60,132 bases of DNA from Jannaschia maritima (GTDB taxonomy: Bacteria; Pseudomonadota; Alphaproteobacteria; Rhodobacterales; Rhodobacteraceae): NCBI RefSeq assembly GCF_030973515.1, contig NZ_JARGZA010000019.1:1-60132 (forward strand), in the 5' to 3' direction. Numbering within the stretch: position 1 is the stretch's first letter; every line of letters begins with the position of its first letter. A program made the translations under genes and the position numbers. Shown piece after piece: positions 1-60,132 of this stretch. The notes beneath the pieces are model-generated. The model did not search any database and was not told where the DNA came from. It worked only from the letters and a program-made list of their open reading frames with translations.

Positions 1-2
1 CC

Positions 3-416
3 CCGCTGCTGGGCGAACGCCAAGCCTTCGACATGGTCGAGCGATACTACGACGCGCTCAACGCACGCGACGACGCCGGGATGTCGGACTTGCTGGCGGA
101 GGAATGGGTCGGCTACGGCTTGGCGGCGGGCCCGGACGGTATGGATGCGGCGCAGCTGTTCGACGTGATCGACCGCAACCGTGCGGGCATGAGCGACCTG
201 ACCTTCGCGGTCGACGACGTCCACGTGTCGGACGACGTGGTCACCGTGATCGGGCGAGTGACCGGCACCCATACCGGCGAGCTTCTCGACGTTCCCGCCA
301 CGGGGCGGCAGGTCGCGTTCGAGTCCATCGCCGTGCACCGCATCGAAGACGGGCGGATCGCGGAATCATGGATAACGTCCGATCGGCTCGGTCTGCTCCA
401 GCAGATCGAGGAGTGA
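3..416 (+). CDS. SnoaL-like/ester cyclase family protein (5' end outside window)
   Basis: The reading frame is open to the left edge and the first in-window ATG (33) has no ribosome site. The residues before it (AFDMVERYYDALNARD) read like the usual first helix of SnoaL-fold proteins, so the true start is probably upstream of the window. About 138 codons are visible. The pattern of helix, EEWVGYG stretch and four beta strands ending in HRIEDGRIAESWITSD is that of the polyketide-cyclase-like SnoaL fold, a cone-shaped barrel that is often a small-molecule isomerase or hydrolase but commonly of unknown substrate. It is not in an obvious operon with the minus-strand genes that follow. Family call is fairly good; the function is not known. 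Confidence 0.6.
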   Translation, partial: PLLGERQAFDMVERYYDALNARDDAGMSDLLAEEWVGYGLAAGPDGMDAAQLFDVIDRNRAGMSDLTFAVDDVHVSDDVVTVIGRVTGTHTGELLDVPATGRQVAFESIAVHRIEDGRIAESWITSDRLGLLQQIEE

Positions 417-572
417 CGGAACCCCGCGGGCACGCGACCTGCGCATCGACGATGCGACAGGATCGGCACCGGCGCAGAAGCCGCGGAGCGCCCTGACCCG
501 CCGCAGCGACCATGCCCGACGATCTGCGATCGGACCATGGGGGCATCTGGGCGCGCAGTCATGCGATGGGCT

Positions 573-1328
573 CTAATGCATCCACCAGCCCCCATCGATG
601 GACAGGTTCTGTCCGGTCACGAACTTCGCGCGGTCGGACACCATGAACAGGATCGCCTCGGCGACGTCGTCCACGGACCCGCGGACCTTCAGGGCCTGAC
701 GGTCGAGCAGCATCGCCTCGTAGCTCTCGATCTGGTCGCCCCAGACCTCGGTCTCGAGCGCGGTGGGGATCGCGCCGGGCGAGATCGTGTTGACGCGGAT
801 GTTCCACCGTCCGAGTTCGCGCGCCATGGACCGGGTCAAGCCCAGGAGCGTACCCTTGCTGGCGACATAGGCGGTGAAGTCGCCCCACCCGCCGTTCAAC
901 GTGATCGAGGTCAAGTGCACGATCGCGCCGCGCCCGGCGGCCTTCATGCCCGGCAGCACCGCCTGACTCAGCGCGAAGGCCGCGGTGGCGTTGACCGTCT
1001 GTGTGCGCTCGTACTCGTCCACGTCGTAGGCATCCATCGCCTTGAGCGGGTTCACGGCGGCGTTGTTGACCAGGATGTCCACGGGCGCGTCGGCGGCGTG
1101 GTCCGCGACGGCGCGCTGCGCGGTGCGCACGTTCGACAGGTCCACGCCCAGCCAATCGATCCGCGCACCGGGCACGGCGGCGCGCGCGTCGGCCACGGCG
1201 GCGTCCTTGCCGGGCAGGTCCAGCATCGTCACGCGCGCGCCGGCGCGGGCCAGGGCGATGCTCTCGCCCAGGCCCAGACCGCCGGACGCGCCGGTCACGA
1301 GGGCATGGCGCCCTTCCAGTTCGCTCAT
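573..1328 (-). CDS. SDR-family sugar dehydrogenase
   Basis: Classical short-chain dehydrogenase of 251 residues. Visible motifs are the NAD(P)-binding GASGGLGLG near residue 12, the structural NNAA, a catalytic Ser in LTSITLNGG, the YVASK Tyr-Lys pair, and a C-terminal ISPG/IDGG tail. The ATG overlaps the stop of the mutarotase gene (ATGA), so it is the last gene of the importer-mutarotase operon. Context suggests oxidation of an aldose to its lactone, or of a later keto-acid intermediate; sequence alone does not separate the two. The gene ends about 160 bp from the preceding plus-strand gene, with nothing recognisable between them. Confidence 0.85.
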   Translation of the reverse strand: MSELEGRHALVTGASGGLGLGESIALARAGARVTMLDLPGKDAAVADARAAVPGARIDWLGVDLSNVRTAQRAVADHAADAPVDILVNNAAVNPLKAMDAYDVDEYERTQTVNATAAFALSQAVLPGMKAAGRGAIVHLTSITLNGGWGDFTAYVASKGTLLGLTRSMARELGRWNIRVNTISPGAIPTALETEVWGDQIESYEAMLLDRQALKVRGSVDDVAEAILFMVSDRAKFVTGQNLSIDGGWWMH

Positions 1329-2221
1329 GTCGGGTCCTCCTCGAACGGGTGGATGCGGCAGGCCAGCCGGGTGGTGTCGCCCGGCGCCAGCGCCACCATG
1401 CCGTTCGCCGCGGCGCCCCCCGGCAGGGCCGGGGCATCGATGGCGTGGGTGACGGGTTCGACGCAGACGAAGGCCGCATCCGCGGCGGGGGAATAGAGGA
1501 CGTAGCGGTCGACCGGCGGGTCGGCCCCGGTGACGTCCATCCGCACGCCGCCCGCATCGGGCCAACGCAGGGTCGCGGCGCCGGTCCATCCCTCGAAGCC
1601 CGCATTGATCCAAGCGTCGGGCAGGGGCACGGGCTGCCCCGCGTCGAACGCGCGGGGATCGGTGACGGGGACGCATTCGGTCGGCAGGTGGCCACGCCCT
1701 TCCAGCCATTGCGACCGCGCGGGCGCTTGCAGCGTCGTGCCCGGCCGGCGCACGAACCAGGGATGCACGCCCAAACCCATGGGCAGCGCGGCCTCCCCGG
1801 TGTTCGTGGCCTCCAGAACGACCGTCAGCGCGCCCGCGGCGACCGTGTAGGCGAGCGTTGCATCGTAGCGCCACGGACCGATCGCGCCGCGATGCGACAA
1901 CGACGCGCTATCCTCGCCCGCCGCGTCCACGTCCCAGGCCGACAGCCAGCCGTCGCCGTGGATCGGATAGGCCTCCCCCGCGACGTTGGGCGGCACGGGG
2001 TGGCCGTCCACGCCGGCCGACAGGCGGTTGGAGAACGGGACCAGCACGTTCAGCGCCATTGCGAAGGCGGCGTCGGGAAGGGTCTCGGGGCCGTCCAGGG
2101 GCCGCAGCACGGAGTCCCAGCCGTCCCCCCGCCGGCGGTCCAGGCGCGCCAGCCCGCCGCCCAGGTCGGGGCGGACCACGGCGCGCAGGCGCGCGTCGCC
2201 TATGGTCAGGGCGGCGGTCAC
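1325..2221 (-). CDS. Aldose 1-epimerase (mutarotase) family protein
   Basis: Galactose-mutarotase-like fold of 298 residues. Visible landmarks are an N-terminal AVVRPDLGGGLARL strand pair, NVLVPFSNRL, a conserved IHGDGWLSAW segment with the likely catalytic His, a GLGVHPWF segment with a second His, and a C-terminal Glu region FVCVEPVTHAID. The enzyme would interconvert alpha and beta anomers of an imported aldose so that the dehydrogenase receives the right one. The start is a GTG that overlaps the upstream ATPase stop (GTGA), and its own stop overlaps the SDR start (ATGA), so the three are translationally coupled. Confidence 0.85.
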   Translation of the reverse strand: MTAALTIGDARLRAVVRPDLGGGLARLDRRRGDGWDSVLRPLDGPETLPDAAFAMALNVLVPFSNRLSAGVDGHPVPPNVAGEAYPIHGDGWLSAWDVDAAGEDSASLSHRGAIGPWRYDATLAYTVAAGALTVVLEATNTGEAALPMGLGVHPWFVRRPGTTLQAPARSQWLEGRGHLPTECVPVTDPRAFDAGQPVPLPDAWINAGFEGWTGAATLRWPDAGGVRMDVTGADPPVDRYVLYSPAADAAFVCVEPVTHAIDAPALPGGAAANGMVALAPGDTTRLACRIHPFEEDPT

Positions 2222-2973
2222 AGGACGGCGTGCAGCTCGTCGATGCCCACGTCGGCCACGCGACGGTCGAGCACGATCTCGCCCCGGGCCATGGCGACGA
2301 CGCGGTCGCAGGTCTCCAGCACGTGGTGCATGTTGTGGGAGATGAAGATCCCGGTCACCCCCTGCGCGGGCAGGCCGCGGGTGAAGCCGAGGACCTTCTC
2401 CGTTTCCTTGACGGACAGGTGGTTCGTGGGCTCGTCCAGGATCAGCAGGCGGGACCGGAAGTGCATCGCGCGCGCGATGGCGACGCCCTGGCGCTGGCCG
2501 CCCGACAATTCGCCCACCAGGGCGTCGGCGGATCGCAGGTGCAGGTCCACGTCGCGCAGCGCCGCCACCGCCTCGCGCCGCATGCGGCGCTGATCCATCA
2601 GGCCCACGCCCCCCAGGCCGAAGCGCACGGGCTCGCGCCCGATGAACAGGTTGCGGGCGATCGACATGGTGGGGACCATGGAGTTGTACTGGTGGATCGT
2701 CTCGATCCCCAGGCGCATGGCGCGCTTGGGCGTGCCGATGCGCACGGTCCGCCCCTCCACGGCGATCGTGCCGTCGTCGGGGGTCTCCACCCCCGACAGG
2801 CACTTGATCAGCGTCGACTTGCCCGCGCCGTTGTCGCCGACCAGGCCCAGCACCTCGCCCGCGCGGATGTCGAGGTCGATGCCCTTCAGCGCGTGGACGC
2901 CGGAATACCACTTGTGCAGGCCACGGCAGGCGATCAGCGCGTCCGCGGCGGCGGTCGGGGTGACGGCGTTCAT
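2218..2973 (-). CDS. Sugar ABC transporter ATPase, single-domain FrcA type
   Basis: ABC ATPase of 251 residues with Walker A GDNGAGKST (about residue 41), signature LSGGQRQ, Walker B LLILDEPT and a switch His in FISHNMHH. CUT2-family sugar ATPases are usually duplicated and about 500 residues long; this one has a single nucleotide-binding domain, as in the FrcA type of fructose importer, so it would act as a homodimer. It overlaps the permease stop by ATGA upstream and the mutarotase start by GTGA downstream. It powers import by the neighbouring permease and binding protein. Confidence 0.88.
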   Translation of the reverse strand: MNAVTPTAAADALIACRGLHKWYSGVHALKGIDLDIRAGEVLGLVGDNGAGKSTLIKCLSGVETPDDGTIAVEGRTVRIGTPKRAMRLGIETIHQYNSMVPTMSIARNLFIGREPVRFGLGGVGLMDQRRMRREAVAALRDVDLHLRSADALVGELSGGQRQGVAIARAMHFRSRLLILDEPTNHLSVKETEKVLGFTRGLPAQGVTGIFISHNMHHVLETCDRVVAMARGEIVLDRRVADVGIDELHAVL

Positions 2974-3992
2974 GTCTCCACCTTGAGCCTGCGAGCGGTC
3001 TTGCGTAGCCAGGCGTTCGACACGACCGCCAGGATCAGGAGCGTGCCGACCGCGAACTTGAACCAGTTGGCGTCCACCCGCGTCAGCACCAGGCCGTTGT
3101 CGATGACCCGCAGCAGCACGGCCCCGATCACGCCGCCTAGGACGGTCCCGATGCCACCTGCCAGGGCCGTGCCTCCGATGACGGCCGCCGCGACAGCCTG
3201 CAACTCCAACCCTTCGCCCAAGGACGGCAGGGGGGAACCCAGGCGGAACACCTGGATCGTGCCCGCCAGCCCCGCCAGCATAGAGCACAGGACGAAGCAG
3301 AACAGCTTCACCCGCTGCACGGGGATGCCCATGGACTTCGCGGCCTCCAGGTTGCCGCCGGTGGCGCGGATCCAGTTGCCCAGGTTCGTGCGCGTCAGCA
3401 TCAGCCCCAGCAGGACCGCGATGCCCACGAACCACAGCATCGACAGCCGGACGGGCCCGACGAACTGGGTGAACAGCCACGACGGAATGTCGAGCGGCAG
3501 GAGCGGCGGGAACCCGCCTGAGATCACGACCGTCAGCGAGCGCGCCACGAACAGCATCCCCAGGGTGGTTATGAAGGAGGGGATGGCGAAGCGCATCGTC
3601 ACCACCCCGTTCACCACGCCCACGCAGGCGCAGACCCCCAGCCCCAGCAGCATCGCGCCCGCGAAGGGCACGCCCTCGTTCAGCAGCAGCGTCACCGACA
3701 TCGGCATCAGGGCGAAGACCGAGCCCACCGAGAGGTCGAACTCGCCCGCGATCATCAGGATCGTGACGCCGACGGCGACGAGGCCGACCTCCGGCAGGAT
3801 TCCCAGGATGCCGCGGAGGTTCGCCTCCGACAGGAACACCCCGTCCGAGCGCAGCTGGAAGAACGCGACCAGTGCCACGAGGAGCACGAGGCCCGCCAGC
3901 TCCGGCTTCTCGAGATAGACCTTCAGCAGGCGGCGCCCCCTGTCGGGGCGCCGCGTGGCCGGCGGGGCCGTGGTGTCGGTCGTGTCGCTCAT
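2970..3992 (-). CDS. Sugar ABC transporter permease (CUT2/RbsC type)
   Basis: Inner-membrane permease of 340 residues with about eight to ten hydrophobic segments after a 25-residue charged N-terminus. The motif GEFDLSVGS near residue 85 and the tail AAAVIGGTALAGGIGTVLGG are hallmarks of the RbsC/FrcC (BPD_transp_2) family. It sits between the binding-protein gene (33 bp gap) and the ATPase gene (ATGA overlap), giving the order binding protein, permease, ATPase expected for a monosaccharide importer. It would form the homodimeric channel. Confidence 0.9.
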   Translation of the reverse strand: MSDTTDTTAPPATRRPDRGRRLLKVYLEKPELAGLVLLVALVAFFQLRSDGVFLSEANLRGILGILPEVGLVAVGVTILMIAGEFDLSVGSVFALMPMSVTLLLNEGVPFAGAMLLGLGVCACVGVVNGVVTMRFAIPSFITTLGMLFVARSLTVVISGGFPPLLPLDIPSWLFTQFVGPVRLSMLWFVGIAVLLGLMLTRTNLGNWIRATGGNLEAAKSMGIPVQRVKLFCFVLCSMLAGLAGTIQVFRLGSPLPSLGEGLELQAVAAAVIGGTALAGGIGTVLGGVIGAVLLRVIDNGLVLTRVDANWFKFAVGTLLILAVVSNAWLRKTARRLKVET

Positions 3993-4024
3993 CGCGGTCC
4001 TCCCCTCCCTTCCGTCCGCGGCGG

Positions 4025-4999
4025 TCAGCGGATCCCCTGGCGCGATCCGTCCATGATGGTCGCCACGTCGTCCGGCCCCATCACGCCCGTTCCGGTGTTC
4101 ACGTCGGAGGGCGACAGGCCGATGGCGTCGGCCAGATAGACCTGCATCACGGGCAGGAAGCCCTGGGCGTAGGGCTGCTGGTCCACCAGGGCCTGGACGT
4201 ACCCGCCCTCCATCTCGCGCAGCACCTCCGGCACGAGGTCGAAGGCGCCCATGAGGACGGCGCCCGGCTCGACGCCCCGGTCCCGCAGCACGCGCGCGAC
4301 GCCCGCGGCCCAGAAGCCCGTATCGAAATAGGCGTTCGTTTCGGGATTGGCGGCGAGGTACGCGCCGACCCGGTCGGACGTCACGGCGAGGTCGGTGCCG
4401 CTGTCGATCCGCTCGACCTCGACGGTGCGGCCCGTCTCCTCCGCATAGGCCGCGAGCCCTTCCTCGATCCCCTGCGCGCGCTGCTCGGACCAGTTCTGGC
4501 CCGGCGCGGACACACCCAGAAGGACGCTCAGATCGCCCTCCGCCGGGAACTGTTCGGCCACGGCGGCGGCGAGCGCCTGGCCGGCGGCGACGAAGCCCTG
4601 GCCGATGAAGGCCTGGCGCGGGCTGCCCGCCGCCCCCTCGCTGTCGTCCACGTTCACGGCGATCACGATGGTGCCGGCGTCGCGCGCGTCCTGCAGGATG
4701 CCGTCCAGCGCCTGGTCGTCCACGATCGAGGTCAGGATGGCATCGGGCTGACGGGCCAGCGCGGCCTGCATGTTGGCAGCCTGCTGCTCCACCGAGCCTT
4801 CGGTCTGGGTAAAGATCATCTGGCACGACGCGCCGACCTTCTCGCAGGCATCGTCGAAGCCCTTCTGGACGGCCTGCCAGAACGTGTTCGACGACGAGGA
4901 ATGGTGCGTGAACACGATCTCCAACGGGTCGTCCTGCGCGGTGGCGGGCCAGGCCAGCGTGGCGGCCAGGATCGCGGCGGTGGCTGTGGTGGTCTTCAT
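4025..4999 (-). CDS. Periplasmic sugar-binding protein of the ABC importer
   Basis: 324 residues starting with a clear Sec signal peptide (MKTTTATAAILAATLAWPATA, cleaved near residue 21 before QDD). The mature part has the two-lobed type I periplasmic-binding-protein pattern (Peripla_BP_4): IVFTHHSSSSNTFW, PDAILTSIVD, VDDSEGAAGSPRQAFIGQG and a C-terminal VDQQPYAQGFLPVM segment. It captures the sugar outside the membrane and delivers it to the permease encoded next. It lies 35 bp downstream of the dehydratase gene on the same strand, so importer and dehydratase are probably one transcript. Confidence 0.88.
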   Translation of the reverse strand: MKTTTATAAILAATLAWPATAQDDPLEIVFTHHSSSSNTFWQAVQKGFDDACEKVGASCQMIFTQTEGSVEQQAANMQAALARQPDAILTSIVDDQALDGILQDARDAGTIVIAVNVDDSEGAAGSPRQAFIGQGFVAAGQALAAAVAEQFPAEGDLSVLLGVSAPGQNWSEQRAQGIEEGLAAYAEETGRTVEVERIDSGTDLAVTSDRVGAYLAANPETNAYFDTGFWAAGVARVLRDRGVEPGAVLMGAFDLVPEVLREMEGGYVQALVDQQPYAQGFLPVMQVYLADAIGLSPSDVNTGTGVMGPDDVATIMDGSRQGIR

Positions 5000-5034
5000 G
5001 GCGTCTTCCTCCCTTTGGATGTCGTCGGGTCGGT

Positions 5035-6255
5035 TCACTCCGCGCGGCTGACGCGGCGCGTCACCGTGCGGCGTCGGTCGAGGTCGGGGTGCAGGTCCAG
5101 CCCCAGGCCGGGGCCCGGGGGCACGGTGATGCGGCCTTCGGTCACGGGGGGCAGTCGTGTGACCAGATCGCCGTACCAGGTCCGCAGATAGGCGCGGACG
5201 GATTCCTGGATCAGCGCGTTGGGCGCGTTCAGCGACAGATGCGTGCTGGCTGCCAGGACGACGGGTCCGGTGCAGTCGTGGGGAGCCACGGGCAGGTGCC
5301 AGGCCTCGGCCATCGCGGCGATCTTGCGGGCCTCCGACAGGCCACCGCACCAGGACAGGTCCAGCATGACGATGCCCGCGGCGTCGGTTTCCAGAAGATC
5401 CCGGAAGGCCCAGCGTGTTCCCAGCGTTTCGGACGCGCAGACCGGCGCCCGCGAGGCCGCGGCGTAGCGGCGCAGCGAGGACAGGCTGTCCATCCGGATC
5501 GGGTCCTCGTGCCAATAGGTGTCGAACGGCTCGAGCGCGCGGGCGATGCGGATGGCGGGGGTCAGCTGCCACATCGAGTGGAACTCGACCATCACGTCCA
5601 TGCGGTCGCCGACGCGGGCGCGGATTTTCTCGAACGGCGCGAGCGCGGCGCGGAGGTCCGCGGCGGAGATGTCCCAGCCGCCTGACTTCTCGGCCGCGGC
5701 GTCGAAGGGCCATATCTTCATGGCGGTGATGCCCTCGGACAGGAGCTCCTCCGACAAGTCGTCGGCGCGGTGGAGGAACGCGTCGAGGTCGTCGAGGCCA
5801 CCCCCCTGCCCCAGCCCGTAGTTCGCCGTCCGCTGGCCCCCGTCCTCGCGCATGTAGGACGTGCCCGCGCAGGTATTGTAGGTGCGGATGTCGGTCCGGG
5901 TGAAACCGCCGAGCAGTTGCGCCACGGGTTGGCCGAGGGCCTTCCCCCACAGGTCCCACAGCGCGATGTCCACCGCCGAGTTGGCGCGCGCCTCCACCCC
6001 GGTGGAGCGGTGGCCGAGATAGCCCACCAGGTTTCGCGCCGCCGCGTCCACCGCCAGGGGATCGCGTCCCGCCACTAGCGGCCACACGCGGTCGTGCAGG
6101 TCCGCCTCCACCGCGCCGGCGCCGAAGAACGTCTCGCCCAGGCCGACCGTGCCGTCGTCGGCGGTCACCCGGACCCAGATCAGGTTGGGATGCTCCGCCG
6201 CGCGCACCGTTTCCAGGGACGCGATCCGCAAGCCTGATGCGGTCGGATGCGCCAT
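5035..6255 (-). CDS. Enolase-superfamily (mandelate racemase group) sugar-acid dehydratase
   Basis: 406 residues with an N-terminal capping domain and a C-terminal barrel. Metal and acid-base residues are visible in order: MVEFHSMW (Glu and an E-x-H pair like that of D-galactonate dehydratases), WHEDPI (Glu), CASETL (Glu), MLDLSWCGG (Asp) and APHDCTGP (His). The family removes water from aldonic acids to give 2-keto-3-deoxy acids. With the neighbouring mutarotase, dehydrogenase and lactonase this supplies the dehydration step of a non-phosphorylative sugar pathway. No matching aldolase is present in this locus. The exact substrate (galactonate, fuconate, xylonate and others) cannot be read from the sequence. 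Confidence 0.85.
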   Translation of the reverse strand: MAHPTASGLRIASLETVRAAEHPNLIWVRVTADDGTVGLGETFFGAGAVEADLHDRVWPLVAGRDPLAVDAAARNLVGYLGHRSTGVEARANSAVDIALWDLWGKALGQPVAQLLGGFTRTDIRTYNTCAGTSYMREDGGQRTANYGLGQGGGLDDLDAFLHRADDLSEELLSEGITAMKIWPFDAAAEKSGGWDISAADLRAALAPFEKIRARVGDRMDVMVEFHSMWQLTPAIRIARALEPFDTYWHEDPIRMDSLSSLRRYAAASRAPVCASETLGTRWAFRDLLETDAAGIVMLDLSWCGGLSEARKIAAMAEAWHLPVAPHDCTGPVVLAASTHLSLNAPNALIQESVRAYLRTWYGDLVTRLPPVTEGRITVPPGPGLGLDLHPDLDRRRTVTRRVSRAE

Positions 6256-6980
6256 CAGCGGACCCCCGCGCGGTCCAGCGCCCGCACCGAATGATCGAAA
6301 TGCAGGTCCATCGCCGCGCTGGCCGATCCCGGGTCGCCGTCGCGCACCGCGCGCGCGATGGCCTGGTGGACGCGGACGCTGTCTAATCGCTCCGCGTCGT
6401 CGGCGCGCGCGTCCCACGCGATCCGCCACGTCCGGCGCGTGACCTCCATGAACCCTTCCACGGACAGGGCGAACATCGGGTTGCGCGTGGCCCGGGCCAG
6501 CGTCGTGTGGAACGCGAGGTCGTGGTCGCGGACCGCGTCCGCGTCGCCCGCCCCGTTCGCCTGATCCATGGCGTCCGCATGCTCCACCAGGGCCGCGCGT
6601 TCGGCGGGATGCGCCAGGCGCGCGGCCAGTGCCGCGATGCGATGCTCCAACGTGCGGCGGACATCGTAGATCTGCGGCAAGGTGATCTGGTCGGTCGTCA
6701 CCGCGTGTCCGATCAGCCGGGCCTGCACGGCCGAATCGATGGGTCCGACACGCGCCCGGCGACCGTTGCCGACGTCCAGGATGCCCAGGGCGGCCAGCGA
6801 CCGGAACGCTTCGCGGGCGACGGGACGGGACACGCCGCACGCGACCGCGAACTCGGCCTCGCCCGCGACCTGGTCGCCGGGTCGCAGGCCGTCCGCCCGG
6901 ATGCGTGCCTGGACGGCGTCGACCACACGTTCCACGCGGGACATGCCGTCGATCTGCGCGACCGGCTGCTTCGATGGCAT
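6255..6980 (-). CDS. FCD-type GntR transcriptional regulator
   Basis: About 241 residues: a winged helix (residues 20-80) with AEFAVACGVSRPVAREAFRSL as recognition region, then an all-helical FCD ligand domain with metal-ligand-like D...H (DHDLAFHTTLA) and a late His in MDLHFDHSV. The start is ATG 6980 or the adjacent GTG 6983. Its stop shares one base with the dehydratase start (TGATG). It faces the SMP-30 gene across a short gap holding a palindrome of the TGT-N3-ACA form bound by FCD regulators, so it probably represses both itself and the divergent lactonase, with a sugar acid as inducer. Confidence 0.88.
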   Translation of the reverse strand: MPSKQPVAQIDGMSRVERVVDAVQARIRADGLRPGDQVAGEAEFAVACGVSRPVAREAFRSLAALGILDVGNGRRARVGPIDSAVQARLIGHAVTTDQITLPQIYDVRRTLEHRIAALAARLAHPAERAALVEHADAMDQANGAGDADAVRDHDLAFHTTLARATRNPMFALSVEGFMEVTRRTWRIAWDARADDAERLDSVRVHQAIARAVRDGDPGSASAAMDLHFDHSVRALDRAGVR

Positions 6981-7000
6981 CACCTATGCACCCTCCCATC

Positions 7001-7019
7001 TAACCTGTTTGACAGGTTA
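7001..7019. promoter_or_regulatory. Candidate GntR operator, 19-bp palindrome
   Basis: TAACCTGTTTGACAGGTTA is a perfect inverted repeat of two 8-base arms around TTG. The core TGT-N3-ACA is the form recognised by FCD-type GntR proteins. It lies 20 bp before the regulator start and 48 bp before the lactonase start, so one dimer could control both directions. Confidence 0.75.
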
Positions 7020-7066
7020 TAGGCGATCGATAGGATAGCATCGGATCGATCGTCAAGGAGGTCGTG

Positions 7067-7963
7067 ATGCCCCCACACGGGACACCGGATGTCGCAAGCG
7101 TGACGCGGTCGCGTTCCGGCGTGGGCGAGAGCCCCGTCTGGTCAGTGGAGGAGGCCGCCCTCTACTGGGTCGACATCACCGGGCATGCAGTCCGCCGGCT
7201 CCACCCCGCGACCGGGACCGAGGACGTCTGGTCGATGCCCGAGATGGTCACCTCCCTCGGCCTGCGTCGCAGCGGCGGCTTCGTCCTCGGCCTGCGCAAG
7301 CGCATCTGCCTGTGGACCCCGGACGGGGACCTGGACGACCTCGCCGTGATCGAGCCCGACCGCCCCGGCAACCGCCTGAACGAGGGGGCCGTGGCGCCCG
7401 ACGGCTCGTTCTGGGTGGGGACGATGCAGGACAACATCCTGCCCGATGGCGGCGCGCGCGACGTGGACGAGGCGACGGGGGCGTTGTGGCGCGTCGCACC
7501 CGACGGATCGGTGGCCCGGCTGTGCGGCGACCTGTTCGGCATCACCAACATGATGATCTGGCGCGACGGGTCCTTCGTGACGGCCGACACCGTGGCGGGG
7601 GCGTTCTATGCCTATGCGTGGGACGGAAGCGCGCTCCGGGACCGCGAGCCCTTCGGGTCGGCCGCGCCGGGCGCCCCCGACGGCGGGGCCGCCGATGCCG
7701 ACGGCACGATCTGGAACGCGCGCTTCGGCGGCGGGTGCCTGATCGGATTCGGCCCGGCGGGCGACGTCGTGACCCGGCTGGACGTCCCGTGCACCAACCC
7801 CACGAGCGCGGCCTTCGGCGGATCGGACCTGCGCGACCTGTACGTGACGTCGGCCACCTTCGGCCTGGCTGACGCGGCAATGGCGGACAACCCGGCGGAG
7901 GGGCGCGTCCACGTCGTCCGCATGGAGCGCCCCGGCCACCCGCCGAACCTGTTCGAGGGATAG
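7067..7963 (+). CDS. SMP-30/gluconolactonase family lactonase
   Basis: Beta-propeller of 298 residues. It shows the family landmarks GVGESPVW (metal-binding Glu), RLNEGAVAPDGSFWVGTM, an ITNMMIW Asn region and PDGGAADADGTIWNARF (Asp ligand). Members hydrolyse aldonolactones with a divalent metal. ATG 7067 is chosen over GTG 7064 because AAGGAGG (7055-7061) is then ideally spaced. It is transcribed away from the GntR regulator and would open the lactone made by the dehydrogenase before the dehydratase acts. Confidence 0.87.
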   Translation: MPPHGTPDVASVTRSRSGVGESPVWSVEEAALYWVDITGHAVRRLHPATGTEDVWSMPEMVTSLGLRRSGGFVLGLRKRICLWTPDGDLDDLAVIEPDRPGNRLNEGAVAPDGSFWVGTMQDNILPDGGARDVDEATGALWRVAPDGSVARLCGDLFGITNMMIWRDGSFVTADTVAGAFYAYAWDGSALRDREPFGSAAPGAPDGGAADADGTIWNARFGGGCLIGFGPAGDVVTRLDVPCTNPTSAAFGGSDLRDLYVTSATFGLADAAMADNPAEGRVHVVRMERPGHPPNLFEG

Positions 7964-8244
7964 CGTCGCCCGGAGCGTTCTGAGGTCGGGGGCGACGGAA
8001 TGCGGACGGGCAGGTTCCGTCGGACCGATCGTCCGGCACACCATGCGAGGGTCCGTCCCCGCAAAATCGGTTCCTCGAAATTGCATGACGACTCCGTCGT
8101 GCGGGCGATCGTCGATGCTGGGAAGGGGCTCGGGCGACGCGCCGCGGGAAGCGCCCATCCACGCGTCGCCTCGCGGGGTTGCGGGCGTTCGGGCGGGGTC
8201 CCACCTCTGCCCCGTCGGTCGGGTGGATAAACGGGGGAACGACG

Positions 8245-9876
8245 ATGCTTCGGGGAACGATCGTCCGGCTGCTGGCCTGCCTGGTGCTGCTGACGGCCTG
8301 GGCCCCGCCCGTCGCGGCACAGGACGATTCCGTGGAGGTGACGACCCCCGCCGATCCCTTCGGCCGGGACACCCCGCGCGGCACGGTCGATGGCCTGATC
8401 GCGGCCTTCGCGTCCGGCGACCGGGGCGATGTCATCCCCTATCTCGACCTGTCCGACCTGCCCCCCGAGCGTCATCGCTTCGAGGGGCGCCGCATCGGCG
8501 ACCGCCTGCAGACGGTGCTGGACGCGACGGGGGGCATCCTGCCCGCCTTCCGGCTGTCGGACGAACCGCAGGGCACCACCGGCGACGGCCTGGCCCCCGA
8601 TCTGGATCGGTTCGCGCTGCTCCGCGCGGAGGACGGACCGGTGGACCTGACCCTCATCCGGTCGGAGGTGGACGGCGTCCCGGTCTGGCGCGTGTCGCCC
8701 GCTGCCCTGGCGCTGGTGTCGGCGACCGAGTTCCGCATCCCCCTTTACCAGCGCTTGGCCCCAGACTGGCTGGACGGAACGCTGGGCGGGGTGCCGCAGG
8801 CGGCCTGGGTGGCCCTTGCGGCGACGGGCTTCGTGGCCCTCGCCGTGGCGTATGTGGTGGTCTGGTTGGCGATGACGGTCCTGCGTCTGACGTTCCGGCG
8901 GCTGGGATGGTCCGGCGCATGGAAGGTGATCCGCCCCCTCCGCGTGCCGCTGACGCTGGCGATGGGGGCGCCGATGTTCACGGCGCTGAACCTCGTGACG
9001 GGGGTGCCGATCGTCGCGCGCGCCGCCGTCGGCCCGGTGGTCGAGACCGGCTCCTGGCTGGCCCTGGCCTGGACGGGCCTGCGCCTGGTCCACGCCATCG
9101 GGGACGAGGTGCTGGCCAGCATGACGCGCCGGTCGCGGGTCGGCGCCATATCGGTCGTATCGATGGCCCGGCGCATCGCCTATGCGGTGGTGGCCGTGGT
9201 CGCGGCCCTGATGATCGCCAGTTCGTTCGGCCTGGACCTGACGGGCTGGTTCGCGGCCCTGGGCATCGGCGGCATCGCGGTCGCCCTGGGCGCGCAGAAG
9301 ACCATCGAACACATCGTCGGCGGCCTCAGCCTGATCGCGGACCAGCCGGTGCGGGTGGGCGACTTCTGCTCCGTCGGCGGACTGATGGGCACGGTGGAGG
9401 ACATCGGCCTGCGCTCGACCCGGCTGCGGACGCTCGACAACACGTTGCTGACCATCCCCAACGGCGACATGGCCGCCGCCCGGATCGAGAACTTCGCCGG
9501 GCGCCGGCGCTTCAACTGGACCACGATCCTGGGCCTGCGCTACGAGACGACGCCGGACCAGATGCGCGCGGTGCTGTGGCGGCTGGAGCAGCTGCTCGCG
9601 GGCGACGAGCGGGTGGACGAGGGCTTCCGCGCCCGCTTCGTGGGGTTCGGTCCGTCGTCGCTCGACATCGAGATCTTCGCCTATCTGCTGGCGGACAGCC
9701 AGCCCGCGCAGCTGGCGGTGCGCCAGGACCTGAACCTCGCCATCATGGACATCGTGGGCGAATGCGGGACCGGGTTCGCCTTTCCGTCGCAGACGGTCTA
9801 CCTGGCACGCGACGACAAGCCCGCGGCGGGGGACGAGGCCGGCTTCGGGGCGCCCGTGCGTGATGCTGCGGAATAG
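8245..9876 (+). CDS. MscS-family mechanosensitive ion channel with periplasmic N-domain
   Basis: 543 residues. A signal peptide (cleavage after PPVAA, about residue 25) is followed by a soluble periplasmic domain of about 150 residues, several membrane segments from about residue 185, and the MscS pore helix GIGGIAVALGAQKTIEHIVGG near residue 345. A beta domain with GDFCSVGGLMGTVEDIGLRST and TIPNG and a cytosolic C-terminal domain follow. This is a mid-size MscS relative (MscK/YnaI-like layout) that releases osmolytes on membrane tension. ATG 8245 is preferred to an upstream in-frame ATG at 8179 because it begins the signal peptide and follows GGGGGAA. The 280 bp before it show no gene. Confidence 0.88.
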   Translation: MLRGTIVRLLACLVLLTAWAPPVAAQDDSVEVTTPADPFGRDTPRGTVDGLIAAFASGDRGDVIPYLDLSDLPPERHRFEGRRIGDRLQTVLDATGGILPAFRLSDEPQGTTGDGLAPDLDRFALLRAEDGPVDLTLIRSEVDGVPVWRVSPAALALVSATEFRIPLYQRLAPDWLDGTLGGVPQAAWVALAATGFVALAVAYVVVWLAMTVLRLTFRRLGWSGAWKVIRPLRVPLTLAMGAPMFTALNLVTGVPIVARAAVGPVVETGSWLALAWTGLRLVHAIGDEVLASMTRRSRVGAISVVSMARRIAYAVVAVVAALMIASSFGLDLTGWFAALGIGGIAVALGAQKTIEHIVGGLSLIADQPVRVGDFCSVGGLMGTVEDIGLRSTRLRTLDNTLLTIPNGDMAAARIENFAGRRRFNWTTILGLRYETTPDQMRAVLWRLEQLLAGDERVDEGFRARFVGFGPSSLDIEIFAYLLADSQPAQLAVRQDLNLAIMDIVGECGTGFAFPSQTVYLARDDKPAAGDEAGFGAPVRDAAE

Positions 9877-9972
9877 CGTCCGGGGAAGGGTCCGGGTGGA
9901 ACCGCCCGACCCGGCCCGCGTTCGACTGCGAAAGGGTCGCGTGGGGCGGCCTATCCATACATCGAGAGTACA

Positions 9973-12240
<2,268 letters not shown>

Positions 12241-12274
12241 TACAGGCTTCGGTCCCCCGGGATCGGACCACCCC

Positions 12275-12306
12275 GCGCCCGGCCGTTCGGCCGGGCGCGT
12301 TTCGTT
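12275..12306 (+). terminator. Rho-independent terminator after glgX
   Basis: A perfect 10-bp GC stem (GCGCCCGGCC / GGCCGGGCGC) closes a GTTC loop and is followed by GTTTCGTT, 35 bp after the glgX stop. Confidence 0.85.
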
Positions 12307-12308
12307 CC

Positions 12309-12323
12309 GTCACAACATGTGAC
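12309..12323. promoter_or_regulatory. Inverted repeat GTCACA-N3-TGTGAC, possible operator
   Basis: Perfect 6-base arms around ACA, in the 243-bp gap before the DUF481 gene, directly after the glgX terminator. The sequence downstream (12371-12410) is unusually AT-rich for this window (ATTATTTTGAATTTCACTTG) and probably contains the promoter. The regulator is unknown; the arms are those of a CRP/FNR-type site in inverted order, so assignment to that family is not supported. Confidence 0.4.
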
Positions 12324-12483
12324 AGCAGACGTACCCTCCGTGATCCATATGCGCGGAACTCAGCGCAACGGCGATTATTTTGAATTTCACTTGTGGCTGT
12401 GTGTTCCCTACATGCCCCTCAACGGAGACGGCGCGTGAGATCGTTCAACGGCCTTCCCCTCCGAACCATGAGGATTGCCTCCG

Positions 12484-13305
12484 ATGAAGAAGTACTTCGT
12501 AACGACCGCCCTGGCCCTCCTGCTTGCCGGTCAGGCGCATGCGCAAGCTACTGGACTGACGGGCGTCGAGCGCCTCGACGACCGCATCGACGACATCACC
12601 GATGACGTGAACGACGAGTTCGACCGCGGCGTCGACGACGAGCGGTTCAGCACCAATGGCGTGCCGCAGGGCTTCCGCGGCTCCGCCGCGCTGCAGTTCT
12701 CGGGCGTCGACGGCAACACGGACACGTCCGACCTGTCCGCCGCCGCGCGCATCACCTACGGCATCGGCGAATGGTCGCACAGCTTCGGCTTGGCCGCCGA
12801 GTTCGGCGAAGGCAACGGCGTCCGCAACGAGGAGAAGTTCTTCGGCATCTACGAAGGCTCCCGCTCGTTCACCCCGCAGCTCTATGCCTTCGGCACGGGC
12901 CGGTTCGAGTACGACGACTTCGCCACGGTCGAGCGCGACGCGTTCCTCGGTGCGGGTCTGGGCTACCGGATCGTCAACACGCCCGACGTGGCGTGGCGCG
13001 TGCAGGCCGGTCCCGGCGTCCGCTACACCGACCTCCAGAACGGTGACGACGAGACCGAATTCGCGGGCATCCTGTCGTCGCGCTTCTTCTATGGGTTCAG
13101 CGACACGGTCAGCCTGACCAACGACACCGACGTCCTGTCGTCGGACGAGAACACGCTGGTGACGAACGATTTCGGCGTCAACTTCAAGGTGTCCGACACG
13201 CTGTCCACGCGCCTGTCCTACCGGACGGACTACAACAGCGACCCGCTTGACGGGTTCGAGAGCACGGACAACCGGCTGGGCGTGGCCCTGGTCGTGGGCT
13301 TCTGA
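12484..13305 (+). CDS. DUF481 family outer-membrane protein
   Basis: 273 residues: a Sec signal peptide (MKKYFVTTALALLLAGQAHA), a short acidic linker, then a predicted beta-barrel rich in alternating strands (GSAALQFSGVDGNTDTSD, FGTGRFEYDDF, FLGAGLGYRIV, SYRTDYNSDPLDGFESTDNR) ending in a terminal aromatic residue (VALVVGF), as outer-membrane barrels do. The layout is that of DUF481/YdiY salt- or acid-responsive proteins of unknown role. AGGA at 12471-12474 sets the start at ATG 12484. It is monocistronic, between two hairpins. Confidence 0.8.
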   Translation: MKKYFVTTALALLLAGQAHAQATGLTGVERLDDRIDDITDDVNDEFDRGVDDERFSTNGVPQGFRGSAALQFSGVDGNTDTSDLSAAARITYGIGEWSHSFGLAAEFGEGNGVRNEEKFFGIYEGSRSFTPQLYAFGTGRFEYDDFATVERDAFLGAGLGYRIVNTPDVAWRVQAGPGVRYTDLQNGDDETEFAGILSSRFFYGFSDTVSLTNDTDVLSSDENTLVTNDFGVNFKVSDTLSTRLSYRTDYNSDPLDGFESTDNRLGVALVVGF

Positions 13306-13324
13306 AGCCCGTTCCGAAGGACCG

Positions 13325-13348
13325 CACCGGGGGCCGCGGCCCCCGGTG
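13325..13348. terminator. 24-bp perfect palindrome, terminator-like hairpin
   Basis: A self-complementary GC sequence (arms CACCGGGGGC and GCCCCCGGTG around CGCG) starts 20 bp after the DUF481 stop. There is no T-run, so termination strength is uncertain. Confidence 0.6.
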
Positions 13349-13426
13349 ACCGCGCGACGCCGCCCGGCCCCGCCCTTCGGGGACCGGGTGGATCGCCGCT
13401 CCGGCCACGTTACGGAAGACCACCCG

Positions 13427-13807
13427 ATGAACGCCGATCACCGCGTCCCCGGCCCCTTCGTCGAGGTGCTGACCGTCGCCGCCCCGGGCCTTGTCGCGGG
13501 CTATCGCTTTCCCGGCGGCCGACCGGGTCCGACCTTGCTGGTGGCACTGTCCGACGCGCTGCTCGACCCCGTCAGCGATCGCATGGCCGCTCTGCCGACC
13601 CTTCCGTGGATGCGCGGCGTGCTCGACCTCGTGCGGCTGGACGCCGTGGGGTGGGGCGACTGGACGCCGCCCGGCCCCACCGACGCGACCCTGTCCCTGC
13701 CCGTTCACGACGCCACCGCGGCCGCCGTTCGCGAAGGGTACTGGTCGATCCTGCGGATGTGCACCAGGATGGGCATGATCGACGGCAGGGGGGTCGCGCT
13801 GAGATGA
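13427..13807 (+). CDS. Small unknown protein, first gene of the RimK operon
   Basis: 126 residues; ATG 13427 follows GGAAG at a good distance. I do not recognise a named family. The segment [19 protein letters not shown] (about 26-44) resembles the GRRPGPTLFVSGCIHGD segment of the AspA/AstE-like hydrolase three genes downstream, but the zinc-binding HGDE motif is absent. It may be a shortened, non-catalytic relative, an inference from a short stretch only. The stop overlaps the RimB-like start (ATGA), so it is translationally coupled to the other three genes. No signal peptide or membrane segment is visible. Confidence 0.6.
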
Positions 13808-14256
13808 CGGAGGACGGGCCGGCGGTGATCGGCTGGATCGAGACGGTCGACCTGCCCGACCTGGGGCTGCGGGACTTGAAGGCGAAGATCGACACCGGCG
13901 CCCGCACCTCGGCGCTGCACGCCCACGACATCCGCCGCTTCCGGCGGGGCGACGCGTCCTGGGTCGCCTTTCGCGCCGATACCGGGCACGGCCTGTCCGA
14001 CGACCCGATCGAGGCCCGGCTGATCGGCCGCCGCGCGATCAAGAACACCTCCGGCGTGCCGGAGACGCGGCTGATCGTGCGCACGCGGCTGCGGCTGGGC
14101 GATCGGCTCTGGCGGATCGACCTGTCGCTGAGCGACCGGACCAACATGACGTTTCCCATAATCGTGGGGCGTGCCGCATTGAAGCGGCACGACATCGCGG
14201 TCCACACGCGGCGCGCCTACGTGGCGACGCCAAACCCGGAAAGGACCGCCCCATGA
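13804..14256 (+). CDS. RimB-like retropepsin-fold protease (ATP-dependent zinc protease family)
   Basis: 150 residues of the PF05618 family. It contains [13 protein letters not shown] with the aspartic-protease-like Asp-Thr-Gly at residues 30-32, [11 protein letters not shown], and [18 protein letters not shown] near the end. In Pseudomonas the relative RimB works with RimK in controlling poly-glutamate tails on ribosomal protein S6. The start overlaps the previous stop (ATGA) and its stop overlaps the RimK start (ATGA), which supports a shared function. Confidence 0.85.
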
Positions 14257-15158
14257 AGATCGTGATGCTGGCCCGCAACGCCACCCTCTACAGCCACAAG
14301 CGCCTGAAGGAGGCGGCGGAGGCGCGCGGTCACACGCTCGACGTCGTGGACACGCTGCGCTGCTACATGAACATCGCCTCGCGGCGGCCCGAGATCTACT
14401 ACAACGGCGAGAAGCTGGAAGGCTACGACGCCGTGATCCCCCGCATCGGCGCGTCCGTCACGTTCTACGGCACGGCGGTCCTGCGGCAGTTCGAGATGAT
14501 GGGCGTCTATCCGCTGAACGAGAGCGTGGGCATCGGCCGGTCCCGCGACAAGCTGCGCTCCATGCAGCTGCTCGCGCGCGACGGCATCGGGCTGCCGGTG
14601 ACCACCTTCGCCCACGATCCGAAGGTCGCCGACGAGGTGGTGGAGCTGGCCGGCGGCACGCCCGTCGTCATCAAGCTGCTGGAGGGGACGCAAGGTTTGG
14701 GCGTCGTGCTGGCCGACACCAAGCGGTCCGCGAAGTCCGTGATCGAGGCGTTCCGCGCGTCAAACACGAACATCCTGATCCAGGAGTTCATCAAGGAGGC
14801 GGGCGGCACGGACATTCGCGCGTTGGTCGTCGGCGGCCGCGTGATCGCCGCCATGAAGCGGTCGGGCGCGGAGGGCGAGTTCCGCTCGAACCTGCACCGC
14901 GGCGGATCGGCCCAGGTCGTCAAGCTGTCGCCGGAGGAACGCTCGACCGCGGTGCGCGCTGCCAAGGCGATGGGCCTGAACGCCTGCGGCGTGGACATGC
15001 TGCGCGCCAATCACGGCCCCGTGGTGATGGAGGTCAACTCCTCCCCCGGGCTCGAGGGGATCGAGAAGGCCACCGGCCTCGACATCGCGGGCACGATGAT
15101 CGAGTACCTCGAGAAGAACGTGAAGTCCGGCAAGACGAAGACCAAGGGCAAGGGCTGA
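14253..15158 (+). CDS. rimK: RimK family alpha-L-glutamate ligase
   Basis: 301 residues with the ATP-grasp layout: an N-terminal pre-ATP-grasp region ([18 protein letters not shown]), [19 protein letters not shown], the ATP-binding [13 protein letters not shown] loop, and [17 protein letters not shown] with metal ligands Glu/Asn. RimK adds glutamate residues to the C-terminus of ribosomal protein S6. The C-terminal tail is lysine-rich ([11 protein letters not shown]). It is flanked by RimB-like and M14-type genes in a tightly overlapping operon. Confidence 0.92.
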
Positions 15159-16201
15159 TGGCGAAGCGCCCCGGCTTCGCCCTGGGGGGCGAGGTCGTGG
15201 CCCCCGGCGACCGGCGGACGGTCGCCCTGCCGGTCAGCGTCCTGTCGGACCACACCGCGGTGGCGATGTCCGTGCACGTCGTCCACGGACGCAGGCCCGG
15301 CCCCACCTTGTTCGTGTCGGGCTGCATCCACGGCGACGAGGTCATCGGAACCGAGATCGTGCGCCGGATCCTCGCGTCGAAGGTCCTCGGCCGCCTGCGC
15401 GGCACGCTGCTGGCTGTGCCCGTGGTCAACGCCTACGGGCTGATCAACCAGTCCCGGTACCTGCCCGACCGGCGCGACCTGAACCGCTGCTTCCCGGGTT
15501 CGGAAGGGGGGTCGCTGGCCGCGCGGCTGGCGCATCGCTTCCTGCATGAGATCGTGGCGCGCTCCGATCTGGGCATCGACCTCCATTCGGCGGCGATCCA
15601 CCGCATCAACTATCCCCAGATCCGCGTGTCGCCCGACGATCCCGCGATGGCGGATCTGGCTACGAGCTTCGGCGCGCCCGTCGTGATCCATTCCCCCCTG
15701 CGTCCCGGATCCCTGCGCGAAGCCGCGCGCCGGGTCGGCACGCCGGTCCTGCTGTACGAGGCGGGCGAGGGCCTGCGCTTCGACGAGACCTGCGTGCGGG
15801 CGGGCGTGGCGGGCGTCCTGCGGGTGATGCAGGCCCAGGGAATGCTGCCCGCGCGCACCGTGTCGGTTCCGCGCGCCGCGCCGCAGACCTGCCTGTCCAG
15901 CAAGTGGCTGCGCGCGCCGATGGGGGGTCTGCTGCGAACATACGCGGCGGACGGGACGGCGGTCGAACGCGGTCAATTACTAGCCGTCGTGGCCGACCCG
16001 TTCGGCGAAACCGAAGCCGAGATCCGCGCCCCGGCCGACGGCCTGATCGTGGGCCGCGCGGTCATGCCCATCGTCAACGAGGGCGACGCGATCTTCCATC
16101 TGGGGCGCATGGCCGCGCCCGCCGGCACCGAGGGCGCAGTCGAACGGTTCGAGGCGCAGATGGAATCAGACCCCCTGTTCGACGAGGACGAGATCCTCTG
16201 A
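15158..16201 (+). CDS. AspA/AstE-like M14-family deacylase
   Basis: 347 residues of the succinylglutamate desuccinylase/aspartoacylase group. Zinc-site motifs are CIHGDE (His58, Glu61) and GIDLHS (second His); DRRDLNRCFPG supplies the conserved Arg-Asn pair. The C-terminal 80 residues (APMGGLLRTYAADGTAVERGQ, later GDAIFHLG) look like a lipoyl/biotinyl-type beta hairpin domain. Its first base is the last base of the RimK stop (TGATG). The substrate is unknown; given the operon, cleavage of an acyl-glutamate or of a RimK product is plausible but inferred. Confidence 0.82.
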   Translation: MAKRPGFALGGEVVAPGDRRTVALPVSVLSDHTAVAMSVHVVHGRRPGPTLFVSGCIHGDEVIGTEIVRRILASKVLGRLRGTLLAVPVVNAYGLINQSRYLPDRRDLNRCFPGSEGGSLAARLAHRFLHEIVARSDLGIDLHSAAIHRINYPQIRVSPDDPAMADLATSFGAPVVIHSPLRPGSLREAARRVGTPVLLYEAGEGLRFDETCVRAGVAGVLRVMQAQGMLPARTVSVPRAAPQTCLSSKWLRAPMGGLLRTYAADGTAVERGQLLAVVADPFGETEAEIRAPADGLIVGRAVMPIVNEGDAIFHLGRMAAPAGTEGAVERFEAQMESDPLFDEDEIL

Positions 16202-16214
16202 GACCCGCGCCCGT

Positions 16215-17195
16215 CTAGCGCCGATAGGCCGAAGGCGTGCGCCCGAAGCGGGGGCCGAACTTGCGCCCCAGCCCGCTGGGCGATGCGAAGCCGGTCGCCA
16301 GGGCGATGTCGCCGAGGGGCAGATCGGTCTGGATCAGGAGGCGGCGGGCCCGGTCGAGGCGCAGGTTCATGTAGTACTGCATCGGGGTCGCCCCCAGATG
16401 CTTGCGGAACAGCCGTTCCAGCTGCCGGGGCGACACCCCGCCCAAACCCGCGAAGTAGCTGATGGGCCGCACGTCCTCGACCATCGCCTCCATCCGCGTG
16501 GCGACCTTGGCGACGATCGGATTGCGCACCGGCAGGCGCGAGGACAGGCCGATATCCGCGTCCTCCTGCAGGTGATGGATGTCGACGTACATCAGTTGCG
16601 CGGCCACGTCGTCCGCCAACCGCCCCCGACCCCGCCGGCGCAACAGCGCCAGGATCAGGTCGATCCCCGCGATCCCCCCGGCGGAGGTCAGCACGTCGCC
16701 GTCCAGCGCGAAGGGCGCATCGCTCAGCGGGATGTCGGGGAACTCCTCCGCGAAGGCCTCCCGCTGCTCCCAGTGGATGGTGACCGCCGTGTCGCGCAGC
16801 ACCCCCGCCCGCCCCAGCGCATAGGCGCCGGTGCACAGCCCGCCCAGATGCGCGCCGTGCGACGCGCAACGCCGCAGCCAGGCCAGGAGCTTGGCATCCA
16901 CCGCCGCATGGATGTCGACGCCGCCGCAGACTAGCAGATAGGTTCCCGACCGCACGGGTCGCCATGGCCCGTCCACCGGCAGCGCCACCCCGAGCGAGGA
17001 CGCGACCGCCTCGCCGCCTTCGGATTGCAGCGACCAGGCGAAGACCGGCGCGTCGTTCAGACGGTTGGCGATCCGCATCGCCTCCAGCACGGTGACGGCC
17101 GACAGCATCGAGAAGCCGGGCACCAGGAGGATCGCGACCTCCATCTCCGCGGCGCGGTGGGGGGTCGGGGCGGCGCGGCCGTCGCGGACGGTCAC
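16215..17195 (-). CDS. GlxA-family AraC-type regulator (DJ-1/PfpI + AraC HTH)
   Basis: About 326 residues: a DJ-1/PfpI-like N-terminal domain (AILLVPGFSMLSAVTVLEAMRIAN, GGLCTGAYALGRAGVL) and a C-terminal double helix-turn-helix of AraC type (VSPRQLERLFRKHLG, PLGDIALATGFASPSGLGRKF). GTG 17195 is chosen because it overlaps the MttB stop (GTGA), though ATG 17144 is possible. Members of this family (GbdR, CdhR, SouR in Pseudomonas) sense glycine betaine, carnitine or sarcosine, which fits the neighbouring MttB, flavoprotein and betaine transporter. The ligand assignment is inference. Confidence 0.87.
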   Translation of the reverse strand: MTVRDGRAAPTPHRAAEMEVAILLVPGFSMLSAVTVLEAMRIANRLNDAPVFAWSLQSEGGEAVASSLGVALPVDGPWRPVRSGTYLLVCGGVDIHAAVDAKLLAWLRRCASHGAHLGGLCTGAYALGRAGVLRDTAVTIHWEQREAFAEEFPDIPLSDAPFALDGDVLTSAGGIAGIDLILALLRRRGRGRLADDVAAQLMYVDIHHLQEDADIGLSSRLPVRNPIVAKVATRMEAMVEDVRPISYFAGLGGVSPRQLERLFRKHLGATPMQYYMNLRLDRARRLLIQTDLPLGDIALATGFASPSGLGRKFGPRFGRTPSAYRR

Positions 17196-18730
17196 GGCTC
17201 CGCGCTCCCGATCGCCTCCTTGCGACGGGCGACATAGGCTTCGAGCGCCTCGCGCACGGCCGGGTCCATGCTCGGCGCCTCGTAATCCTGCAGCGCTTGC
17301 TTCCACAATGCCGTGGCGCGGGTCAGCGCGTCCTTCGCGCCCGCCGCCTCCCAGGCGCCGTGGTTGGTCCAGTCCGACAGCATCGGCCTGTAGAACGCGC
17401 TCTCGTAGCGTTCCATCGTGTGGGGGCTGTCGAAGAAGTGTCCCCCCGTCGGCACGGCCTTGATGGCCTCCAGGCCCAACTCGGCGTCGTCCACCTTCAT
17501 CGGCTCAAGGAACTGCTTCATGTTCTGGATGATCTCGACGTCGAGGATGAACTTCTCGTAGCTCGCCGTCAAACCCCCTTCCAGCCAGCCCGCCGCGTGA
17601 TAGATCAGGTTGGCCCCGCCCAGGACCGCGCCCCAGGTCGACATCATCGTCTCGTAGGTGGCCTGCAGGTCCACCGCGTTCGACGCGTTCGCGTTCGACG
17701 TGCGGTAGGGCAGCCGGTAGCGGCGGGCCAGTTGACCCGCGACGATGTTGGCCTTCGTGTTCTCCGGCGTGCCGAAGGCGGGCGCGCCGGAGCGCAGATC
17801 GACGTTCGAGGTGAACGCGCCGTACATCACGGGCGCGCCGGGCTTGACCAACTGCGTCAGGGCGACGCCGAACAGCGCCTCCGCGTTCTGCTGCGCCAGG
17901 GCCGCGGCCAGCGTCACGGGCGTCATCGCGCCCATCAAGGTGAAGGGCGTGATCGTCACGGGCTGGCCGTGCTCCGCCATCGCGATCAGGCCATCGGTCA
18001 TCGCCTCGTCCAGCAGGCGGGGCGAGTTGACCGAGATGATCGTGATGACGCCCGGCACCTCGGCCATGTCGGCGGGGTCGATGCCGCGGCTGATGGCCAT
18101 CATCTCGATTCCATCCATCGCGCGGCCCCGGCCGATGGCGGTGCAATGGAACGTCAGGTCGCTGTGGACCAGGTTCGACAGGTACGTGTCCAGATGCCGG
18201 TTGTTGGCCGGCTTCTCCATCGGGGCGCAGACCTGGTTGCCGATCATCGAGACCGCGTTGAAGTGGTGCGCCAGCTTGATGAAGTCGTCGTAGTCGGACT
18301 GGTTGCCGACGCGCCGCCCGCGTTCCGCGTCGTGGACGTTGGGCGGCCCCGCGACCAGGCCGAAGTTGATCGCGTCGCCCCCCATCGTGATCCGCTTGGC
18401 CGGGTTGCGGGCGACCATGTCGAAGGTGGCCGGCGCGGTCGCCAGCGCGGCGTCGACGATGGCGGCATCGATCCGGATCGTCATCGTGTCGTCGTCCACG
18501 ATCCCGCCCGCGTCGCGGAACAGGTCGGCGACCCGCCGGCTCATGACGCGGATGCCCGATTCCGACAGGATGCGGAGCGACGTGTCGTGGATCGCCTGCA
18601 ACCGCTCCTCGTCCAACAGGGGGAACGGGCCATGGGGGTTGCGGGTCTGCGTCCAGGGCAGCTGGGGAATGCCGCCCGCGCTGCGCGCCGTGCCACCGCG
18701 CCTGCCCCCCCGTCGTCCGTCCCGTCCCAT
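17192..18730 (-). CDS. MttB-family (COG5598) methyltransferase, non-pyrrolysine
   Basis: 512 residues. After an Arg/Gly-rich N-terminus typical of this group come PLLDEERLQAIHDTSLRIL, GPPNVHDAERGRR, PVTLAAALAQQNAEALFG and a C-terminal TRATALWKQALQDYEAP region. The frame is continuous with no in-frame amber codon, so it is a non-pyrrolysine trimethylamine-methyltransferase homologue, a group that includes glycine-betaine and other quaternary-amine demethylases using a corrinoid partner. No corrinoid protein gene is seen in the window. It is coupled to the GlxA regulator (GTGA). Confidence 0.85.
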   Translation of the reverse strand: MGRDGRRGGRRGGTARSAGGIPQLPWTQTRNPHGPFPLLDEERLQAIHDTSLRILSESGIRVMSRRVADLFRDAGGIVDDDTMTIRIDAAIVDAALATAPATFDMVARNPAKRITMGGDAINFGLVAGPPNVHDAERGRRVGNQSDYDDFIKLAHHFNAVSMIGNQVCAPMEKPANNRHLDTYLSNLVHSDLTFHCTAIGRGRAMDGIEMMAISRGIDPADMAEVPGVITIISVNSPRLLDEAMTDGLIAMAEHGQPVTITPFTLMGAMTPVTLAAALAQQNAEALFGVALTQLVKPGAPVMYGAFTSNVDLRSGAPAFGTPENTKANIVAGQLARRYRLPYRTSNANASNAVDLQATYETMMSTWGAVLGGANLIYHAAGWLEGGLTASYEKFILDVEIIQNMKQFLEPMKVDDAELGLEAIKAVPTGGHFFDSPHTMERYESAFYRPMLSDWTNHGAWEAAGAKDALTRATALWKQALQDYEAPSMDPAVREALEAYVARRKEAIGSAEP

Positions 18731-18783
18731 CGCGCAACACCCCCCCGCGCTCGGTCATACCCTTCCGCGTCGGGCTGCACGGT

Positions 18784-18804
18784 AGGGGGTGGGGGGCGGG
18801 GGGG
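18784..18804 (+). other. Poly-G tract before the LysR gene
   Basis: Runs of 5, 6 and 7 G separated by single T and C bases in the gap between the MttB start (18730) and the LysR start (18868). It could form G-quadruplex-like structure or be a slippage hotspot; no function is shown by sequence. Confidence 0.5.
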
Positions 18805-18867
18805 CACGTGATGGTTTCCGGCCCTATGGCACGGATTTTCCGGGACATGGCGGCGGGGAGGGTGTCT

Positions 18868-19752
18868 ATGGGATGGGCCATGACCACCCTGCCCCACCTG
18901 AACCACCTTCGCTCGTTCGAGGTGTCGGCCCGGACGCTGTCCTTCACCCGGGCCGCGGCGGAGCTGAACTATACCCAGTCGGCCGTCAGCGGCCACGTCC
19001 GGGCGCTGGAGGACTTCATCGGGCGCCCGCTCTTCGTGCGGCATCCACGCTCGCTGTCGCTGACCTCGCTGGGCGAGGCGTACCTGCCCACCGTCCAGCA
19101 CATGCTGACGCAGATCGACGCCGCGACGGAGGCGATCATGGCGCCCCGCCACGGACGCCGCGTCGTCGTGTCGGCGCCCGTGTCGCTTGCGACCAACTGG
19201 CTGCCGTCCCGGCTGGCCGCCTTCCGCGCGACCGAGCCCGGCATCGACGTGACGGTCCATGCCCGGATCTGGACGGACGAGGATCCGGAGGTGGCGGACA
19301 TCCGCGTCTCCGCCGCGCGCCGGGCGGAGGTGCCCGCGACCGCCCGCGTGCTGTGGGCCGATCGCCTGGTCGTCCTGGCCCCGCCGGACGCCGCGCCGCG
19401 CACGCCGCCCGCGATGATGGAGGCCGCGCTGATACACAACCTCGGGCGGCCCGACTACTGGTTCGCGGTGGGCGAGCGCTTCGGCCTGCCGGGGCTGCAC
19501 GCCTTGGGCGGCCTGCGCACCTCGTCGCTGAACACCGCGATGGAGCTGGCCGTGGCCGGGGCGGGCCTGGCCGTCGTGCCCCTGGCCGTCGCCGCGCTGC
19601 ATCTGGAGCGCGGCCTGCTGGTCGCGCCGTTCGAGCCGGTGGACAGCGACTGGGTCAACGTCCTGTCCGACGAATCCCTTCTGAAGTCGCGCGAAGCGCG
19701 GCTGCTGCATGCGTTCCTGGCGCAGGGAGGCGAAGGCGCTCCCCACGCCTGA
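18868..19752 (+). CDS. LysR-family transcriptional regulator
   Basis: 294 residues: an N-terminal winged helix (LNHLRSFEVSARTLSFTRAA, LNYTQSAVSGHVRALEDFIG) and a LysR substrate domain with NLGRPDYWFAVGERF and AVAGAGLAVVPLAVAA. It resembles the GcvA-type group. ATG 18868 is preferred to 18808 and 18880 because GGGGAGG (18855-18861) lies six bases ahead. It is divergent from the MttB gene and convergent, with a 30-bp gap, on the flavoprotein gene, so it may control the methylated-amine genes on both sides. Confidence 0.87.
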   Translation: MGWAMTTLPHLNHLRSFEVSARTLSFTRAAAELNYTQSAVSGHVRALEDFIGRPLFVRHPRSLSLTSLGEAYLPTVQHMLTQIDAATEAIMAPRHGRRVVVSAPVSLATNWLPSRLAAFRATEPGIDVTVHARIWTDEDPEVADIRVSAARRAEVPATARVLWADRLVVLAPPDAAPRTPPAMMEAALIHNLGRPDYWFAVGERFGLPGLHALGGLRTSSLNTAMELAVAGAGLAVVPLAVAALHLERGLLVAPFEPVDSDWVNVLSDESLLKSREARLLHAFLAQGGEGAPHA

Positions 19753-19783
19753 TCCGCCGGTAGGCGCGCTCGCCGGGGGGGCG

Positions 19784-22201
19784 TTAGGCGCGCAGCCGCG
19801 CGCCCTCGGGGTCGAAGGGGGGTCGGGCCAGCACCGTGGCACGATGCGGCCTGCCCAGGATGAACACGTCGACCGCGTCGCCCGCCGCGGCGGTGCCCGC
19901 CTTCACGAAGCCCAGGGCCAGCGACTTGCCGACCGATGCGCCATAGGCCCCCGACGTGACCCGGCCCGCGGGCGTTCCGTCGGGCAGGAACACGGGCTCG
20001 CCCCCGCTGGCATCCGCGTCGTCCGCGGCCTCCACCTCGAAGGTCACCAGCGTCTCGCGCGCGGGCTCGTCGCGCACCTTCAGCCAAGCGTCCTTGTTCA
20101 GGAAGTCCTTGTCCGCCTTGACCAAGCGGTCCAGCCCGACCTCCTGCGGCCAGTATTCGGGAGAATATTCCCGCCCCCAGGACCCGTAGCCCTTCTCGAT
20201 CCGCAGGACCCCGAGGGCCCGGCTGCCCACGGGACCGCCGCCCAGGTCGGCCGCCGCATCCAGAAGCGTGCGCATCAAGGCGGGCTGATCGGCGGCGTCG
20301 CAGTGCAGCTCCCACCCGAGGTCGCCGGTGAAGCTAACGCGCAGGGCCAGGCATCGCACGCCGCCGACCTCGATCGTGCGGGACCGCATGAAGGGGAAGG
20401 CGTCGTTCGACAGGTCGTCGTTCGTCAGGCGCTGCAACAGGTCGCGGGCCCTGGGCCCTGCCACGTTGTAGCCGCAGGTGGCATCGGTCCGGTTCTCCAG
20501 CACCGTCCCTTCGGGCAGGGGCACGGCGTCGAAGAAGCGGCGGTGATAGCGCTCCGCCATGCCCGACCCGATGACCATGTATTCCTCGTCGCCCGTCATC
20601 GTGACGGTGAAGTCCCCCGCGATGCCGCCCCGCACGCCGATCAGCGGCGTCAGGCAGGACCGTCCGACCCGGGTGGGGATCCGGTTGGCCATCAACGCGT
20701 CCAGCCAGGCATGCGCACCGGAGCCGCGGACGACGTAGTTGGCGAAGTTCGAGATGTCGATGACGCCCACGCTCTCGCGCAGCATCCGCGCTTCCCGGCT
20801 GACGGGGCCGAACCAGTTCTGCCGGGCGAAGCCCGTCGTCTCCTGGATGCCGGGGGTGTCGGCGTACCACAGCGGATGCTCCCATCCGCAGTTCAGGCCG
20901 AAGACCGCGCCCCGTTCCTTCATCGCCTCGTAGGTCGGGCGGACGCGGGCGGGGCGGCCGGCGGCGCGTTCCTCGTTCGGGAAGTGGATGGAGAAGCGGT
21001 TGGCATAGGCGTCGCCCACCCGGGCCTTCGTGAACCGCTTGTCGGCCCAGTCGCCGAACCGCGCCAAGTCCCAGGCGAACATGTCGTATTGGGGCTCGCC
21101 GTCCACGATCCATTGCGCGGACAGCAGGCCCAGGCCGCCCGACTGGCTGAAACCCGGGATGATGCCGTTGCAGCAGAAGTAGTTGCGCCGTTCCGGCACG
21201 GGGCCGAACAGGGCGTTGCCGTCGGGCGACCAGATCATCGGGCCGTTGATGACGCGCTTCACGCCCGCCTCCGCCGCCGCCGGCACGCGATCCATCGCGC
21301 GCATCACGTTCTCCATGATGCGTTCCAGATCGTCGGCGAACAACTCGTGGCCGAAGCCCTGCGGCGTGCCGTCCTCCGCCCAGAAGCGCACGTCGCGCTC
21401 GTAGGCGCCGATCAGCAGGCCCTGCCCTTCCTGGCGCAGGTAGTACTCGCCGTCGCGGTCCGCGACCGTGGGCAGGCGGCGGCCGGCGGCGACGATCTCG
21501 GGCATCGTCTCGGTCACGAAGTACTGGTGCTCCGTCGGCAGCAGCGGCAGGTCGATCCCGGCCATCGCCGCGACCTCGCGGCCCCACAGGCCGGCGGCGT
21601 TGACGATCCACCCCGCGTGGATGTCGCCGCGCGGGGTGCGGACGATCCAGGTGCCGTCGGGCTGCTGCTCGGTGGCGGTGACGGGGGTGTGCCGTTCGAT
21701 CGTGGCGCCGAGCGCGCGCGCGCCGGCGGCGTAGGCCATCGTCACGCCGGAGGGATCGACGTTGCCGCCATCGTCCTCGTACATGATGCAGCGGATGCCG
21801 TCGTAGTTCACCAGAGGATGCAACTCCTCCGCCCGCTCGCGCGACACCTCGCGGAAGTTCAGGCCGTAAAGCCTTGCTTTCGCTTCCTGAAGGCGAAGCT
21901 GATGCTCTCGCGCCTCGGTCTGCGCGAGGTAGAGCGAACCGGGCTGGAAGACGCCGCAGCCCTGCCCCGTCTCAGCCTCCAACTCCTTGTAGAGGTTCAT
22001 GGTATAGTGTTGGATGCGGCTGATGTTGGTGTTGTCGTGCAGGCCGTGGATGTTGGCCGCGGCGTGCCAGGTGGACCCGGACGTCAGCTCGTCGCGCTCC
22101 AACAGGACGCTGTCGGTCCAGCCCAGCTTCGCCAGGTGGTAGAGGATCGAGCAGCCGACGAGGCCGCCCCCGATGACGACGGCTGGAGCATGGGTCTTCA
22201 C
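19784..22201 (-). CDS. Dimethylglycine dehydrogenase-type flavoprotein with GcvT domain
   Basis: 805 residues. The N-terminal DAO domain has the dinucleotide fold VVIGGGLVGCSILYHL (residues 8-23) and GSTWHAAA with His46, the position of covalent FAD attachment in this family. A FAO-type middle domain follows, then from about residue 430 a GcvT-like aminomethyltransferase domain (RESVGVIDISNFANYVV, RVSFTGDLGWELHCDA, GVLRIEKGYGSWGREYSPEYWP) that would bind tetrahydrofolate. Such enzymes oxidatively demethylate dimethylglycine, sarcosine or similar N-methyl amines. A 435-bp gap with a duplicated segment precedes it. Confidence 0.88.
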   Translation of the reverse strand: MKTHAPAVVIGGGLVGCSILYHLAKLGWTDSVLLERDELTSGSTWHAAANIHGLHDNTNISRIQHYTMNLYKELEAETGQGCGVFQPGSLYLAQTEAREHQLRLQEAKARLYGLNFREVSRERAEELHPLVNYDGIRCIMYEDDGGNVDPSGVTMAYAAGARALGATIERHTPVTATEQQPDGTWIVRTPRGDIHAGWIVNAAGLWGREVAAMAGIDLPLLPTEHQYFVTETMPEIVAAGRRLPTVADRDGEYYLRQEGQGLLIGAYERDVRFWAEDGTPQGFGHELFADDLERIMENVMRAMDRVPAAAEAGVKRVINGPMIWSPDGNALFGPVPERRNYFCCNGIIPGFSQSGGLGLLSAQWIVDGEPQYDMFAWDLARFGDWADKRFTKARVGDAYANRFSIHFPNEERAAGRPARVRPTYEAMKERGAVFGLNCGWEHPLWYADTPGIQETTGFARQNWFGPVSREARMLRESVGVIDISNFANYVVRGSGAHAWLDALMANRIPTRVGRSCLTPLIGVRGGIAGDFTVTMTGDEEYMVIGSGMAERYHRRFFDAVPLPEGTVLENRTDATCGYNVAGPRARDLLQRLTNDDLSNDAFPFMRSRTIEVGGVRCLALRVSFTGDLGWELHCDAADQPALMRTLLDAAADLGGGPVGSRALGVLRIEKGYGSWGREYSPEYWPQEVGLDRLVKADKDFLNKDAWLKVRDEPARETLVTFEVEAADDADASGGEPVFLPDGTPAGRVTSGAYGASVGKSLALGFVKAGTAAAGDAVDVFILGRPHRATVLARPPFDPEGARLRA

Positions 22202-22344
22202 GGCGGATCCTCCCTGACGGACGGGGCGCAGGATGCGTCCGGATGACGGGGAAGTCCCGTGCCGTCATCGGGGTCGATGACCCCTGCGGATCGGGGTCAT
22301 ATCCCGGTCATGGACGAATCCCGAGGCATGCACCCCCCATACAC

Positions 22345-22372
22345 CCCCTGTACACCCCCCGTACATACGCGA
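22345..22372 (-). repeat. 11-bp C-rich tandem units (G-rich on minus strand)
   Basis: Starting at 22330 three 11-base units follow one another: GCACCCCCCAT, ACACCCCCTGT and ACACCCCCCGT, leading into copy A of the larger duplication. On the minus strand, the transcribed strand towards the flavoprotein gene, this is a run of G5-G6 blocks. A shorter version (CCCCCCCGTCCACCCCCC) precedes copy B. Confidence 0.55.
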
Positions 22373-22441
22373 GGCACCGTCCGGGGTCGGCGTTGGGGTA
22401 TGCAGAACCGTTCCGACACAGGGGGCGGTGTCCGGCGGTCC
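22361..22441 (-). repeat. Imperfect direct repeat, copy A (leader of flavoprotein gene)
   Basis: 81 bp that align with 22531-22611 at about 75% identity with one compensating one-base gap pair. Shared blocks include ACATACG, GAGGC-CCGTC, GTATGC, CCGTT and GGTGTCC-GCGGTCC. The repeat is non-coding in any convincing frame and lies 160 bp upstream of the flavoprotein start. Confidence 0.65.
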
Positions 22442-22456
22442 ACTATGGTGGACCGC
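22435..22456. promoter_or_regulatory. 9-bp-arm inverted repeat around TATG
   Basis: Arms GCGGTCCAC and GTGGACCGC flank TATG. The left arm is the 3' end of repeat copy A; copy B lacks the right arm. It could be a dimer operator or a hairpin. No T-run follows on either strand. Confidence 0.5.
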
Positions 22457-22530
22457 GCTGCGGACCTCAGCTATCCCCCGGATCGACCCGTCCCTGCGGG
22501 ACCGGTCCTTCGCCCCCCCGTCCACCCCCC

Positions 22531-22611
22531 GCACATACGTGGAGGCGCCGTCTGGAATTGGCGTAGCAGTATGCGAGGCCGTTGCGATCGGGTGGTGGTG
22601 TCCAGCGGTCC
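22531..22611 (-). repeat. Imperfect direct repeat, copy B
   Basis: Second copy of the 81-bp element, 170 bp from copy A, and 26 bp from the 3' end of the permease gene at 22637. The remainder of the 435-bp gap 22202-22636 contains no open frame that I can support. Confidence 0.65.
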
Positions 22612-22636
22612 GCTCGGGCGAACCGGGCTCAGGCCC

Positions 22637-23494
22637 CTACCGGAGCGGGTTCACGCCGCGGGGGATCAGCCAGAACTGCGATTGGGCCAGGAGGAAGTCG
22701 ACCAGGATCGCGAGGAGCGCGGTGGGAATGGCGCCGGCGAGCATCATGGCGAAATCGTTCAGCGCGATGCCCTGGAAGATCAGCTCGCCCAGCCCGCCGC
22801 CGCCGATCAGGAAGGCCAGGGGCACGGTGCCCACGTTGATCGCCAGCGCGGTGCGCACGCCCGCGAAGATCACGAACAGCGCGTTGGGGATCTCGACCCG
22901 CATGAGGATCTGCATGGGCGTCATGCCCATGCCGGTCGCCGATTCGATCAGGTGGGGCGGCACCGACTGGCATCCGGCATAGGCGTTGCGCACGATGGGC
23001 AGCAGGGTCGCCACGAACAGGCCGAAGATCGCGGGCAGCGTGCCGATGCCCAGGATCGACATGGACAGCGCCAGGATCGCCAGCGTGGGGATCGTGGTCC
23101 CGATGTTGAGGACCTGGATCAGGTACTCGGCGTAGCGGCGCATCGACGGGCGCGACAACCAGACCCCCAGGGGGATTCCCACGAGGATCGCCAGCCCGCC
23201 CGAGATCAGGACGAGGCGAACGTGCTGGTCGAGCAGATAGACGATGTCCTCGCGCAGGTCGTACATCGAGGGCAGCAGGCCCGACGCCCAGGCCCAGGCG
23301 CCCGCGGCGAAGACCAGCGCCAGAAGGACCCAGCGCCAGGCGGTCGCGGCCTTGCCCTCGGCCAGGGCGGCCAAGGTGCGCGTGGCGCCCGCCATGCGGT
23401 TCACGCCCGCCTTCAGGGTCCCCACGGGCGGGCCGTCGGCGACGTTGTCGGCTTCCAGGTCGTCCAGCGCGGCGGTGTGGGGGTTGCGGGCCAT
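22637..23494 (-). CDS. Glycine betaine/choline-type ABC permease (OpuCB/OpuCD family)
   Basis: 285 residues. A soluble N-terminus of about 50 residues is followed by hydrophobic segments and the BPD_transp_1 pattern LNIGTTIPTLAILALSM, TLLPIVRNAYAG, SATGMGMTPMQILMRVEIPNAL (EAA loop) and NVGTVPLAFLIGGGGLGELIF. This is the second of two permease genes flanking the ATPase gene, a layout typical of OpuC/Yeh osmoprotectant importers. The ATPase stop is only 4 bp upstream. Confidence 0.88.
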   Translation of the reverse strand: MARNPHTAALDDLEADNVADGPPVGTLKAGVNRMAGATRTLAALAEGKAATAWRWVLLALVFAAGAWAWASGLLPSMYDLREDIVYLLDQHVRLVLISGGLAILVGIPLGVWLSRPSMRRYAEYLIQVLNIGTTIPTLAILALSMSILGIGTLPAIFGLFVATLLPIVRNAYAGCQSVPPHLIESATGMGMTPMQILMRVEIPNALFVIFAGVRTALAINVGTVPLAFLIGGGGLGELIFQGIALNDFAMMLAGAIPTALLAILVDFLLAQSQFWLIPRGVNPLR

Positions 23495-23498
23495 CGGA

Positions 23499-24617
23499 TC
23501 AGGCGTCCCTGTAGGTCGCGCCGAGCAGGTGGGTGATGCCCCGCTGCGTGACGTAGCCCTTGTAGAAGCCGTCGTCGTCCACCACCGCGAGCGACGTCTC
23601 GTCGTGGGTGAACATCATGGACACGGCGGTGCGCAGATCCTCGCGCGCGTTGATGGAGGCGGGCAGCTTCTTGTGGTTCTCGCCCACCCGGCCCTTCGCG
23701 CCGCGCGCGTCCGACAGGTACACGATGCCCCGCGCGCGCCCCTTGGGCCCGACCATGACGATGGAGATGTGGCCGTGCTCCTCCATCTTGGCGGCGGCAT
23801 CGGCCAGCGTGTCCTCCGCCCGCACGGTGGGGGGATCGGACATCATCGCGTCGCCCACGGTGATGAGGCGCAGGCGCTTGAGCGTGCGGTCCCCGCCCAC
23901 GAAGTCGGCGATGAAGCTGTTCTTCGGGTGGGCCAGCAGGTCGTCGGGCGCGTCGTACTGGATCAGCTTTCCCGCGTCGAAGATCGCGATGCGGTTCGCC
24001 ATCTTCACCGCCTCGTCGATGTCGTGGCTGACGAACATGATCGTCTTCTTGAAGTCGCCCTGCATGCGCAGGAACTCGTCCTGGATGACCTCGCGGTTGA
24101 TGGGGTCGATGGCCCCGAAGGGCTCGTCCATCAGCATCACGGGCGGGTCGGCGGCGAGCGCGCGGATCACGCCCACGCGCTGCTGCTGGCCGCCCGACAG
24201 CTCCTTGGGATAGCGCTTGAGGAACGTGCCGGGATCCAGGGCGACCATCTCCAGCAGCTCGGCGGCGCGGGCGCGGGACTTCTTGCGGTCCCAGCCCAGG
24301 AGGTCGGGCACGGCGCAGATGTTGTCCTCGATCGTCTTGTTGGGGAACAGGCCGATCTGCTGGATGACGTAGCCGATGGTGCGCCGCAACTCGATCGGGT
24401 TCTGCTTCGTGACGTCGGTGTCGCCGATGAAGATCTTGCCCGAGGTCGGCTCGATCAGGCGGTTCACCATCTTCATCGTGGTGGTCTTGCCGCAGCCCGA
24501 CGGGCCCAGCAGCACGCAGATCTCGCCTTCCGGCACCTCCATGTCGACGCGGTCGGAGGCGACGACCTGGCCCGATGGGGTGTCGAAGATCTTCGTCAGC
24601 TCGTCCAGGCGGATCAT
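23499..24617 (-). CDS. Glycine betaine/choline-type ABC ATPase with CBS domains
   Basis: 372 residues: ATPase domain with Walker A GPSGCGKTT (about 39), Q-loop IGYVIQQIGLFPN, signature LSGGQQQR, Walker B VMLMDEPFGAIDP and switch His in FVSHDIDEA. Two CBS motifs follow (VGDAMMSDPPTVRAEDTL and a later block around DETSLAVVDDDGFYKGYVT). CBS domains in OpuCA/OpuAA sense ionic strength and gate transport. It lies between the two permease genes (gaps of 13 and 4 bp) as one operon. Confidence 0.9.
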   Translation of the reverse strand: MIRLDELTKIFDTPSGQVVASDRVDMEVPEGEICVLLGPSGCGKTTTMKMVNRLIEPTSGKIFIGDTDVTKQNPIELRRTIGYVIQQIGLFPNKTIEDNICAVPDLLGWDRKKSRARAAELLEMVALDPGTFLKRYPKELSGGQQQRVGVIRALAADPPVMLMDEPFGAIDPINREVIQDEFLRMQGDFKKTIMFVSHDIDEAVKMANRIAIFDAGKLIQYDAPDDLLAHPKNSFIADFVGGDRTLKRLRLITVGDAMMSDPPTVRAEDTLADAAAKMEEHGHISIVMVGPKGRARGIVYLSDARGAKGRVGENHKKLPASINAREDLRTAVSMMFTHDETSLAVVDDDGFYKGYVTQRGITHLLGATYRDA

Positions 24618-24630
24618 GGGCGGGTGTCCT

Positions 24631-25287
24631 TCAGCGGGGGATCGAGACGCCGCGCGGCGTCAGGCGGCGCTGCAGCCACAGCAGCGCGAAGTCGGCGGCC
24701 ACGGCCAGCACGGATACGGCCAGGGCGCCGGTGATCAGCTGGCGCGGATCGGTCTGGCTGATGCCGCGGCTGATGAACGTCCCCAGCCCCCCCGCGCCGA
24801 TATAGGCGGCGATGGCGGCGACGCCGATGTTCATGACGACCGCGGTGCGCACGCCCGCCATGATGACGGGCACGGCGAGCGGGATCTCGACCTGGCGCAG
24901 GCGCTGCGCCGCGGTCATGCCGATGCCCTTGGCGGCCTCGCGCAGCGCGGGGTCCACGTTCGAGATCGCGGTGTAGGTGTTCCGGATGATCGGCAGCTGC
25001 GAATAGAGCAGCACCGCGATCACGGCGGGCAGATAGCCGATGCCCTGGCCGATCACGGACAGGACGGGGATCATCACCCCGAAGAGCGCGATGGACGGGA
25101 CGGTGATGATGATGGCCGCGACGTAGAGGACGATGTCCGCGGCGCGCTGGTTCTGGGTGATGGCGATGCCGATGGGCACGCCCGTCAGGATCGCGAGCCC
25201 CACCGCTACGACCACGATGGCCACGTGCTCGAGCGTCCGCTCGCCGATCAGGCCCAGGTTGTCGAAGATGTATCCGACGATCTCCAT
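24631..25287 (-). CDS. Glycine betaine/choline-type ABC permease (OpuCB family)
   Basis: 218 residues with five or six hydrophobic segments and the EAA-like loop REAAKGIGMTAAQRLRQVEIPLAVPVIMAG; IGAGGLGTFISRGI is the conserved post-loop motif. It is the shorter permease and the first gene of the three-gene transport operon. The matching binding protein is encoded about 2.6 kb further upstream on the same strand (27917-28801), separated by the TetR-linked pair and a nitrilase gene. Confidence 0.88.
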   Translation of the reverse strand: MEIVGYIFDNLGLIGERTLEHVAIVVVAVGLAILTGVPIGIAITQNQRAADIVLYVAAIIITVPSIALFGVMIPVLSVIGQGIGYLPAVIAVLLYSQLPIIRNTYTAISNVDPALREAAKGIGMTAAQRLRQVEIPLAVPVIMAGVRTAVVMNIGVAAIAAYIGAGGLGTFISRGISQTDPRQLITGALAVSVLAVAADFALLWLQRRLTPRGVSIPR

Positions 25288-25391
25288 GCGTCCCCCGACG
25301 TCGTCCGCTGCGGCGATGGTCGCCGGAAAGCGTGTGACGGACGCGCGACATGCGACACGGACGGGACGGGAGGCGACACAGGCGGTGGTTC

Positions 25392-25419
25392 GGGCGGGGG
25401 TGGGGCGGATGGGTGGGGG
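25392..25419 (+). other. G-quadruplex-capable tract in a 254-bp gap
   Basis: Four G-runs of at least three (lengths 3, 5, 4, 3 and 5) separated by loops of one to five bases. The gap 25288-25541, between the permease start and the TetR stop, otherwise shows only G-rich low-complexity sequence and no gene. Confidence 0.5.
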
Positions 25420-25541
25420 CGGACGGGACGGGCCGGCTGACGCCCTGTCGCGCAGGTTCGGACGGGTCGGCGGGGTGTTTCCGGCCGTCCCCCCCCGCGA
25501 CGTCCGCCGAAAGCCAGTTCCCGATGGAGGCGTCGCGCGGC

Positions 25542-26138
25542 TCAGCCTTCGATCAACCGACGGACACTGCGTTCCAGGAATGCCGCGGTCGCGGTCGTTT
25601 CCCCGGAGGACCGGCAGATCTGCTCTTCGAGCTCCAGCACGCTGATCCCATGGATCAGGCCCCAGACCGTGTTGATGAGCGTGTCGAACCTCTCGTCGGA
25701 CATCTCCGGGTCGAGGTCGCGGACCGCCCGTCGCAGGAGGGCGTAGGCCGCCCCGCTCTCGGCCAGGAACTCGTCGGTGCGCTCGGTCAGGGCGCTGCGG
25801 TTGAACATCAGGCGGAACACCACCGGGTTGCGCTGCGCGAAGGCCAGGTAGGCCGCGGCCATCCTTCCCAGGCGTTCGCCCGGGGCGCCGTCGGGCGCGG
25901 AGGTTTCTGCGAGGTCGCGCGACAGCTCGCGGAAACCGTCCGCCGCGCAGGCGGCCATCAAATGCGCCCATGTGGGAAAGTGATGCACCGGCGCGCCGTG
26001 CGAGACATCCGCCTGCCGGGCGATCCCCCGAAGCGACGGGGCGTCCTCCGACTCGAGCTGCATGCGGCCGATCCGCACAAGTTCGGCGCGGAGATCCCCG
26101 TGGTGGTAGCGCTTCGTCGTCGCACGTCCGGCAGTCAT
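25542..26138 (-). CDS. TetR/AcrR-family regulator
   Basis: 198 residues. The N-terminal helix-turn-helix is KRYHHGDLRAELVRIG then SLRGIARQADVSHGAPVHHFP, the form seen in TetR proteins with a WHG-type C-terminal domain. The rest is helical, with LTERTDEFLAESGAAYALLRRAV and NTVWGLIHGISVLELEEQI. It is divergent from a small secreted protein, and the 92-bp gap between them holds two copies of a TGTC-N3-GAC site overlapping a strong promoter, so it most likely represses that gene and possibly itself. Confidence 0.87.
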   Translation of the reverse strand: MTAGRATTKRYHHGDLRAELVRIGRMQLESEDAPSLRGIARQADVSHGAPVHHFPTWAHLMAACAADGFRELSRDLAETSAPDGAPGERLGRMAAAYLAFAQRNPVVFRLMFNRSALTERTDEFLAESGAAYALLRRAVRDLDPEMSDERFDTLINTVWGLIHGISVLELEEQICRSSGETTATAAFLERSVRRLIEG

Positions 26139-26162
26139 CGACGCGATCCTATGCCGTCATCC

Positions 26163-26207
26163 TGTCGTTGACAAGTTCCTGGCGCACGACATATCCTGTC
26201 ATTGACT
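26163..26207 (+). promoter_or_regulatory. Promoter with two overlapping TetR-type operator sites
   Basis: TTGACA (26168-26173) and TATCCT (26192-26197) are 18 bp apart, a good sigma-70 promoter for the gene at 26231. Site 1 TGTCGTTGACA (26163-26173) covers the -35 box; site 2 TGTCATTGACT (26197-26207) starts at the end of the -10 box, 34 bp away. The sites share the longer context ATCCTGTC[G/A]TTGAC. Confidence 0.7.
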
Positions 26208-26230
26208 AGATACCGAGATGGGAGATCGGG

Positions 26231-26815
26231 ATGCGCACCAACAGACTCGTCGCCGCGGCCATCACGCTTGCGGCCACCACCGGCCCTTCCCTGTCGGACA
26301 CGACCGTGAGCGACCTCGTGGGAACCTGGACGACCCCCCTGTCCGAACAGCAGGCGCTCGGCGGCGGGGCGAGCGCCTTCCTGCGCCAGGTCGTCGTCTT
26401 CACCCCCGTCCGGCAGGACCTGCGCGCGGAGGTGTTCGCCGACCCGGACGGGGAGGTGCCGCTCTTCACCTACGCCTCCTCCGGCCCCTACGAGCCGGTC
26501 GGGCCGTCCGAGGTCGTCGACGGCGCGCTGAACCTGGAACTGGTGAACGACCGGTCCGAGGTCACGATCTTCGTGGAGGCGCCGGATCTGATGGCGGCGG
26601 TCGGGATGGCGGAGTGCGACCTCGTCTTGGGCGAGGCGGTCGACGTATCGAGCTGCATCTCCGGTCCACCGTTCCTCGTGACCGACTGCGTCGATCTCGA
26701 CCTCGTATTGGTGGACGAAGGTGGCAGCCGTCTGCGCTTCGGGGACCAGTCCGTGGACAGGTGCGAGACGCGGCCGACCGCGCTCGACGCGACCGAGTTC
26801 CGCAAGGCGGAGTGA
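26231..26815 (+). CDS. Small secreted protein, possible APCDD1-like domain
   Basis: 194 residues. The N-terminus MRTNRLVAAAITLAATTGPSLS is a likely Sec signal. The mature part has VGTWTTPLSEQQ, VFADPDGEVPLFTYASSGPYEPVG and a late block ending CETRPTALDATEFRK. The spacing of a W near the start, a DP-plus-PLFTY strand followed by a GPY loop, and an RPT motif near the end resembles the APCDD1 domain known mainly from animals and found in scattered bacteria; I hold this only moderately. Four Cys in the C-terminal half suggest disulphides. It is under the divergent TetR. Confidence 0.65.
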   Translation: MRTNRLVAAAITLAATTGPSLSDTTVSDLVGTWTTPLSEQQALGGGASAFLRQVVVFTPVRQDLRAEVFADPDGEVPLFTYASSGPYEPVGPSEVVDGALNLELVNDRSEVTIFVEAPDLMAAVGMAECDLVLGEAVDVSSCISGPPFLVTDCVDLDLVLVDEGGSRLRFGDQSVDRCETRPTALDATEFRKAE

Positions 26816-26931
26816 GGGAGGCTATCCTCCGGGGGGCCGTTTCAAGCGGCGATCTGGGCAAGGTCGGTTCGCGTGGTCCCGGGCGTCTGCTCGGCGCGCG
26901 CGACCGGGACGGCGGCGACGGGTGCGCGCGC

Positions 26932-27837
26932 TCACGCCCCCGGGTCCCAAGACCAGTCGCGGCGCACGGCGTCGGGCACGCCGAGGATCCGCTGGAGGCG
27001 CGTGGTTTCGCGCACGAGGAGGTCGAGGTTCGAGTCGCGCACGGTGGGCAGTTGCAACCGGGCGCGGCGCACGGCACCGAAGTCGAGGCGCGCGAGGGTC
27101 AGCCCCTCGGCCTCGCCGGCCCCTTCGATCGTGTGGCCGAACGGATCGACGATGCGGCTGCCGCCCCAGAAGCGCAGGTCGCCTTCGCGGCCGACGCGGT
27201 TCGCGAACAGGATCGGCATGCCATAGACCATCGCCGAATAGCGGCATGCCGTTTCCCAGCCGCCGGGATTGTCGAAGTCAGCGCCCACCGCCTCGCGCGC
27301 CGACGACACGGGCGCCAGGAGGATCGTGGCGCCGTGCAGCGCGGCCAGGCCCACCAGCATGGGGTTCCACAGGTCGTTGCAGATCAGCGTGGCGGCGCGC
27401 CAGTGTCGCCCGATGGGGAACGTCTCGACGTAGCGGCCCGGGGCGAAGTGCTTGCCGTCGTCGAGCAGGCCATAGGTCGCCAGGTTGACCTTGCGGTGGA
27501 CGTGGACGACGCGCCCGTCCGCGACCGTGACGGCGGAGTTGTAGAACTGCGCCGCGGGCCCTTCCTCGATCAGGCCGACGGTGGTGCGCATCGGTCCCGA
27601 CGCCCGCACCAGGCGGTCGATGCGGGGGTCGTCGCGCGCGAGCGCCAGGTCGAGCGCGCGGCCCCCGGCGCTGTGGCCGGTCAGCGACATCTCCGGGAAC
27701 AGCAGGCAGTCGCAGCCCGCTCCGCGCGCCTGGTCGACCAGCCGGAGGTGGTCGTCCAGGTTGGCGTCGAGGTCGCCCAGCACGGTGTTCGTCTGGGCCA
27801 CGCCCGCGATCAGGGTCCGCTCGTCGTCGTCCGCCAT
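26932..27837 (-). CDS. Carbon-nitrogen hydrolase (nitrilase superfamily)
   Basis: 301 residues with the full Glu-Lys-Cys triad: LLFPEMSLTGH (Glu49), VHRKVNLATYG (Lys) and TLICNDLWNP (Cys). The alternating beta-alpha layout and FANRVG and WGGSRIVDPFG strands are standard for the family, which cleaves amides or nitriles. The substrate cannot be deduced. It follows the betaine-binding-protein gene on the same strand after an 80-bp gap containing a large hairpin. ATG 27837 starts the first beta strand. Confidence 0.85.
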   Translation of the reverse strand: MADDDERTLIAGVAQTNTVLGDLDANLDDHLRLVDQARGAGCDCLLFPEMSLTGHSAGGRALDLALARDDPRIDRLVRASGPMRTTVGLIEEGPAAQFYNSAVTVADGRVVHVHRKVNLATYGLLDDGKHFAPGRYVETFPIGRHWRAATLICNDLWNPMLVGLAALHGATILLAPVSSAREAVGADFDNPGGWETACRYSAMVYGMPILFANRVGREGDLRFWGGSRIVDPFGHTIEGAGEAEGLTLARLDFGAVRRARLQLPTVRDSNLDLLVRETTRLQRILGVPDAVRRDWSWDPGA

Positions 27838-27849
27838 CGTCCCCACCCC

Positions 27850-27897
27850 GGCACGGGAAGGCCGCCGCCCCCGCACCGGGGGGCGACGGCCCGTGCC
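27850..27897. terminator. Long GC hairpin between binding-protein and nitrilase genes
   Basis: Outer arms GGCACGGG (27850-27857) and CCCGTGCC (27890-27897) enclose a second GC stem (GCCGCCGCCCCC with GGGGGGCGACGGC). No T-run follows on the minus strand, so it may be a pause or mRNA-stability hairpin that sets binding-protein excess rather than a full stop. Confidence 0.55.
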
Positions 27898-27916
27898 TTA
27901 CGGCGATTCGGTCGCC

Positions 27917-28801
27917 TTACAGAAGGCCCTGCTCGGTCAGGAAGTCGGTGGCGACCTGTTCGATCGACACCTTCTCGACGTCGACGCGGGCGTTGAGCGC
28001 CTGCATCGTGGCATCGTCCAGCGCCGCGGACACGGCCTCCAACGGCTCGCGCACGCCGGGGTTGGCGTCGAGCGTTTCCGTGCGGATCACGGGGCAGATC
28101 GAATAGGCGGGGAAGAAGCCCTGGTCGTCCTCCAACACGCGGAAGCCGAAGCCCGCGATGCGGCCGTCGGTGGCGAAGACCAGCGCGGCATCGACCTGAT
28201 CCTCGTTCAGCGCCTGATAGGTCAGGCCCGAATCCATGGATTTCAGGTTCGCGCGGCCAACGTCGAAGCCATACGTCTCCTCGACGCCGGGCAGGCCGTC
28301 GGGGCGGCGCGGGAACTCGGCGTTCACGGCCAGATCCAACGGGTCGCCGTCGTTAAAGGCGGCGGCCATGTCCGACAGGGTCGCGATGCCGTCGGTCCTG
28401 TCGTCCTCGCCGCGCACGGCGAAGGCATAGGTGTTGTTGGCGTCCGAGCAGGCCAGCCAGGTCAGCCCCTTCTCGCCGTCGAGCTGCGACACCCGTTCGA
28501 TCGTGGCGTCGCGATCCAGCTTCTCCTCCACCCCGTTGTAGGTCACGAGCGAAGTGCCGGTGTATTCCCAATAGACGTCGACCTGCCCGTTCTCCTGCGC
28601 CTGTCGCAGGACGGTGGAGCCCAGCCCGTCGTTCTTGTCGACGTCGAAGCCGTTGGCGGCCAACAGCTGCGCCGTCATCTCGGACAGGAGCAGTTGTTCG
28701 GTGAAGTTCTTCCCGCCGACGACGATCTCCTGCGCGGAGGCGGTCGTGCCCAAAAGGGCCAGGGCCAGCGCGGCGGCGGCGGTCTTCGTGTGGTGCATCA
28801 T
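27917..28801 (-). CDS. Osmoprotectant ABC substrate-binding protein (OpuAC/OsmX type)
   Basis: 294 residues with a Sec signal (MMHHTKTAAAALALALLGTTASA). The mature part begins IVVGGKNFTEQLLLSEM, the signature of OpuCC/OsmX-type quaternary-amine-binding proteins, followed by VDVYWEYTGTSLVTYNG and VDAALVFATDGRIAGFG. ATG 28801 is supported by GGGAGGG six bases upstream. It presumably feeds the permease-ATPase set at 22637-25287 although it is not contiguous with it. Confidence 0.87.
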   Translation of the reverse strand: MMHHTKTAAAALALALLGTTASAQEIVVGGKNFTEQLLLSEMTAQLLAANGFDVDKNDGLGSTVLRQAQENGQVDVYWEYTGTSLVTYNGVEEKLDRDATIERVSQLDGEKGLTWLACSDANNTYAFAVRGEDDRTDGIATLSDMAAAFNDGDPLDLAVNAEFPRRPDGLPGVEETYGFDVGRANLKSMDSGLTYQALNEDQVDAALVFATDGRIAGFGFRVLEDDQGFFPAYSICPVIRTETLDANPGVREPLEAVSAALDDATMQALNARVDVEKVSIEQVATDFLTEQGLL

Positions 28802-28990
28802 GATGTGCCCTCCCAAGGGGGCGGTCGTGCGCCGCCCGCATCGCGTCGCAGGCTAGCGCCCGCGATGCCCCCTCTCCCCCACGGGAGCCGACATCGCAAT
28901 GACGGGATCCGTCATGCGCGACCCCGGCCCTGGTGCCGCGGGAGGCGCGACGGTACGGATGGGCGACACCGGCAGGGAAGGGAACGCGGC

Positions 28991-29953
28991 ATGAGCGAGG
29001 AGCAGGTCGTCTGGGGGATCCTGGGCTGCGGCGACGTCACGGAGGTCAAGAGCGGTCCGGCCCTGCGCGGGGCGTCGCGGTCCACGGTCGCGTCGTGCAT
29101 GCGCCGCGACGGGGCGAAGGCGGCCGATTATGCCGCCCGGCACGGGATCCCGCGCTGGACCGACGATGCGGAGGCGATGCTGTCGGACCCCGCCCTGACC
29201 GCGATCTACGTCGCGACCCCGCCCGACACGCACCGCGACTACGCCGTCCGCGCGCTGGAGGCGGGCAAGGACGTGCTGGTCGAGAAGCCGATGGCCCTAA
29301 CCGTCGCGGAATGCGACGCCATGGCGGAGGCCGCGGCGCGCACGGGGCGGTCGCTGTCGGTGGCGTATTACCGTCGCGCCCTGCCCCGGTTCGAGGCGCT
29401 GCGCGCGATCGTGGGCGACGGTACGATCGGCGAGCCGCGCCTGGTGGAGGTGCGGCACTTCCTGCCGGGCGACTTCCGCCCCGACCAGCCCTGGAAGATC
29501 GACCCCGCGGTGGGCGGCGGGGGCCTGTTCGCCGACATGCAGTCCCACGCGCTGGACTGGCTCGGCTATGCGTTCGGGGAGGGCACCGCGCGCGGGTTGG
29601 CGCGGCGCCAGGCGGGCGGCTACGCGGCGGAGGATCTGGTCGCCTACGTGGCCGAGTTCGGCGGGGTGCCCGCGGTGGGGCTGTGCAGCTATGCGGCGTC
29701 CGAGAAGGACGAATCCGTCACGGTGCACGGGTCGGAGGGGTCGGCGTCGATGGGGTTCTTCCGCCCCTCCCCCGTCACGGTCACGACGCGGAGCGGCACG
29801 CGGGAGGTCGACCGGCCCGATCCGCCGCATGTCCACGAACCGTTCGTCGAGCGCGTCGTGGCGCATCTGCTGGACGGGGCGCCGAACCCCTGCCCGCCGG
29901 AGGACGCGCGGCGGGTGAACGCGCTGCTCGACGCGATCTACGCGGGGCTGTGA
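28991..29953 (+). CDS. Gfo/Idh/MocA-family NAD(P)-dependent oxidoreductase
   Basis: 320 residues: a Rossmann fold (WGILGCGDVTEVKSGPAL), the strand IYVATPPDTHRDYAVRALEAGKDVLVEKPMA with the catalytic Glu-Lys-Pro, and a C-terminal domain containing WKIDPAVGGGGLFADMQSHALDWLGY with the active-site Asp and His. The family oxidises sugars, inositols or sugar acids at a hydroxyl carbon. GGGAAGGGAA precedes ATG 28991. The gene faces the sugar-acid operon tail to tail with 6 bp between stops. Confidence 0.88.
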   Translation: MSEEQVVWGILGCGDVTEVKSGPALRGASRSTVASCMRRDGAKAADYAARHGIPRWTDDAEAMLSDPALTAIYVATPPDTHRDYAVRALEAGKDVLVEKPMALTVAECDAMAEAAARTGRSLSVAYYRRALPRFEALRAIVGDGTIGEPRLVEVRHFLPGDFRPDQPWKIDPAVGGGGLFADMQSHALDWLGYAFGEGTARGLARRQAGGYAAEDLVAYVAEFGGVPAVGLCSYAASEKDESVTVHGSEGSASMGFFRPSPVTVTTRSGTREVDRPDPPHVHEPFVERVVAHLLDGAPNPCPPEDARRVNALLDAIYAGL

Positions 29954-29959
29954 GGGGCG

Positions 29960-31123
29960 CTAGGCCCGCGCCTCCGCCGAAAGGGTGCGGTGACGTTCGA
30001 TCCCCTCCGGCAGGCGGTCGATCCCGAGGCCCGGGGCGTCGCCGGCGGCGATCCGGCCGCCCCTGACCGGCAGGGGGCCGAAGGCGTCGCGCAGGGGGTT
30101 GGGGTTGACGTCGACCTCCAGGGGGCCGGGGCGGTCGTGGCGCCCGGGGCCGGCGGCCAGCAGGTGCAGGGATGCGCGCAGGCCGATGCCGCCGCCCAGG
30201 AAGTGCGGGGCATAGGTCGCGCCCGCGGCGTGCGCCAAGCGCGCCACCGCCCGGCAGCCCGTCACGCCGCCCCACTTGGCGACGTCGGGCTGGATCACGG
30301 CGACCGCCCCCGTGGCGAGCAGGCGTTCGAACGAGGGGAGGCCCAGGCCGTTCTCGCCCGCGGCCAGGGGGTGGGGCGATCCGTCGGCCACGCGGCGCCA
30401 ATGGGCGTCCGGCGCATCGGCGGCGATGGGTTCCTCGAACCACCGCAGGGGAACGTCCGCCAGGGCGCGGGCCAGGGCCAGGGCCCCGTCCGGGTCGTAG
30501 GCCTGGTTGGCGTCGATCATCACTTGCTGCCCCGCCCCCAGCGCGGCCGCCACCTCTCGCACCCGGTCCGCGTCGTGCGCGTCGAAGCCCACCTTCAGCT
30601 TGAACGCCGCGTGGCCCGCGGCGCGCGCGGCGTCCACCAACGGCCCGGCGCGGCGCACGTCGATCCCGCTGGCATAGGCCGCGACGTCCCCGGCCGCGTC
30701 CGCGTCGAGCAGCCGGCGCAGCGGCAGGCCCCCCCGGCGCGCGGCCAGGTCCCAGATCGCGGTGTCGAGGCCGGCGATCGCTTGGGCGAAGGGCCCGGGC
30801 TCGGCGCATTGCAGGGCGCGGGTCCGGCAGCGGGCGGTCAAGTGCTCGAAGGCCGCGGGCGGATCGGCAAAGGGCACGCCCAGGAGGACGTCGGCCACGT
30901 CGTGCCGCAGGAGGTTCACGCGATGCTCCGCCCCGGCGGCGGGCCAGTTGGCGAACACCTCGCCCCAGCCGAAGGCGCCGTCCGCGTCCTCCACCCGCAC
31001 GAACACGGCCGGGCGATCGCGCATGGTCCCGAACGCGGTCGCCACCGGGGGGTCCACGGGCACGCGGAAGGCGTGGGCCTGGAGGCGCGTCACGACGATG
31101 GGCCGGTCGGCGGCGGCGGTCAC
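29960..31123 (-). CDS. Mandelate racemase/muconate lactonizing-family enzyme
   Basis: 387 residues of the enolase superfamily. The barrel shows FKLKVGFD (K-x-K bases), MIDANQAYD (metal Asp and Asn), WFEEPI (Glu), LAAGENG (Glu), PDVAKWGG and APHFLGGGIG (His). The K-x-K plus His set indicates an MR-group dehydratase or epimerase of hydroxy acids. GTG 31123 overlaps the LacI stop (GTGA). It is the last gene of the operon that begins with an IlvD/Edd dehydratase, so the operon carries two unrelated dehydratase-type enzymes. Confidence 0.85.
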   Translation of the reverse strand: MTAAADRPIVVTRLQAHAFRVPVDPPVATAFGTMRDRPAVFVRVEDADGAFGWGEVFANWPAAGAEHRVNLLRHDVADVLLGVPFADPPAAFEHLTARCRTRALQCAEPGPFAQAIAGLDTAIWDLAARRGGLPLRRLLDADAAGDVAAYASGIDVRRAGPLVDAARAAGHAAFKLKVGFDAHDADRVREVAAALGAGQQVMIDANQAYDPDGALALARALADVPLRWFEEPIAADAPDAHWRRVADGSPHPLAAGENGLGLPSFERLLATGAVAVIQPDVAKWGGVTGCRAVARLAHAAGATYAPHFLGGGIGLRASLHLLAAGPGRHDRPGPLEVDVNPNPLRDAFGPLPVRGGRIAAGDAPGLGIDRLPEGIERHRTLSAEARA

Positions 31124-32136
31124 GTGGTGCCCCTGGGCACGACGTGGCAGGGGATGTGGCGCACCGGGGCGACGGGGCGCGCGGCGCCCCCGGCCAGGTC
31201 CAGGAGCAGCGCCGCCGTTTCCCGCCCGATGGCGCGGCGGGGCGAATGGACGGTGGTCAGGCCGCCCCCGATCTCGGCGGCGATGGGCAGGTCGTTGAAT
31301 CCGCATACCGCCAGCGCGCCCGGCACCGCGACGCCCGCGTCCTGGCAATGAAGGACCGCGCCCACCGCCAGCAGGTCGTTGGCGGCGAACACGCAATCGA
31401 CGGCGGGCGCCCGCGCGCGCAGGCGGGCGCAGAGCGCGCGGCCCAGGCCGAAGGACGGCTCGGCGGGATCGAACAGGTCCACGGGCGGGGCCAGGCCCAG
31501 GCCCGTGGCGCGGGCGCGGAAGCCTTCGATCCGGCGCGCGGCGCGGGTGTCGGCCGCGTTGCACGACAAGGTGGCGGGCCGGCGGTAGCCCCGCGCGTGC
31601 AGATGCTCCGCCGCCAGGGCGCCGGCCTCGGCATGGGGGAAGCCGACCGCCATGTCGATCGGGTCGGGGGGCAGGTCCATCACCTCCACGGTTGGGATGC
31701 CCAGGTCGCGCACGAGCGCGCGCACGGCGTCCGTGCGCGACGGCCCCGCGAGCACGAAGGCGTCGGGGTTCCAGCCCGACAGGTGGCGGACGGTGTCGCA
31801 TTCGGCGGCTGGGTCGAAGCCCGTGCGCGCGACGATGGTTTCGCGCCCCGTGTCCTTCAGCCCGGCCTGGATGCCGGCGATGATCTCGGCGAAGACCGCG
31901 TTGCCCAGATCGGGCACGACGATGGCGACGATGCCCGACCGCCGCGCGGTCAGGGAGCGCGCCGCGAGGTTGGGCCGATAGCCAAGCGACCCGGCGGCGG
32001 CGCGCACGCGGGCCAGGGTGTCGGGTTGCAGCGCGGCGCTGCGGTCGGGCGACAGGGCGCGGCTGACGGTCATCTTCGACACGCCCGCCGCGCGGGCCAC
32101 GTCGGCCAGGGTCACGGCGCCCGCGCGCGACGCCAT
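31120..32136 (-). CDS. LacI-family repressor resembling GntR of gluconate metabolism
   Basis: 338 residues: a LacI helix-turn-helix (TLADVARAAGVSKMTVSRAL), hinge helix LAARSLTARRSG, and a periplasmic-binding-like ligand domain. Stretches such as VEVMDLPPDPIDMAVGF and FAANDLLAVGAVLHCQ parallel the enterobacterial gluconate repressor GntR (LacI family). A palindrome identical in core to the GntR operator lies just ahead of the first gene of this operon, so autoregulated control by a sugar acid is likely. Its stop and start are embedded in overlaps with both neighbours. Confidence 0.88.
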   Translation of the reverse strand: MASRAGAVTLADVARAAGVSKMTVSRALSPDRSAALQPDTLARVRAAAGSLGYRPNLAARSLTARRSGIVAIVVPDLGNAVFAEIIAGIQAGLKDTGRETIVARTGFDPAAECDTVRHLSGWNPDAFVLAGPSRTDAVRALVRDLGIPTVEVMDLPPDPIDMAVGFPHAEAGALAAEHLHARGYRRPATLSCNAADTRAARRIEGFRARATGLGLAPPVDLFDPAEPSFGLGRALCARLRARAPAVDCVFAANDLLAVGAVLHCQDAGVAVPGALAVCGFNDLPIAAEIGGGLTTVHSPRRAIGRETAALLLDLAGGAARPVAPVRHIPCHVVPRGTT

Positions 32137-33620
32137 CAGGCGGCCCCCCCCGACCGCCGCGCCGCCCACAGCCGCCGGACGAGGGGCGCCAGCAGCAAAA
32201 GCGCGGTGAGGGCGAAGATCCCGGTGGCGATCGGCGAATGGGTGAAGAACGCGCCGAAGTCGTCGCCCTTGAGCAGCAGGCCCCGTCGGAACGTCTTTTC
32301 CAGCTGCGGGCCCAGCACCAGCCCGATCACCAGGGGGGCCAGCGGATAGCCGCCCCGCCGCAGGGCGAAGCCCAGCAGGCCGAACAGCACCGCGACCAGC
32401 ACGTCGAACGGGTTGCCCCGCACGGCCGCCGCGCCCAGGAGCGACAGGACGATCACCGCGGCCAGGATGAACCGCTCGGGGATCCGCAGGAGCCAGCCGA
32501 ACAGGCGCACCACCGGAAAGGCCATCAGCAGCATCACCAGGTTGACGACGATCAGCGCGGCGAAGATCGCATAGACCAGCGGCGCGTCGTCGGCCATCAG
32601 GCGCACGCCCGGCGTGACCCCGTGGATGATGAGCGCATTGAGCAGGATCGCGGTCACGACGTCGCCGGGGATCCCCAAAGCCAGCGTGGGGATCATGGCG
32701 CTGCCCGTGACCGCGTTGTTTGACGATTCGGCAGCGACGATGCCGTCGGGCTCGCCGGTGCCGAAGGCCCCGCCCCGGGGCGAGGTCTGCCGCGCCAGCG
32801 CATAGGCGATGAACGCCGCCGTGGCGGCCCCCGTGCCCGGCAGGGCCCCCACCCCGCAGCCGATCCCCGACGAGCGCAGGAGCCCGCCCAGCCTGCCGCG
32901 CCATTGCCCGAGCCCCGGCAGGCGGATGCGGACCGACCGCACGGCCGCGACCGTTCCTTCGCCCAGGCGCGCGCGCTCCAGCGCCTCCGACAGGGCGAAG
33001 AGGCCGATCACCGCGGCGATCAGGTCCAGCCCAGCGGACAGGTCGAACACCCCGAAGTCGAAGCGCGGCATGCCCACGACGGGGTCCGTGCCGATCAGCG
33101 CCAGGAACAGGCCGAACGCCCCCATGGTCAGGCCCTTGAGCATGGAGCCCTGCGACACGGCGGCGATGCAGGTCAGGGCCATGACGATCAGGGCGAAGAC
33201 CTCGATCGAGCCGAAGCGCACCGCCACGCGGGCCAGCTGCGGAGCCGCGAGGATCAGCACGAGGCAGGACAGCAGGCCCCCCGCCACGGAGGCCGCCGTG
33301 GCCCAGCCGAGGGCGGCCCCCCCCTCGCCCCGTTCGGCCATGGGATATCCGTCGAGCGTGGTCGCCGCCGCCTGTGGCGTGCCCGGCGTGTTGATGAGGA
33401 TGGCCGAGATCGAGCCGCCATAGACCGACCCGCAATACACGGCCAGGAGCAGGAAGATGGCGGGCCCCGTCTCTATGGTGAAGGTGAAGGGCAGGCAGAT
33501 CGTCAGGCCGACGACCGATCCCAGACCCGGCAGGCCGCCGACCACGATGCCCAGAAGCGTCCCGATCAGGATCGCCAGCGCCGCGCCGAGGGTGACGTGG
33601 GTCAGCACCGCCTCGATCAT
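32136..33620 (-). CDS. tctA: Tripartite tricarboxylate transporter large membrane subunit TctA
   Basis: 494 residues with about 11-12 hydrophobic segments. The family signature is present near the N-terminus: GGLPGLGSVVGLTICLPFTF and YCGSVYGGSISAILINTPGTPQAAATTLDGYPMA, and again mid-protein GCGVGALPGTGAATAAFIAYALARQTS. Works with TctB and the periplasmic TctC for uptake of carboxylates, here presumably an aldonate. Gap to TctB is 13 bp. Confidence 0.93.
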   Translation of the reverse strand: MIEAVLTHVTLGAALAILIGTLLGIVVGGLPGLGSVVGLTICLPFTFTIETGPAIFLLLAVYCGSVYGGSISAILINTPGTPQAAATTLDGYPMAERGEGGAALGWATAASVAGGLLSCLVLILAAPQLARVAVRFGSIEVFALIVMALTCIAAVSQGSMLKGLTMGAFGLFLALIGTDPVVGMPRFDFGVFDLSAGLDLIAAVIGLFALSEALERARLGEGTVAAVRSVRIRLPGLGQWRGRLGGLLRSSGIGCGVGALPGTGAATAAFIAYALARQTSPRGGAFGTGEPDGIVAAESSNNAVTGSAMIPTLALGIPGDVVTAILLNALIIHGVTPGVRLMADDAPLVYAIFAALIVVNLVMLLMAFPVVRLFGWLLRIPERFILAAVIVLSLLGAAAVRGNPFDVLVAVLFGLLGFALRRGGYPLAPLVIGLVLGPQLEKTFRRGLLLKGDDFGAFFTHSPIATGIFALTALLLLAPLVRRLWAARRSGGAA

Positions 33621-33633
33621 CGCGCGGGCCCCG

Positions 33634-34119
33634 TCACAGCAGGCCGCCCGGCAGGATCGAGGGCAGGCGGATCAGCAGGACGTGGTGGAACAGCGCCCAG
33701 AGCCCGGGGCCCAGCACGGCGGTGGCGACCAACAGGACCAGCGGGCGGCGTTCGCCCATCGCCAGGAGCGATGCGAAGACGACGGGTGTCACGGTCAGGG
33801 CGAAGCCCGCGACCGGCAGCAGCAGCGCCGCGCCCACGAGGATCGCGCCCAGCCACAGGACCGTGGCCCATCGGCCGGCGGCCACGGGCCCCGTGCCGCG
33901 CCATTCCACCGCCACCAGCGCCAGCGCCATGCCCCCCCACAGCGCCAGGAGGACCTTCGGCAGGACCATGGCGTTGGGGGCGGTGGCGAAGATGCCCGTG
34001 GCATAGCGCGGCGCGAAGGCGTGCGCCAGAAGCGCCAGGGCCGCCGCCGCCAGGAGCAGCGCCAGCCCCAGCCGGAACGGGGAGCGGGCCGCCGTTCCGG
34101 TGTCGTCCGCGGATGTCAC
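33634..34119 (-). CDS. tctB: Tripartite tricarboxylate transporter small membrane subunit TctB
   Basis: 161 residues with four hydrophobic segments (about 17-38, 52-72, 82-110 and 122-150), the usual layout of the poorly conserved TctB subunit. Assignment rests on size, topology and position between TctC and TctA. Confidence 0.85.
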   Translation of the reverse strand: MTSADDTGTAARSPFRLGLALLLAAAALALLAHAFAPRYATGIFATAPNAMVLPKVLLALWGGMALALVAVEWRGTGPVAAGRWATVLWLGAILVGAALLLPVAGFALTVTPVVFASLLAMGERRPLVLLVATAVLGPGLWALFHHVLLIRLPSILPGGLL

Positions 34120-34125
34120 CCCGTC

Positions 34126-35082
34126 CTACTGCGCCAGCCCCGCGTCCTGCAGGATGGCGCGGTTCGTTTCGGTGTTGCGGCGTACGAAGTCGGCGAAGGC
34201 CGGGCCGTTGCGGTACTTCAGCGCGATGTTCGCCTGCTCGGCGGCCTGGGTGAAGCCCTCGCTCGTCAGCGCGGCCTCGCAGGCGGCGGACAGGGCCTCG
34301 ACCGCCTGGCCGGGCGTGCCCGCGGGCACGACCATGCCCTGCCAGACCGAGAACTCCAGCCCCTCGTGGCCCAGCTCGGCCGCGGTGGGGACGTCCGGGA
34401 ACTCCGGGTGGCGCTCGGCGGCCAGGATGGCCAGCGGGGTGACGTCGTTGGAGCGCACGACCTGCGGCTGGTCCACGAAGGCCGTGATCTCGCCGCCCGC
34501 GAGGGCGTTCATCGCGGGCCCCGTCCCGTCATAGGGGACGTGCGTGGATTCGACCCCGAGCGCCTTGGACACAGCGGCCATCGCCAGGTGCGGGATCGTG
34601 CCCGGCCCCGACGAGCCGTAGACGAGGGGGCCGCCCTCGGCCAGGGCGTCGAGCGTATCGATCCCGCTGCCCGCCGACACCATCACGAAGGTCGGGTTGT
34701 CCGTGGTCTGGCAGACGTATTCCCACGACTCGGCGTCGTATTGGAGGGGCCGCAGGATCGGCTGGATCGCCAGGGGCCCGATGGGGATGTAGCCCACCGT
34801 GTAGCCGTCGGGATCGGCCTGCGCCGCCGTGCCGGTGCCGACCGTTCCGCTGGCGCCCGACACGTTGCGCACGACCACGTCCGTGCCCAGGGCTTCGGCG
34901 AAGTGCGGCTGGAACACGCGGACCACGCCGTCCGTGCCGCCGCCGGCGTTGAAGGGCACGATCAGCTCGACCGTGCCGTCGGGATAGTCGTCCTGCGCGA
35001 GCGCGGGGCCCGCGAATGCCGCCAGGGCCAGGCCCAGGACGGTGCGGCCCCAGGTGGTCCGCGCGTTGTTCGTCGTGATCAT
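34126..35082 (-). CDS. tctC: Tripartite tricarboxylate transporter binding protein TctC
   Basis: 318 residues: Sec signal (cleavage after AGPALA) and a Bug-family binding fold with LIVPFNAGGGTDGVVRVFQP, VVVRNVSGASGTVGTG, VYGSSGPGTIPHLAMAAV and VPYDGTGPAMNALAGGEI. It binds the carboxylate outside the membrane. Three in-frame ATGs lie close together (35097, 35088, 35082); 35082 has the best spacing from GGGAGGA. It follows the aldolase gene by 46 bp and precedes TctB by 6 bp. Confidence 0.88.
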   Translation of the reverse strand: MITTNNARTTWGRTVLGLALAAFAGPALAQDDYPDGTVELIVPFNAGGGTDGVVRVFQPHFAEALGTDVVVRNVSGASGTVGTGTAAQADPDGYTVGYIPIGPLAIQPILRPLQYDAESWEYVCQTTDNPTFVMVSAGSGIDTLDALAEGGPLVYGSSGPGTIPHLAMAAVSKALGVESTHVPYDGTGPAMNALAGGEITAFVDQPQVVRSNDVTPLAILAAERHPEFPDVPTAAELGHEGLEFSVWQGMVVPAGTPGQAVEALSAACEAALTSEGFTQAAEQANIALKYRNGPAFADFVRRNTETNRAILQDAGLAQ

Positions 35083-35128
35083 CGTCATTCCTCCCATGGA
35101 TGGTTCGGCCTCGGACGGGGTCCGTCGT

Positions 35129-35902
35129 TCAGGCCGGTGCCGCTCGCACCGCCCGCAGCGCCGCGGCGGCGCCCGCCGCGGCGAATCCCATGTCGCTGGC
35201 CACGGCCGCGAAGCCGCAGCCCGCCCCCAGCATCGCCGCCGCGAGGTCGGGCCGCGGCATCACCGTGCCGATCGGCACGCCCGCCCGTCCAGCCCGTTCG
35301 ACCGCCGCCCGGATGCGGGCCAGCGTCGCGTCGCCGGTGGGGTTCCCGATCTCGCCCGTGGTGGCCGAGATGTCGCCCGGGCCCACGAACAGCGCGTCCA
35401 CGCCGTCCACCGCGGCCACGTCCTCCAGGGCGGTCAGGGCGCTCGGCGTTTCGAGCTGGGCGATCAGGCAGGCGCGGGCGCGGGCCTGCGCGACGTAGTC
35501 CGGGTCCGCGCCGTAGCCGTTCGCCCGCAGCATCGCCGCGAAGCCACGCACGCCGCCGGGCGGATAGTCCATGACCGCCGCCACTGCGCGCGCCTGGTCG
35601 GGCGTGTCGATCATCGGCACCATCAGCGCGTCGAGCCCCGCATCCATCATCCAGCGGATGCGCGCGGGGTCGTGGTCGGGCAGGCGGACGACGGGGGCCA
35701 CGCCGCGGCTCTGTACGGCTCGGGCCATGTGGAGCACCGTTTCCACGGTGATGGGCACGTGCTCCATGTCGATCACGAGGAAGTCGAACCCCCGGCAGGC
35801 CATCGCCTCCGCCAGGTCGGGCGAGCCGGACATCAGCCACGTGCCCAGGGGCGCGTCGGGGCCTGACATTCGGTCGCGGAAGGACGGGGGGCGGTGAGGC
35901 AT
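35129..35902 (-). CDS. HpcH/HpaI-family aldolase
   Basis: 257 residues. Class II pyruvate-aldolase motifs: LGTWLMSGSPDLAEAMACRGFDFLVIDMEHVP (with the base His), LIAQLETPSAL (metal Glu) and LFVGPGDISATTG (metal Asp). The family splits 2-keto-3-deoxy acids to pyruvate plus an aldehyde. Directly downstream of a sugar-acid dehydratase (17 bp gap) it would act on that enzyme's product. It is the retro-aldol step missing from the first sugar locus. Confidence 0.88.
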   Translation of the reverse strand: MPHRPPSFRDRMSGPDAPLGTWLMSGSPDLAEAMACRGFDFLVIDMEHVPITVETVLHMARAVQSRGVAPVVRLPDHDPARIRWMMDAGLDALMVPMIDTPDQARAVAAVMDYPPGGVRGFAAMLRANGYGADPDYVAQARARACLIAQLETPSALTALEDVAAVDGVDALFVGPGDISATTGEIGNPTGDATLARIRAAVERAGRAGVPIGTVMPRPDLAAAMLGAGCGFAAVASDMGFAAAGAAAALRAVRAAPA

Positions 35903-35919
35903 CGTCGGGGGGTCCGGTG

Positions 35920-37641
35920 TCAGAAGATAGCGGGTTCGGGCGCGCCGGCGCCCAGGAGGAAGTCGAAGTCGCAGCCCGTGTCCGCCTGCCCCACATGCGC
36001 GGCATAGAGCCGGGCGAAGCCGCGCGCGGGCGGCGCGGGCGGACGGTGGCCTTCCAGGCGTTCGGCGATCTGGGCGTCGGACAGGGCCACGTCGAGGCGG
36101 CGGGCCGACAGCGACAGGGTCACGCGGTCGCCGTCGCGCAGGGCGGCCAGCGGTCCGCCGGCGGCCGATTCGGGGACCACGTGGAGGACGCAGGTGCCGC
36201 CATGCGTCCCGCTCATGCGGGCGTCGGACAGGCGCAGCATGTCGCGCACGCCCCGCTTCAGGAGCTTCCGGGGAATGGGGAGGTTGCCCCATTCCGGCAT
36301 CCCCGGCCCGCCCAGCGGCCCGCCGCCCCTCAACACCAGGACGCTGTCGGGCGTCACGTCGAGGTCGGGGTCGTCGATCCGCGCGCGCATGTCGGCGGGG
36401 CCGTCGAAGACGATCGCGGGCCCCGAATGCTCGAGCAGGGCGGGGGTCGCGGCGGTGGGCTTCATGATCGCGCCGCCGGGGGCCAGGTTGCCGCGCAGCT
36501 GCGCCAGGGGGGGCGCGTCCGAGACCGGATTCGACAGGGGCCGGATCACGTCGTCGTCCCAACATTCCGCGTCCCGGTAGCCGTCGGCCAGCGTGCCGCC
36601 GGCCACGGTGGGCGCGTCGCCGTCCAGCCGATCGTCCAGGCGCCGCATGAGGGCGGGCAGCCCGCCCGCGCGGAAGAAGTCGGCCATCAGGTGCGTGCCG
36701 GCGGGGAACAGGTTGGCCAGGAGCGGCGTCCGCCGGGCGGCCGCGTCGATCAGGTCGCCGGGCAGGTCCACCCCCGCCCGGCCCGCGAGCGCGGCCAGGT
36801 GGACGGCCGCGTTGGTGGAGCCCCCGATCGCCGCCAGCACATGCGCGGCGTTTCCGAACGCCCGTTCGGTCGCTATCGCGCCGGGCGCGATGCCCCCATC
36901 CGCCAGCGCCACCGCGCGCGCGCCCGCCCGGTACGCCATCCGGCGGTGGGCCGAATCCATGGCCGGGATCGACGCGGCGCCCGGCAGGGTGAAGCCCATC
37001 GCCTCCGCCAGCAGGGTCATGGTCGACGCGGTGCCCATCGTCTGGCAGGTCCCCGGAGAGCGGGTCATCACGCCTTCGAGCTCGACCCAGTCGTCGTCGC
37101 CCACGTTGCCGGCCTGCTTCTCGTCCCAATACATCCGGGTGTGGGTGCCCGCCCCGAGCGTGCGGCCGCGCCAGTGGCCCGACAGCATCGGCCCCGCGGG
37201 CACGACGATCGCGGGCAGGCCCATGCTGATCGCCCCCATCAGGAGGCCCGGCACCGTCTTGTCGCACCCGCCCAGGAGGACGGCCGCGTCGATCGGGTGG
37301 GAGCGGAGCAACTCCTCCGCCTCCATGGCCAGCATGTTGCGGTAGAGCATGGTGGTGGGCTTCACCATCACCTCCCCCAGCGACAGGGCGGGCAGCTCGA
37401 CCGCAAAGCCGCCTGCCCGGGTGATGCCGCGGGCGACGTCGGCGGCGCGTTCGCGCAGATGCGCGTGGCAGGGGGACAGGTCGGACCAGGTGTTCAGGAT
37501 GGCGACGACGGGGCGGCCCAGGAACTCGGACCGATCGAAGCCCATCTGCTGCGCGCGCTGACGGTGCGCGAACTGGCGCATGCCGCCGTCCCTGAACCAG
37601 CGATCGCTGCGGCGAGCCGTCATGTTCGGTTCGTCGGCCAT
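35920..37641 (-). CDS. IlvD/Edd-family sugar-acid dehydratase
   Basis: 573 residues. Three cysteines expected for an iron-sulphur cluster are visible: SPCHAHL, GGCDKTVPG and SPGTCQTMGTASTM. The length and the Cys-Asp-Lys-Thr motif favour the pentonate/hexonate (L-arabinonate/D-xylonate-type) branch over the amino-acid-biosynthetic IlvD. It produces a 2-keto-3-deoxy acid. First gene of a seven-gene minus-strand operon. ATG 37641 is only 1 bp from a GntR-type palindrome, leaving little room for a ribosome site; ATG 37623 is the alternative start. Confidence 0.88.
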   Translation of the reverse strand: MADEPNMTARRSDRWFRDGGMRQFAHRQRAQQMGFDRSEFLGRPVVAILNTWSDLSPCHAHLRERAADVARGITRAGGFAVELPALSLGEVMVKPTTMLYRNMLAMEAEELLRSHPIDAAVLLGGCDKTVPGLLMGAISMGLPAIVVPAGPMLSGHWRGRTLGAGTHTRMYWDEKQAGNVGDDDWVELEGVMTRSPGTCQTMGTASTMTLLAEAMGFTLPGAASIPAMDSAHRRMAYRAGARAVALADGGIAPGAIATERAFGNAAHVLAAIGGSTNAAVHLAALAGRAGVDLPGDLIDAAARRTPLLANLFPAGTHLMADFFRAGGLPALMRRLDDRLDGDAPTVAGGTLADGYRDAECWDDDVIRPLSNPVSDAPPLAQLRGNLAPGGAIMKPTAATPALLEHSGPAIVFDGPADMRARIDDPDLDVTPDSVLVLRGGGPLGGPGMPEWGNLPIPRKLLKRGVRDMLRLSDARMSGTHGGTCVLHVVPESAAGGPLAALRDGDRVTLSLSARRLDVALSDAQIAERLEGHRPPAPPARGFARLYAAHVGQADTGCDFDFLLGAGAPEPAIF

Positions 37642-37642
37642 G

Positions 37643-37656
37643 TGTTACCGGTAACA
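37643..37656. promoter_or_regulatory. GntR/LacI-type operator palindrome TGTTACCGGTAACA
   Basis: Perfect 14-bp palindrome directly upstream of the IlvD/Edd start codon. The core equals the known gluconate-repressor operator (TGTTACC-GGTAACA). The operon encodes a GntR-like LacI protein, the likely binder. Confidence 0.78.
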
Positions 37657-37766
37657 AGGAATTGACAAGTTGGATAGGCACCCGCGTGCAATGACGGGTT
37701 CGGTTGCCACGTCTGCGACGCAGATCACCAGGTTAAGATACTGACGATGTTCGATATTACCGAAGG

Positions 37767-37780
37767 TTGCCAACTGGCAA
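37767..37780. other. parS-like palindrome, left copy
   Basis: TTGCCAACTGGCAA, identical in both half-sites to TTGCCAGCTGGCAA at 41577-41590; flanking bases also match (GTTGCCA...TGGCAAT). It lies 9 bp beyond the rep stop codon. Together the two copies bracket the rep-parA-parB module. Confidence 0.7.
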
Positions 37781-37789
37781 TTGGGATCG

Positions 37790-38824
37790 TCAGATCGGGT
37801 TCTTCTCGGCGAACGTGCGGAAGAAGGCCAAAAAGGCGCGGTCGGGATCGCGGGGGGCGTCACGATCCCGGGACCAGTCCCGCCATACCCCTTCCACGTA
37901 ATAGATGTCATAGCCCGGAAAGCGCATGCGCGCCGTCTCGTAGGTTTCCGTCCGCAGAGCCGCCCCGCGGGCGTCGAGCCAGCTCGGACGGGCCGGGGCG
38001 GGGGATGGGGAATGAGCCGGGGCTTCCGCGGGCGGTCCGTCCCGCCGTTCGCGGCGCCCGACCTTCGAGAAGGCCAGTTCCCGTTCCGCCGCGCCCTGCC
38101 CCGCCCCGTCCTTGCGCCACCATCGCAGTTCCACATGGGTCACGCGGCGGCCCGTCTTGATCGGCGCCACCTCCACCACGTAGTCGGAAAGCTGGTTCAC
38201 CTCCGCGCAGGCCGGATCGATGGAGCGCAGCTTGAGGTTGGACCAGGATGTCAGCTTGCCCTTCGGCACGCCGAGGATGCCGCGCAGCTCGTCCAAGCTG
38301 AAACGGTCCGAAGATCGCCAACGCAGGTTCCCGCGCTTCTGCACCATCTCATAGAGTGTCAGCGCATATTTCGACGTCAGCGCGAACATCACCTCGCGCT
38401 GGAGGCGGGCGAAGACGGTGGAGTTGCCGATGATCTGCCGCAGCCGCGCGGGGATCTCATATTCCAGAAGCCCATCGGCGCGAAGCGTTTCGATGTTGCC
38501 GCCCAGGAGTTGCACGCGCTCCACGGCAGGCTCGCCGTCCCACACGACCTGGACCTTGACGATGGCCGACATCAGTCGTTCCACCGACGCGCCGATCCGG
38601 TCGTTGCTGTTATGCGTGCCGCGCAGGTCGGCCTTCGCGATCACGTGGGTAACGGGCCGGTCGATCGCGTCCCATGCGTTCTCGAGCAGGAGGTTGTAGA
38701 GACGTCGGTCAGCCAGGGTCAGGGGCGTGACCTCGACCACGTCGACTAGTTCCCCGGGCTTTACGAGCGAACCATCGTTGGGTCGGGCGTCCAGCGTGCG
38801 GTATCGGTCCGGAGGCTTCGCCAT
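37790..38824 (-). CDS. Rep_3-family (RepB-type) plasmid replication initiator
   Basis: About 344 residues with two winged-helix halves of Rep_3 initiators: LTLADRRLYNLLLENAWDA, LLGGNIETLRADGLLEYEIP, FALTSKYALTLYEMVQKR and LDELRGILGVPKGKLTSWSNLK. A Pro/Ala-rich linker and a DUF-like tail (RFPGYDIYYVEGVWRDW) follow. It binds iterons and opens the origin. ATG 38824 is preferred over 38830 because AAGGG then sits six bases ahead. That ribosome site is inside a repeat copy, so Rep binding could block its own expression. Divergent from parA. Confidence 0.87.
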   Translation of the reverse strand: MAKPPDRYRTLDARPNDGSLVKPGELVDVVEVTPLTLADRRLYNLLLENAWDAIDRPVTHVIAKADLRGTHNSNDRIGASVERLMSAIVKVQVVWDGEPAVERVQLLGGNIETLRADGLLEYEIPARLRQIIGNSTVFARLQREVMFALTSKYALTLYEMVQKRGNLRWRSSDRFSLDELRGILGVPKGKLTSWSNLKLRSIDPACAEVNQLSDYVVEVAPIKTGRRVTHVELRWWRKDGAGQGAAERELAFSKVGRRERRDGPPAEAPAHSPSPAPARPSWLDARGAALRTETYETARMRFPGYDIYYVEGVWRDWSRDRDAPRDPDRAFLAFFRTFAEKNPI

Positions 38825-38830
38825 GCCCAT

Positions 38831-38916
38831 CCCTTACGTCGAGTGCGATGCGCAGGTATGGTATGGGCGTGATCCCGGCCGGTCCAGGGGGTAAGTGGAA
38901 ACCCAAAACGTAAGGG
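38831..38916. promoter_or_regulatory. Inverted iteron pair in the rep leader
   Basis: CCCTTACGT (38831-38839) and ACGTAAGGG (38908-38916) are perfect 9-base inverse copies 68 bp apart. Rep_3 initiators commonly repress their own gene through such inverted half-iterons. The left copy overlaps the rep ribosome site. Confidence 0.6.
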
Positions 38917-39011
38917 TTCACGTATCTGGCACGGAGCCGGCGATTCGGCCCGTGCCCCGGAACAGCCCACAAAGGAAGTCGAATCGTCCATCCACGCAAC
39001 GAATCGGTACC

Positions 39012-39020
39012 TGTGGATAA
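39012..39020 (-). promoter_or_regulatory. DnaA box
   Basis: TTATCCACA on the minus strand (TGTGGATAA on the plus strand), an exact match to the DnaA-box consensus, immediately before the iteron-like repeats. Confidence 0.75.
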
Positions 39021-39025
39021 GGCCG

Positions 39026-39146
39026 CACCCCAAACGTACCGATACCCCACCCCGCACGTAAGCCACCCCATCCCGATCCGTAAGTCCCCGCACCCCGGAT
39101 GTAAGTAATACGGTGAAATGGGGCATATTTCATTGGCTTTAATGCA
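39026..39146 (+). other. Probable replication origin: iteron-like repeats and AT-rich segment
   Basis: CGTA cores occur at 39035, 39057 and 39079 and a TGTA variant at 39100, i.e. every 21-22 bp, two turns of the helix. Each is preceded by a C-rich stretch (ACCCCAAACGTA, CCCCGCACGTAAG, CCGATCCGTAAG, CCCCGGATGTAAG). They are followed by the most AT-rich stretch of the module (about 39101-39146, with CATATTTCATTGGCTTTAAT). Repeats plus DnaA box plus AT-rich DNA is the arrangement of iteron origins. The remaining gap to 39399 shows no gene. Confidence 0.65.
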
Positions 39147-39399
39147 CGGCGAACAAGTGAACCCGTGAATCGGAAGCAGCGGTGATTTCATCCGATTTAG
39201 GGTGGATGGGGACGGCGCTCGCGGTCATCGTTGAGTTTCGATGCGATTCTGAGTGCGGAGACCGACCGGGGTTCGCCCGTAGAGGCAGGATCAGCAAAGG
39301 TTCGTATTTGATGGCGATGCCGACCAAAAACCGCACTTGCTGCGACCTACCCCGTTTGCGATGAAGCGACGAACCCCTTCCGCATGTAGGACCATCGCC

Positions 39400-40602
39400 A
39401 TGGACGGACCCGCCCTGCCCGGCGTTGGACTGGACGAACTGGAAGGCCTGTCCGAGCGGGCCGCCACCGTGATCGAACGGCTGCGGGACCGGATCTATGC
39501 CCCCGGAACAGAGAAGCGGCTGGACCTGCGGTTCAACGTCCGCACCGCCGCCGACATGGTCGGACGGACGGAGAAGGCCATCCGTGACGCCGAAGGCGAC
39601 GGGCGCCTTCCCGTGCCCGACAAGGACCCGGATACGAACCGGCGCACGGGCTATTCCCTGGCGCAGGTCAACGCGATGCGGCAGGTGTTCGGCACCCTGC
39701 CCCACCGCGCCCCGGAGGATCCGGCCTGCGTTCTGGCCGTGCAGAACTTCAAGGGCGGCGTCGCCAAGTCCACGATGGTCACGCATCTGGCGCAGAACTT
39801 CGCGATGAAGGGCTATCGCGTCTGCGTGGTCGATTGCGACAGTCAGGCTTCGACGACCGCGATCTTCGGGCTGAACCCCGACGTGGACGTCGACGAGGGG
39901 GAGGACACGCTCTATCCGTTCTTCCGCCACGGTGGGCCGCGGGACCTGCGCTATGCCCTGCGCGCGACGTACTGGCCCGGCATCGCGTTGATCCCCGCGA
40001 ACCTGGGTCTGTACGACGCGGAATACGAGTTCGCGGCCCGCATGGCGCGCGAGCAGACCCTCGTGCTCGACCGTCTGCGCGAAGGGATCGAATCGATCGC
40101 GGACGAATTCGACGTGATCCTGCTGGACCCGCCGCCCGCGCTGGGGATGATATCCCTGTCGGTCCTGCGGGCCGCCAACGCCCTGCTTATCCCCGCGCCG
40201 CCCAACAACATCGACTTCGGCTCGACCGCGCATTTCCTCAAGATGATGGGCGCGACCCTGTCGGAGATCGCCCGGCACGGGGGCGCGCGCGACTATAGCT
40301 TCGTGAAGATCCTGGCGACGAAGATGAACGATCAGAAGTCCGCGCACGTGGCCATCAAGCGGATGATGGATGCGGTCTTCCCTTCGGACATGCTCCAGGC
40401 CACGCTGAAGGACAGCGCCGAGATCGACAACGCCACCGCGAACCTGTCCACCGTCTACGAGCTGACGGGGCCGCAGACCCGCACCGACACCCACAAGCGG
40501 TGCCGCGCCTATCTCGACGCCATCGGGCGCGAGGTGGAGACGTTGATTCGCAAGACCTGGCCCAGCCACCACGCCGCGCTGCGCAAGGAGGGGGTGCTTT
40601 GA
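39400..40602 (+). CDS. parA: ParA-family partition ATPase (type Ia)
   Basis: 400 residues. An N-terminal helix-turn-helix/MerR-like region (TAADMVGRTEKAIRDAEGDG) precedes the ATPase with deviant Walker A KGGVAKST (about 118), Walker A' VVDCDSQASTT and Walker B FDVILLDPPPAL. The extra N-terminal DNA-binding part marks type Ia ParA proteins, which move plasmids and also repress their own promoter. ATG 39400 is chosen for the AGGA eight bases upstream; upstream in-frame starts lack a ribosome site. It is divergent from rep and 25 bp ahead of parB. Confidence 0.92.
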   Translation: MDGPALPGVGLDELEGLSERAATVIERLRDRIYAPGTEKRLDLRFNVRTAADMVGRTEKAIRDAEGDGRLPVPDKDPDTNRRTGYSLAQVNAMRQVFGTLPHRAPEDPACVLAVQNFKGGVAKSTMVTHLAQNFAMKGYRVCVVDCDSQASTTAIFGLNPDVDVDEGEDTLYPFFRHGGPRDLRYALRATYWPGIALIPANLGLYDAEYEFAARMAREQTLVLDRLREGIESIADEFDVILLDPPPALGMISLSVLRAANALLIPAPPNNIDFGSTAHFLKMMGATLSEIARHGGARDYSFVKILATKMNDQKSAHVAIKRMMDAVFPSDMLQATLKDSAEIDNATANLSTVYELTGPQTRTDTHKRCRAYLDAIGREVETLIRKTWPSHHAALRKEGVL

Positions 40603-40627
40603 GACACACAAAGGGAAGGGACGTCCG

Positions 40628-41575
40628 ATGAGCAGCAAGCATTCCGCGATCCTGGACGCGGTGAACGGGTTGAACGACGGCCTCGTGCCGGAATCGAAGC
40701 GCCCGGCGCGGTTCCTGACCCGGTCCAACCGCATGGCCGAACGCCTGTCCGGCGAGATCGAGGAGAAGACATGGCGACGCGTCGATCCCGCCTCGTGCCG
40801 GATGTGGGCGCGCCACAACCGGGCCTATGACCTGCTGACGCCGGAGAATTGCGCCGACCTGATCGAGGGGATCCGGTCGCAGGGCCAGCAGGAGTTTCCG
40901 GCGATCGTGCGGGCCACGGGCGACGCGGCCCAACCCTACGAGGTCATCTGCGGGGCACGGCGGCACTTCGCGGTGACGTGGCTTCGGGCCAACAACTATC
41001 CGCAGTTCAAGTACCTGATCGAGGTGCGCGACCTGACGGACGAGGCCGCGTTCCGGCTGGCCGACATCGAGAACCGCGACCGCGAGGACATCAGCGATTA
41101 CGAGCGGGCGGTCGACTACCTGGACGCGTTGGAGCGATATTACGACGGGTCGCAGAAGGACATGGCCGCTCGGCTGGAGATGTCGCCCGGCTATCTGTCG
41201 CGGTTCCTGCAGATGGCGCGTCTGCCGCGCGAGATCGTGGCCGCGTTTCCGTCCGTCCGCGACATCCGCGAACCACATGCCCGGACGTTGAAGAAGCACT
41301 TGGACGACCGCGCGTCGCGGGAGGCGCTGCTGGCCCGCGCGACGGATCTGGCGGGGCAGGGGCTGGATTCGGGCGCGGTGATGAAGGCGTTGACCGCATC
41401 AGTGGCTGCGCCCAAGCCGAAGGCGGGGGCGAAGACCTATGCGGGGGAGGCGGGAGAGCCGCCGATCAGGGTGAGGCGGACGGGCCGCAAGGTCACGGTG
41501 GAATTTCCCGCCTCGCTGTCGGATGCGTCGATCCGCACGGCGATGGAGCGGTACCTCGCAGACCGTCGGAGGTGA
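40628..41575 (+). CDS. parB: ParB-family partition protein
   Basis: 315 residues. The N-terminal ParB/Srx domain has EVICGARRHFAV (CTP-binding box) and ADIENRDREDISDYERAVDYL. A central helix-turn-helix (KDMAARLEMSPGYLSRFLQMARLP) would read the centromere, and a C-terminal dimerisation region ends RTAMERYLADRRR. GGGAAGGGACG precedes the start. One base after the stop lies a 14-bp palindrome that is the best candidate for its binding site. Confidence 0.92.
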   Translation: MSSKHSAILDAVNGLNDGLVPESKRPARFLTRSNRMAERLSGEIEEKTWRRVDPASCRMWARHNRAYDLLTPENCADLIEGIRSQGQQEFPAIVRATGDAAQPYEVICGARRHFAVTWLRANNYPQFKYLIEVRDLTDEAAFRLADIENRDREDISDYERAVDYLDALERYYDGSQKDMAARLEMSPGYLSRFLQMARLPREIVAAFPSVRDIREPHARTLKKHLDDRASREALLARATDLAGQGLDSGAVMKALTASVAAPKPKAGAKTYAGEAGEPPIRVRRTGRKVTVEFPASLSDASIRTAMERYLADRRR

Positions 41576-41576
41576 G

Positions 41577-41590
41577 TTGCCAGCTGGCAA
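41577..41590. other. parS-like palindrome, right copy
   Basis: TTGCCAGCTGGCAA, a perfect palindrome beginning one base after the parB stop. It differs from the copy beside rep (37767-37780) only at one central base. Confidence 0.72.
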
Positions 41591-41710
41591 TCGTGCGGAT
41601 TATCGTTTGAACGTAGGGTGTTACGGGATCATCCGGCATGAACGCGGCCGCGATTGTCGGGGGCGTGCCGCCCCCCTAGGCTGGCGGAGCAACAGCCACA
41701 GGACGCCCCC

Positions 41711-42676
41711 GTGACCAGACCGAACCGCCCCCGCTATGCCGCCCGCCTGAACGCGTTCAAGCCGATGGGGGGTGGGATCGGGGGCATGATCGCCGCAGCC
41801 GGATCCGTGGGTGGGCTGACGGCGGCGGACCTGAACTATCCCGACCATTTCGATGGGCAGTCCCCGGACGCGTTGTCGGAGATGCTGGGGGATGCGGGGC
41901 TGGCGTTGAACGGCTTGGCGATGCGCTACTATACCGAGCCGGGGTTCAAGATCGGGGCCTTCACCAACCCCGACCCGTCCGTGCAGCAGGCGGCGGTGGA
42001 TCTGACCAAGCGGGGCATGGATGCCTGCCGGGCCATGGGCGGCACGGTGATGACGCTGTGGATGGGGCAGGACGGGTTCGACTACGCCTTGCAGGGCGAG
42101 TACGGGCGGATGTGGGACGACACGGTCGCCGCCCTGCGGGCGGTGGCCGACCACGACCCGGACCTGGACGTCGCCGTCGAATACAAACCCAACGAGCCGC
42201 GCGCCTATGCCTTGATGCCCGACGTCGGCACCACAATCCTGGGCGTGCGGGAGGCGGGGTGCGCGAACCTGGGCGTGACGTTGGACTTCGCCCATGTGCT
42301 GTATGCCGACGAGATGCCGGCCCACGCGGCGCATCTGATCCATCGCTGGTCGCGGCTGCTGGGGGTCCATCTGAACGACGGCTATGGCAAGCGCGACGAC
42401 GGGCTGATGGTGGGCACCGTCCATCCTGTCGCCACGGTGGAGCTGTTCGTCGAGCTGGACCGGATCGGCTACGACGGGGCGATCTATTTCGACACGTTCC
42501 CCGACCATGGCGGCCTGGACCCGGTGGAGGAGGCGCGCACCAACCTGGCGCTGGTCGAACGCCTGCGCGACCTGGCGGCGGAGGTGGGGGCGATGCCGGA
42601 CCTGCGCGACGCCATCGCGCGGCAGGACGGGGCGGCGTCGCAGCGGATCGTGGCGCGGGCCCTGTACGGTGCCTGA
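41711..42676 (+). CDS. Xylose-isomerase-like TIM-barrel sugar epimerase/isomerase
   Basis: 321 residues. The AP endonuclease 2/xylose isomerase barrel is recognisable from the metal ligands: VAVEYKPNEP (Glu), GVTLDFAHVLYAD (Asp and His), GVHLNDGYGKRDD (His/Asp) and AIYFDTFPDHGG. Members interconvert sugars or sugar phosphates such as rhamnose, tagatose and xylulose derivatives. GTG 41711 has AGGA seven bases upstream. It overlaps the PfkB gene by 8 bp, so they act together. Confidence 0.85.
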   Translation: MTRPNRPRYAARLNAFKPMGGGIGGMIAAAGSVGGLTAADLNYPDHFDGQSPDALSEMLGDAGLALNGLAMRYYTEPGFKIGAFTNPDPSVQQAAVDLTKRGMDACRAMGGTVMTLWMGQDGFDYALQGEYGRMWDDTVAALRAVADHDPDLDVAVEYKPNEPRAYALMPDVGTTILGVREAGCANLGVTLDFAHVLYADEMPAHAAHLIHRWSRLLGVHLNDGYGKRDDGLMVGTVHPVATVELFVELDRIGYDGAIYFDTFPDHGGLDPVEEARTNLALVERLRDLAAEVGAMPDLRDAIARQDGAASQRIVARALYGA

Positions 42677-43490
42677 CGTCCTGGTGATGGGGTCGCTGCA
42701 TTGGGACGTGGTGGTCCGGGCCGATCGGCTGCCCGCGCTCGACGAAACGCTGATGGGACGGGGGGTCGCGTACCGCTTCGGGGGCAAGGGCGGCAACCAG
42801 GCGCTAGCCGCCGCACGGGCGGGTGTGGCGGTGACCTTTGCGGGGGCCGTGGGCGACGACGATGCGGGGCGGCGGATGCTTCGGGTGCTGGACGATGCGG
42901 GAATTGAACGTTCCGCCATTGATGTTCGGGACGGCGCGTCCGGCATGTCGGTCGCGATCGAGACGGCGGGCGGGGAGTACGGTGCCGTCGTGGTGACGGG
43001 TGCCAACGCCGCCGTCGCGGGGGCCGCGATGCCCCGTGGCTGCCGGGTCGCGCTGATCCAGAACGAGGTGCCGGAGGCGGCGAACCTGTCGCTCGCCGCG
43101 TCGCTGCCCGCGGACGTGGCGCTGGTCTGGAACGCCGCGCCGGCCCGTGGCGGGCCGGACGCTCTGCTGGACCGTGCGGACGTGCTGGTCGTCAACCGGG
43201 TGGAGGCGGCGCAGATGGGCGGGATCGACGCCCTGCGGCGACGCGTTACGGTGATCGAGACGTTGGGTGCCGATGGGTGTCGTCTGGGCGATGCGGGCGG
43301 AGTGCGGACGTTCCCCGCCGCGCCGGTGGAGGTGGTGTCCACCCACGGGGCTGGGGACGCGTTCTGCGGGACGTTGGCCGCGGCGCTGGCGCGGGGGGCA
43401 TCGCTGGACGACGCCGTCGCGGCGGGGCAGGCGGCGGCGGCGCGGCTGGTGTCCGGGGCGGATCTTGCCGCACGCGATGCGGTGGACTAA
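42669..43490 (+). CDS. PfkB-family (ribokinase-like) sugar kinase
   Basis: 273 residues with both PfkB signatures: RFGGKGGNQALAAARAG (about 34-50) and VSTHGAGDAFCGTLAAALARG, whose Gly-Ala-Gly-Asp carries the catalytic Asp. The start GTG 42669 lies inside the end of the isomerase gene. It likely phosphorylates the sugar made by the isomerase. A second PfkB gene starts at the right edge of the window. Confidence 0.87.
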   Translation: MPDVLVMGSLHWDVVVRADRLPALDETLMGRGVAYRFGGKGGNQALAAARAGVAVTFAGAVGDDDAGRRMLRVLDDAGIERSAIDVRDGASGMSVAIETAGGEYGAVVVTGANAAVAGAAMPRGCRVALIQNEVPEAANLSLAASLPADVALVWNAAPARGGPDALLDRADVLVVNRVEAAQMGGIDALRRRVTVIETLGADGCRLGDAGGVRTFPAAPVEVVSTHGAGDAFCGTLAAALARGASLDDAVAAGQAAAARLVSGADLAARDAVD

Positions 43491-43518
43491 CTTGGTCGGA
43501 CTAACCGGAGGCGAAGAC

Positions 43519-43761
43519 ATGCGGACCGTCAACATGCACGAAGCGAAGACGCATCTGTCGCGGCTGGTCGATGCGGCGTCCAAGGGCGAGGACTTCGTCA
43601 TCGCGCGGGCCGGGAAGCCCTTGGTCAAGGTGACGGCCATCGCGGAAGCCGAAACGGCGACGCCCCGGATGGGATTCATGAAAGGGTCGGTCCCCGACGA
43701 TTTCGACACGATGTTCGCCGATGAGATCGCGGAGATGTTCGGGACCGCCATTCCGAAGTGA
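43519..43761 (+). CDS. Phd/YefM-family antitoxin
   Basis: 80 residues: MRTVNMHEAKTHLSRLVDAASKGEDFVIARAGKPLVKV is the classic Phd DNA-binding half, and the acidic C-terminal part (DDFDTMFADEIAEMF) is the toxin-binding tail. GGAGG precedes ATG 43519. Its stop overlaps the toxin start (GTGA). It would neutralise the PIN toxin and repress the pair. Confidence 0.9.
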   Translation: MRTVNMHEAKTHLSRLVDAASKGEDFVIARAGKPLVKVTAIAEAETATPRMGFMKGSVPDDFDTMFADEIAEMFGTAIPK

Positions 43762-44150
43762 GTCGCGCGCTTCTCGACACGCATCTTTTGCTTTGGGCAG
43801 CGATCGCGCCGCACCGTCTTCCCCGTGACGTCGCGGCGGCCTTGTCCGACGGACCCCTGACTCCCGTATACTCGGTCGCGTCCCTGTGGGAGGTGACGAT
43901 CAAGGCGGGTCAAGGCCGCGCCGACTTCGAGGTCGATCCGAACGAATTGCGCCGCGGGTTGCTCGCCGCGGGCTACCGGGAGCTTGCGATCGAAGCACGG
44001 CATGCCTTGGCGGTCGCCGACCTGCCCGCACTCCACGGCGACCCGTTCGATCGTCTGATGCTGGCGCAGGCGCGGATCGAACGGTTGCCGTTCTGGACGG
44101 TGGACCGGGCGGTCCTGCGTTATGGCAGCCCGGCGGAGGATGTCGGCTAG
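43758..44150 (+). CDS. PIN-domain toxin (VapC-like ribonuclease)
   Basis: 130 residues. Acidic metal-site residues of PIN nucleases are visible: LLDTHLLLWA (Asp7), SVASLWEVTIK (Glu), GDPFDRLMLAQA (Asp) and WTVDRAVLRYG (Asp). With the preceding Phd-type antitoxin it forms a type II addiction module 2.2 kb from parB, placed as if to stabilise this replicon. The start is GTG 43758. Confidence 0.9.
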   Translation: MSRALLDTHLLLWAAIAPHRLPRDVAAALSDGPLTPVYSVASLWEVTIKAGQGRADFEVDPNELRRGLLAAGYRELAIEARHALAVADLPALHGDPFDRLMLAQARIERLPFWTVDRAVLRYGSPAEDVG

Positions 44151-44205
44151 GGTCCGTCCGGGAACGCCGTGCGCGTCCCTGCGATGCGCGGTTCCCCGAC
44201 GGGGC

Positions 44206-45030
44206 CTACTCCAGCCGATAGAACCGCGCGGCGGTGCCGCCGAAGACGCGGGCCTGGTCGGCGGGGGAGAGATCCGCGCAGAGGTCGCGGGCGGTGTCGT
44301 GCCAATCCCCGTACTCGGCGCGCAAACGGCAGACGGGCCAGTCGCTGCCCCACATGACGCGGTCGGGACCGAAGGCGGACAGGGCGTGCTCCGCGTAGGG
44401 GCGCAGGTCGTCCGGGGTCCAGTCCTCCGTCGCCTCCGTCACCAGGCCGGACAGCTTCACGCAGGCCTCCGTGTCCTGCGCCAGGCGGGTCATGCCCCCG
44501 GCCCAGGCGTCGAAGGCGCCGCCCGCCACGTCGGGCTTCATGCAATGGTCGATGACCGCGCGCATGGGGTGGCGCGTCAGGACCGTGTGGAAGTTGGGCA
44601 GGTGATGGGGGAAGCCCAGGGCGTCGAAGCACAAATCCAGGTCGGCCACCGCGTCGAAGGCCCAGGCCACGTCCGCGCGCAGCATCCAGTCGTCGTCCGC
44701 GATGTCCTGGATCATCGGGCGGACGCCTTTGAACTTCGGGTGCCGGGCCAGGCGTTCCAACTGTTGGCGCTGGTCGGCATCCTCGAAGTCGATCCAGCCC
44801 ACGACGCCGCCGATCCAGTCGGTCGCGTCGGCCAGGCCCAGCATGTACTCGGTCTCGTGCAGCGTGGCGGCGGCCTGGACCAGCACGGTCCGGTCGATGC
44901 CGTGGGCCGCCAGGTGGGGCGCCATGTCGGCGGGGCGGTATTGGCGGTCCAGGATCGGATGCCCGTCCGGCATCCAGTCGTGGTCGCCGCGCAGGGGCTG
45001 CCACAGGTGGTGGTGGGCATCGACCTTCAT
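44206..45030 (-). CDS. Amidohydrolase-family lactonase (COG3618, L-fuconolactonase-like)
   Basis: 274 residues. It starts with the metal-binding VDAHHHLWQP and contains GIDRTVLVQAA, PKFKGVRPMIQD, DHCMKPDV, KLSGLVTEA and the terminal MWGSDWPVCRL Asp. This branch hydrolyses sugar lactones such as L-fucono-1,5-lactone. The ATG overlaps the aldo/keto-reductase stop (ATGA). Reductase and lactonase would run the first two steps of an oxidative L-fucose-type pathway. Confidence 0.86.
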   Translation of the reverse strand: MKVDAHHHLWQPLRGDHDWMPDGHPILDRQYRPADMAPHLAAHGIDRTVLVQAAATLHETEYMLGLADATDWIGGVVGWIDFEDADQRQQLERLARHPKFKGVRPMIQDIADDDWMLRADVAWAFDAVADLDLCFDALGFPHHLPNFHTVLTRHPMRAVIDHCMKPDVAGGAFDAWAGGMTRLAQDTEACVKLSGLVTEATEDWTPDDLRPYAEHALSAFGPDRVMWGSDWPVCRLRAEYGDWHDTARDLCADLSPADQARVFGGTAARFYRLE

Positions 45031-46052
45031 GTCGGCGCGTCCCCGCGCAGGAGGCCTTGATCCTTCAGGTCGGCCCACAGGGCTTCGGGGATCTCGGCGC
45101 GGGCCGCCTGCAGGTTGCCTTCCATCTCACTCGTGCCTTGGCCGCCGGGGATGACGCTGACGGTGGCGGGATGCAGCAGCGGGAATTGGAAGGCCGCATC
45201 GACCAGACGCACGCCGTGGGCGTCGCAGACCCGTTCGATCGCCGCCACGCGGTCGAGCACGTCCTGCGGCGCGGGGTCGTAGTCGTAGAACGCGCCGGGC
45301 TTGGGGCCCGTGGCCAGGATGCCCGAATTGTACGGCCCGCCCGTCACGATGCCGATGCCGCGCGCCTCGCACAATGGCAGGAACGTATCCAGGGCGTGCT
45401 GCTCCAACAGGGTGTAGCGGCCCGCCAGCAGGAACAGGTCGTAGTCGCCGCGCTCGGCCAGTTGCTGGCACACCTGCCATTCGTTGACGCCGGCGCCGAA
45501 GGCCTTGATCGCGCCCTCGCCGCGCAGGCGTTCCAGCGCGTGGTAGCCGCCCGCTTGCAACTGGTCGACCTTGGCGTGGACGTTGGCGCGGCTGCCCTGG
45601 TTGGGGACGTCGATGTCGTGGGCGAACAGGATGTCGAACCGGTCCACCCCCAGCCGCGCGAAGCTGTGCTCGATGGACCGCATCACCCCGTCGTAGGAGT
45701 AGTCGTAGACCTCGCGCCGGTTGGGCACGTCGAACCACTTGCCGTGACCGTCTCGCGACTCCGCCGTGGCGGGCACGAGATAGCGGCCGACCTTCGTGCT
45801 GAGCACGTACTCGTCGCGGGGCTTGTCGCGCAGGAAGCGGTTCAGCCGCGTTTCCGACAGGCCGAGGCCATAGAGCGGCGCTGTGTCGTAGTAGCGCACG
45901 CCCGCGTCCCAGGCCGCCTGCAGGATCGCGTCGGCCTCGTCGTCCGTGATCGCGCGGTACAGGTTGCCCAAGGGCGCCGTGCCGAAGCCCAGTTCGGTGA
46001 AGGTGAGGCCGCCGTCGCCCCTGCGGTCCCAGTGTCGCGTCTTCAATGCCAT
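45027..46052 (-). CDS. Aldo/keto reductase, aldose (L-fucose-type) dehydrogenase group
   Basis: 341 residues. The catalytic tetrad is visible in YYDTAPLYGLG (Asp, Tyr), LSTKVGRYL (Lys) and DILFAHDIDVP (His), with the NADP-binding VIPGG segment near the end. YGLGLSETRLNRFL and DYSYDGVMRSIEHS resemble D-threo-aldose/pyridoxal 4-dehydrogenases. It would make a lactone for the downstream amidohydrolase. GGGGAGGA five bases ahead fixes ATG 46052. It is divergent from the FGGY kinase over an 80-bp gap. Confidence 0.86.
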   Translation of the reverse strand: MALKTRHWDRRGDGGLTFTELGFGTAPLGNLYRAITDDEADAILQAAWDAGVRYYDTAPLYGLGLSETRLNRFLRDKPRDEYVLSTKVGRYLVPATAESRDGHGKWFDVPNRREVYDYSYDGVMRSIEHSFARLGVDRFDILFAHDIDVPNQGSRANVHAKVDQLQAGGYHALERLRGEGAIKAFGAGVNEWQVCQQLAERGDYDLFLLAGRYTLLEQHALDTFLPLCEARGIGIVTGGPYNSGILATGPKPGAFYDYDPAPQDVLDRVAAIERVCDAHGVRLVDAAFQFPLLHPATVSVIPGGQGTSEMEGNLQAARAEIPEALWADLKDQGLLRGDAPT

Positions 46053-46102
46053 GTGTGTCCTCCCCGATACGACCGCCATGCTAGAAGGGCCGGGGCCGCT
46101 GC

Positions 46103-46119
46103 GCTAGCGTCCGCGGACG
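46103..46119 (+). promoter_or_regulatory. GCTAGCGTCC motif running into a CGTCCGCGGACG palindrome
   Basis: Located 14-30 bp before the FGGY kinase start. The 12-bp palindrome 46108-46119 is perfect. GCTAGCGTCC recurs exactly before the ABC ATPase (58437-58446), and as GCTAACGTCC before the MalF-type permease (52246-52255, minus). Confidence 0.4.
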
Positions 46120-46132
46120 GGGAGGAGCGGGC

Positions 46133-47608
46133 ATGACGTATCTGCTGGGCATCGACATCGGCACGTATCAGGGGAAGGCCGTGCTGGCACGGCCCGACGG
46201 GACGGTCGTGGCGCAGGCCGTGCGCGACCATCGGATGGACGTGCCCCGGCCCGGCTGGGCGGAGCACGACGCGGACGCCGTGTGGTGGGACGGTCTGGTG
46301 GCCTTGTGCCGGGACGTGCTGGCGGGGGTGGATGCGGGGGCGGTGGCGGCCCTCGCGGTCAGCGGGATCGGGCCCTGCGTGCTGCCCGTGGACGGGGACG
46401 GAGCGCCGCTGTGTCCCGCGATCCTGTACGGGGTGGACGCGCGGGCGGGCGCGCAGATCGCGGCGATGACGGAACGGCTGGGCGCGGACGCGATGCTGGA
46501 CGTGTCCGGCAACGTCCTGACCACGCAGTCGGTCGGCCCCAAGGTCCAGTGGCTGCGCGACGAGCGCCCCGCGCTGTGGGACCGCACGGCGGCGATCGAG
46601 ACCTGCACCACCTTCCTCGTGCGTCGTCTGACGGGCGAACGCGTGCTGGACCACCATTCGGCCGGGCAGTGGACGCCGTTCTACGACGCGCGGGCGGGGA
46701 CGTGGTCGGAGGCGATGTGCCAGGGCGTGGTGGAGGTGGACCGGTTGCCCCGGCTGGTCTGGACGACGGACGTGGCGGGAACGGTGACGGACGCGGCGGC
46801 GGCGGCCACGGGGCTGGCGCCGGGCACGCCCGTCACCGCGGGCACCATCGACGCCGCCGCGGAGGCCGTCAGCGTGGGCGTGCGCGACGCGGGCGACCTG
46901 ATGGTGATGTACGGGTCCAGCATGTTCCTGATCCAGGTCACGCCCGACCGGCTGGTGGACGCTGCGCTGTGGTCCGCGCCGTGGCTGTGGCCCGGCACGT
47001 GGTGTTCCATGGCGGGGCAGGGGACGTCGGGCACCCTGACGCGCTGGTTCCGCGACGTCCTGGCCCGCGAGCTGGGCGACGACGCCTTCGCCGCGCTGTG
47101 CGCGGAGGCCGCGGCGACGCCTCCGGGGGCGGAGGGGCTGCTGTGCCTGCCCTACTTCTCGGGCGAACGCACGCCGATCCAGGACCCGCAGGCGCGGGGC
47201 GCGTTCTTCGGGCTGAACCTGACCCACGGACGCGGCCACCTGTTCCGCGCCGCCTGCGAGGGGGTCGCCATGGGCACGGCCCACGTGGTCGAGACGTTCC
47301 GCGCGGGCGGGGCGGCGCCGTCGCGCGTGCTGGCTGTGGGGGGCGGGGTGCGCAACGCCGTATGGCTCCAGGCCACGGGCGACCTGACGGGTGTAGCGCA
47401 GCACCTGTGCCGGTCGAGCGTGGGCGCGTCCCTGGGCGACGCCTTCCTGGCGGGCTGCGCCGTGGGGGCGGTGGACCCCGGCGCGATCGCGGACTGGAAC
47501 CCGGTGGAGCGGGTGGTGGAGCCGGTGGCACGTGACGTCTATGCCCGCCAATACGCCCTGTGGCGCGAGCTGTACGAGGGGACGAAGGGGATCGCGCACC
47601 GGCTGTGA
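46133..47608 (+). CDS. FGGY-family carbohydrate kinase
   Basis: 491 residues, the usual length. N-terminal phosphate loop GIDIGTYQGKAVL, ILYGVDARAGAQI, DHHSAGQWTPFYD, catalytic AGTIDAAAEAVSVG, and C-terminal GLNLTHGRGHLFRAACEGVAMG plus AVGGGVRNAVWLQ. The family phosphorylates polyols and ketoses (xylulose, ribulose, fuculose). The sugar is not readable from sequence. It follows the FucU/fuconolactonase theme of the region. Confidence 0.88.
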   Translation: MTYLLGIDIGTYQGKAVLARPDGTVVAQAVRDHRMDVPRPGWAEHDADAVWWDGLVALCRDVLAGVDAGAVAALAVSGIGPCVLPVDGDGAPLCPAILYGVDARAGAQIAAMTERLGADAMLDVSGNVLTTQSVGPKVQWLRDERPALWDRTAAIETCTTFLVRRLTGERVLDHHSAGQWTPFYDARAGTWSEAMCQGVVEVDRLPRLVWTTDVAGTVTDAAAAATGLAPGTPVTAGTIDAAAEAVSVGVRDAGDLMVMYGSSMFLIQVTPDRLVDAALWSAPWLWPGTWCSMAGQGTSGTLTRWFRDVLARELGDDAFAALCAEAAATPPGAEGLLCLPYFSGERTPIQDPQARGAFFGLNLTHGRGHLFRAACEGVAMGTAHVVETFRAGGAAPSRVLAVGGGVRNAVWLQATGDLTGVAQHLCRSSVGASLGDAFLAGCAVGAVDPGAIADWNPVERVVEPVARDVYARQYALWRELYEGTKGIAHRL

Positions 47609-47654
47609 CGCGGGGCGCGGCCCGACGGGGATGGTGGCCGTGCCGCGCCCCGCG
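47609..47654 (+). terminator. 13-bp-stem hairpin after the FGGY kinase
   Basis: CGCGGGGCGCGGC (47609-47621) pairs perfectly with GCCGCGCCCCGCG (47642-47654) over a 20-base loop, starting at the base after the kinase stop. There is only a short T-run (GTTT). The rest of the 262-bp gap shows no gene. Confidence 0.65.
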
Positions 47655-47870
47655 ATCACGTTTCCGCGACACGGTGCCGCCGATGCGCCTTCCTTCGCGG
47701 CGGAACGGTGGACAGGGGTTGGGGAGATGTGCTTGCTGGGACGCATCTGGCGGGACCGGCCCCGCCTTCGCCGCCGAAGGCCCGCATCCCGCGGCCCAAG
47801 CCTCGGTCGGCCTTCGATCCCGCGGCGCCGGTTCCGGCCCGGGATCCCATACGTCGAGGGAGACGTTTCC

Positions 47871-48842
47871 ATGAAGATCACCGCATCCTTGCCCGTCCTC
47901 GGGGCCGTTCTGCTGCTTCCCGCCGCCGCGCAGGCGCAGGACGCCTGCGGCGACGTCGTCATCACCGAGATGGACTGGGCGTCCGCCGCGATCGTGACCC
48001 AGGTGTCCACCTTCCTGATGACGCAGGGCTATGGCTGCGACGTCCAGGTCGTGCCGTCCTCGACCACGCCCGCGATGGTATCGGTGGCCGAGACCGGCAA
48101 GCCCGACATCGTCACGGAGGTCTGGACCAACGGCAACCCCGGCTACGACGAGCTGGCCGCGGCGGGCACCATCGTCACGCTGGCCGACGTCCTGTCGGAC
48201 GGCGGCGTGCAGGGCTTCTATATCCCCACCGTCCTCGCGGAGGCGCATCCCGAGCTGACCACCATCGACGGCGTGCTGGCCAACCCCGACCTGGTCGGCG
48301 GGCGCCTGCACAGCTGCCCTGAAGGCTGGGCCTGCCAGAACACCGCCACCGCGTATGCCCGCGCCGCCGGGTTCGAGGAGGCGGGGATCGAGGTGTTCCA
48401 GCACGGCTCCGGCGAGACGCTGGCGACCTCGATGGCGGCCGCGGTCGAGAACGGCGATCCCTGGTTCGGCTACTACTGGGAGCCGACGAGCATCCTGGGC
48501 AAGTACGACATGACGCGGGTCGATCTGGGCGAGTACGACCAGGAGACCTTCACCTGCAACTCCGACCCCGCCTGCGAGGACATCGGCGTGACCGCCTATC
48601 CGGTGGTGCCCGTCAAGACGGTCGTGACGACGACCTTCGAGGCGGAGAACCCGACCATCACCGCGCTGATGAACAACGTCCGGTTCACCAACGCCCAGAT
48701 GGGCGAGGTCCTGGCCTGGCAGGAGGACAACGGCGCGTCCAACTCGGAGGCGGCGGTGTACTTCCTGACGACCTATCCGGAGGTCTGGGGCGGCTGGGTG
48801 GACGACGCCGCGCGCGAACGTCTTTCGGCGCTGCTGCAGTAA
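47871..48842 (+). CDS. ProX/OpuAC-type glycine betaine-binding protein, orphan
   Basis: 323 residues: Sec signal (cleavage after AAAQA) and a mature part with VVITEMDWASAAIVTQVSTFLM, DIVTEVWTNGNPGY, GWACQNTATAYARAAGF and GDPWFGYYWEPTSILGKYD, a Trp-rich quaternary-amine site typical of ProX/ChoX. Six Cys suggest disulphides. GAGGGAGA precedes ATG 47871. No permease or ATPase is adjacent; it could supply the transporter at 22637-25287 or one outside the window. Confidence 0.85.
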   Translation: MKITASLPVLGAVLLLPAAAQAQDACGDVVITEMDWASAAIVTQVSTFLMTQGYGCDVQVVPSSTTPAMVSVAETGKPDIVTEVWTNGNPGYDELAAAGTIVTLADVLSDGGVQGFYIPTVLAEAHPELTTIDGVLANPDLVGGRLHSCPEGWACQNTATAYARAAGFEEAGIEVFQHGSGETLATSMAAAVENGDPWFGYYWEPTSILGKYDMTRVDLGEYDQETFTCNSDPACEDIGVTAYPVVPVKTVVTTTFEAENPTITALMNNVRFTNAQMGEVLAWQEDNGASNSEAAVYFLTTYPEVWGGWVDDAARERLSALLQ

Positions 48843-48904
48843 GGGTCGGGCGCGGTCGGGTCCGTCCGGGCCCCCGCGCCCGCCCGGGGCGGCCGGGGCC
48901 GGGG

Positions 48905-49231
48905 TCAGTCGACGGACTTCACCCCGTCCTCGCCCAGGGCGCCCTTCGCGGCCTTCACCACCTCGGCCGCCGTGCCGAACGCGCCGTCGAGGATGGCGTG
49001 GAGCACCTGCTGCATCGGGTCCTTCGCGGCGTCCTTCACCTCGATCCGCGCGGGGCCGCCATCGGCGGGAAAGACGGTGACGTGGCCGTAGGGCATGGCC
49101 GCGTCGCGGGCGATCGGATGCGCGGCCCCCGGACGCTGATCGATCACCAGCCCGCCCTTGCGACGGTCGATCCAGGTGGCCACGAACGTCGATACCGCCG
49201 CCAGGCCGCCGGCGACCAGGATGCACGTCAC
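48905..49231 (-). CDS. Small unknown membrane protein coupled to a subtilase
   Basis: About 108 residues from GTG 49231, which overlaps the subtilase stop (GTGA). One N-terminal membrane segment (VTCILVAGGLAAVSTFVATWI) is followed by a basic stop-transfer IDRRKGG and a soluble tail with AAKDPMQQVLHAILDGAFGTAAEVVKAAKGALGEDG, probably helical. I do not recognise a family. Position and coupling suggest a partner or substrate of the protease. A GC-rich 62-bp gap separates its end from the convergent ProX gene. Confidence 0.65.
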   Translation of the reverse strand: MTCILVAGGLAAVSTFVATWIDRRKGGLVIDQRPGAAHPIARDAAMPYGHVTVFPADGGPARIEVKDAAKDPMQQVLHAILDGAFGTAAEVVKAAKGALGEDGVKSVD

Positions 49232-50223
49232 GATCGCCGACTGGGCCTCGATCGTGCCTTCGGGCCCCGCCCGGACCGGAGGTCCCCCATCAGGCTGTCG
49301 GCCATCGCGGCGAACCATCCCATCCGCGCATAGGCGGACAGGTCGGCGGGCCGGTCCATCAGCGCGGCGAAGCCCGCGAAGAGAGGCGCGGCGAAGCTGG
49401 TCCCCACGCCGGGGATCGCGCGGGGCAGCGACAGGTCCACGCAGAGTGACTGGCGCGACGTGCCGGGCGTGGACGACGCGATCTCGACCCCGTCGGGCGT
49501 GGTGCGGCGCCCCGTGCCGAAGAAGCCCGCCGCGAAGACCGCCGGGCTGGCGGTGGGGGTGAAGATGCGCCTTCGATGGTTGCCCGCCGCCGCCACGACC
49601 GTCGCGCCCGATGCGGCCAGCGCCTCCGCCGGGGCGGTCAGGTCGGATCGGGGCAGGCGGTCCAGGAGGTTGCGCCAGTTGCCCCGCCGGGCCGCGCGCG
49701 ACAGGGCCCAGAAGGAATGGGTATCGTCGTCGGGTCCGGGCCGCCAATCGGCCGTCGCCCGTTCCGCCCGCTGCCAGGCGAGGGGGTCGAACACGTCCGC
49801 GAGCGGGCTGCCGATGCCGAAGCTGAGGTTGACGATCGCGCCCCGTTCGTTCGCGGCCCGGGCGAAGGCGTCCGCCATCCGGTCCGGCGCGTAGGCGGTG
49901 GGGACCAGAACCAGGCGCGCCGCGGGCGCCACCGCGCCGACGAGCAGGGCGACCGCCGTGCCGTGGGTGGTGCGTGCGGGGTCCGGGTTTGGCCAGGCGA
50001 GGGCGCCGGGCGGGAAGGCGTCCGGATCGAAGCCATCGTCTATGATCGCGACCGTGCGCCCCTCGCCCGTCTCGCCCCGCCACCACGCCAGGCGGACGGC
50101 GTCCCAGAACGGACCGGTCCGGTCGAGCGTCAGGCGGCGCGTGCCGGGGTCGTAGCGGCGCAGGACGCGGGCGGCGATGTCCGCCCCGCCCAGGGGCACG
50201 ATGCGCCCGGCGTCGCCGTTCAC
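49228..50223 (-). CDS. Subtilisin-like S8 serine protease without signal peptide
   Basis: 331 residues. The triad is visible: VAIIDDGFDPD (Asp62), TTHGTAVALLVG (His87) and GVGTSFAAPLFAGFAAL (Ser); the oxyanion Asn is in VVAAAGNHRRR. There is no signal peptide or propeptide of the usual kind, so it is probably cytoplasmic unless exported by another route. The start GTG 50223 overlaps the MalG-type permease stop (GTGA), and its stop overlaps the small membrane protein start (GTGA). A subtilase at the end of a sugar ABC operon is unusual. Confidence 0.85.
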   Translation of the reverse strand: MNGDAGRIVPLGGADIAARVLRRYDPGTRRLTLDRTGPFWDAVRLAWWRGETGEGRTVAIIDDGFDPDAFPPGALAWPNPDPARTTHGTAVALLVGAVAPAARLVLVPTAYAPDRMADAFARAANERGAIVNLSFGIGSPLADVFDPLAWQRAERATADWRPGPDDDTHSFWALSRAARRGNWRNLLDRLPRSDLTAPAEALAASGATVVAAAGNHRRRIFTPTASPAVFAAGFFGTGRRTTPDGVEIASSTPGTSRQSLCVDLSLPRAIPGVGTSFAAPLFAGFAALMDRPADLSAYARMGWFAAMADSLMGDLRSGRGPKARSRPSRRS

Positions 50224-51152
50224 TTCACCGCGCCGGCCGCCATGCCCTTGATGATGAACCGCTCCAGAAGGATGCCGATGGCGATCAGGGGCAGGATCGC
50301 AGCGAAGGACAGGGCGGCCATGGACCACCACGATATGCCCTGGCTGCCGGTCTGGGACGCCACCATGACGGGCAGGGTGTTGGCGTGCGTGGACGTCAGC
50401 AGGGCCGCGAAGAAGTACTCGTTCCAGGTCAGGACCAGGGACAGGATGAAGGCCGCAACCATGCCGGGCAGGGCGATGGGCAGGATGATCGTCAGGAACG
50501 CGCCCCACACGCCAAGGCCGTCGACCATGGCGGCCTCCTCCAGCTCGGTGGGGATGGCGGCGAACTGGTCGCGCATGATCCAGATCACGATGGGCAGGAC
50601 CGTCAGCGTGTAGAGCAGGATCAGCCCGATCCGGCTGTCGAGCATGTCGAGCTCGCGGTAGAGGATGAGGAAGGGCAGGGCCAGCACCACGGGCGGCAGG
50701 ATCAGCTGGCTGAGGAAGAAGAAGCTGATGTCGCCGTTGCGCATCGGCCCGAACCGGTACTGGAACCGCGACAGGCCGTAGGCGGCGCAGGCCCCCAGCA
50801 CCACCGCCAGGAGGGACGCGGACACGGAGATGATCGTCGAGTTCCAGAACCGGCGCAGGAACTCCTGCCGGGGGGTGGAGACCTGGCCTATCGTGTCGGG
50901 CGACAGGCCGAGCGCGCGCCAGCCCAGGCGCTTCGGCTCGAAGTCGACGTAGGGGATCAGGTTGCCCTGCATCACGTCGGGGGCCGCCTTGAACGAGGTC
51001 GTGACCGTCCAGTAGATCGGGAACAGGCAGACCACCGCCCAGGCGATCAGCAGGGCGTAGATCCCGACCTTGCCCAGCACGAAGCCCGGTCGGAACGCAC
51101 GGTCGGCGGGCGCGTCGTGGAAGATCTGGCTGTCGTCGGATGCGGTGGTCAT
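50220..51152 (-). CDS. Sugar ABC permease, MalG/UgpE type
   Basis: 310 residues with six hydrophobic segments and the EAA loop ELEEAAMVDGLGVWGAFLTIILPIALPG; FPIYWTVTTSFK near the N-terminus and TWNEYFFAALLT near the C-terminus are family landmarks. An insert (VDFEPKRLGWRALGLSPDTIG) between the first two segments is typical of polyol-type systems. Its start overlaps the MalF-type stop (ATGA). Confidence 0.9.
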   Translation of the reverse strand: MTTASDDSQIFHDAPADRAFRPGFVLGKVGIYALLIAWAVVCLFPIYWTVTTSFKAAPDVMQGNLIPYVDFEPKRLGWRALGLSPDTIGQVSTPRQEFLRRFWNSTIISVSASLLAVVLGACAAYGLSRFQYRFGPMRNGDISFFFLSQLILPPVVLALPFLILYRELDMLDSRIGLILLYTLTVLPIVIWIMRDQFAAIPTELEEAAMVDGLGVWGAFLTIILPIALPGMVAAFILSLVLTWNEYFFAALLTSTHANTLPVMVASQTGSQGISWWSMAALSFAAILPLIAIGILLERFIIKGMAAGAVK

Positions 51153-52240
51153 GCGTGCGGCTTCGTCCAGCGTTCGGTGGCCTTCATCAGCACGGTCATC
51201 GCGACGACGATCAGCACGAGGTAGATGAAGGCCAGCATCGTCCCGTAGCCCACGTTCGACCGGTCGCGGTATTCGCGGAAGATGAAGCTGGTCACGGTGT
51301 CGGTGGCGCCCCCCGGCCCGCCCGACGTGATGTTGATGACGATGTCGGCCAGCTTCAGCTTGAAGATGATGCGGATCAGGATGGCGGTGATGCTGACGGG
51401 CAGCATCAGGGGGAACGTGATCTCCCAGAAGCGGCGCCAGGGGGACGCGCCGTCGACCTCCGCGGCCTCGCGCAGCTCGGACGGGATGGCCTGCAGGCCG
51501 GCCAGCAGCATGATCATCATGAAGGGGATGAAGGTCCACGCATCCATCGCCATGATCATCAGCCGTGCGATCGTGGGGTCGCCGAAGAAGGACGGCGTGT
51601 CCCACCCGAGCTCTCGCGCCAGGCGGGCCATGGGGCCGAAGCGCGGCTCGAACATGGACTTACCGATCATCCACGACACGGCGACCGGCGACAGCATCAG
51701 CGGCAGCAGGAACGCCACGCGGAAGAACTTGCGCGCCCGGATGTCCGCGTTCAGCAGCAGCGCCAGCCCGAAGGCGATGACGTACTCGACCCCGATGGCC
51801 GCGGTGTAGAGGACCATGTTCCACAGCGCGTTCAGATAGAACGGGTCCGCGAACGCCTGGCGCAGGTTGTCGAGCCCGTTGAACTGCCGCCCGTCGGGCG
51901 AGGCGAGGTTCCAGTCGGACAGCGCGATGCCCACCCCGAAGATCAGCGGGAACACCACCAGCGCGCCGACGAACAGGGCCGCGGGCAGCACGAACAGGAC
52001 GCGCTTGCCTTGCTCGCCCTTCGCGACGACCTGCGCCCAGCACAGCATCGTCGCGAAGAACAGGAACGCATAAAGGGTCGGGCGCCACGACGTCAGGCCC
52101 AGATCCAGCGCGCCGGATCGGTCCAGCCACTGGACCAGGGCCACGACGACCAGCAGCGCCAGGCTGCCCCAGATCATCAGGCGGCCCCGGCGCGCGCGTC
52201 CGTCCGAGATGTCGTCGTCGGTGACGATGTGCAGGCTCAT
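51149..52240 (-). CDS. Sugar ABC permease, MalF/UgpA type
   Basis: 363 residues, longer than usual because of an extra N-terminal part with two or three additional hydrophobic segments (LMIWGSLALLVVVALVQWL, TLYAFLFFATMLCWA). The core has FVLPAALFVGALVVFPL, SELREAAEVDGASPWRRFWEITFPLM (EAA loop) and TSGGPGGATDTVTSFI. First gene of the MalF-MalG-subtilase-small protein chain. The binding protein lies 2 kb away at 54208-55872. Confidence 0.9.
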   Translation of the reverse strand: MSLHIVTDDDISDGRARRGRLMIWGSLALLVVVALVQWLDRSGALDLGLTSWRPTLYAFLFFATMLCWAQVVAKGEQGKRVLFVLPAALFVGALVVFPLIFGVGIALSDWNLASPDGRQFNGLDNLRQAFADPFYLNALWNMVLYTAAIGVEYVIAFGLALLLNADIRARKFFRVAFLLPLMLSPVAVSWMIGKSMFEPRFGPMARLARELGWDTPSFFGDPTIARLMIMAMDAWTFIPFMMIMLLAGLQAIPSELREAAEVDGASPWRRFWEITFPLMLPVSITAILIRIIFKLKLADIVINITSGGPGGATDTVTSFIFREYRDRSNVGYGTMLAFIYLVLIVVAMTVLMKATERWTKPHA

Positions 52241-52245
52241 GCGCG

Positions 52246-52255
52246 GGACGTTAGC
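52246..52255 (-). promoter_or_regulatory. GCTAACGTCC motif before the MalF-type gene
   Basis: Lies 6-15 bp upstream of ATG 52240 on the minus strand; a one-base variant of the motif at 46103 and 58437. Too close to the start for a normal -10 box unless the transcript is nearly leaderless or the real start is further in. Confidence 0.3.
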
Positions 52256-52273
52256 GGGGGCGGGGCCCCCTGC

Positions 52274-52860
52274 CTAGCCGTCGCGCGCGGGCAGGGGCGG
52301 CCACAGCGCGGCCAGTCCGAACGGCGCGGCGGCGAAGGGTTCGAGCGCCACGGTGTCGTCGCCCTCGAACGTGCCGGTCAGGGTCCAGCCCTCAGCGGTC
52401 AGGCGGAAGCCTTCGAGGATCTCGGCCGCCGGATCGACGATCCAGAAATGGCCCACGCCCCATTCGCGGTAGACGCGGCGCTCGTCGACGAGATCGCGCC
52501 GCCGGGTCGAGGGGGACAGGACCTCGCACACCCAGTCGGGGACGGTGGTGCGATGGGGGACCACCTCGAACGTCGGCATCGTTTCGCGTCGTCAACCGGC
52601 GATGTCGGGGGCGAGGACGTCCGGGCCCAGGTGGAGTTCGGGTCCCTCGATGATCGTCCATCCGCCGGGCTCGCCGGGGCCATACTGGAAACGGTAACCG
52701 ATGAGGCTGGTCGATCCGCTGTTGGCAAGGCCATGCGGCGAAGCGGGGCGGGGTGCAGGTTCAGGGCGCCGTGGATCGGCTCGGCCACCATGCCCGCGGG
52801 CGCGGCAAAGACGTCGTCGTAGGTCGCGGGACGCTTGGCGATGCGGTCCAGGCGGGTCAT
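52274..52860 (-). pseudogene. Uma2-family restriction-endonuclease-like pseudogene
   Basis: Reading from ATG 52860, MTRLDRIAKRPATYDDVFAAP is the usual Uma2 start. The frame is lost at the C-run 52750-52753, where one missing C would restore the expected HPRPAS. The gene then continues in another frame through YGPGEPGGW and GPELHLGPDVLAPDIAG to a TGA at 52594-52592 in place of the conserved Trp (Gly-Trp-Arg-Arg). The same frame goes on through PDWVCEVLSPSTRRRD and GVGHFWIVDP to the normal end. So it carries one frameshift and one nonsense change. Confidence 0.85.
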
Positions 52861-52943
52861 GGTGCAACGATAGTTCGCCCGCCGGCCCGACTCAGCCCTC
52901 AGGTGGCCGGGGCGTTCCAGGGCGACGGCAGGGAGGGGTCCCC

Positions 52944-54146
52944 ATGACGGCCATCGAACGGGTCCCGCCCGCGGGCCCGGGCAACTTCGCGCTTCTCCTG
53001 GGGGCGAACGCGGTGCTGGGGACGGCGTTGCCGATGATGATCGTGCTGGGCGGCCTGGCCGGCCTCGCGCTGGCACCGACGCCGGGCCTGGCGACGTTGC
53101 CGACATCCGTTTCGACGCTGGCGGGGCTGGCGACGGCGCCGCCGTTCTCGCTGCTGATGGGGCGGTTCGGGCGGCAGGCGGGCTTCGTGCTGGGCGCGGC
53201 CTGCGCCGCCGCCGGCGGGGCATTGGGGCTGGCGGGCATGATGCAGTCCAGCTTCGCGCTGCTGCTGGTCGGGCACGCGCTCCTCGGGGCGGCGCTGGCC
53301 TGCTTCCAGTTCTTCCGCTTCGCCGCGGCGGAGGTCGTGCCCGACCGATGGCGGTCGGTCGCCATCTCGCTGATGCTGACCTCCGGCCTTGTTGCGGCGC
53401 TCGCGGGGCCGGAGGTGTTCGCGGCAACCCAAGGCCTGGTCCCGGCGCTGCCCCTGGCGGGGGCGTATGGCGCGATCGTGGGCTTGGCGGTGCTGGGGAC
53501 CGTGCCGCTGCTGTTCCTGCGCGGGCTGGGGCGGGCGCCCGCGGCGGCGGGCATCGCCGCGCCGCGGGTGGACGTGCGGGCCGTCCTGCGGCGGCGGCCG
53601 GTGGCGCTGGCGGTGTTCGCGGGCGCGGTCAGCCAGGGCGTCATGGTGCTGTTGATGGTGCCCACGCCCATCGTCATGGTCGGCTGCGGGTTCGACGCGG
53701 CGACGGGGGCCGCCGTGGTCGGCTGGCACGTGGTGGCGATGTTCGCGCCGTCCTTCGCGACCGGGTTCCTGATCAAGCGGTTCGGCGCCACCTCGATCGT
53801 GCTGGCCGGGCTGGCGCTGCTCGCCGTGGCCGCGTCGATCGCGGCGGCGGGCCTGACGCTGACGCATTTCTACCTGGCCCTGATCGTCCTGGGGGTGGGG
53901 TGGAACTTCGGCTTCATCGGCGCGACCAGCCTGCTGGCCGACGCCCTGGCGCCGGAGGAACGCGCCGCGGCACAGGGGGTCAACGACACGGCCATCGCGT
54001 TGGCGTCGACCCTGTGCGCCTTCGCATCGGGCGCGCTGGTGGCGGGGTTCGGCTGGACGGTGCTGACGCTGGCGGCCCTGCCCGTCGTGGCGGCCACGGC
54101 GGCGACGCTGTTGTGGTTCGGCCGGGCCGCGCGGGCGGGGGCCTGA
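52944..54146 (+). CDS. MFS-family transporter (YbfB/YajR-like)
   Basis: 400 residues with 12 hydrophobic segments and the conserved loop LLMGRFGRQAGFVLGA between segments 2 and 3; the central loop (RGLGRAPAAAGIAAPRVDVRAVLRRR) separates the two halves. GGGAGGGG precedes ATG 52944. It is the only plus-strand gene between the Uma2 remnant and the ABC binding-protein gene and interrupts an otherwise minus-strand ABC operon. The substrate is unknown; it could be an efflux pump. Confidence 0.83.
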   Translation: MTAIERVPPAGPGNFALLLGANAVLGTALPMMIVLGGLAGLALAPTPGLATLPTSVSTLAGLATAPPFSLLMGRFGRQAGFVLGAACAAAGGALGLAGMMQSSFALLLVGHALLGAALACFQFFRFAAAEVVPDRWRSVAISLMLTSGLVAALAGPEVFAATQGLVPALPLAGAYGAIVGLAVLGTVPLLFLRGLGRAPAAAGIAAPRVDVRAVLRRRPVALAVFAGAVSQGVMVLLMVPTPIVMVGCGFDAATGAAVVGWHVVAMFAPSFATGFLIKRFGATSIVLAGLALLAVAASIAAAGLTLTHFYLALIVLGVGWNFGFIGATSLLADALAPEERAAAQGVNDTAIALASTLCAFASGALVAGFGWTVLTLAALPVVAATAATLLWFGRAARAGA

Positions 54147-54166
54147 CCGCCGGAACGGCCGGGGTT

Positions 54167-54200
54167 GCGGACGGACGGACCGGGGGGTCCGCCCGTCCGC
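54167..54200. terminator. Bidirectional terminator between convergent genes
   Basis: GCGGACGGACGGACC (54167-54181) and GGTCCGCCCGTCCGC (54186-54200) form a 15-bp stem with one mismatch around GGGG, midway between the MFS stop (54146) and the binding-protein stop (54208). Confidence 0.7.
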
Positions 54201-54207
54201 GTGTCGG

Positions 54208-55872
54208 TCACAGCCCCAAGGACGCCCGATACAGCGCGATCTGGCTGTCGCGGCCTATCTGGTCGGTGATCTCCTCCCAGGCCGCGGCGATGGCGTCCGC
54301 CGTTTCCTGCGCGGATCCGTACTGGCCGGCATAGCCCTTCGCCAGCTCGTCCTCTGCCACGGAATAGTACTGGAAGATGCCGGGGATGCGCGGTTCGATG
54401 GCGCCGTTGGGGTGGTTGTAGCTGTCCGCGTTGGCGCCGAGGAAGTCCTCGACATAGGCGCGGTCGTAGCCCGCCTCCTCCCATTCCTCGTACTGGAAGT
54501 GGCTGTTGCGATAGGGCTGGAACCCCGACGGATAGGCCGACGCCCAGAGCGACAGGTCCTTGCCGCCCAGATGCGCCGCGGCCGACCACGCCGCCTTGTT
54601 CCGGCGCGCGTCCTCCTCCGTGCGGGCCATGACGTACACGCCCCAGCCGATATAGGCCAGGTTGGGGGACTCGTTGCGCCCGTCCTCCCATTCGCCGGTC
54701 CGGCTGTTCCAGACGCGGTTCGCCGCCGGGTTCGTGCTGAACGCCGCGACCTCGCCCACGACGGAGGTGTCGGAGGTGCGCGCGCCGGCCCCGACGTCGC
54801 CCCACCAGGTCAGCCCCATACCCGTTCCGGCCAGGTACTGCTGGAAGGCGGTGGTGCCGGGATCGGCGTTGATCTGGTCGGTGGGATAGGCGCCCTCGGT
54901 GGCGATCAGGTCCATCACGTCCTGGATGGCCTGCACGAAGGCGGGGTTGTTGACCCGCGGCGCCATCGTGTCGGGGTCGAACAGCCAGGCCGGGTCGTCG
55001 GGATGCTTGGCCATGGGCGTCGCGCGGTCTTCGAGGAAGTAGAAGCCGAAGCCGCCCCAGCCCTTCAGGGGATCGAGGAAGCCGTGCGCGGGCAGGCCCG
55101 TCAGCGGGTCGGTCTTGCCGGCCAGGAACTTGGAATGGGCGTTGACCTGGTCCCACGTCTCGGGCGGGCCCCAGGGGCCTTCGCCGCCCGATGCCGCCCA
55201 GGCATCCGCGAACTCCGCGTTGTCGTAGTAGTCCTGGCGATAGGCGAAGGTGTGGCAATCGCCGTCGATCGACACGCGGTAGGTCTTGCCGTCCCAGGTG
55301 CCCACGGGCGCCTTCAGGTAGTCGACGTAGTCGTCCATGTCGATGATGTCGGCGACCCACCCGGGCATCTCGGACGCCATGCCCCGGCCCAGGACGTCGC
55401 CTTCGAACGGCGCGCCCATCTCCAGGATGTCGAAGTCCACCGTGCCCGTCGCGATGCTCTGCTGCAGGCGGGCGTTGTAGTCGGCCTGTGCCAGGTCGAT
55501 CCAGTTGATCCGCGCGCCGGTGTAATCCTCCCACGCGCGCAGGAAGCCGCGGAACAGGAAGTTGTGGGTGTTCTGGTTGTTGAGCCCCATGAAGGTCAGC
55601 TCGACGCCCTCGAATTCGCCTTCCTCCACGGTGTCGCGGGTCGATTGGAGGCACATCTCGCCCACGCGCTGCCAGTCGGCGTCGGTCGGGCTGCCCATGC
55701 CCACGCCGGGGATCTTCAGGATCTCGGCGCGCAGGTTGGAATGGCCGTCGGCCATCGCCACGCCCGGCAGGCCGGTGGCGGCCAGGCCGGCGGAGGCGGC
55801 GGCGCCCTTCAGCATGGCCCGGCGGTTCAGCTTTCCAGTGCGCAGGAAATGCTCGTAGATGCGATGCTTCAT
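54208..55872 (-). CDS. Tat-exported ABC sugar/polyol-binding protein
   Basis: 554 residues. A twin-arginine signal is clear: LNRRAMLKGAAASAG (Arg17-Arg18) with cleavage after AMA. The mature part is a type 1 extracellular solute-binding protein (ELTFMGLNNQN, VDFDILEMGAPFEGDVLGRGM, MGLTWWGDVGAGA, ASAYPSGFQPYRNSHF). At over 500 residues it is larger than common maltose-type proteins and similar to those of polyol/oligosaccharide systems. A TTGACA box lies at 55948-55943 upstream. It presumably works with the MalF/MalG genes at 50220-52240 and the ATPase at 58470. Confidence 0.88.
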   Translation of the reverse strand: MKHRIYEHFLRTGKLNRRAMLKGAAASAGLAATGLPGVAMADGHSNLRAEILKIPGVGMGSPTDADWQRVGEMCLQSTRDTVEEGEFEGVELTFMGLNNQNTHNFLFRGFLRAWEDYTGARINWIDLAQADYNARLQQSIATGTVDFDILEMGAPFEGDVLGRGMASEMPGWVADIIDMDDYVDYLKAPVGTWDGKTYRVSIDGDCHTFAYRQDYYDNAEFADAWAASGGEGPWGPPETWDQVNAHSKFLAGKTDPLTGLPAHGFLDPLKGWGGFGFYFLEDRATPMAKHPDDPAWLFDPDTMAPRVNNPAFVQAIQDVMDLIATEGAYPTDQINADPGTTAFQQYLAGTGMGLTWWGDVGAGARTSDTSVVGEVAAFSTNPAANRVWNSRTGEWEDGRNESPNLAYIGWGVYVMARTEEDARRNKAAWSAAAHLGGKDLSLWASAYPSGFQPYRNSHFQYEEWEEAGYDRAYVEDFLGANADSYNHPNGAIEPRIPGIFQYYSVAEDELAKGYAGQYGSAQETADAIAAAWEEITDQIGRDSQIALYRASLGL

Positions 55873-55996
55873 GTGACCCTCCCAGATCGTCGCGCGGCTG
55901 TTGGGCGCGGCATGGCCGAACCCTTGCCGGGGGGTCGGGACGTGTCAAGCGGGCCCGTAACCATCCGCACGCATGACCCTTCCGCCGGAGGCGGGG

Positions 55997-56704
55997 ATGT
56001 GGGATCCCGCATCAGACATGTACGACCTGCTGACGTCCCCGCCCTATGTGCCGTTCTCCGCCGCCGTGGCGATCCTGCTGGGATTGCTAGCACTGGAGGT
56101 GCTGCTCCTGGTGACCGGCGTCTCCCTCCTGGGGGACGCCGACGGCCCCGACGCGGTGGCCGAGGTGCCCGATCTCGGCGCGGCCGAACTGGACGCGCTC
56201 GACGCCGGGACCGCCGCGCCCGCGGGGTTCGAGCTGGCCGATGGCGACGGACCGGCCGCGGCCGGGGCCGGGACGGGCCACTGGACCGGGCTGGGCCGGG
56301 TCCCGTTCCTGATCTGGCTGACCGCGGCGCTGGCGGGGTTCGCCATCGGCGGCCTCCTGGTGCAGGCGACGGGGCCGTGGACCCTGTGGGTCGCGGTGCC
56401 GGTGGCCGCGGCCTCGGGACTGGGCGCGGCGCGGGCCTTCGCCGGCATCTTCGCGCGCGCCGTGCCCCGGTTGGAGACGGCGGCCTTGGACCCGCGGCAG
56501 CTGGCCCGCCGGCGGGGCACGGTCAGCCAGGGCACCGCGCGACGGGGGCGTCCGGCCGAGTTGCGGGTCGTGGACCGGTACGGCAACACCCATTGGGTGC
56601 GGGCCGAACCCTTGCGCGAGGCCGACGCCATCCCGCAGGGGACGGCCGTGCTGACCGTCTGGGACCGCCGGGCCGCCGCGCTGCGCATCGTTTCGTTGGA
56701 ATGA
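55997..56704 (+). CDS. YqiJ-like inner-membrane protein with OB-fold domain
   Basis: 235 residues: membrane segments at about 20-42 (VPFSAAVAILLGLLALEVLLLV) and two around 110-150, then a C-terminal soluble OB-like domain (ARRRGTVSQGTARRGRPAELRVVDRYGNTHWVRAEPL). This is the YqiJ partner of the flotillin YqiK, whose gene starts 13 bp after. The NfeD-like OB domain is thought to work with flotillin in membrane organisation. GGAGG five bases ahead supports ATG 55997; ATG 56018 is possible. Confidence 0.82.
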   Translation: MWDPASDMYDLLTSPPYVPFSAAVAILLGLLALEVLLLVTGVSLLGDADGPDAVAEVPDLGAAELDALDAGTAAPAGFELADGDGPAAAGAGTGHWTGLGRVPFLIWLTAALAGFAIGGLLVQATGPWTLWVAVPVAAASGLGAARAFAGIFARAVPRLETAALDPRQLARRRGTVSQGTARRGRPAELRVVDRYGNTHWVRAEPLREADAIPQGTAVLTVWDRRAAALRIVSLE

Positions 56705-56717
56705 AAGGGACCTCGCC

Positions 56718-58358
56718 ATGACCGAGATATTGTCCATCGCCGGCATCGTGCTGGTGGCCCTCCTCCTGGTGGCGCTGATCACCGCGCGGCTGTACCGCCG
56801 TACCTCGCGCGAGGTCAGCCTGGTGCGCACCGGCCTGGGGGGCCGCAAGGTCGTGCTGGACGGGGGCGCCCTGGTGCTGCCGCTGTTCCACGAGGTCGCG
56901 AAGGTCAACATGAAGACCCTGCGCCTGGAGGTGGCGCGCGCGGGGGATGCGGCGCTGATCACCAAGGACCGGATGCGCGTGGACGTGGGCGTGGAGTTCT
57001 ACGTCTCCGTGGCGCCCACGGAGGAGGGGATCAGCCGCGCCGCGCAGACGCTGGGCGACCGCACCTTCGACGTCGAGCAGCTGCGCGAGATGATCGAGGG
57101 CAAGCTGATCGACGGTTTGCGCGCCGTGGCCGCGCAGATGACCATGGACGAGCTGCACGAGAACCGCTCCGACTTCGTGCAGGAGGTGCAGAACGCTGTG
57201 TCGGAGGACCTGCTGAAGAACGGCCTCGGCTTGGAATCGGTGTCGCTGACGGCCCTGGACCAGACCCCGTTCGAGGCGCTGGACGAGAACAACGCCTTCA
57301 ACGCGGTCGGCATGCGCCGCTTGGCGGAGGTCATCGCCCGGTCCAAGAAGGAGCGCGCCGAGATCGACGCCGACGCCGAGATCGCCGTCCGCGCCGCCGC
57401 CCTGACCGCCGCCAAGCGGGGGTTGGAGATCGAGCGCGACGAGAAGGCCGCGTCCATCGCGCAGGTCCAGGAGCTGGAAACGCTGGAGGCCGCGCAGGAG
57501 GCGGAGCTGGCCAGGCGGCGCGAGGATTCGATGCGCGAGCGGGAGGCCGCGCGCGTCGCCCGCGAGCAGGCCATCAAGGCCGCCGAGATCGACCGCGACC
57601 GCGCCGTGGAGGTCGCGGAGCAGGAACGCCAGATCATCGTCAACCAGAAGTCCGAGGAGGAGAGCCGCGCGCGTGCGTCCGCGGACGCCGCCCGGGCGGA
57701 GGCCGAGCGCGCCCGCGAGCAGATCGAGACCGCGCGCACCATCGAGCAGGCGGAGCGCGCCAAGCGCATCGCCCTGATCGACGCCGCGCGGGAGGCCGAG
57801 CGCGAGGCGACGCGTCTGCGTTTGTCCGCCGCCGCCGAGAAGGACGCGGCCCAGGACCGCGCCGACGCCCGCCGCGAGGAGGCGCGCGCGGAAGCCGACG
57901 CCATCACCATCCGCGCGGACGCCAAGCGCGCCGACATGGTCGCGGAGGCCGAGGGGCGCGAGAAGATCGTCGCCGCCGAGAACGCCCTATCGGCCGAGAT
58001 CGTCGCGATGAAGCTGCAGATGGCCCGCCTGGAGGCGATGCCGGGCATCGTCGAGCAGATGGTCAAGCCGGCCGAGAAGATCGACTCCATCCGCATCCAT
58101 CAGGTCGGCGGCCTGACCGGTGGCGCCGGCGGCGGCGCGGGCGACGGCGGCAAGCCCGTCGTGAACCAGGCGCTCGATTCGATCATGGGCATGGCCGTGC
58201 AGATGCCCGCCCTGCGCAAGCTGGGCGAGGAGCTGGGCCTGTCGATGGAGAAGGGGCTGTCCGGCCTGGATCTGGACGGCACGGGCGATGCCCGGACCGG
58301 CGAGGGACCGGGCGACGACACCCCGTCCGATCCCAAGCGGCTGGACGCGGCGGAGTAG
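56718..58358 (+). CDS. Flotillin-family protein (YqiK-like)
   Basis: 546 residues: an N-terminal membrane anchor (ILSIAGIVLVALLLVALITARLY), an SPFH/band-7 domain (about 30-210, with GRKVVLDGGALVLPLFHEVAKVNMKTLRLEV), then some 230 residues of Glu/Ala/Arg-rich coiled coil (about 230-455) and a Gly-rich linker before a short tail. It forms large membrane scaffolds on the cytoplasmic side in concert with the YqiJ protein encoded before it. Not functionally tied to the sugar genes on either side as far as sequence shows. Confidence 0.9.
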   Translation: MTEILSIAGIVLVALLLVALITARLYRRTSREVSLVRTGLGGRKVVLDGGALVLPLFHEVAKVNMKTLRLEVARAGDAALITKDRMRVDVGVEFYVSVAPTEEGISRAAQTLGDRTFDVEQLREMIEGKLIDGLRAVAAQMTMDELHENRSDFVQEVQNAVSEDLLKNGLGLESVSLTALDQTPFEALDENNAFNAVGMRRLAEVIARSKKERAEIDADAEIAVRAAALTAAKRGLEIERDEKAASIAQVQELETLEAAQEAELARRREDSMREREAARVAREQAIKAAEIDRDRAVEVAEQERQIIVNQKSEEESRARASADAARAEAERAREQIETARTIEQAERAKRIALIDAAREAEREATRLRLSAAAEKDAAQDRADARREEARAEADAITIRADAKRADMVAEAEGREKIVAAENALSAEIVAMKLQMARLEAMPGIVEQMVKPAEKIDSIRIHQVGGLTGGAGGGAGDGGKPVVNQALDSIMGMAVQMPALRKLGEELGLSMEKGLSGLDLDGTGDARTGEGPGDDTPSDPKRLDAAE

Positions 58359-58436
58359 GGGGCGCGGCCAGCAAGGGCGGCGATCCCGGTCCTACACCGT
58401 TCGGCAACAACCGTCTGGCCACCGCTTCCCCGCCCC

Positions 58437-58446
58437 GCTAGCGTCC
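58437..58446 (+). promoter_or_regulatory. GCTAGCGTCC motif before the ABC ATPase
   Basis: Exact copy of the motif at 46103-46112, 24 bp before ATG 58470. Together with 52246-52255 it occurs ahead of three sugar genes in this region. Confidence 0.4.
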
Positions 58447-58469
58447 GGCCACGACCTCGGGGGGGCCAC

Positions 58470-59531
58470 ATGGCGAACGTGACGATCCGCGACCTGCGCA
58501 AGAGCTATGGCGCGACGCAGGTGATCCACGGGTTGGACATCGACATCCTCGATGGCGAGTTCGTGGTGCTGGTCGGCCCGTCGGGCTGCGGCAAGTCCAC
58601 GCTGTTGCGGATGATCGCGGGGCTCGAAGGGATCAGCGGGGGCACCATCGCCATTGGGGACCGGGTGGTGAACAACCTGGCGCCCGCGCGGCGCGACATC
58701 GCGATGGTGTTCCAGAACTACGCCCTCTACCCCCACAAGACCGTGCGGGCGAACATGGCGTTCAGCCTGCGCATGGCGCGGATGCCCCGGGCGGAGATCT
58801 CGGAGCGGGTGGACCGCGCCGCATCCATCCTGGGGCTGACCGAGTACCTGGACCGCTATCCCCGCGCCTTGTCGGGCGGGCAGCGGCAGCGGGTGGCGAT
58901 GGGCCGCGCCATCGTGCGCGACCCGCAGGTGTTCCTATTCGACGAGCCCCTGTCCAACCTCGACGCCAAGCTGCGCGTCCAGATGCGCACCGAGATCCGC
59001 GAGCTGCACCAGCGGCTGTCGACCACGACCGTCTACGTCACGCACGACCAGATCGAGGCGATGACGATGGCCGACAAGATCGTCGTCCTGCAGGGAGGGC
59101 GGATCGAGCAGGTCGGCTCCCCGCTCGACCTCTATGACCGGCCGGCCAACGCCTTCGTGGCGAGCTTCATCGGCTCGCCGTCGATGAACCTGATCGCCGC
59201 GCGCGGCACGGGGGGCGCCGCCGACGTGGGCGGCGTGACGATCCCCGTGGACGGCGCCCCGGAGGGACGGCCCGTGACGCTGGGGATGCGCCCCGAGCAT
59301 CTGGTCCTGGGCGACCGGGGCCTGCCTGCCACCGTCAGCGTGATCGAGCCCACGGGCTCGGAAACGCATATCGTGGCCAGGCTGGGCGAAGGCACGGGGG
59401 GCGAGGTGACGGCCGTGACCCGCGACCGCCCGGCCGTGCGCCCCGGCGAGACGATCCACCTGATGCCCGAACCGGGCCGCGTCCACGTCTTCGACGCCGA
59501 CAGCGGCGTCCGTTTGTCCGAACCCGCCTGA
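58470..59531 (+). CDS. Sugar ABC ATPase, UgpC/MalK type
   Basis: 353 residues: Walker [10 protein letters not shown] (about 37), Q-loop [14 protein letters not shown], signature LSGGQRQR, Walker [17 protein letters not shown] and switch His [10 protein letters not shown]-terminal TOBE/OB regulatory region (from about 240, [13 protein letters not shown]) completes the MalK type. Such ATPases often serve several MalF/MalG pairs; the nearest partners are at 50220-52240. It is followed by FucU (25 bp) and a PfkB kinase in one operon. Confidence 0.92.
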
Positions 59532-59556
59532 TCCCGCCCCCGAAGGAGCCGCACCC

Positions 59557-60003
59557 ATGCTGAAAGGCATCGACCCCATCCTGAACGCCGACGTCCTGTA
59601 TGCCCTGCGCGCCATGGGCCACGGCGACATGCTGATCCTGTCGGACACCAACTTCCCGTCCGACGCCATCGCGCGGGACACCGTCCACGGCGAGCTTCTG
59701 CGCATCGACCGACCCATGGCCGACGTCGCGCGCGCCGTCCTGTCGGTCCTGCCGCTGGACACGTTCGTGGACGACTTCGCGGGCCGCATGGAGGTGGTGG
59801 GCGAACCCGACACCGTGCCGGACGTGCAGGGGGAGGTGCAGGCCGCCATCGCCGCAACGGGCGAGGACCGCGCGATGGTGCCGATCGAGCGCTTCGCCTT
59901 CTACGACCTGGCGCGCGACGCCTATGCGGTGATCCAGACGGGCGAGCGGCGGTTCTACGGCTGCGTCATGCTGCGCAAGGGCGTGGTCGGTCCCGATGAG
60001 TGA
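59557..60003 (+). CDS. RbsD/FucU-family sugar mutarotase
   Basis: 148 residues. It starts MLKGIDPILNADVLYALRAMGHGDMLILSDTNFP, in which the His of MGHGD is the family's catalytic residue, and ends ERRFYGCVMLRKGVV. FucU interconverts fucose anomers; RbsD acts on ribose. The sequence looks closer to FucU by the LSDTNFP and YGCVMLRKG motifs. It overlaps the next kinase gene by 8 bp. Confidence 0.9.
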   Translation: MLKGIDPILNADVLYALRAMGHGDMLILSDTNFPSDAIARDTVHGELLRIDRPMADVARAVLSVLPLDTFVDDFAGRMEVVGEPDTVPDVQGEVQAAIAATGEDRAMVPIERFAFYDLARDAYAVIQTGERRFYGCVMLRKGVVGPDE

Positions 60004-60132
60004 CGTCGTCGTCCTGGGCGTCTTTGTCGCCGACACCGCCTATCGCGCCGACCGCCAGCCGCGCATGGGCGAGACGATCCTGGGCCGGTCCTTCGCGCTG
60101 GGTCCGGGCGGCAAGGGGTCGAACCAGGCGGT
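59996..60132 (+). CDS. PfkB-family kinase, 3' end outside window
   Basis: The first 45 residues are present, MSDVVVLGVFVADTAYRADRQ through GPGGKGSNQAV, containing the N-terminal PfkB motif Gly-Gly-Lys-Gly-x-Asn-Gln. ATG 59996 lies inside the FucU gene end. It resembles the start of the PfkB gene at 42669, but is a different gene. Probably phosphorylates the sugar imported by the ABC system. Confidence 0.8.
   Translation, partial: MSDVVVLGVFVADTAYRADRQPRMGETILGRSFALGPGGKGSNQA

What the first reader, a model, noticed from the sequence alone, without database searches (positions are those of the whole stretch)
37767..41590. Two near-identical palindromes bracket the rep-parA-parB module: candidate paired centromere
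TTGCCAACTGGCAA sits 9 bp past the rep stop and TTGCCAGCTGGCAA sits one base past the parB stop. Half-sites and flanking bases are the same; only one central base differs, and I saw no further copy in the window. Palindromes beside parB are the usual form of parS, so two copies as outer borders of the whole module would put a ParB-loaded site on each side of the origin. This could also mark the module as a mobile unit exchanged between replicons.
Basis: partly seen in the sequence, partly recalled or inferred. Interest (0 to 1): 0.75.

Follow-up and report, generated by a model that had tools for sequence, protein, structure and literature searches.

The report
Paired plasmid centromere sites, two specificities
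The two matching DNA palindromes are almost certainly the docking sites of the protein that shares out this plasmid at cell division; relatives carry the same pair in one of two spellings, and one amino acid of that protein goes with the spelling, which gives a simple test of how plasmid centromeres change identity.

Summary
In detail: TTGCCAACTGGCAA (37767-37780) lies 9 bp past rep and TTGCCAGCTGGCAA (41577-41590) 1 bp past parB, the only TTGCCANNTGGCAA in the 3.67-Mb genome. The module is RepB-III-like. In 96 distinct relatives TTGCC[A/C]NN[T/G]GGCAA recurs beside the same genes: two copies in 82, three in 2, one in 11, none in 1; permuted half-sites give almost nothing. Bracketing is one of two main layouts: TTGCCA replicons usually have a site after rep and one after parB, TTGCCC replicons usually both after parB. 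All 84 modules with two or more sites spell base 6 alike. ParB residue 216 is Arg in 26 of 26 TTGCCC and 0 of 53 TTGCCA modules; 10 of 10 further modules agree. It aligns with Noc R186 and F SopB R219, known centromere-specificity residues; Noc R186 reads this base pair. But the switches are few (3-4 per tree) and one distant group breaks the rule. So: paired parS, strongly supported, binding untested; the mobile-unit idea is not supported. A new variant of a known kind (ParABS).

The parts
37767..37780 (.). left ParB-site candidate (parS-L), TTGCCAACTGGCAA, 9 bp past the rep stop
   Evidence: nearest left site within 64 bp of the rep stop in 55 of the 56 relatives that have a left site
41577..41590 (.). 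right ParB-site candidate (parS-R), TTGCCAGCTGGCAA, 1 bp past the parB stop
   Evidence: nearest right site within 25 bp of the parB stop in 91 of the 92 relatives that have a right site
37790..38830 (-). rep, Rep_3-family initiator, 346 aa
   Evidence: Pfam Rep3_N and Rep3_C; 73.4% identical to Rep of pDSM107133_h and 74.6% to Rep of pSD118, both typed RepB-III in print
38831..39399 (.). rep-parA intergenic region, likely origin: imperfect direct repeats containing (A)CGTA or TGTA; TGTGGATAA at 39012-39020 (DnaA-box consensus recalled)
   Evidence: for repeats; for sequence; origin function inferred
39400..40602 (+). parA, 400 aa, type Ia Walker ATPase
   Evidence: Pfam AAA_31; NCBIfam partition_RepA and SopA models match below their cut-offs
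40628..41575 (+). parB, 315 aa, centromere-binding protein of SopB/Noc/ParB type
   Evidence: Pfam SoPB_HTH above cut-off, ParB_N just below its cut-off; NCBIfam parB_part above cut-off
41090..41311 (+). SopB-type helix-turn-helix domain of ParB, the only PF18090 match in the genome at E up to 0.001
41273..41275 (+). codon of ParB residue 216 (Pro here), the residue that tracks base 6 of the site in relatives

Best explanation
The two palindromes are the parS centromere sites of this RepB-III-type replicon. ParB (40628-41575) is inferred to bind each 14-bp palindrome as a dimer through its SopB-type HTH, to load there as a CTP-dependent clamp, to spread over the rep-origin-parAB core, and to be moved by ParA, so that the plasmid is partitioned. 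The conserved feature is a pair of same-spelling sites, one of them right behind parB; the second is behind rep (this plasmid and most TTGCCA relatives) or a little further behind parB (most TTGCCC relatives). ParB residue 216, or residues inherited with it, sets whether base pair 6 (the second from the centre) must be A:T or C:G. Shown here: the sites, their conservation and placement, their concordance, the co-variation, and the alignment of residue 216 with Noc R186 and SopB R219. Inferred: binding, clamp loading, partition, and the cause of the co-variation.
For: Only two copies of TTGCCANNTGGCAA in the genome, both at this module, and a single SopB-type ParB match in the genome. In 96 distinct relatives, 179 sites in 95 modules in the flanks; of 29 permuted half-sites 28 gave none and one gave 2. 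84 of 84 modules with two or more sites carry the same base at position 6 in all of them, including sites about 4 kb apart on opposite sides of the module. Residue 216 is Arg in 26 of 26 C-type and 0 of 53 A-type modules and is the top of 375 alignment columns by mutual information. Ten further modules agree, 10 of 10; their nearest ParB in the first set is 54-92% identical, four of them about 55%; plus one module from another family of the class. HMMER aligns the column with R186 of B. subtilis Noc (7ol9) and with F SopB R219. Passages of PMC7383237: that Arg reads C6:G-6, Gly there goes with A6. Passages of PMC7205306: SopB R219A does not bind sopC specifically. sopC as fetched also has C at position 6. 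In 15 complete plasmids 27 of 31 matches lie at the module (the two of the record behind L063 by inferred position of parB), reversed-pattern control 0 in all 15.
Against: No binding data. The A/C switch happened few times: 4 changes on the ParB tree without columns 150-240, 3 on the Rep tree, 3 on the ParA tree, and only 1, 1 and 2 independent contrasts on well-supported branches, too few for significance; so co-inheritance is not excluded. Two distant plasmids, pNL1 and plsm_A, have Arg at the aligned position but TTGCCA sites, so the residue rule is not universal. Two family members have hybrid sites TTGCCCATTGGCAA, one with Arg and one with Leu. 11 of 96 modules show one exact site nearby and one shows none; 7 of the 11 have a one-mismatch second site, two (L074, L079) have an exact one about 2.5 kb downstream, two (L006, L139) have neither. 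Four of the ten further modules (L192-L195) show one exact site. The pattern is not exclusive: 221 of 290 same-family genomes hold it somewhere.
Confidence: 0.9

Rival explanations
1. Bidirectional intrinsic transcription terminators: each palindrome lies just behind a gene (rep on the left, parB on the right) and could fold into a hairpin in RNA.
For: Position directly after stop codons in most modules. RNA folds contain the small stem. T-rich 3' flanks in some relatives: at least 5 T of 8 in 9 of 20 second C-type right sites and 14 of 49 left A-type sites.
Against: No terminator-like site in window 37400-42000; neither site here has a T run. Only 4 of 50 first A-type and 7 of 28 first C-type right sites have one. 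A terminator needs no fixed sequence, no matching base at both sites (84 of 84) and no link to a ParB residue.
Confidence: 0.04
2. Operators for transcriptional control by a regulator (ParB or Rep) rather than centromere sites.
For: ParB-type proteins can repress nearby promoters (established knowledge, recalled); in two of the 96 modules one site lies in the rep-parA gap near the rep start (L061, L085).
Against: In this window and in most relatives the sites are at the 3' ends of rep and parB, not at promoters. The sigma-70-like match starting at 41577 is one against 0.6 expected by chance.
Confidence: 0.04
3. Borders of a mobile rep-par cassette exchanged between replicons.
For: The module sits in different gene contexts in different plasmids (annotated regions); passages of PMC6052148 argue that a RepB-III module replaced a DnaA-like I module in the S. 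guttiformis photosynthesis plasmid.
Against: Similarity between modules fades inside parB (median 128 bp before its stop at 80-90% identity, 296 bp before at 75-80%) and near the rep stop, or runs far past the sites in many of the closest pairs (of 10 pairs at 90% or more, 6 on the left and 8 on the right by over 200 bp); no sharp edge at the palindromes on the right. Many replicons have no left site at all. I recognised no recombinase gene between the sites.
Confidence: 0.02
4. The sites are parS, but residue 216 merely hitch-hikes: other HTH residues (for example 188 or 220) set the A/C choice.
For: Columns 220 and 188 rank second and third in mutual information; few independent switches; pNL1-type exceptions.
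Against: The isolated C-type modules L050 and L056 have Ala or Thr at 188 yet Arg at 216; structural and mutational data on the homologous residue in Noc and SopB (PMC7383237, PMC7205306, passages).
Confidence: 0.25

Closest known systems
F plasmid sopABC (Rep_3 initiator RepE, SopA, SopB, centromere sopC)
   Same: rep gene plus type Ia parAB with a SopB_HTH ParB; centromere palindromes behind the ParB gene; ParB residue 216 aligns with SopB R219; C at position 5 of the half-site in my numbering; RepE as Rep_3 is recalled
   Different: rep is divergent from parAB here and co-oriented in F; two solitary sites instead of a tandem array; different half-site; A6 here, C6 in sopC
Chromosomal ParB-parS and Noc-NBS (Jalal et al. 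2020, PMC7383237, passages seen)
   Same: an A6 or C6 choice at the same place relative to the dyad, going with the residue at the equivalent of position 201 (Gly in ParB, Arg in Noc); full parS and NBS sequences recalled
   Different: chromosomal systems; other bases at 1-4; the non-Arg state here is mostly Leu/Val/Ile (Pro in the window), not Gly
repABC replicons of Rhodobacterales and their parS (PMC9040568, passages seen)
   Same: rep and par genes together, palindromic sites inside or next to the module, often several copies
   Different: consensus there GTTNNNNGCNNNNAAC; initiator is RepC, in one operon with repAB
RepB-III compatibility group (pSD118 in PMC6052148; pDSM107133_h in PMC9025767)
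   Same: by sequence the same module type: Rep 73-75% identical, parAB beside it
   Different: in the passages of these papers that I saw, no centromere site is described for it
SopB-like ParB plasmids of Sphingomonadales and Caulobacterales (loci L201-L203, L205)
   Same: paired or tripled palindromes of the same geometry (TTGCACNNGTGCAA), one of them 6-10 bp behind rep in all four
   Different: half-site differs at bases 5-6; another site is in the parA-parB gap; rep co-oriented

Membership tests
ParABS (type Ia) centromere system | ParA deviant Walker ATPase of the long (SopA/RepA) kind | tested here: met
   400 aa, AAA_31 above cut-off, best NCBIfam match partition_RepA (275 bits, cut-off 348), SopA model also matched below cut-off
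ParABS (type Ia) centromere system | ParB with ParB_N fold and HTH centromere-binding domain | tested here: met
   SoPB_HTH and parB_part above cut-off, ParB_N 24.3 bits against a cut-off of 26.3; the model of a relative (L091) matches Noc, ParB and SopB structures
ParABS (type Ia) centromere system | palindromic sites near parAB, conserved with the genes | tested here: met
   at least one exact site in 95 of 96 distinct modules
ParABS (type Ia) centromere system | half-site geometry and specificity residue shared with known parS | tested here: met
   base 6 second from the dyad, residue 216 aligned with Noc R186 and SopB R219; paper passages PMC7383237; parS and NBS sequences recalled
ParABS (type Ia) centromere system | ParB binds the site | not testable with these tools
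   needs gel shift, BLI or ChIP-seq
ParABS (type Ia) centromere system | site needed in cis for stability or exerting incompatibility | not testable with these tools
   needs mini-replicon assays
RepB-III compatibility group of Rhodobacterales | close Rep kinship with typed RepB-III plasmids | tested here: met
   73.4% to pDSM107133_h, 74.6% to pSD118; types from the PMC9025767 table and PMC6052148 passages
RepB-III compatibility group of Rhodobacterales | incompatibility with other members | tested here: inconclusive
   29 of 29 genomes with a Rep match (E up to 1e-30) and 34 of 34 (E up to 1e-100; the two sets overlap) have exactly one; consistent but indirect
Intrinsic terminator | G+C-rich hairpin followed by a T run | tested here: not met
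   0 found in window 37400-42000
Transposable cassette | sharp ends of similarity at the repeats and a recombinase | tested here: not met
   between the sites only rep, parA and parB were recognised

The most novel reading that the evidence does not exclude
RepB-III plasmids have repeatedly switched centromere identity (TTGCCA to TTGCCC or back) by changing one ParB residue, 216, with both centromere sites switching together; the residue-base contact is the one that separates Noc from ParB, so a portable code 'Arg at this position, C:G at base pair 6' would let the centromere be partly read from the ParB sequence. The paired layout would in addition be a real requirement: two loading sites that enclose, or lie beside, the replication-partition core.
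Probability: 0.45. Interest if true: 0.72.

Novelty: new variant of a known kind. Interest (0 to 1): 0.58.

Why it matters
It names the likely centromere of a plasmid group spread over many Rhodobacterales (one member, pSD118, carries photosynthesis genes) for which I found no site in the papers I could search and whose passages I read. It offers a natural series in which centromere spelling, site layout and ParB sequence vary together, so the question of how a centromere and its binding protein change partners can be tested with single residue and single base swaps. It also says that the pair, not the bracketing as such, is what is conserved.

Tried and rejected
Terminator reading: scanned and folded, counted T runs in relatives; rejected as main role. 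Mobile-cassette reading: similarity edges compared over 4,560 pairs; rejected. Genome-wide rarity as an argument: the looser pattern occurs in 221 of 290 genomes, so I rely on position, not rarity. Universal residue code: tested on 11 distant plasmid loci out of the 60 listed of 275 records; 6 follow it (Arg or Lys with C6, one of them, L204, with a single site), L206 has Glu with G6, L209 and L211 break it, L208 and L210 gave no repeated site. One of two structure predictions and one PDB fold search were used; the second prediction, the viral and VIA fold libraries, Rfam and the covariance-model tools were not. Rows dropped before the counts: L064 (rep outside the stretch), 7 incomplete loci, 12 with a ParB identical to one kept, then 14 more at 90% ParB identity for the residue test; 3 of those 82 (two hybrid, one without an exact site) are outside the A/C comparison. 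In one search, 3 of 27 regions were incomplete and 14 duplicates; 2 of the 10 kept (L193, L194) are 98% alike. Papers: passages only of PMC9025767, PMC9040568, PMC3832669, PMC3925955, PMC4572655, PMC3910702, PMC6052148, PMC6739100, PMC7205306, PMC7383237; the other papers were seen in listings only.
Full report
What was claimed and what is there. Two 14-bp palindromes, TTGCCAACTGGCAA at 37767-37780 and TTGCCAGCTGGCAA at 41577-41590, sit 9 bp past the rep stop and 1 bp past the parB stop. They are the only two matches of TTGCCANNTGGCAA in the window's own genome, 3,667,722 bases in 45 contigs. The window is a whole contig of 60,132 bp but not a shown circle: its ends show no exact overlap, and an open frame breaks at the junction.

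The module. Rep (37790-38830, minus strand) is a Rep_3 initiator; ParA (39400-40602) is a type Ia ATPase; ParB (40628-41575) has the SopB-type HTH and a ParB_N-like part. The genome has no second PF18090 match at E up to 0.001. Rep is 73.4% identical to that of pDSM107133_h and 74.6% to that of pSD118. The first is typed RepB-III in the table of PMC9025767 (passages seen), the second in PMC6052148 and PMC6739100 (passages seen). So the replicon belongs, by sequence, to the RepB-III group. The rep-parA gap holds imperfect direct repeats and a TGTGGATAA at 39012-39020, which fits the DnaA-box consensus as I recall it.

Conservation. I collected relatives by Rep or ParB from plasmid records, same-family genomes and one genome per species (the best 80 of 128). 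Of 116 loci examined, 115 gave a rep hit in the stretch, 108 had both rep and parB closed, and 96 had distinct ParB proteins. Within 200 bp left of the rep stop, inside the module, or within 250 bp right of the parB stop, 82 of 96 have two sites TTGCC[A/C]NN[T/G]GGCAA, 2 have three, 11 have one and 1 has none. In the two flanks there are 179 sites in 95 modules; of 29 permuted half-sites 28 gave none and one gave 2. The nearest right site is within 25 bp of the parB stop in 91 of 92 modules that have one; the nearest left site within 64 bp of the rep stop in 55 of 56. Of the 11 with one exact site, 7 have a one-mismatch second one (L004, L054, L059, L086, L100, L143, L144), L074 and L079 have an exact one about 2.5 kb downstream, L006 and L139 have neither. 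In 15 complete plasmids all 15 have a match, 31 in all, of which 27 lie at the module (two of them, in the record behind L063, by inferred position of parB); the reversed pattern gives none. Against an argument from rarity: 221 of 290 same-family genomes hold the looser pattern somewhere, and in the window's own genome its reversed control is as frequent, 2 and 2.

Two spellings, two layouts. A-type modules (TTGCCA) have mostly one site behind rep and one behind parB (49 of 96 modules; 2 more with a second left copy); C-type modules (TTGCCC) have mostly two behind parB (27 of 96). Exceptions exist both ways: two A-type with both sites on the right, two C-type that bracket, two C-type with one site in the rep-parA gap. 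In 84 of 84 modules with two or more sites, all these sites of the module share the base at position 6. Sites about 4 kb apart that agree suggest one protein reading both.

The link to ParB. Among 82 ParBs below 90% identity, column 216 (window numbering) has the highest mutual information with the spelling of 375 columns: Arg in 26 of 26 C-type, and in 0 of 53 A-type, where it is Leu 44, Val 4, Ile 2, Pro 1 (the window), Ala 1, Ser 1. Ten complete further modules, fetched afterwards in 27 regions (3 incomplete, 14 duplicates), all agree: Arg with C in 3, Leu with A in 7. They are not all far from the first set: nearest ParB identity 92, 90, 87, 81, 75, 67 and four at 55-56%; of these last four, three have a C-type ParB as nearest in the first set, yet have Leu and A. 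Two of them are 98% alike. A module from another family of the class also agrees. A decayed module in a 4.19-Mb contig (L058) keeps a ParB piece with ERHAR and two C-type sites. HMMER aligns the column with R186 of B. subtilis Noc (7ol9) and with the Arg of LSAR in SopB, residue 219 of F SopB as fetched. In passages of PMC7383237 that I read, Arg at this position reads C6:G-6 and Gly goes with A6, from binding assays and co-crystals. In passages of PMC7205306, SopB R219A lacks specific sopC binding. sopC itself, read from the F plasmid record, has C at position 6. By my numbering, with parS and NBS sequences recalled, position 6 is the second pair from the centre in parS, NBS, sopC and the present sites, and position 5 is C in all four. 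In the model of L091 ParB the Arg stands at the start of the helix 217-228 that follows the HTH.

Limits. The switches are few: 4 changes on a ParB tree without columns 150-240, 3 on the Rep tree, 3 on the ParA tree; independent contrasts on starred branches are 1, 1 and 2, so no test reaches significance. Two family members have hybrid sites (L006 with Arg, L143 with Leu). In 11 more distant plasmid loci, a search for repeated 6+2+6 palindromes near parB found one in 8, and L204 has a single one of the same spelling as its kin; Arg or Lys at the column goes with C6 in 6, Glu with G6 in L206, and Arg with A6 in pNL1 (L209) and plsm_A (L211), against the rule. Nothing here shows binding.

Rivals. 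Terminators: none found by scan; T runs are a minority in all four site classes, 4 of 50, 7 of 28, 14 of 49 and 9 of 20. Operators: sites mostly at gene ends, not promoters. Mobile-unit borders: similarity does not end at the sites. None of these explains the shared base and the ParB link.

Print. No paper in the held library prints TTGCCAATTGGCAA, TTGCCCATGGGCAA, the two window spellings or two 16-bp forms. PMC3925955, which describes pAMI1 (L060), has no 'parS', 'palindrom' or 'centromere' in its main text. The library lacks most subscription papers, among them works on Rhodobacterales plasmid types that I recall but could not read; a published RepB-III palindrome cannot be excluded.

Verdict. 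Almost certainly the parS sites of a RepB-III-type plasmid: a known kind of system, with a new natural variation in spelling and layout tied to one ParB residue.

Noticed in passing
37643-37656: Perfect palindrome TGTTACCGGTAACA one base upstream of the start of the ORF 35920-37641 (minus strand; by eye an IlvD/Edd-type dehydratase, no family search); looks like an operator of a LacI- or GntR-type regulator; single copy in the window.
   Followed up: partly
about 43500-44150: Open frames that look like a PHD-type antitoxin followed by a PIN-domain (VapC-like) toxin (43758-44150), by eye from translations; no family search was run.
   Followed up: no
L058, 5023-5036, 5199-5212 and 5788-6361: Decayed RepB-III module in a 4.19-Mb contig: broken rep, a ParB piece with ERHAR, no parA match, both C-type palindromes kept; a likely chromosomal fossil of plasmid integration.
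   Followed up: partly
L201, L202, L203, L205 (Sphingomonadales, Caulobacterales plasmids): TTGCACNNGTGCAA palindromes 6-10 bp behind rep and in the parA-parB gap; the pNL1-type plasmids L209 and L211 have GTTGCCACGTGGCAAC between parA and parB: a wider family of related centromere spellings.
   Followed up: partly
L006 at 7039-7052; L143 2 bp right of parB: Hybrid site TTGCCCATTGGCAA, one half of each spelling; possible evolutionary intermediate.
   Followed up: no
records behind L005, L007, L008, L065: One extra match of the palindrome pattern about 6 to 37 kb from the module in each of these four complete plasmids, two of them perfect TTGCCCATGGGCAA.
   Followed up: no
L136 and L140 (Limimaricola): Three A-type sites: two on the left (119 and 20 bp from the rep stop) and one behind parB.
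   Followed up: no
L057: The only module of 96 without an exact site has TTACCAATTGGTAA 3 bp behind parB and TTGCCAATTGGTAA about 70 bp behind it; perhaps a third spelling.
   Followed up: no
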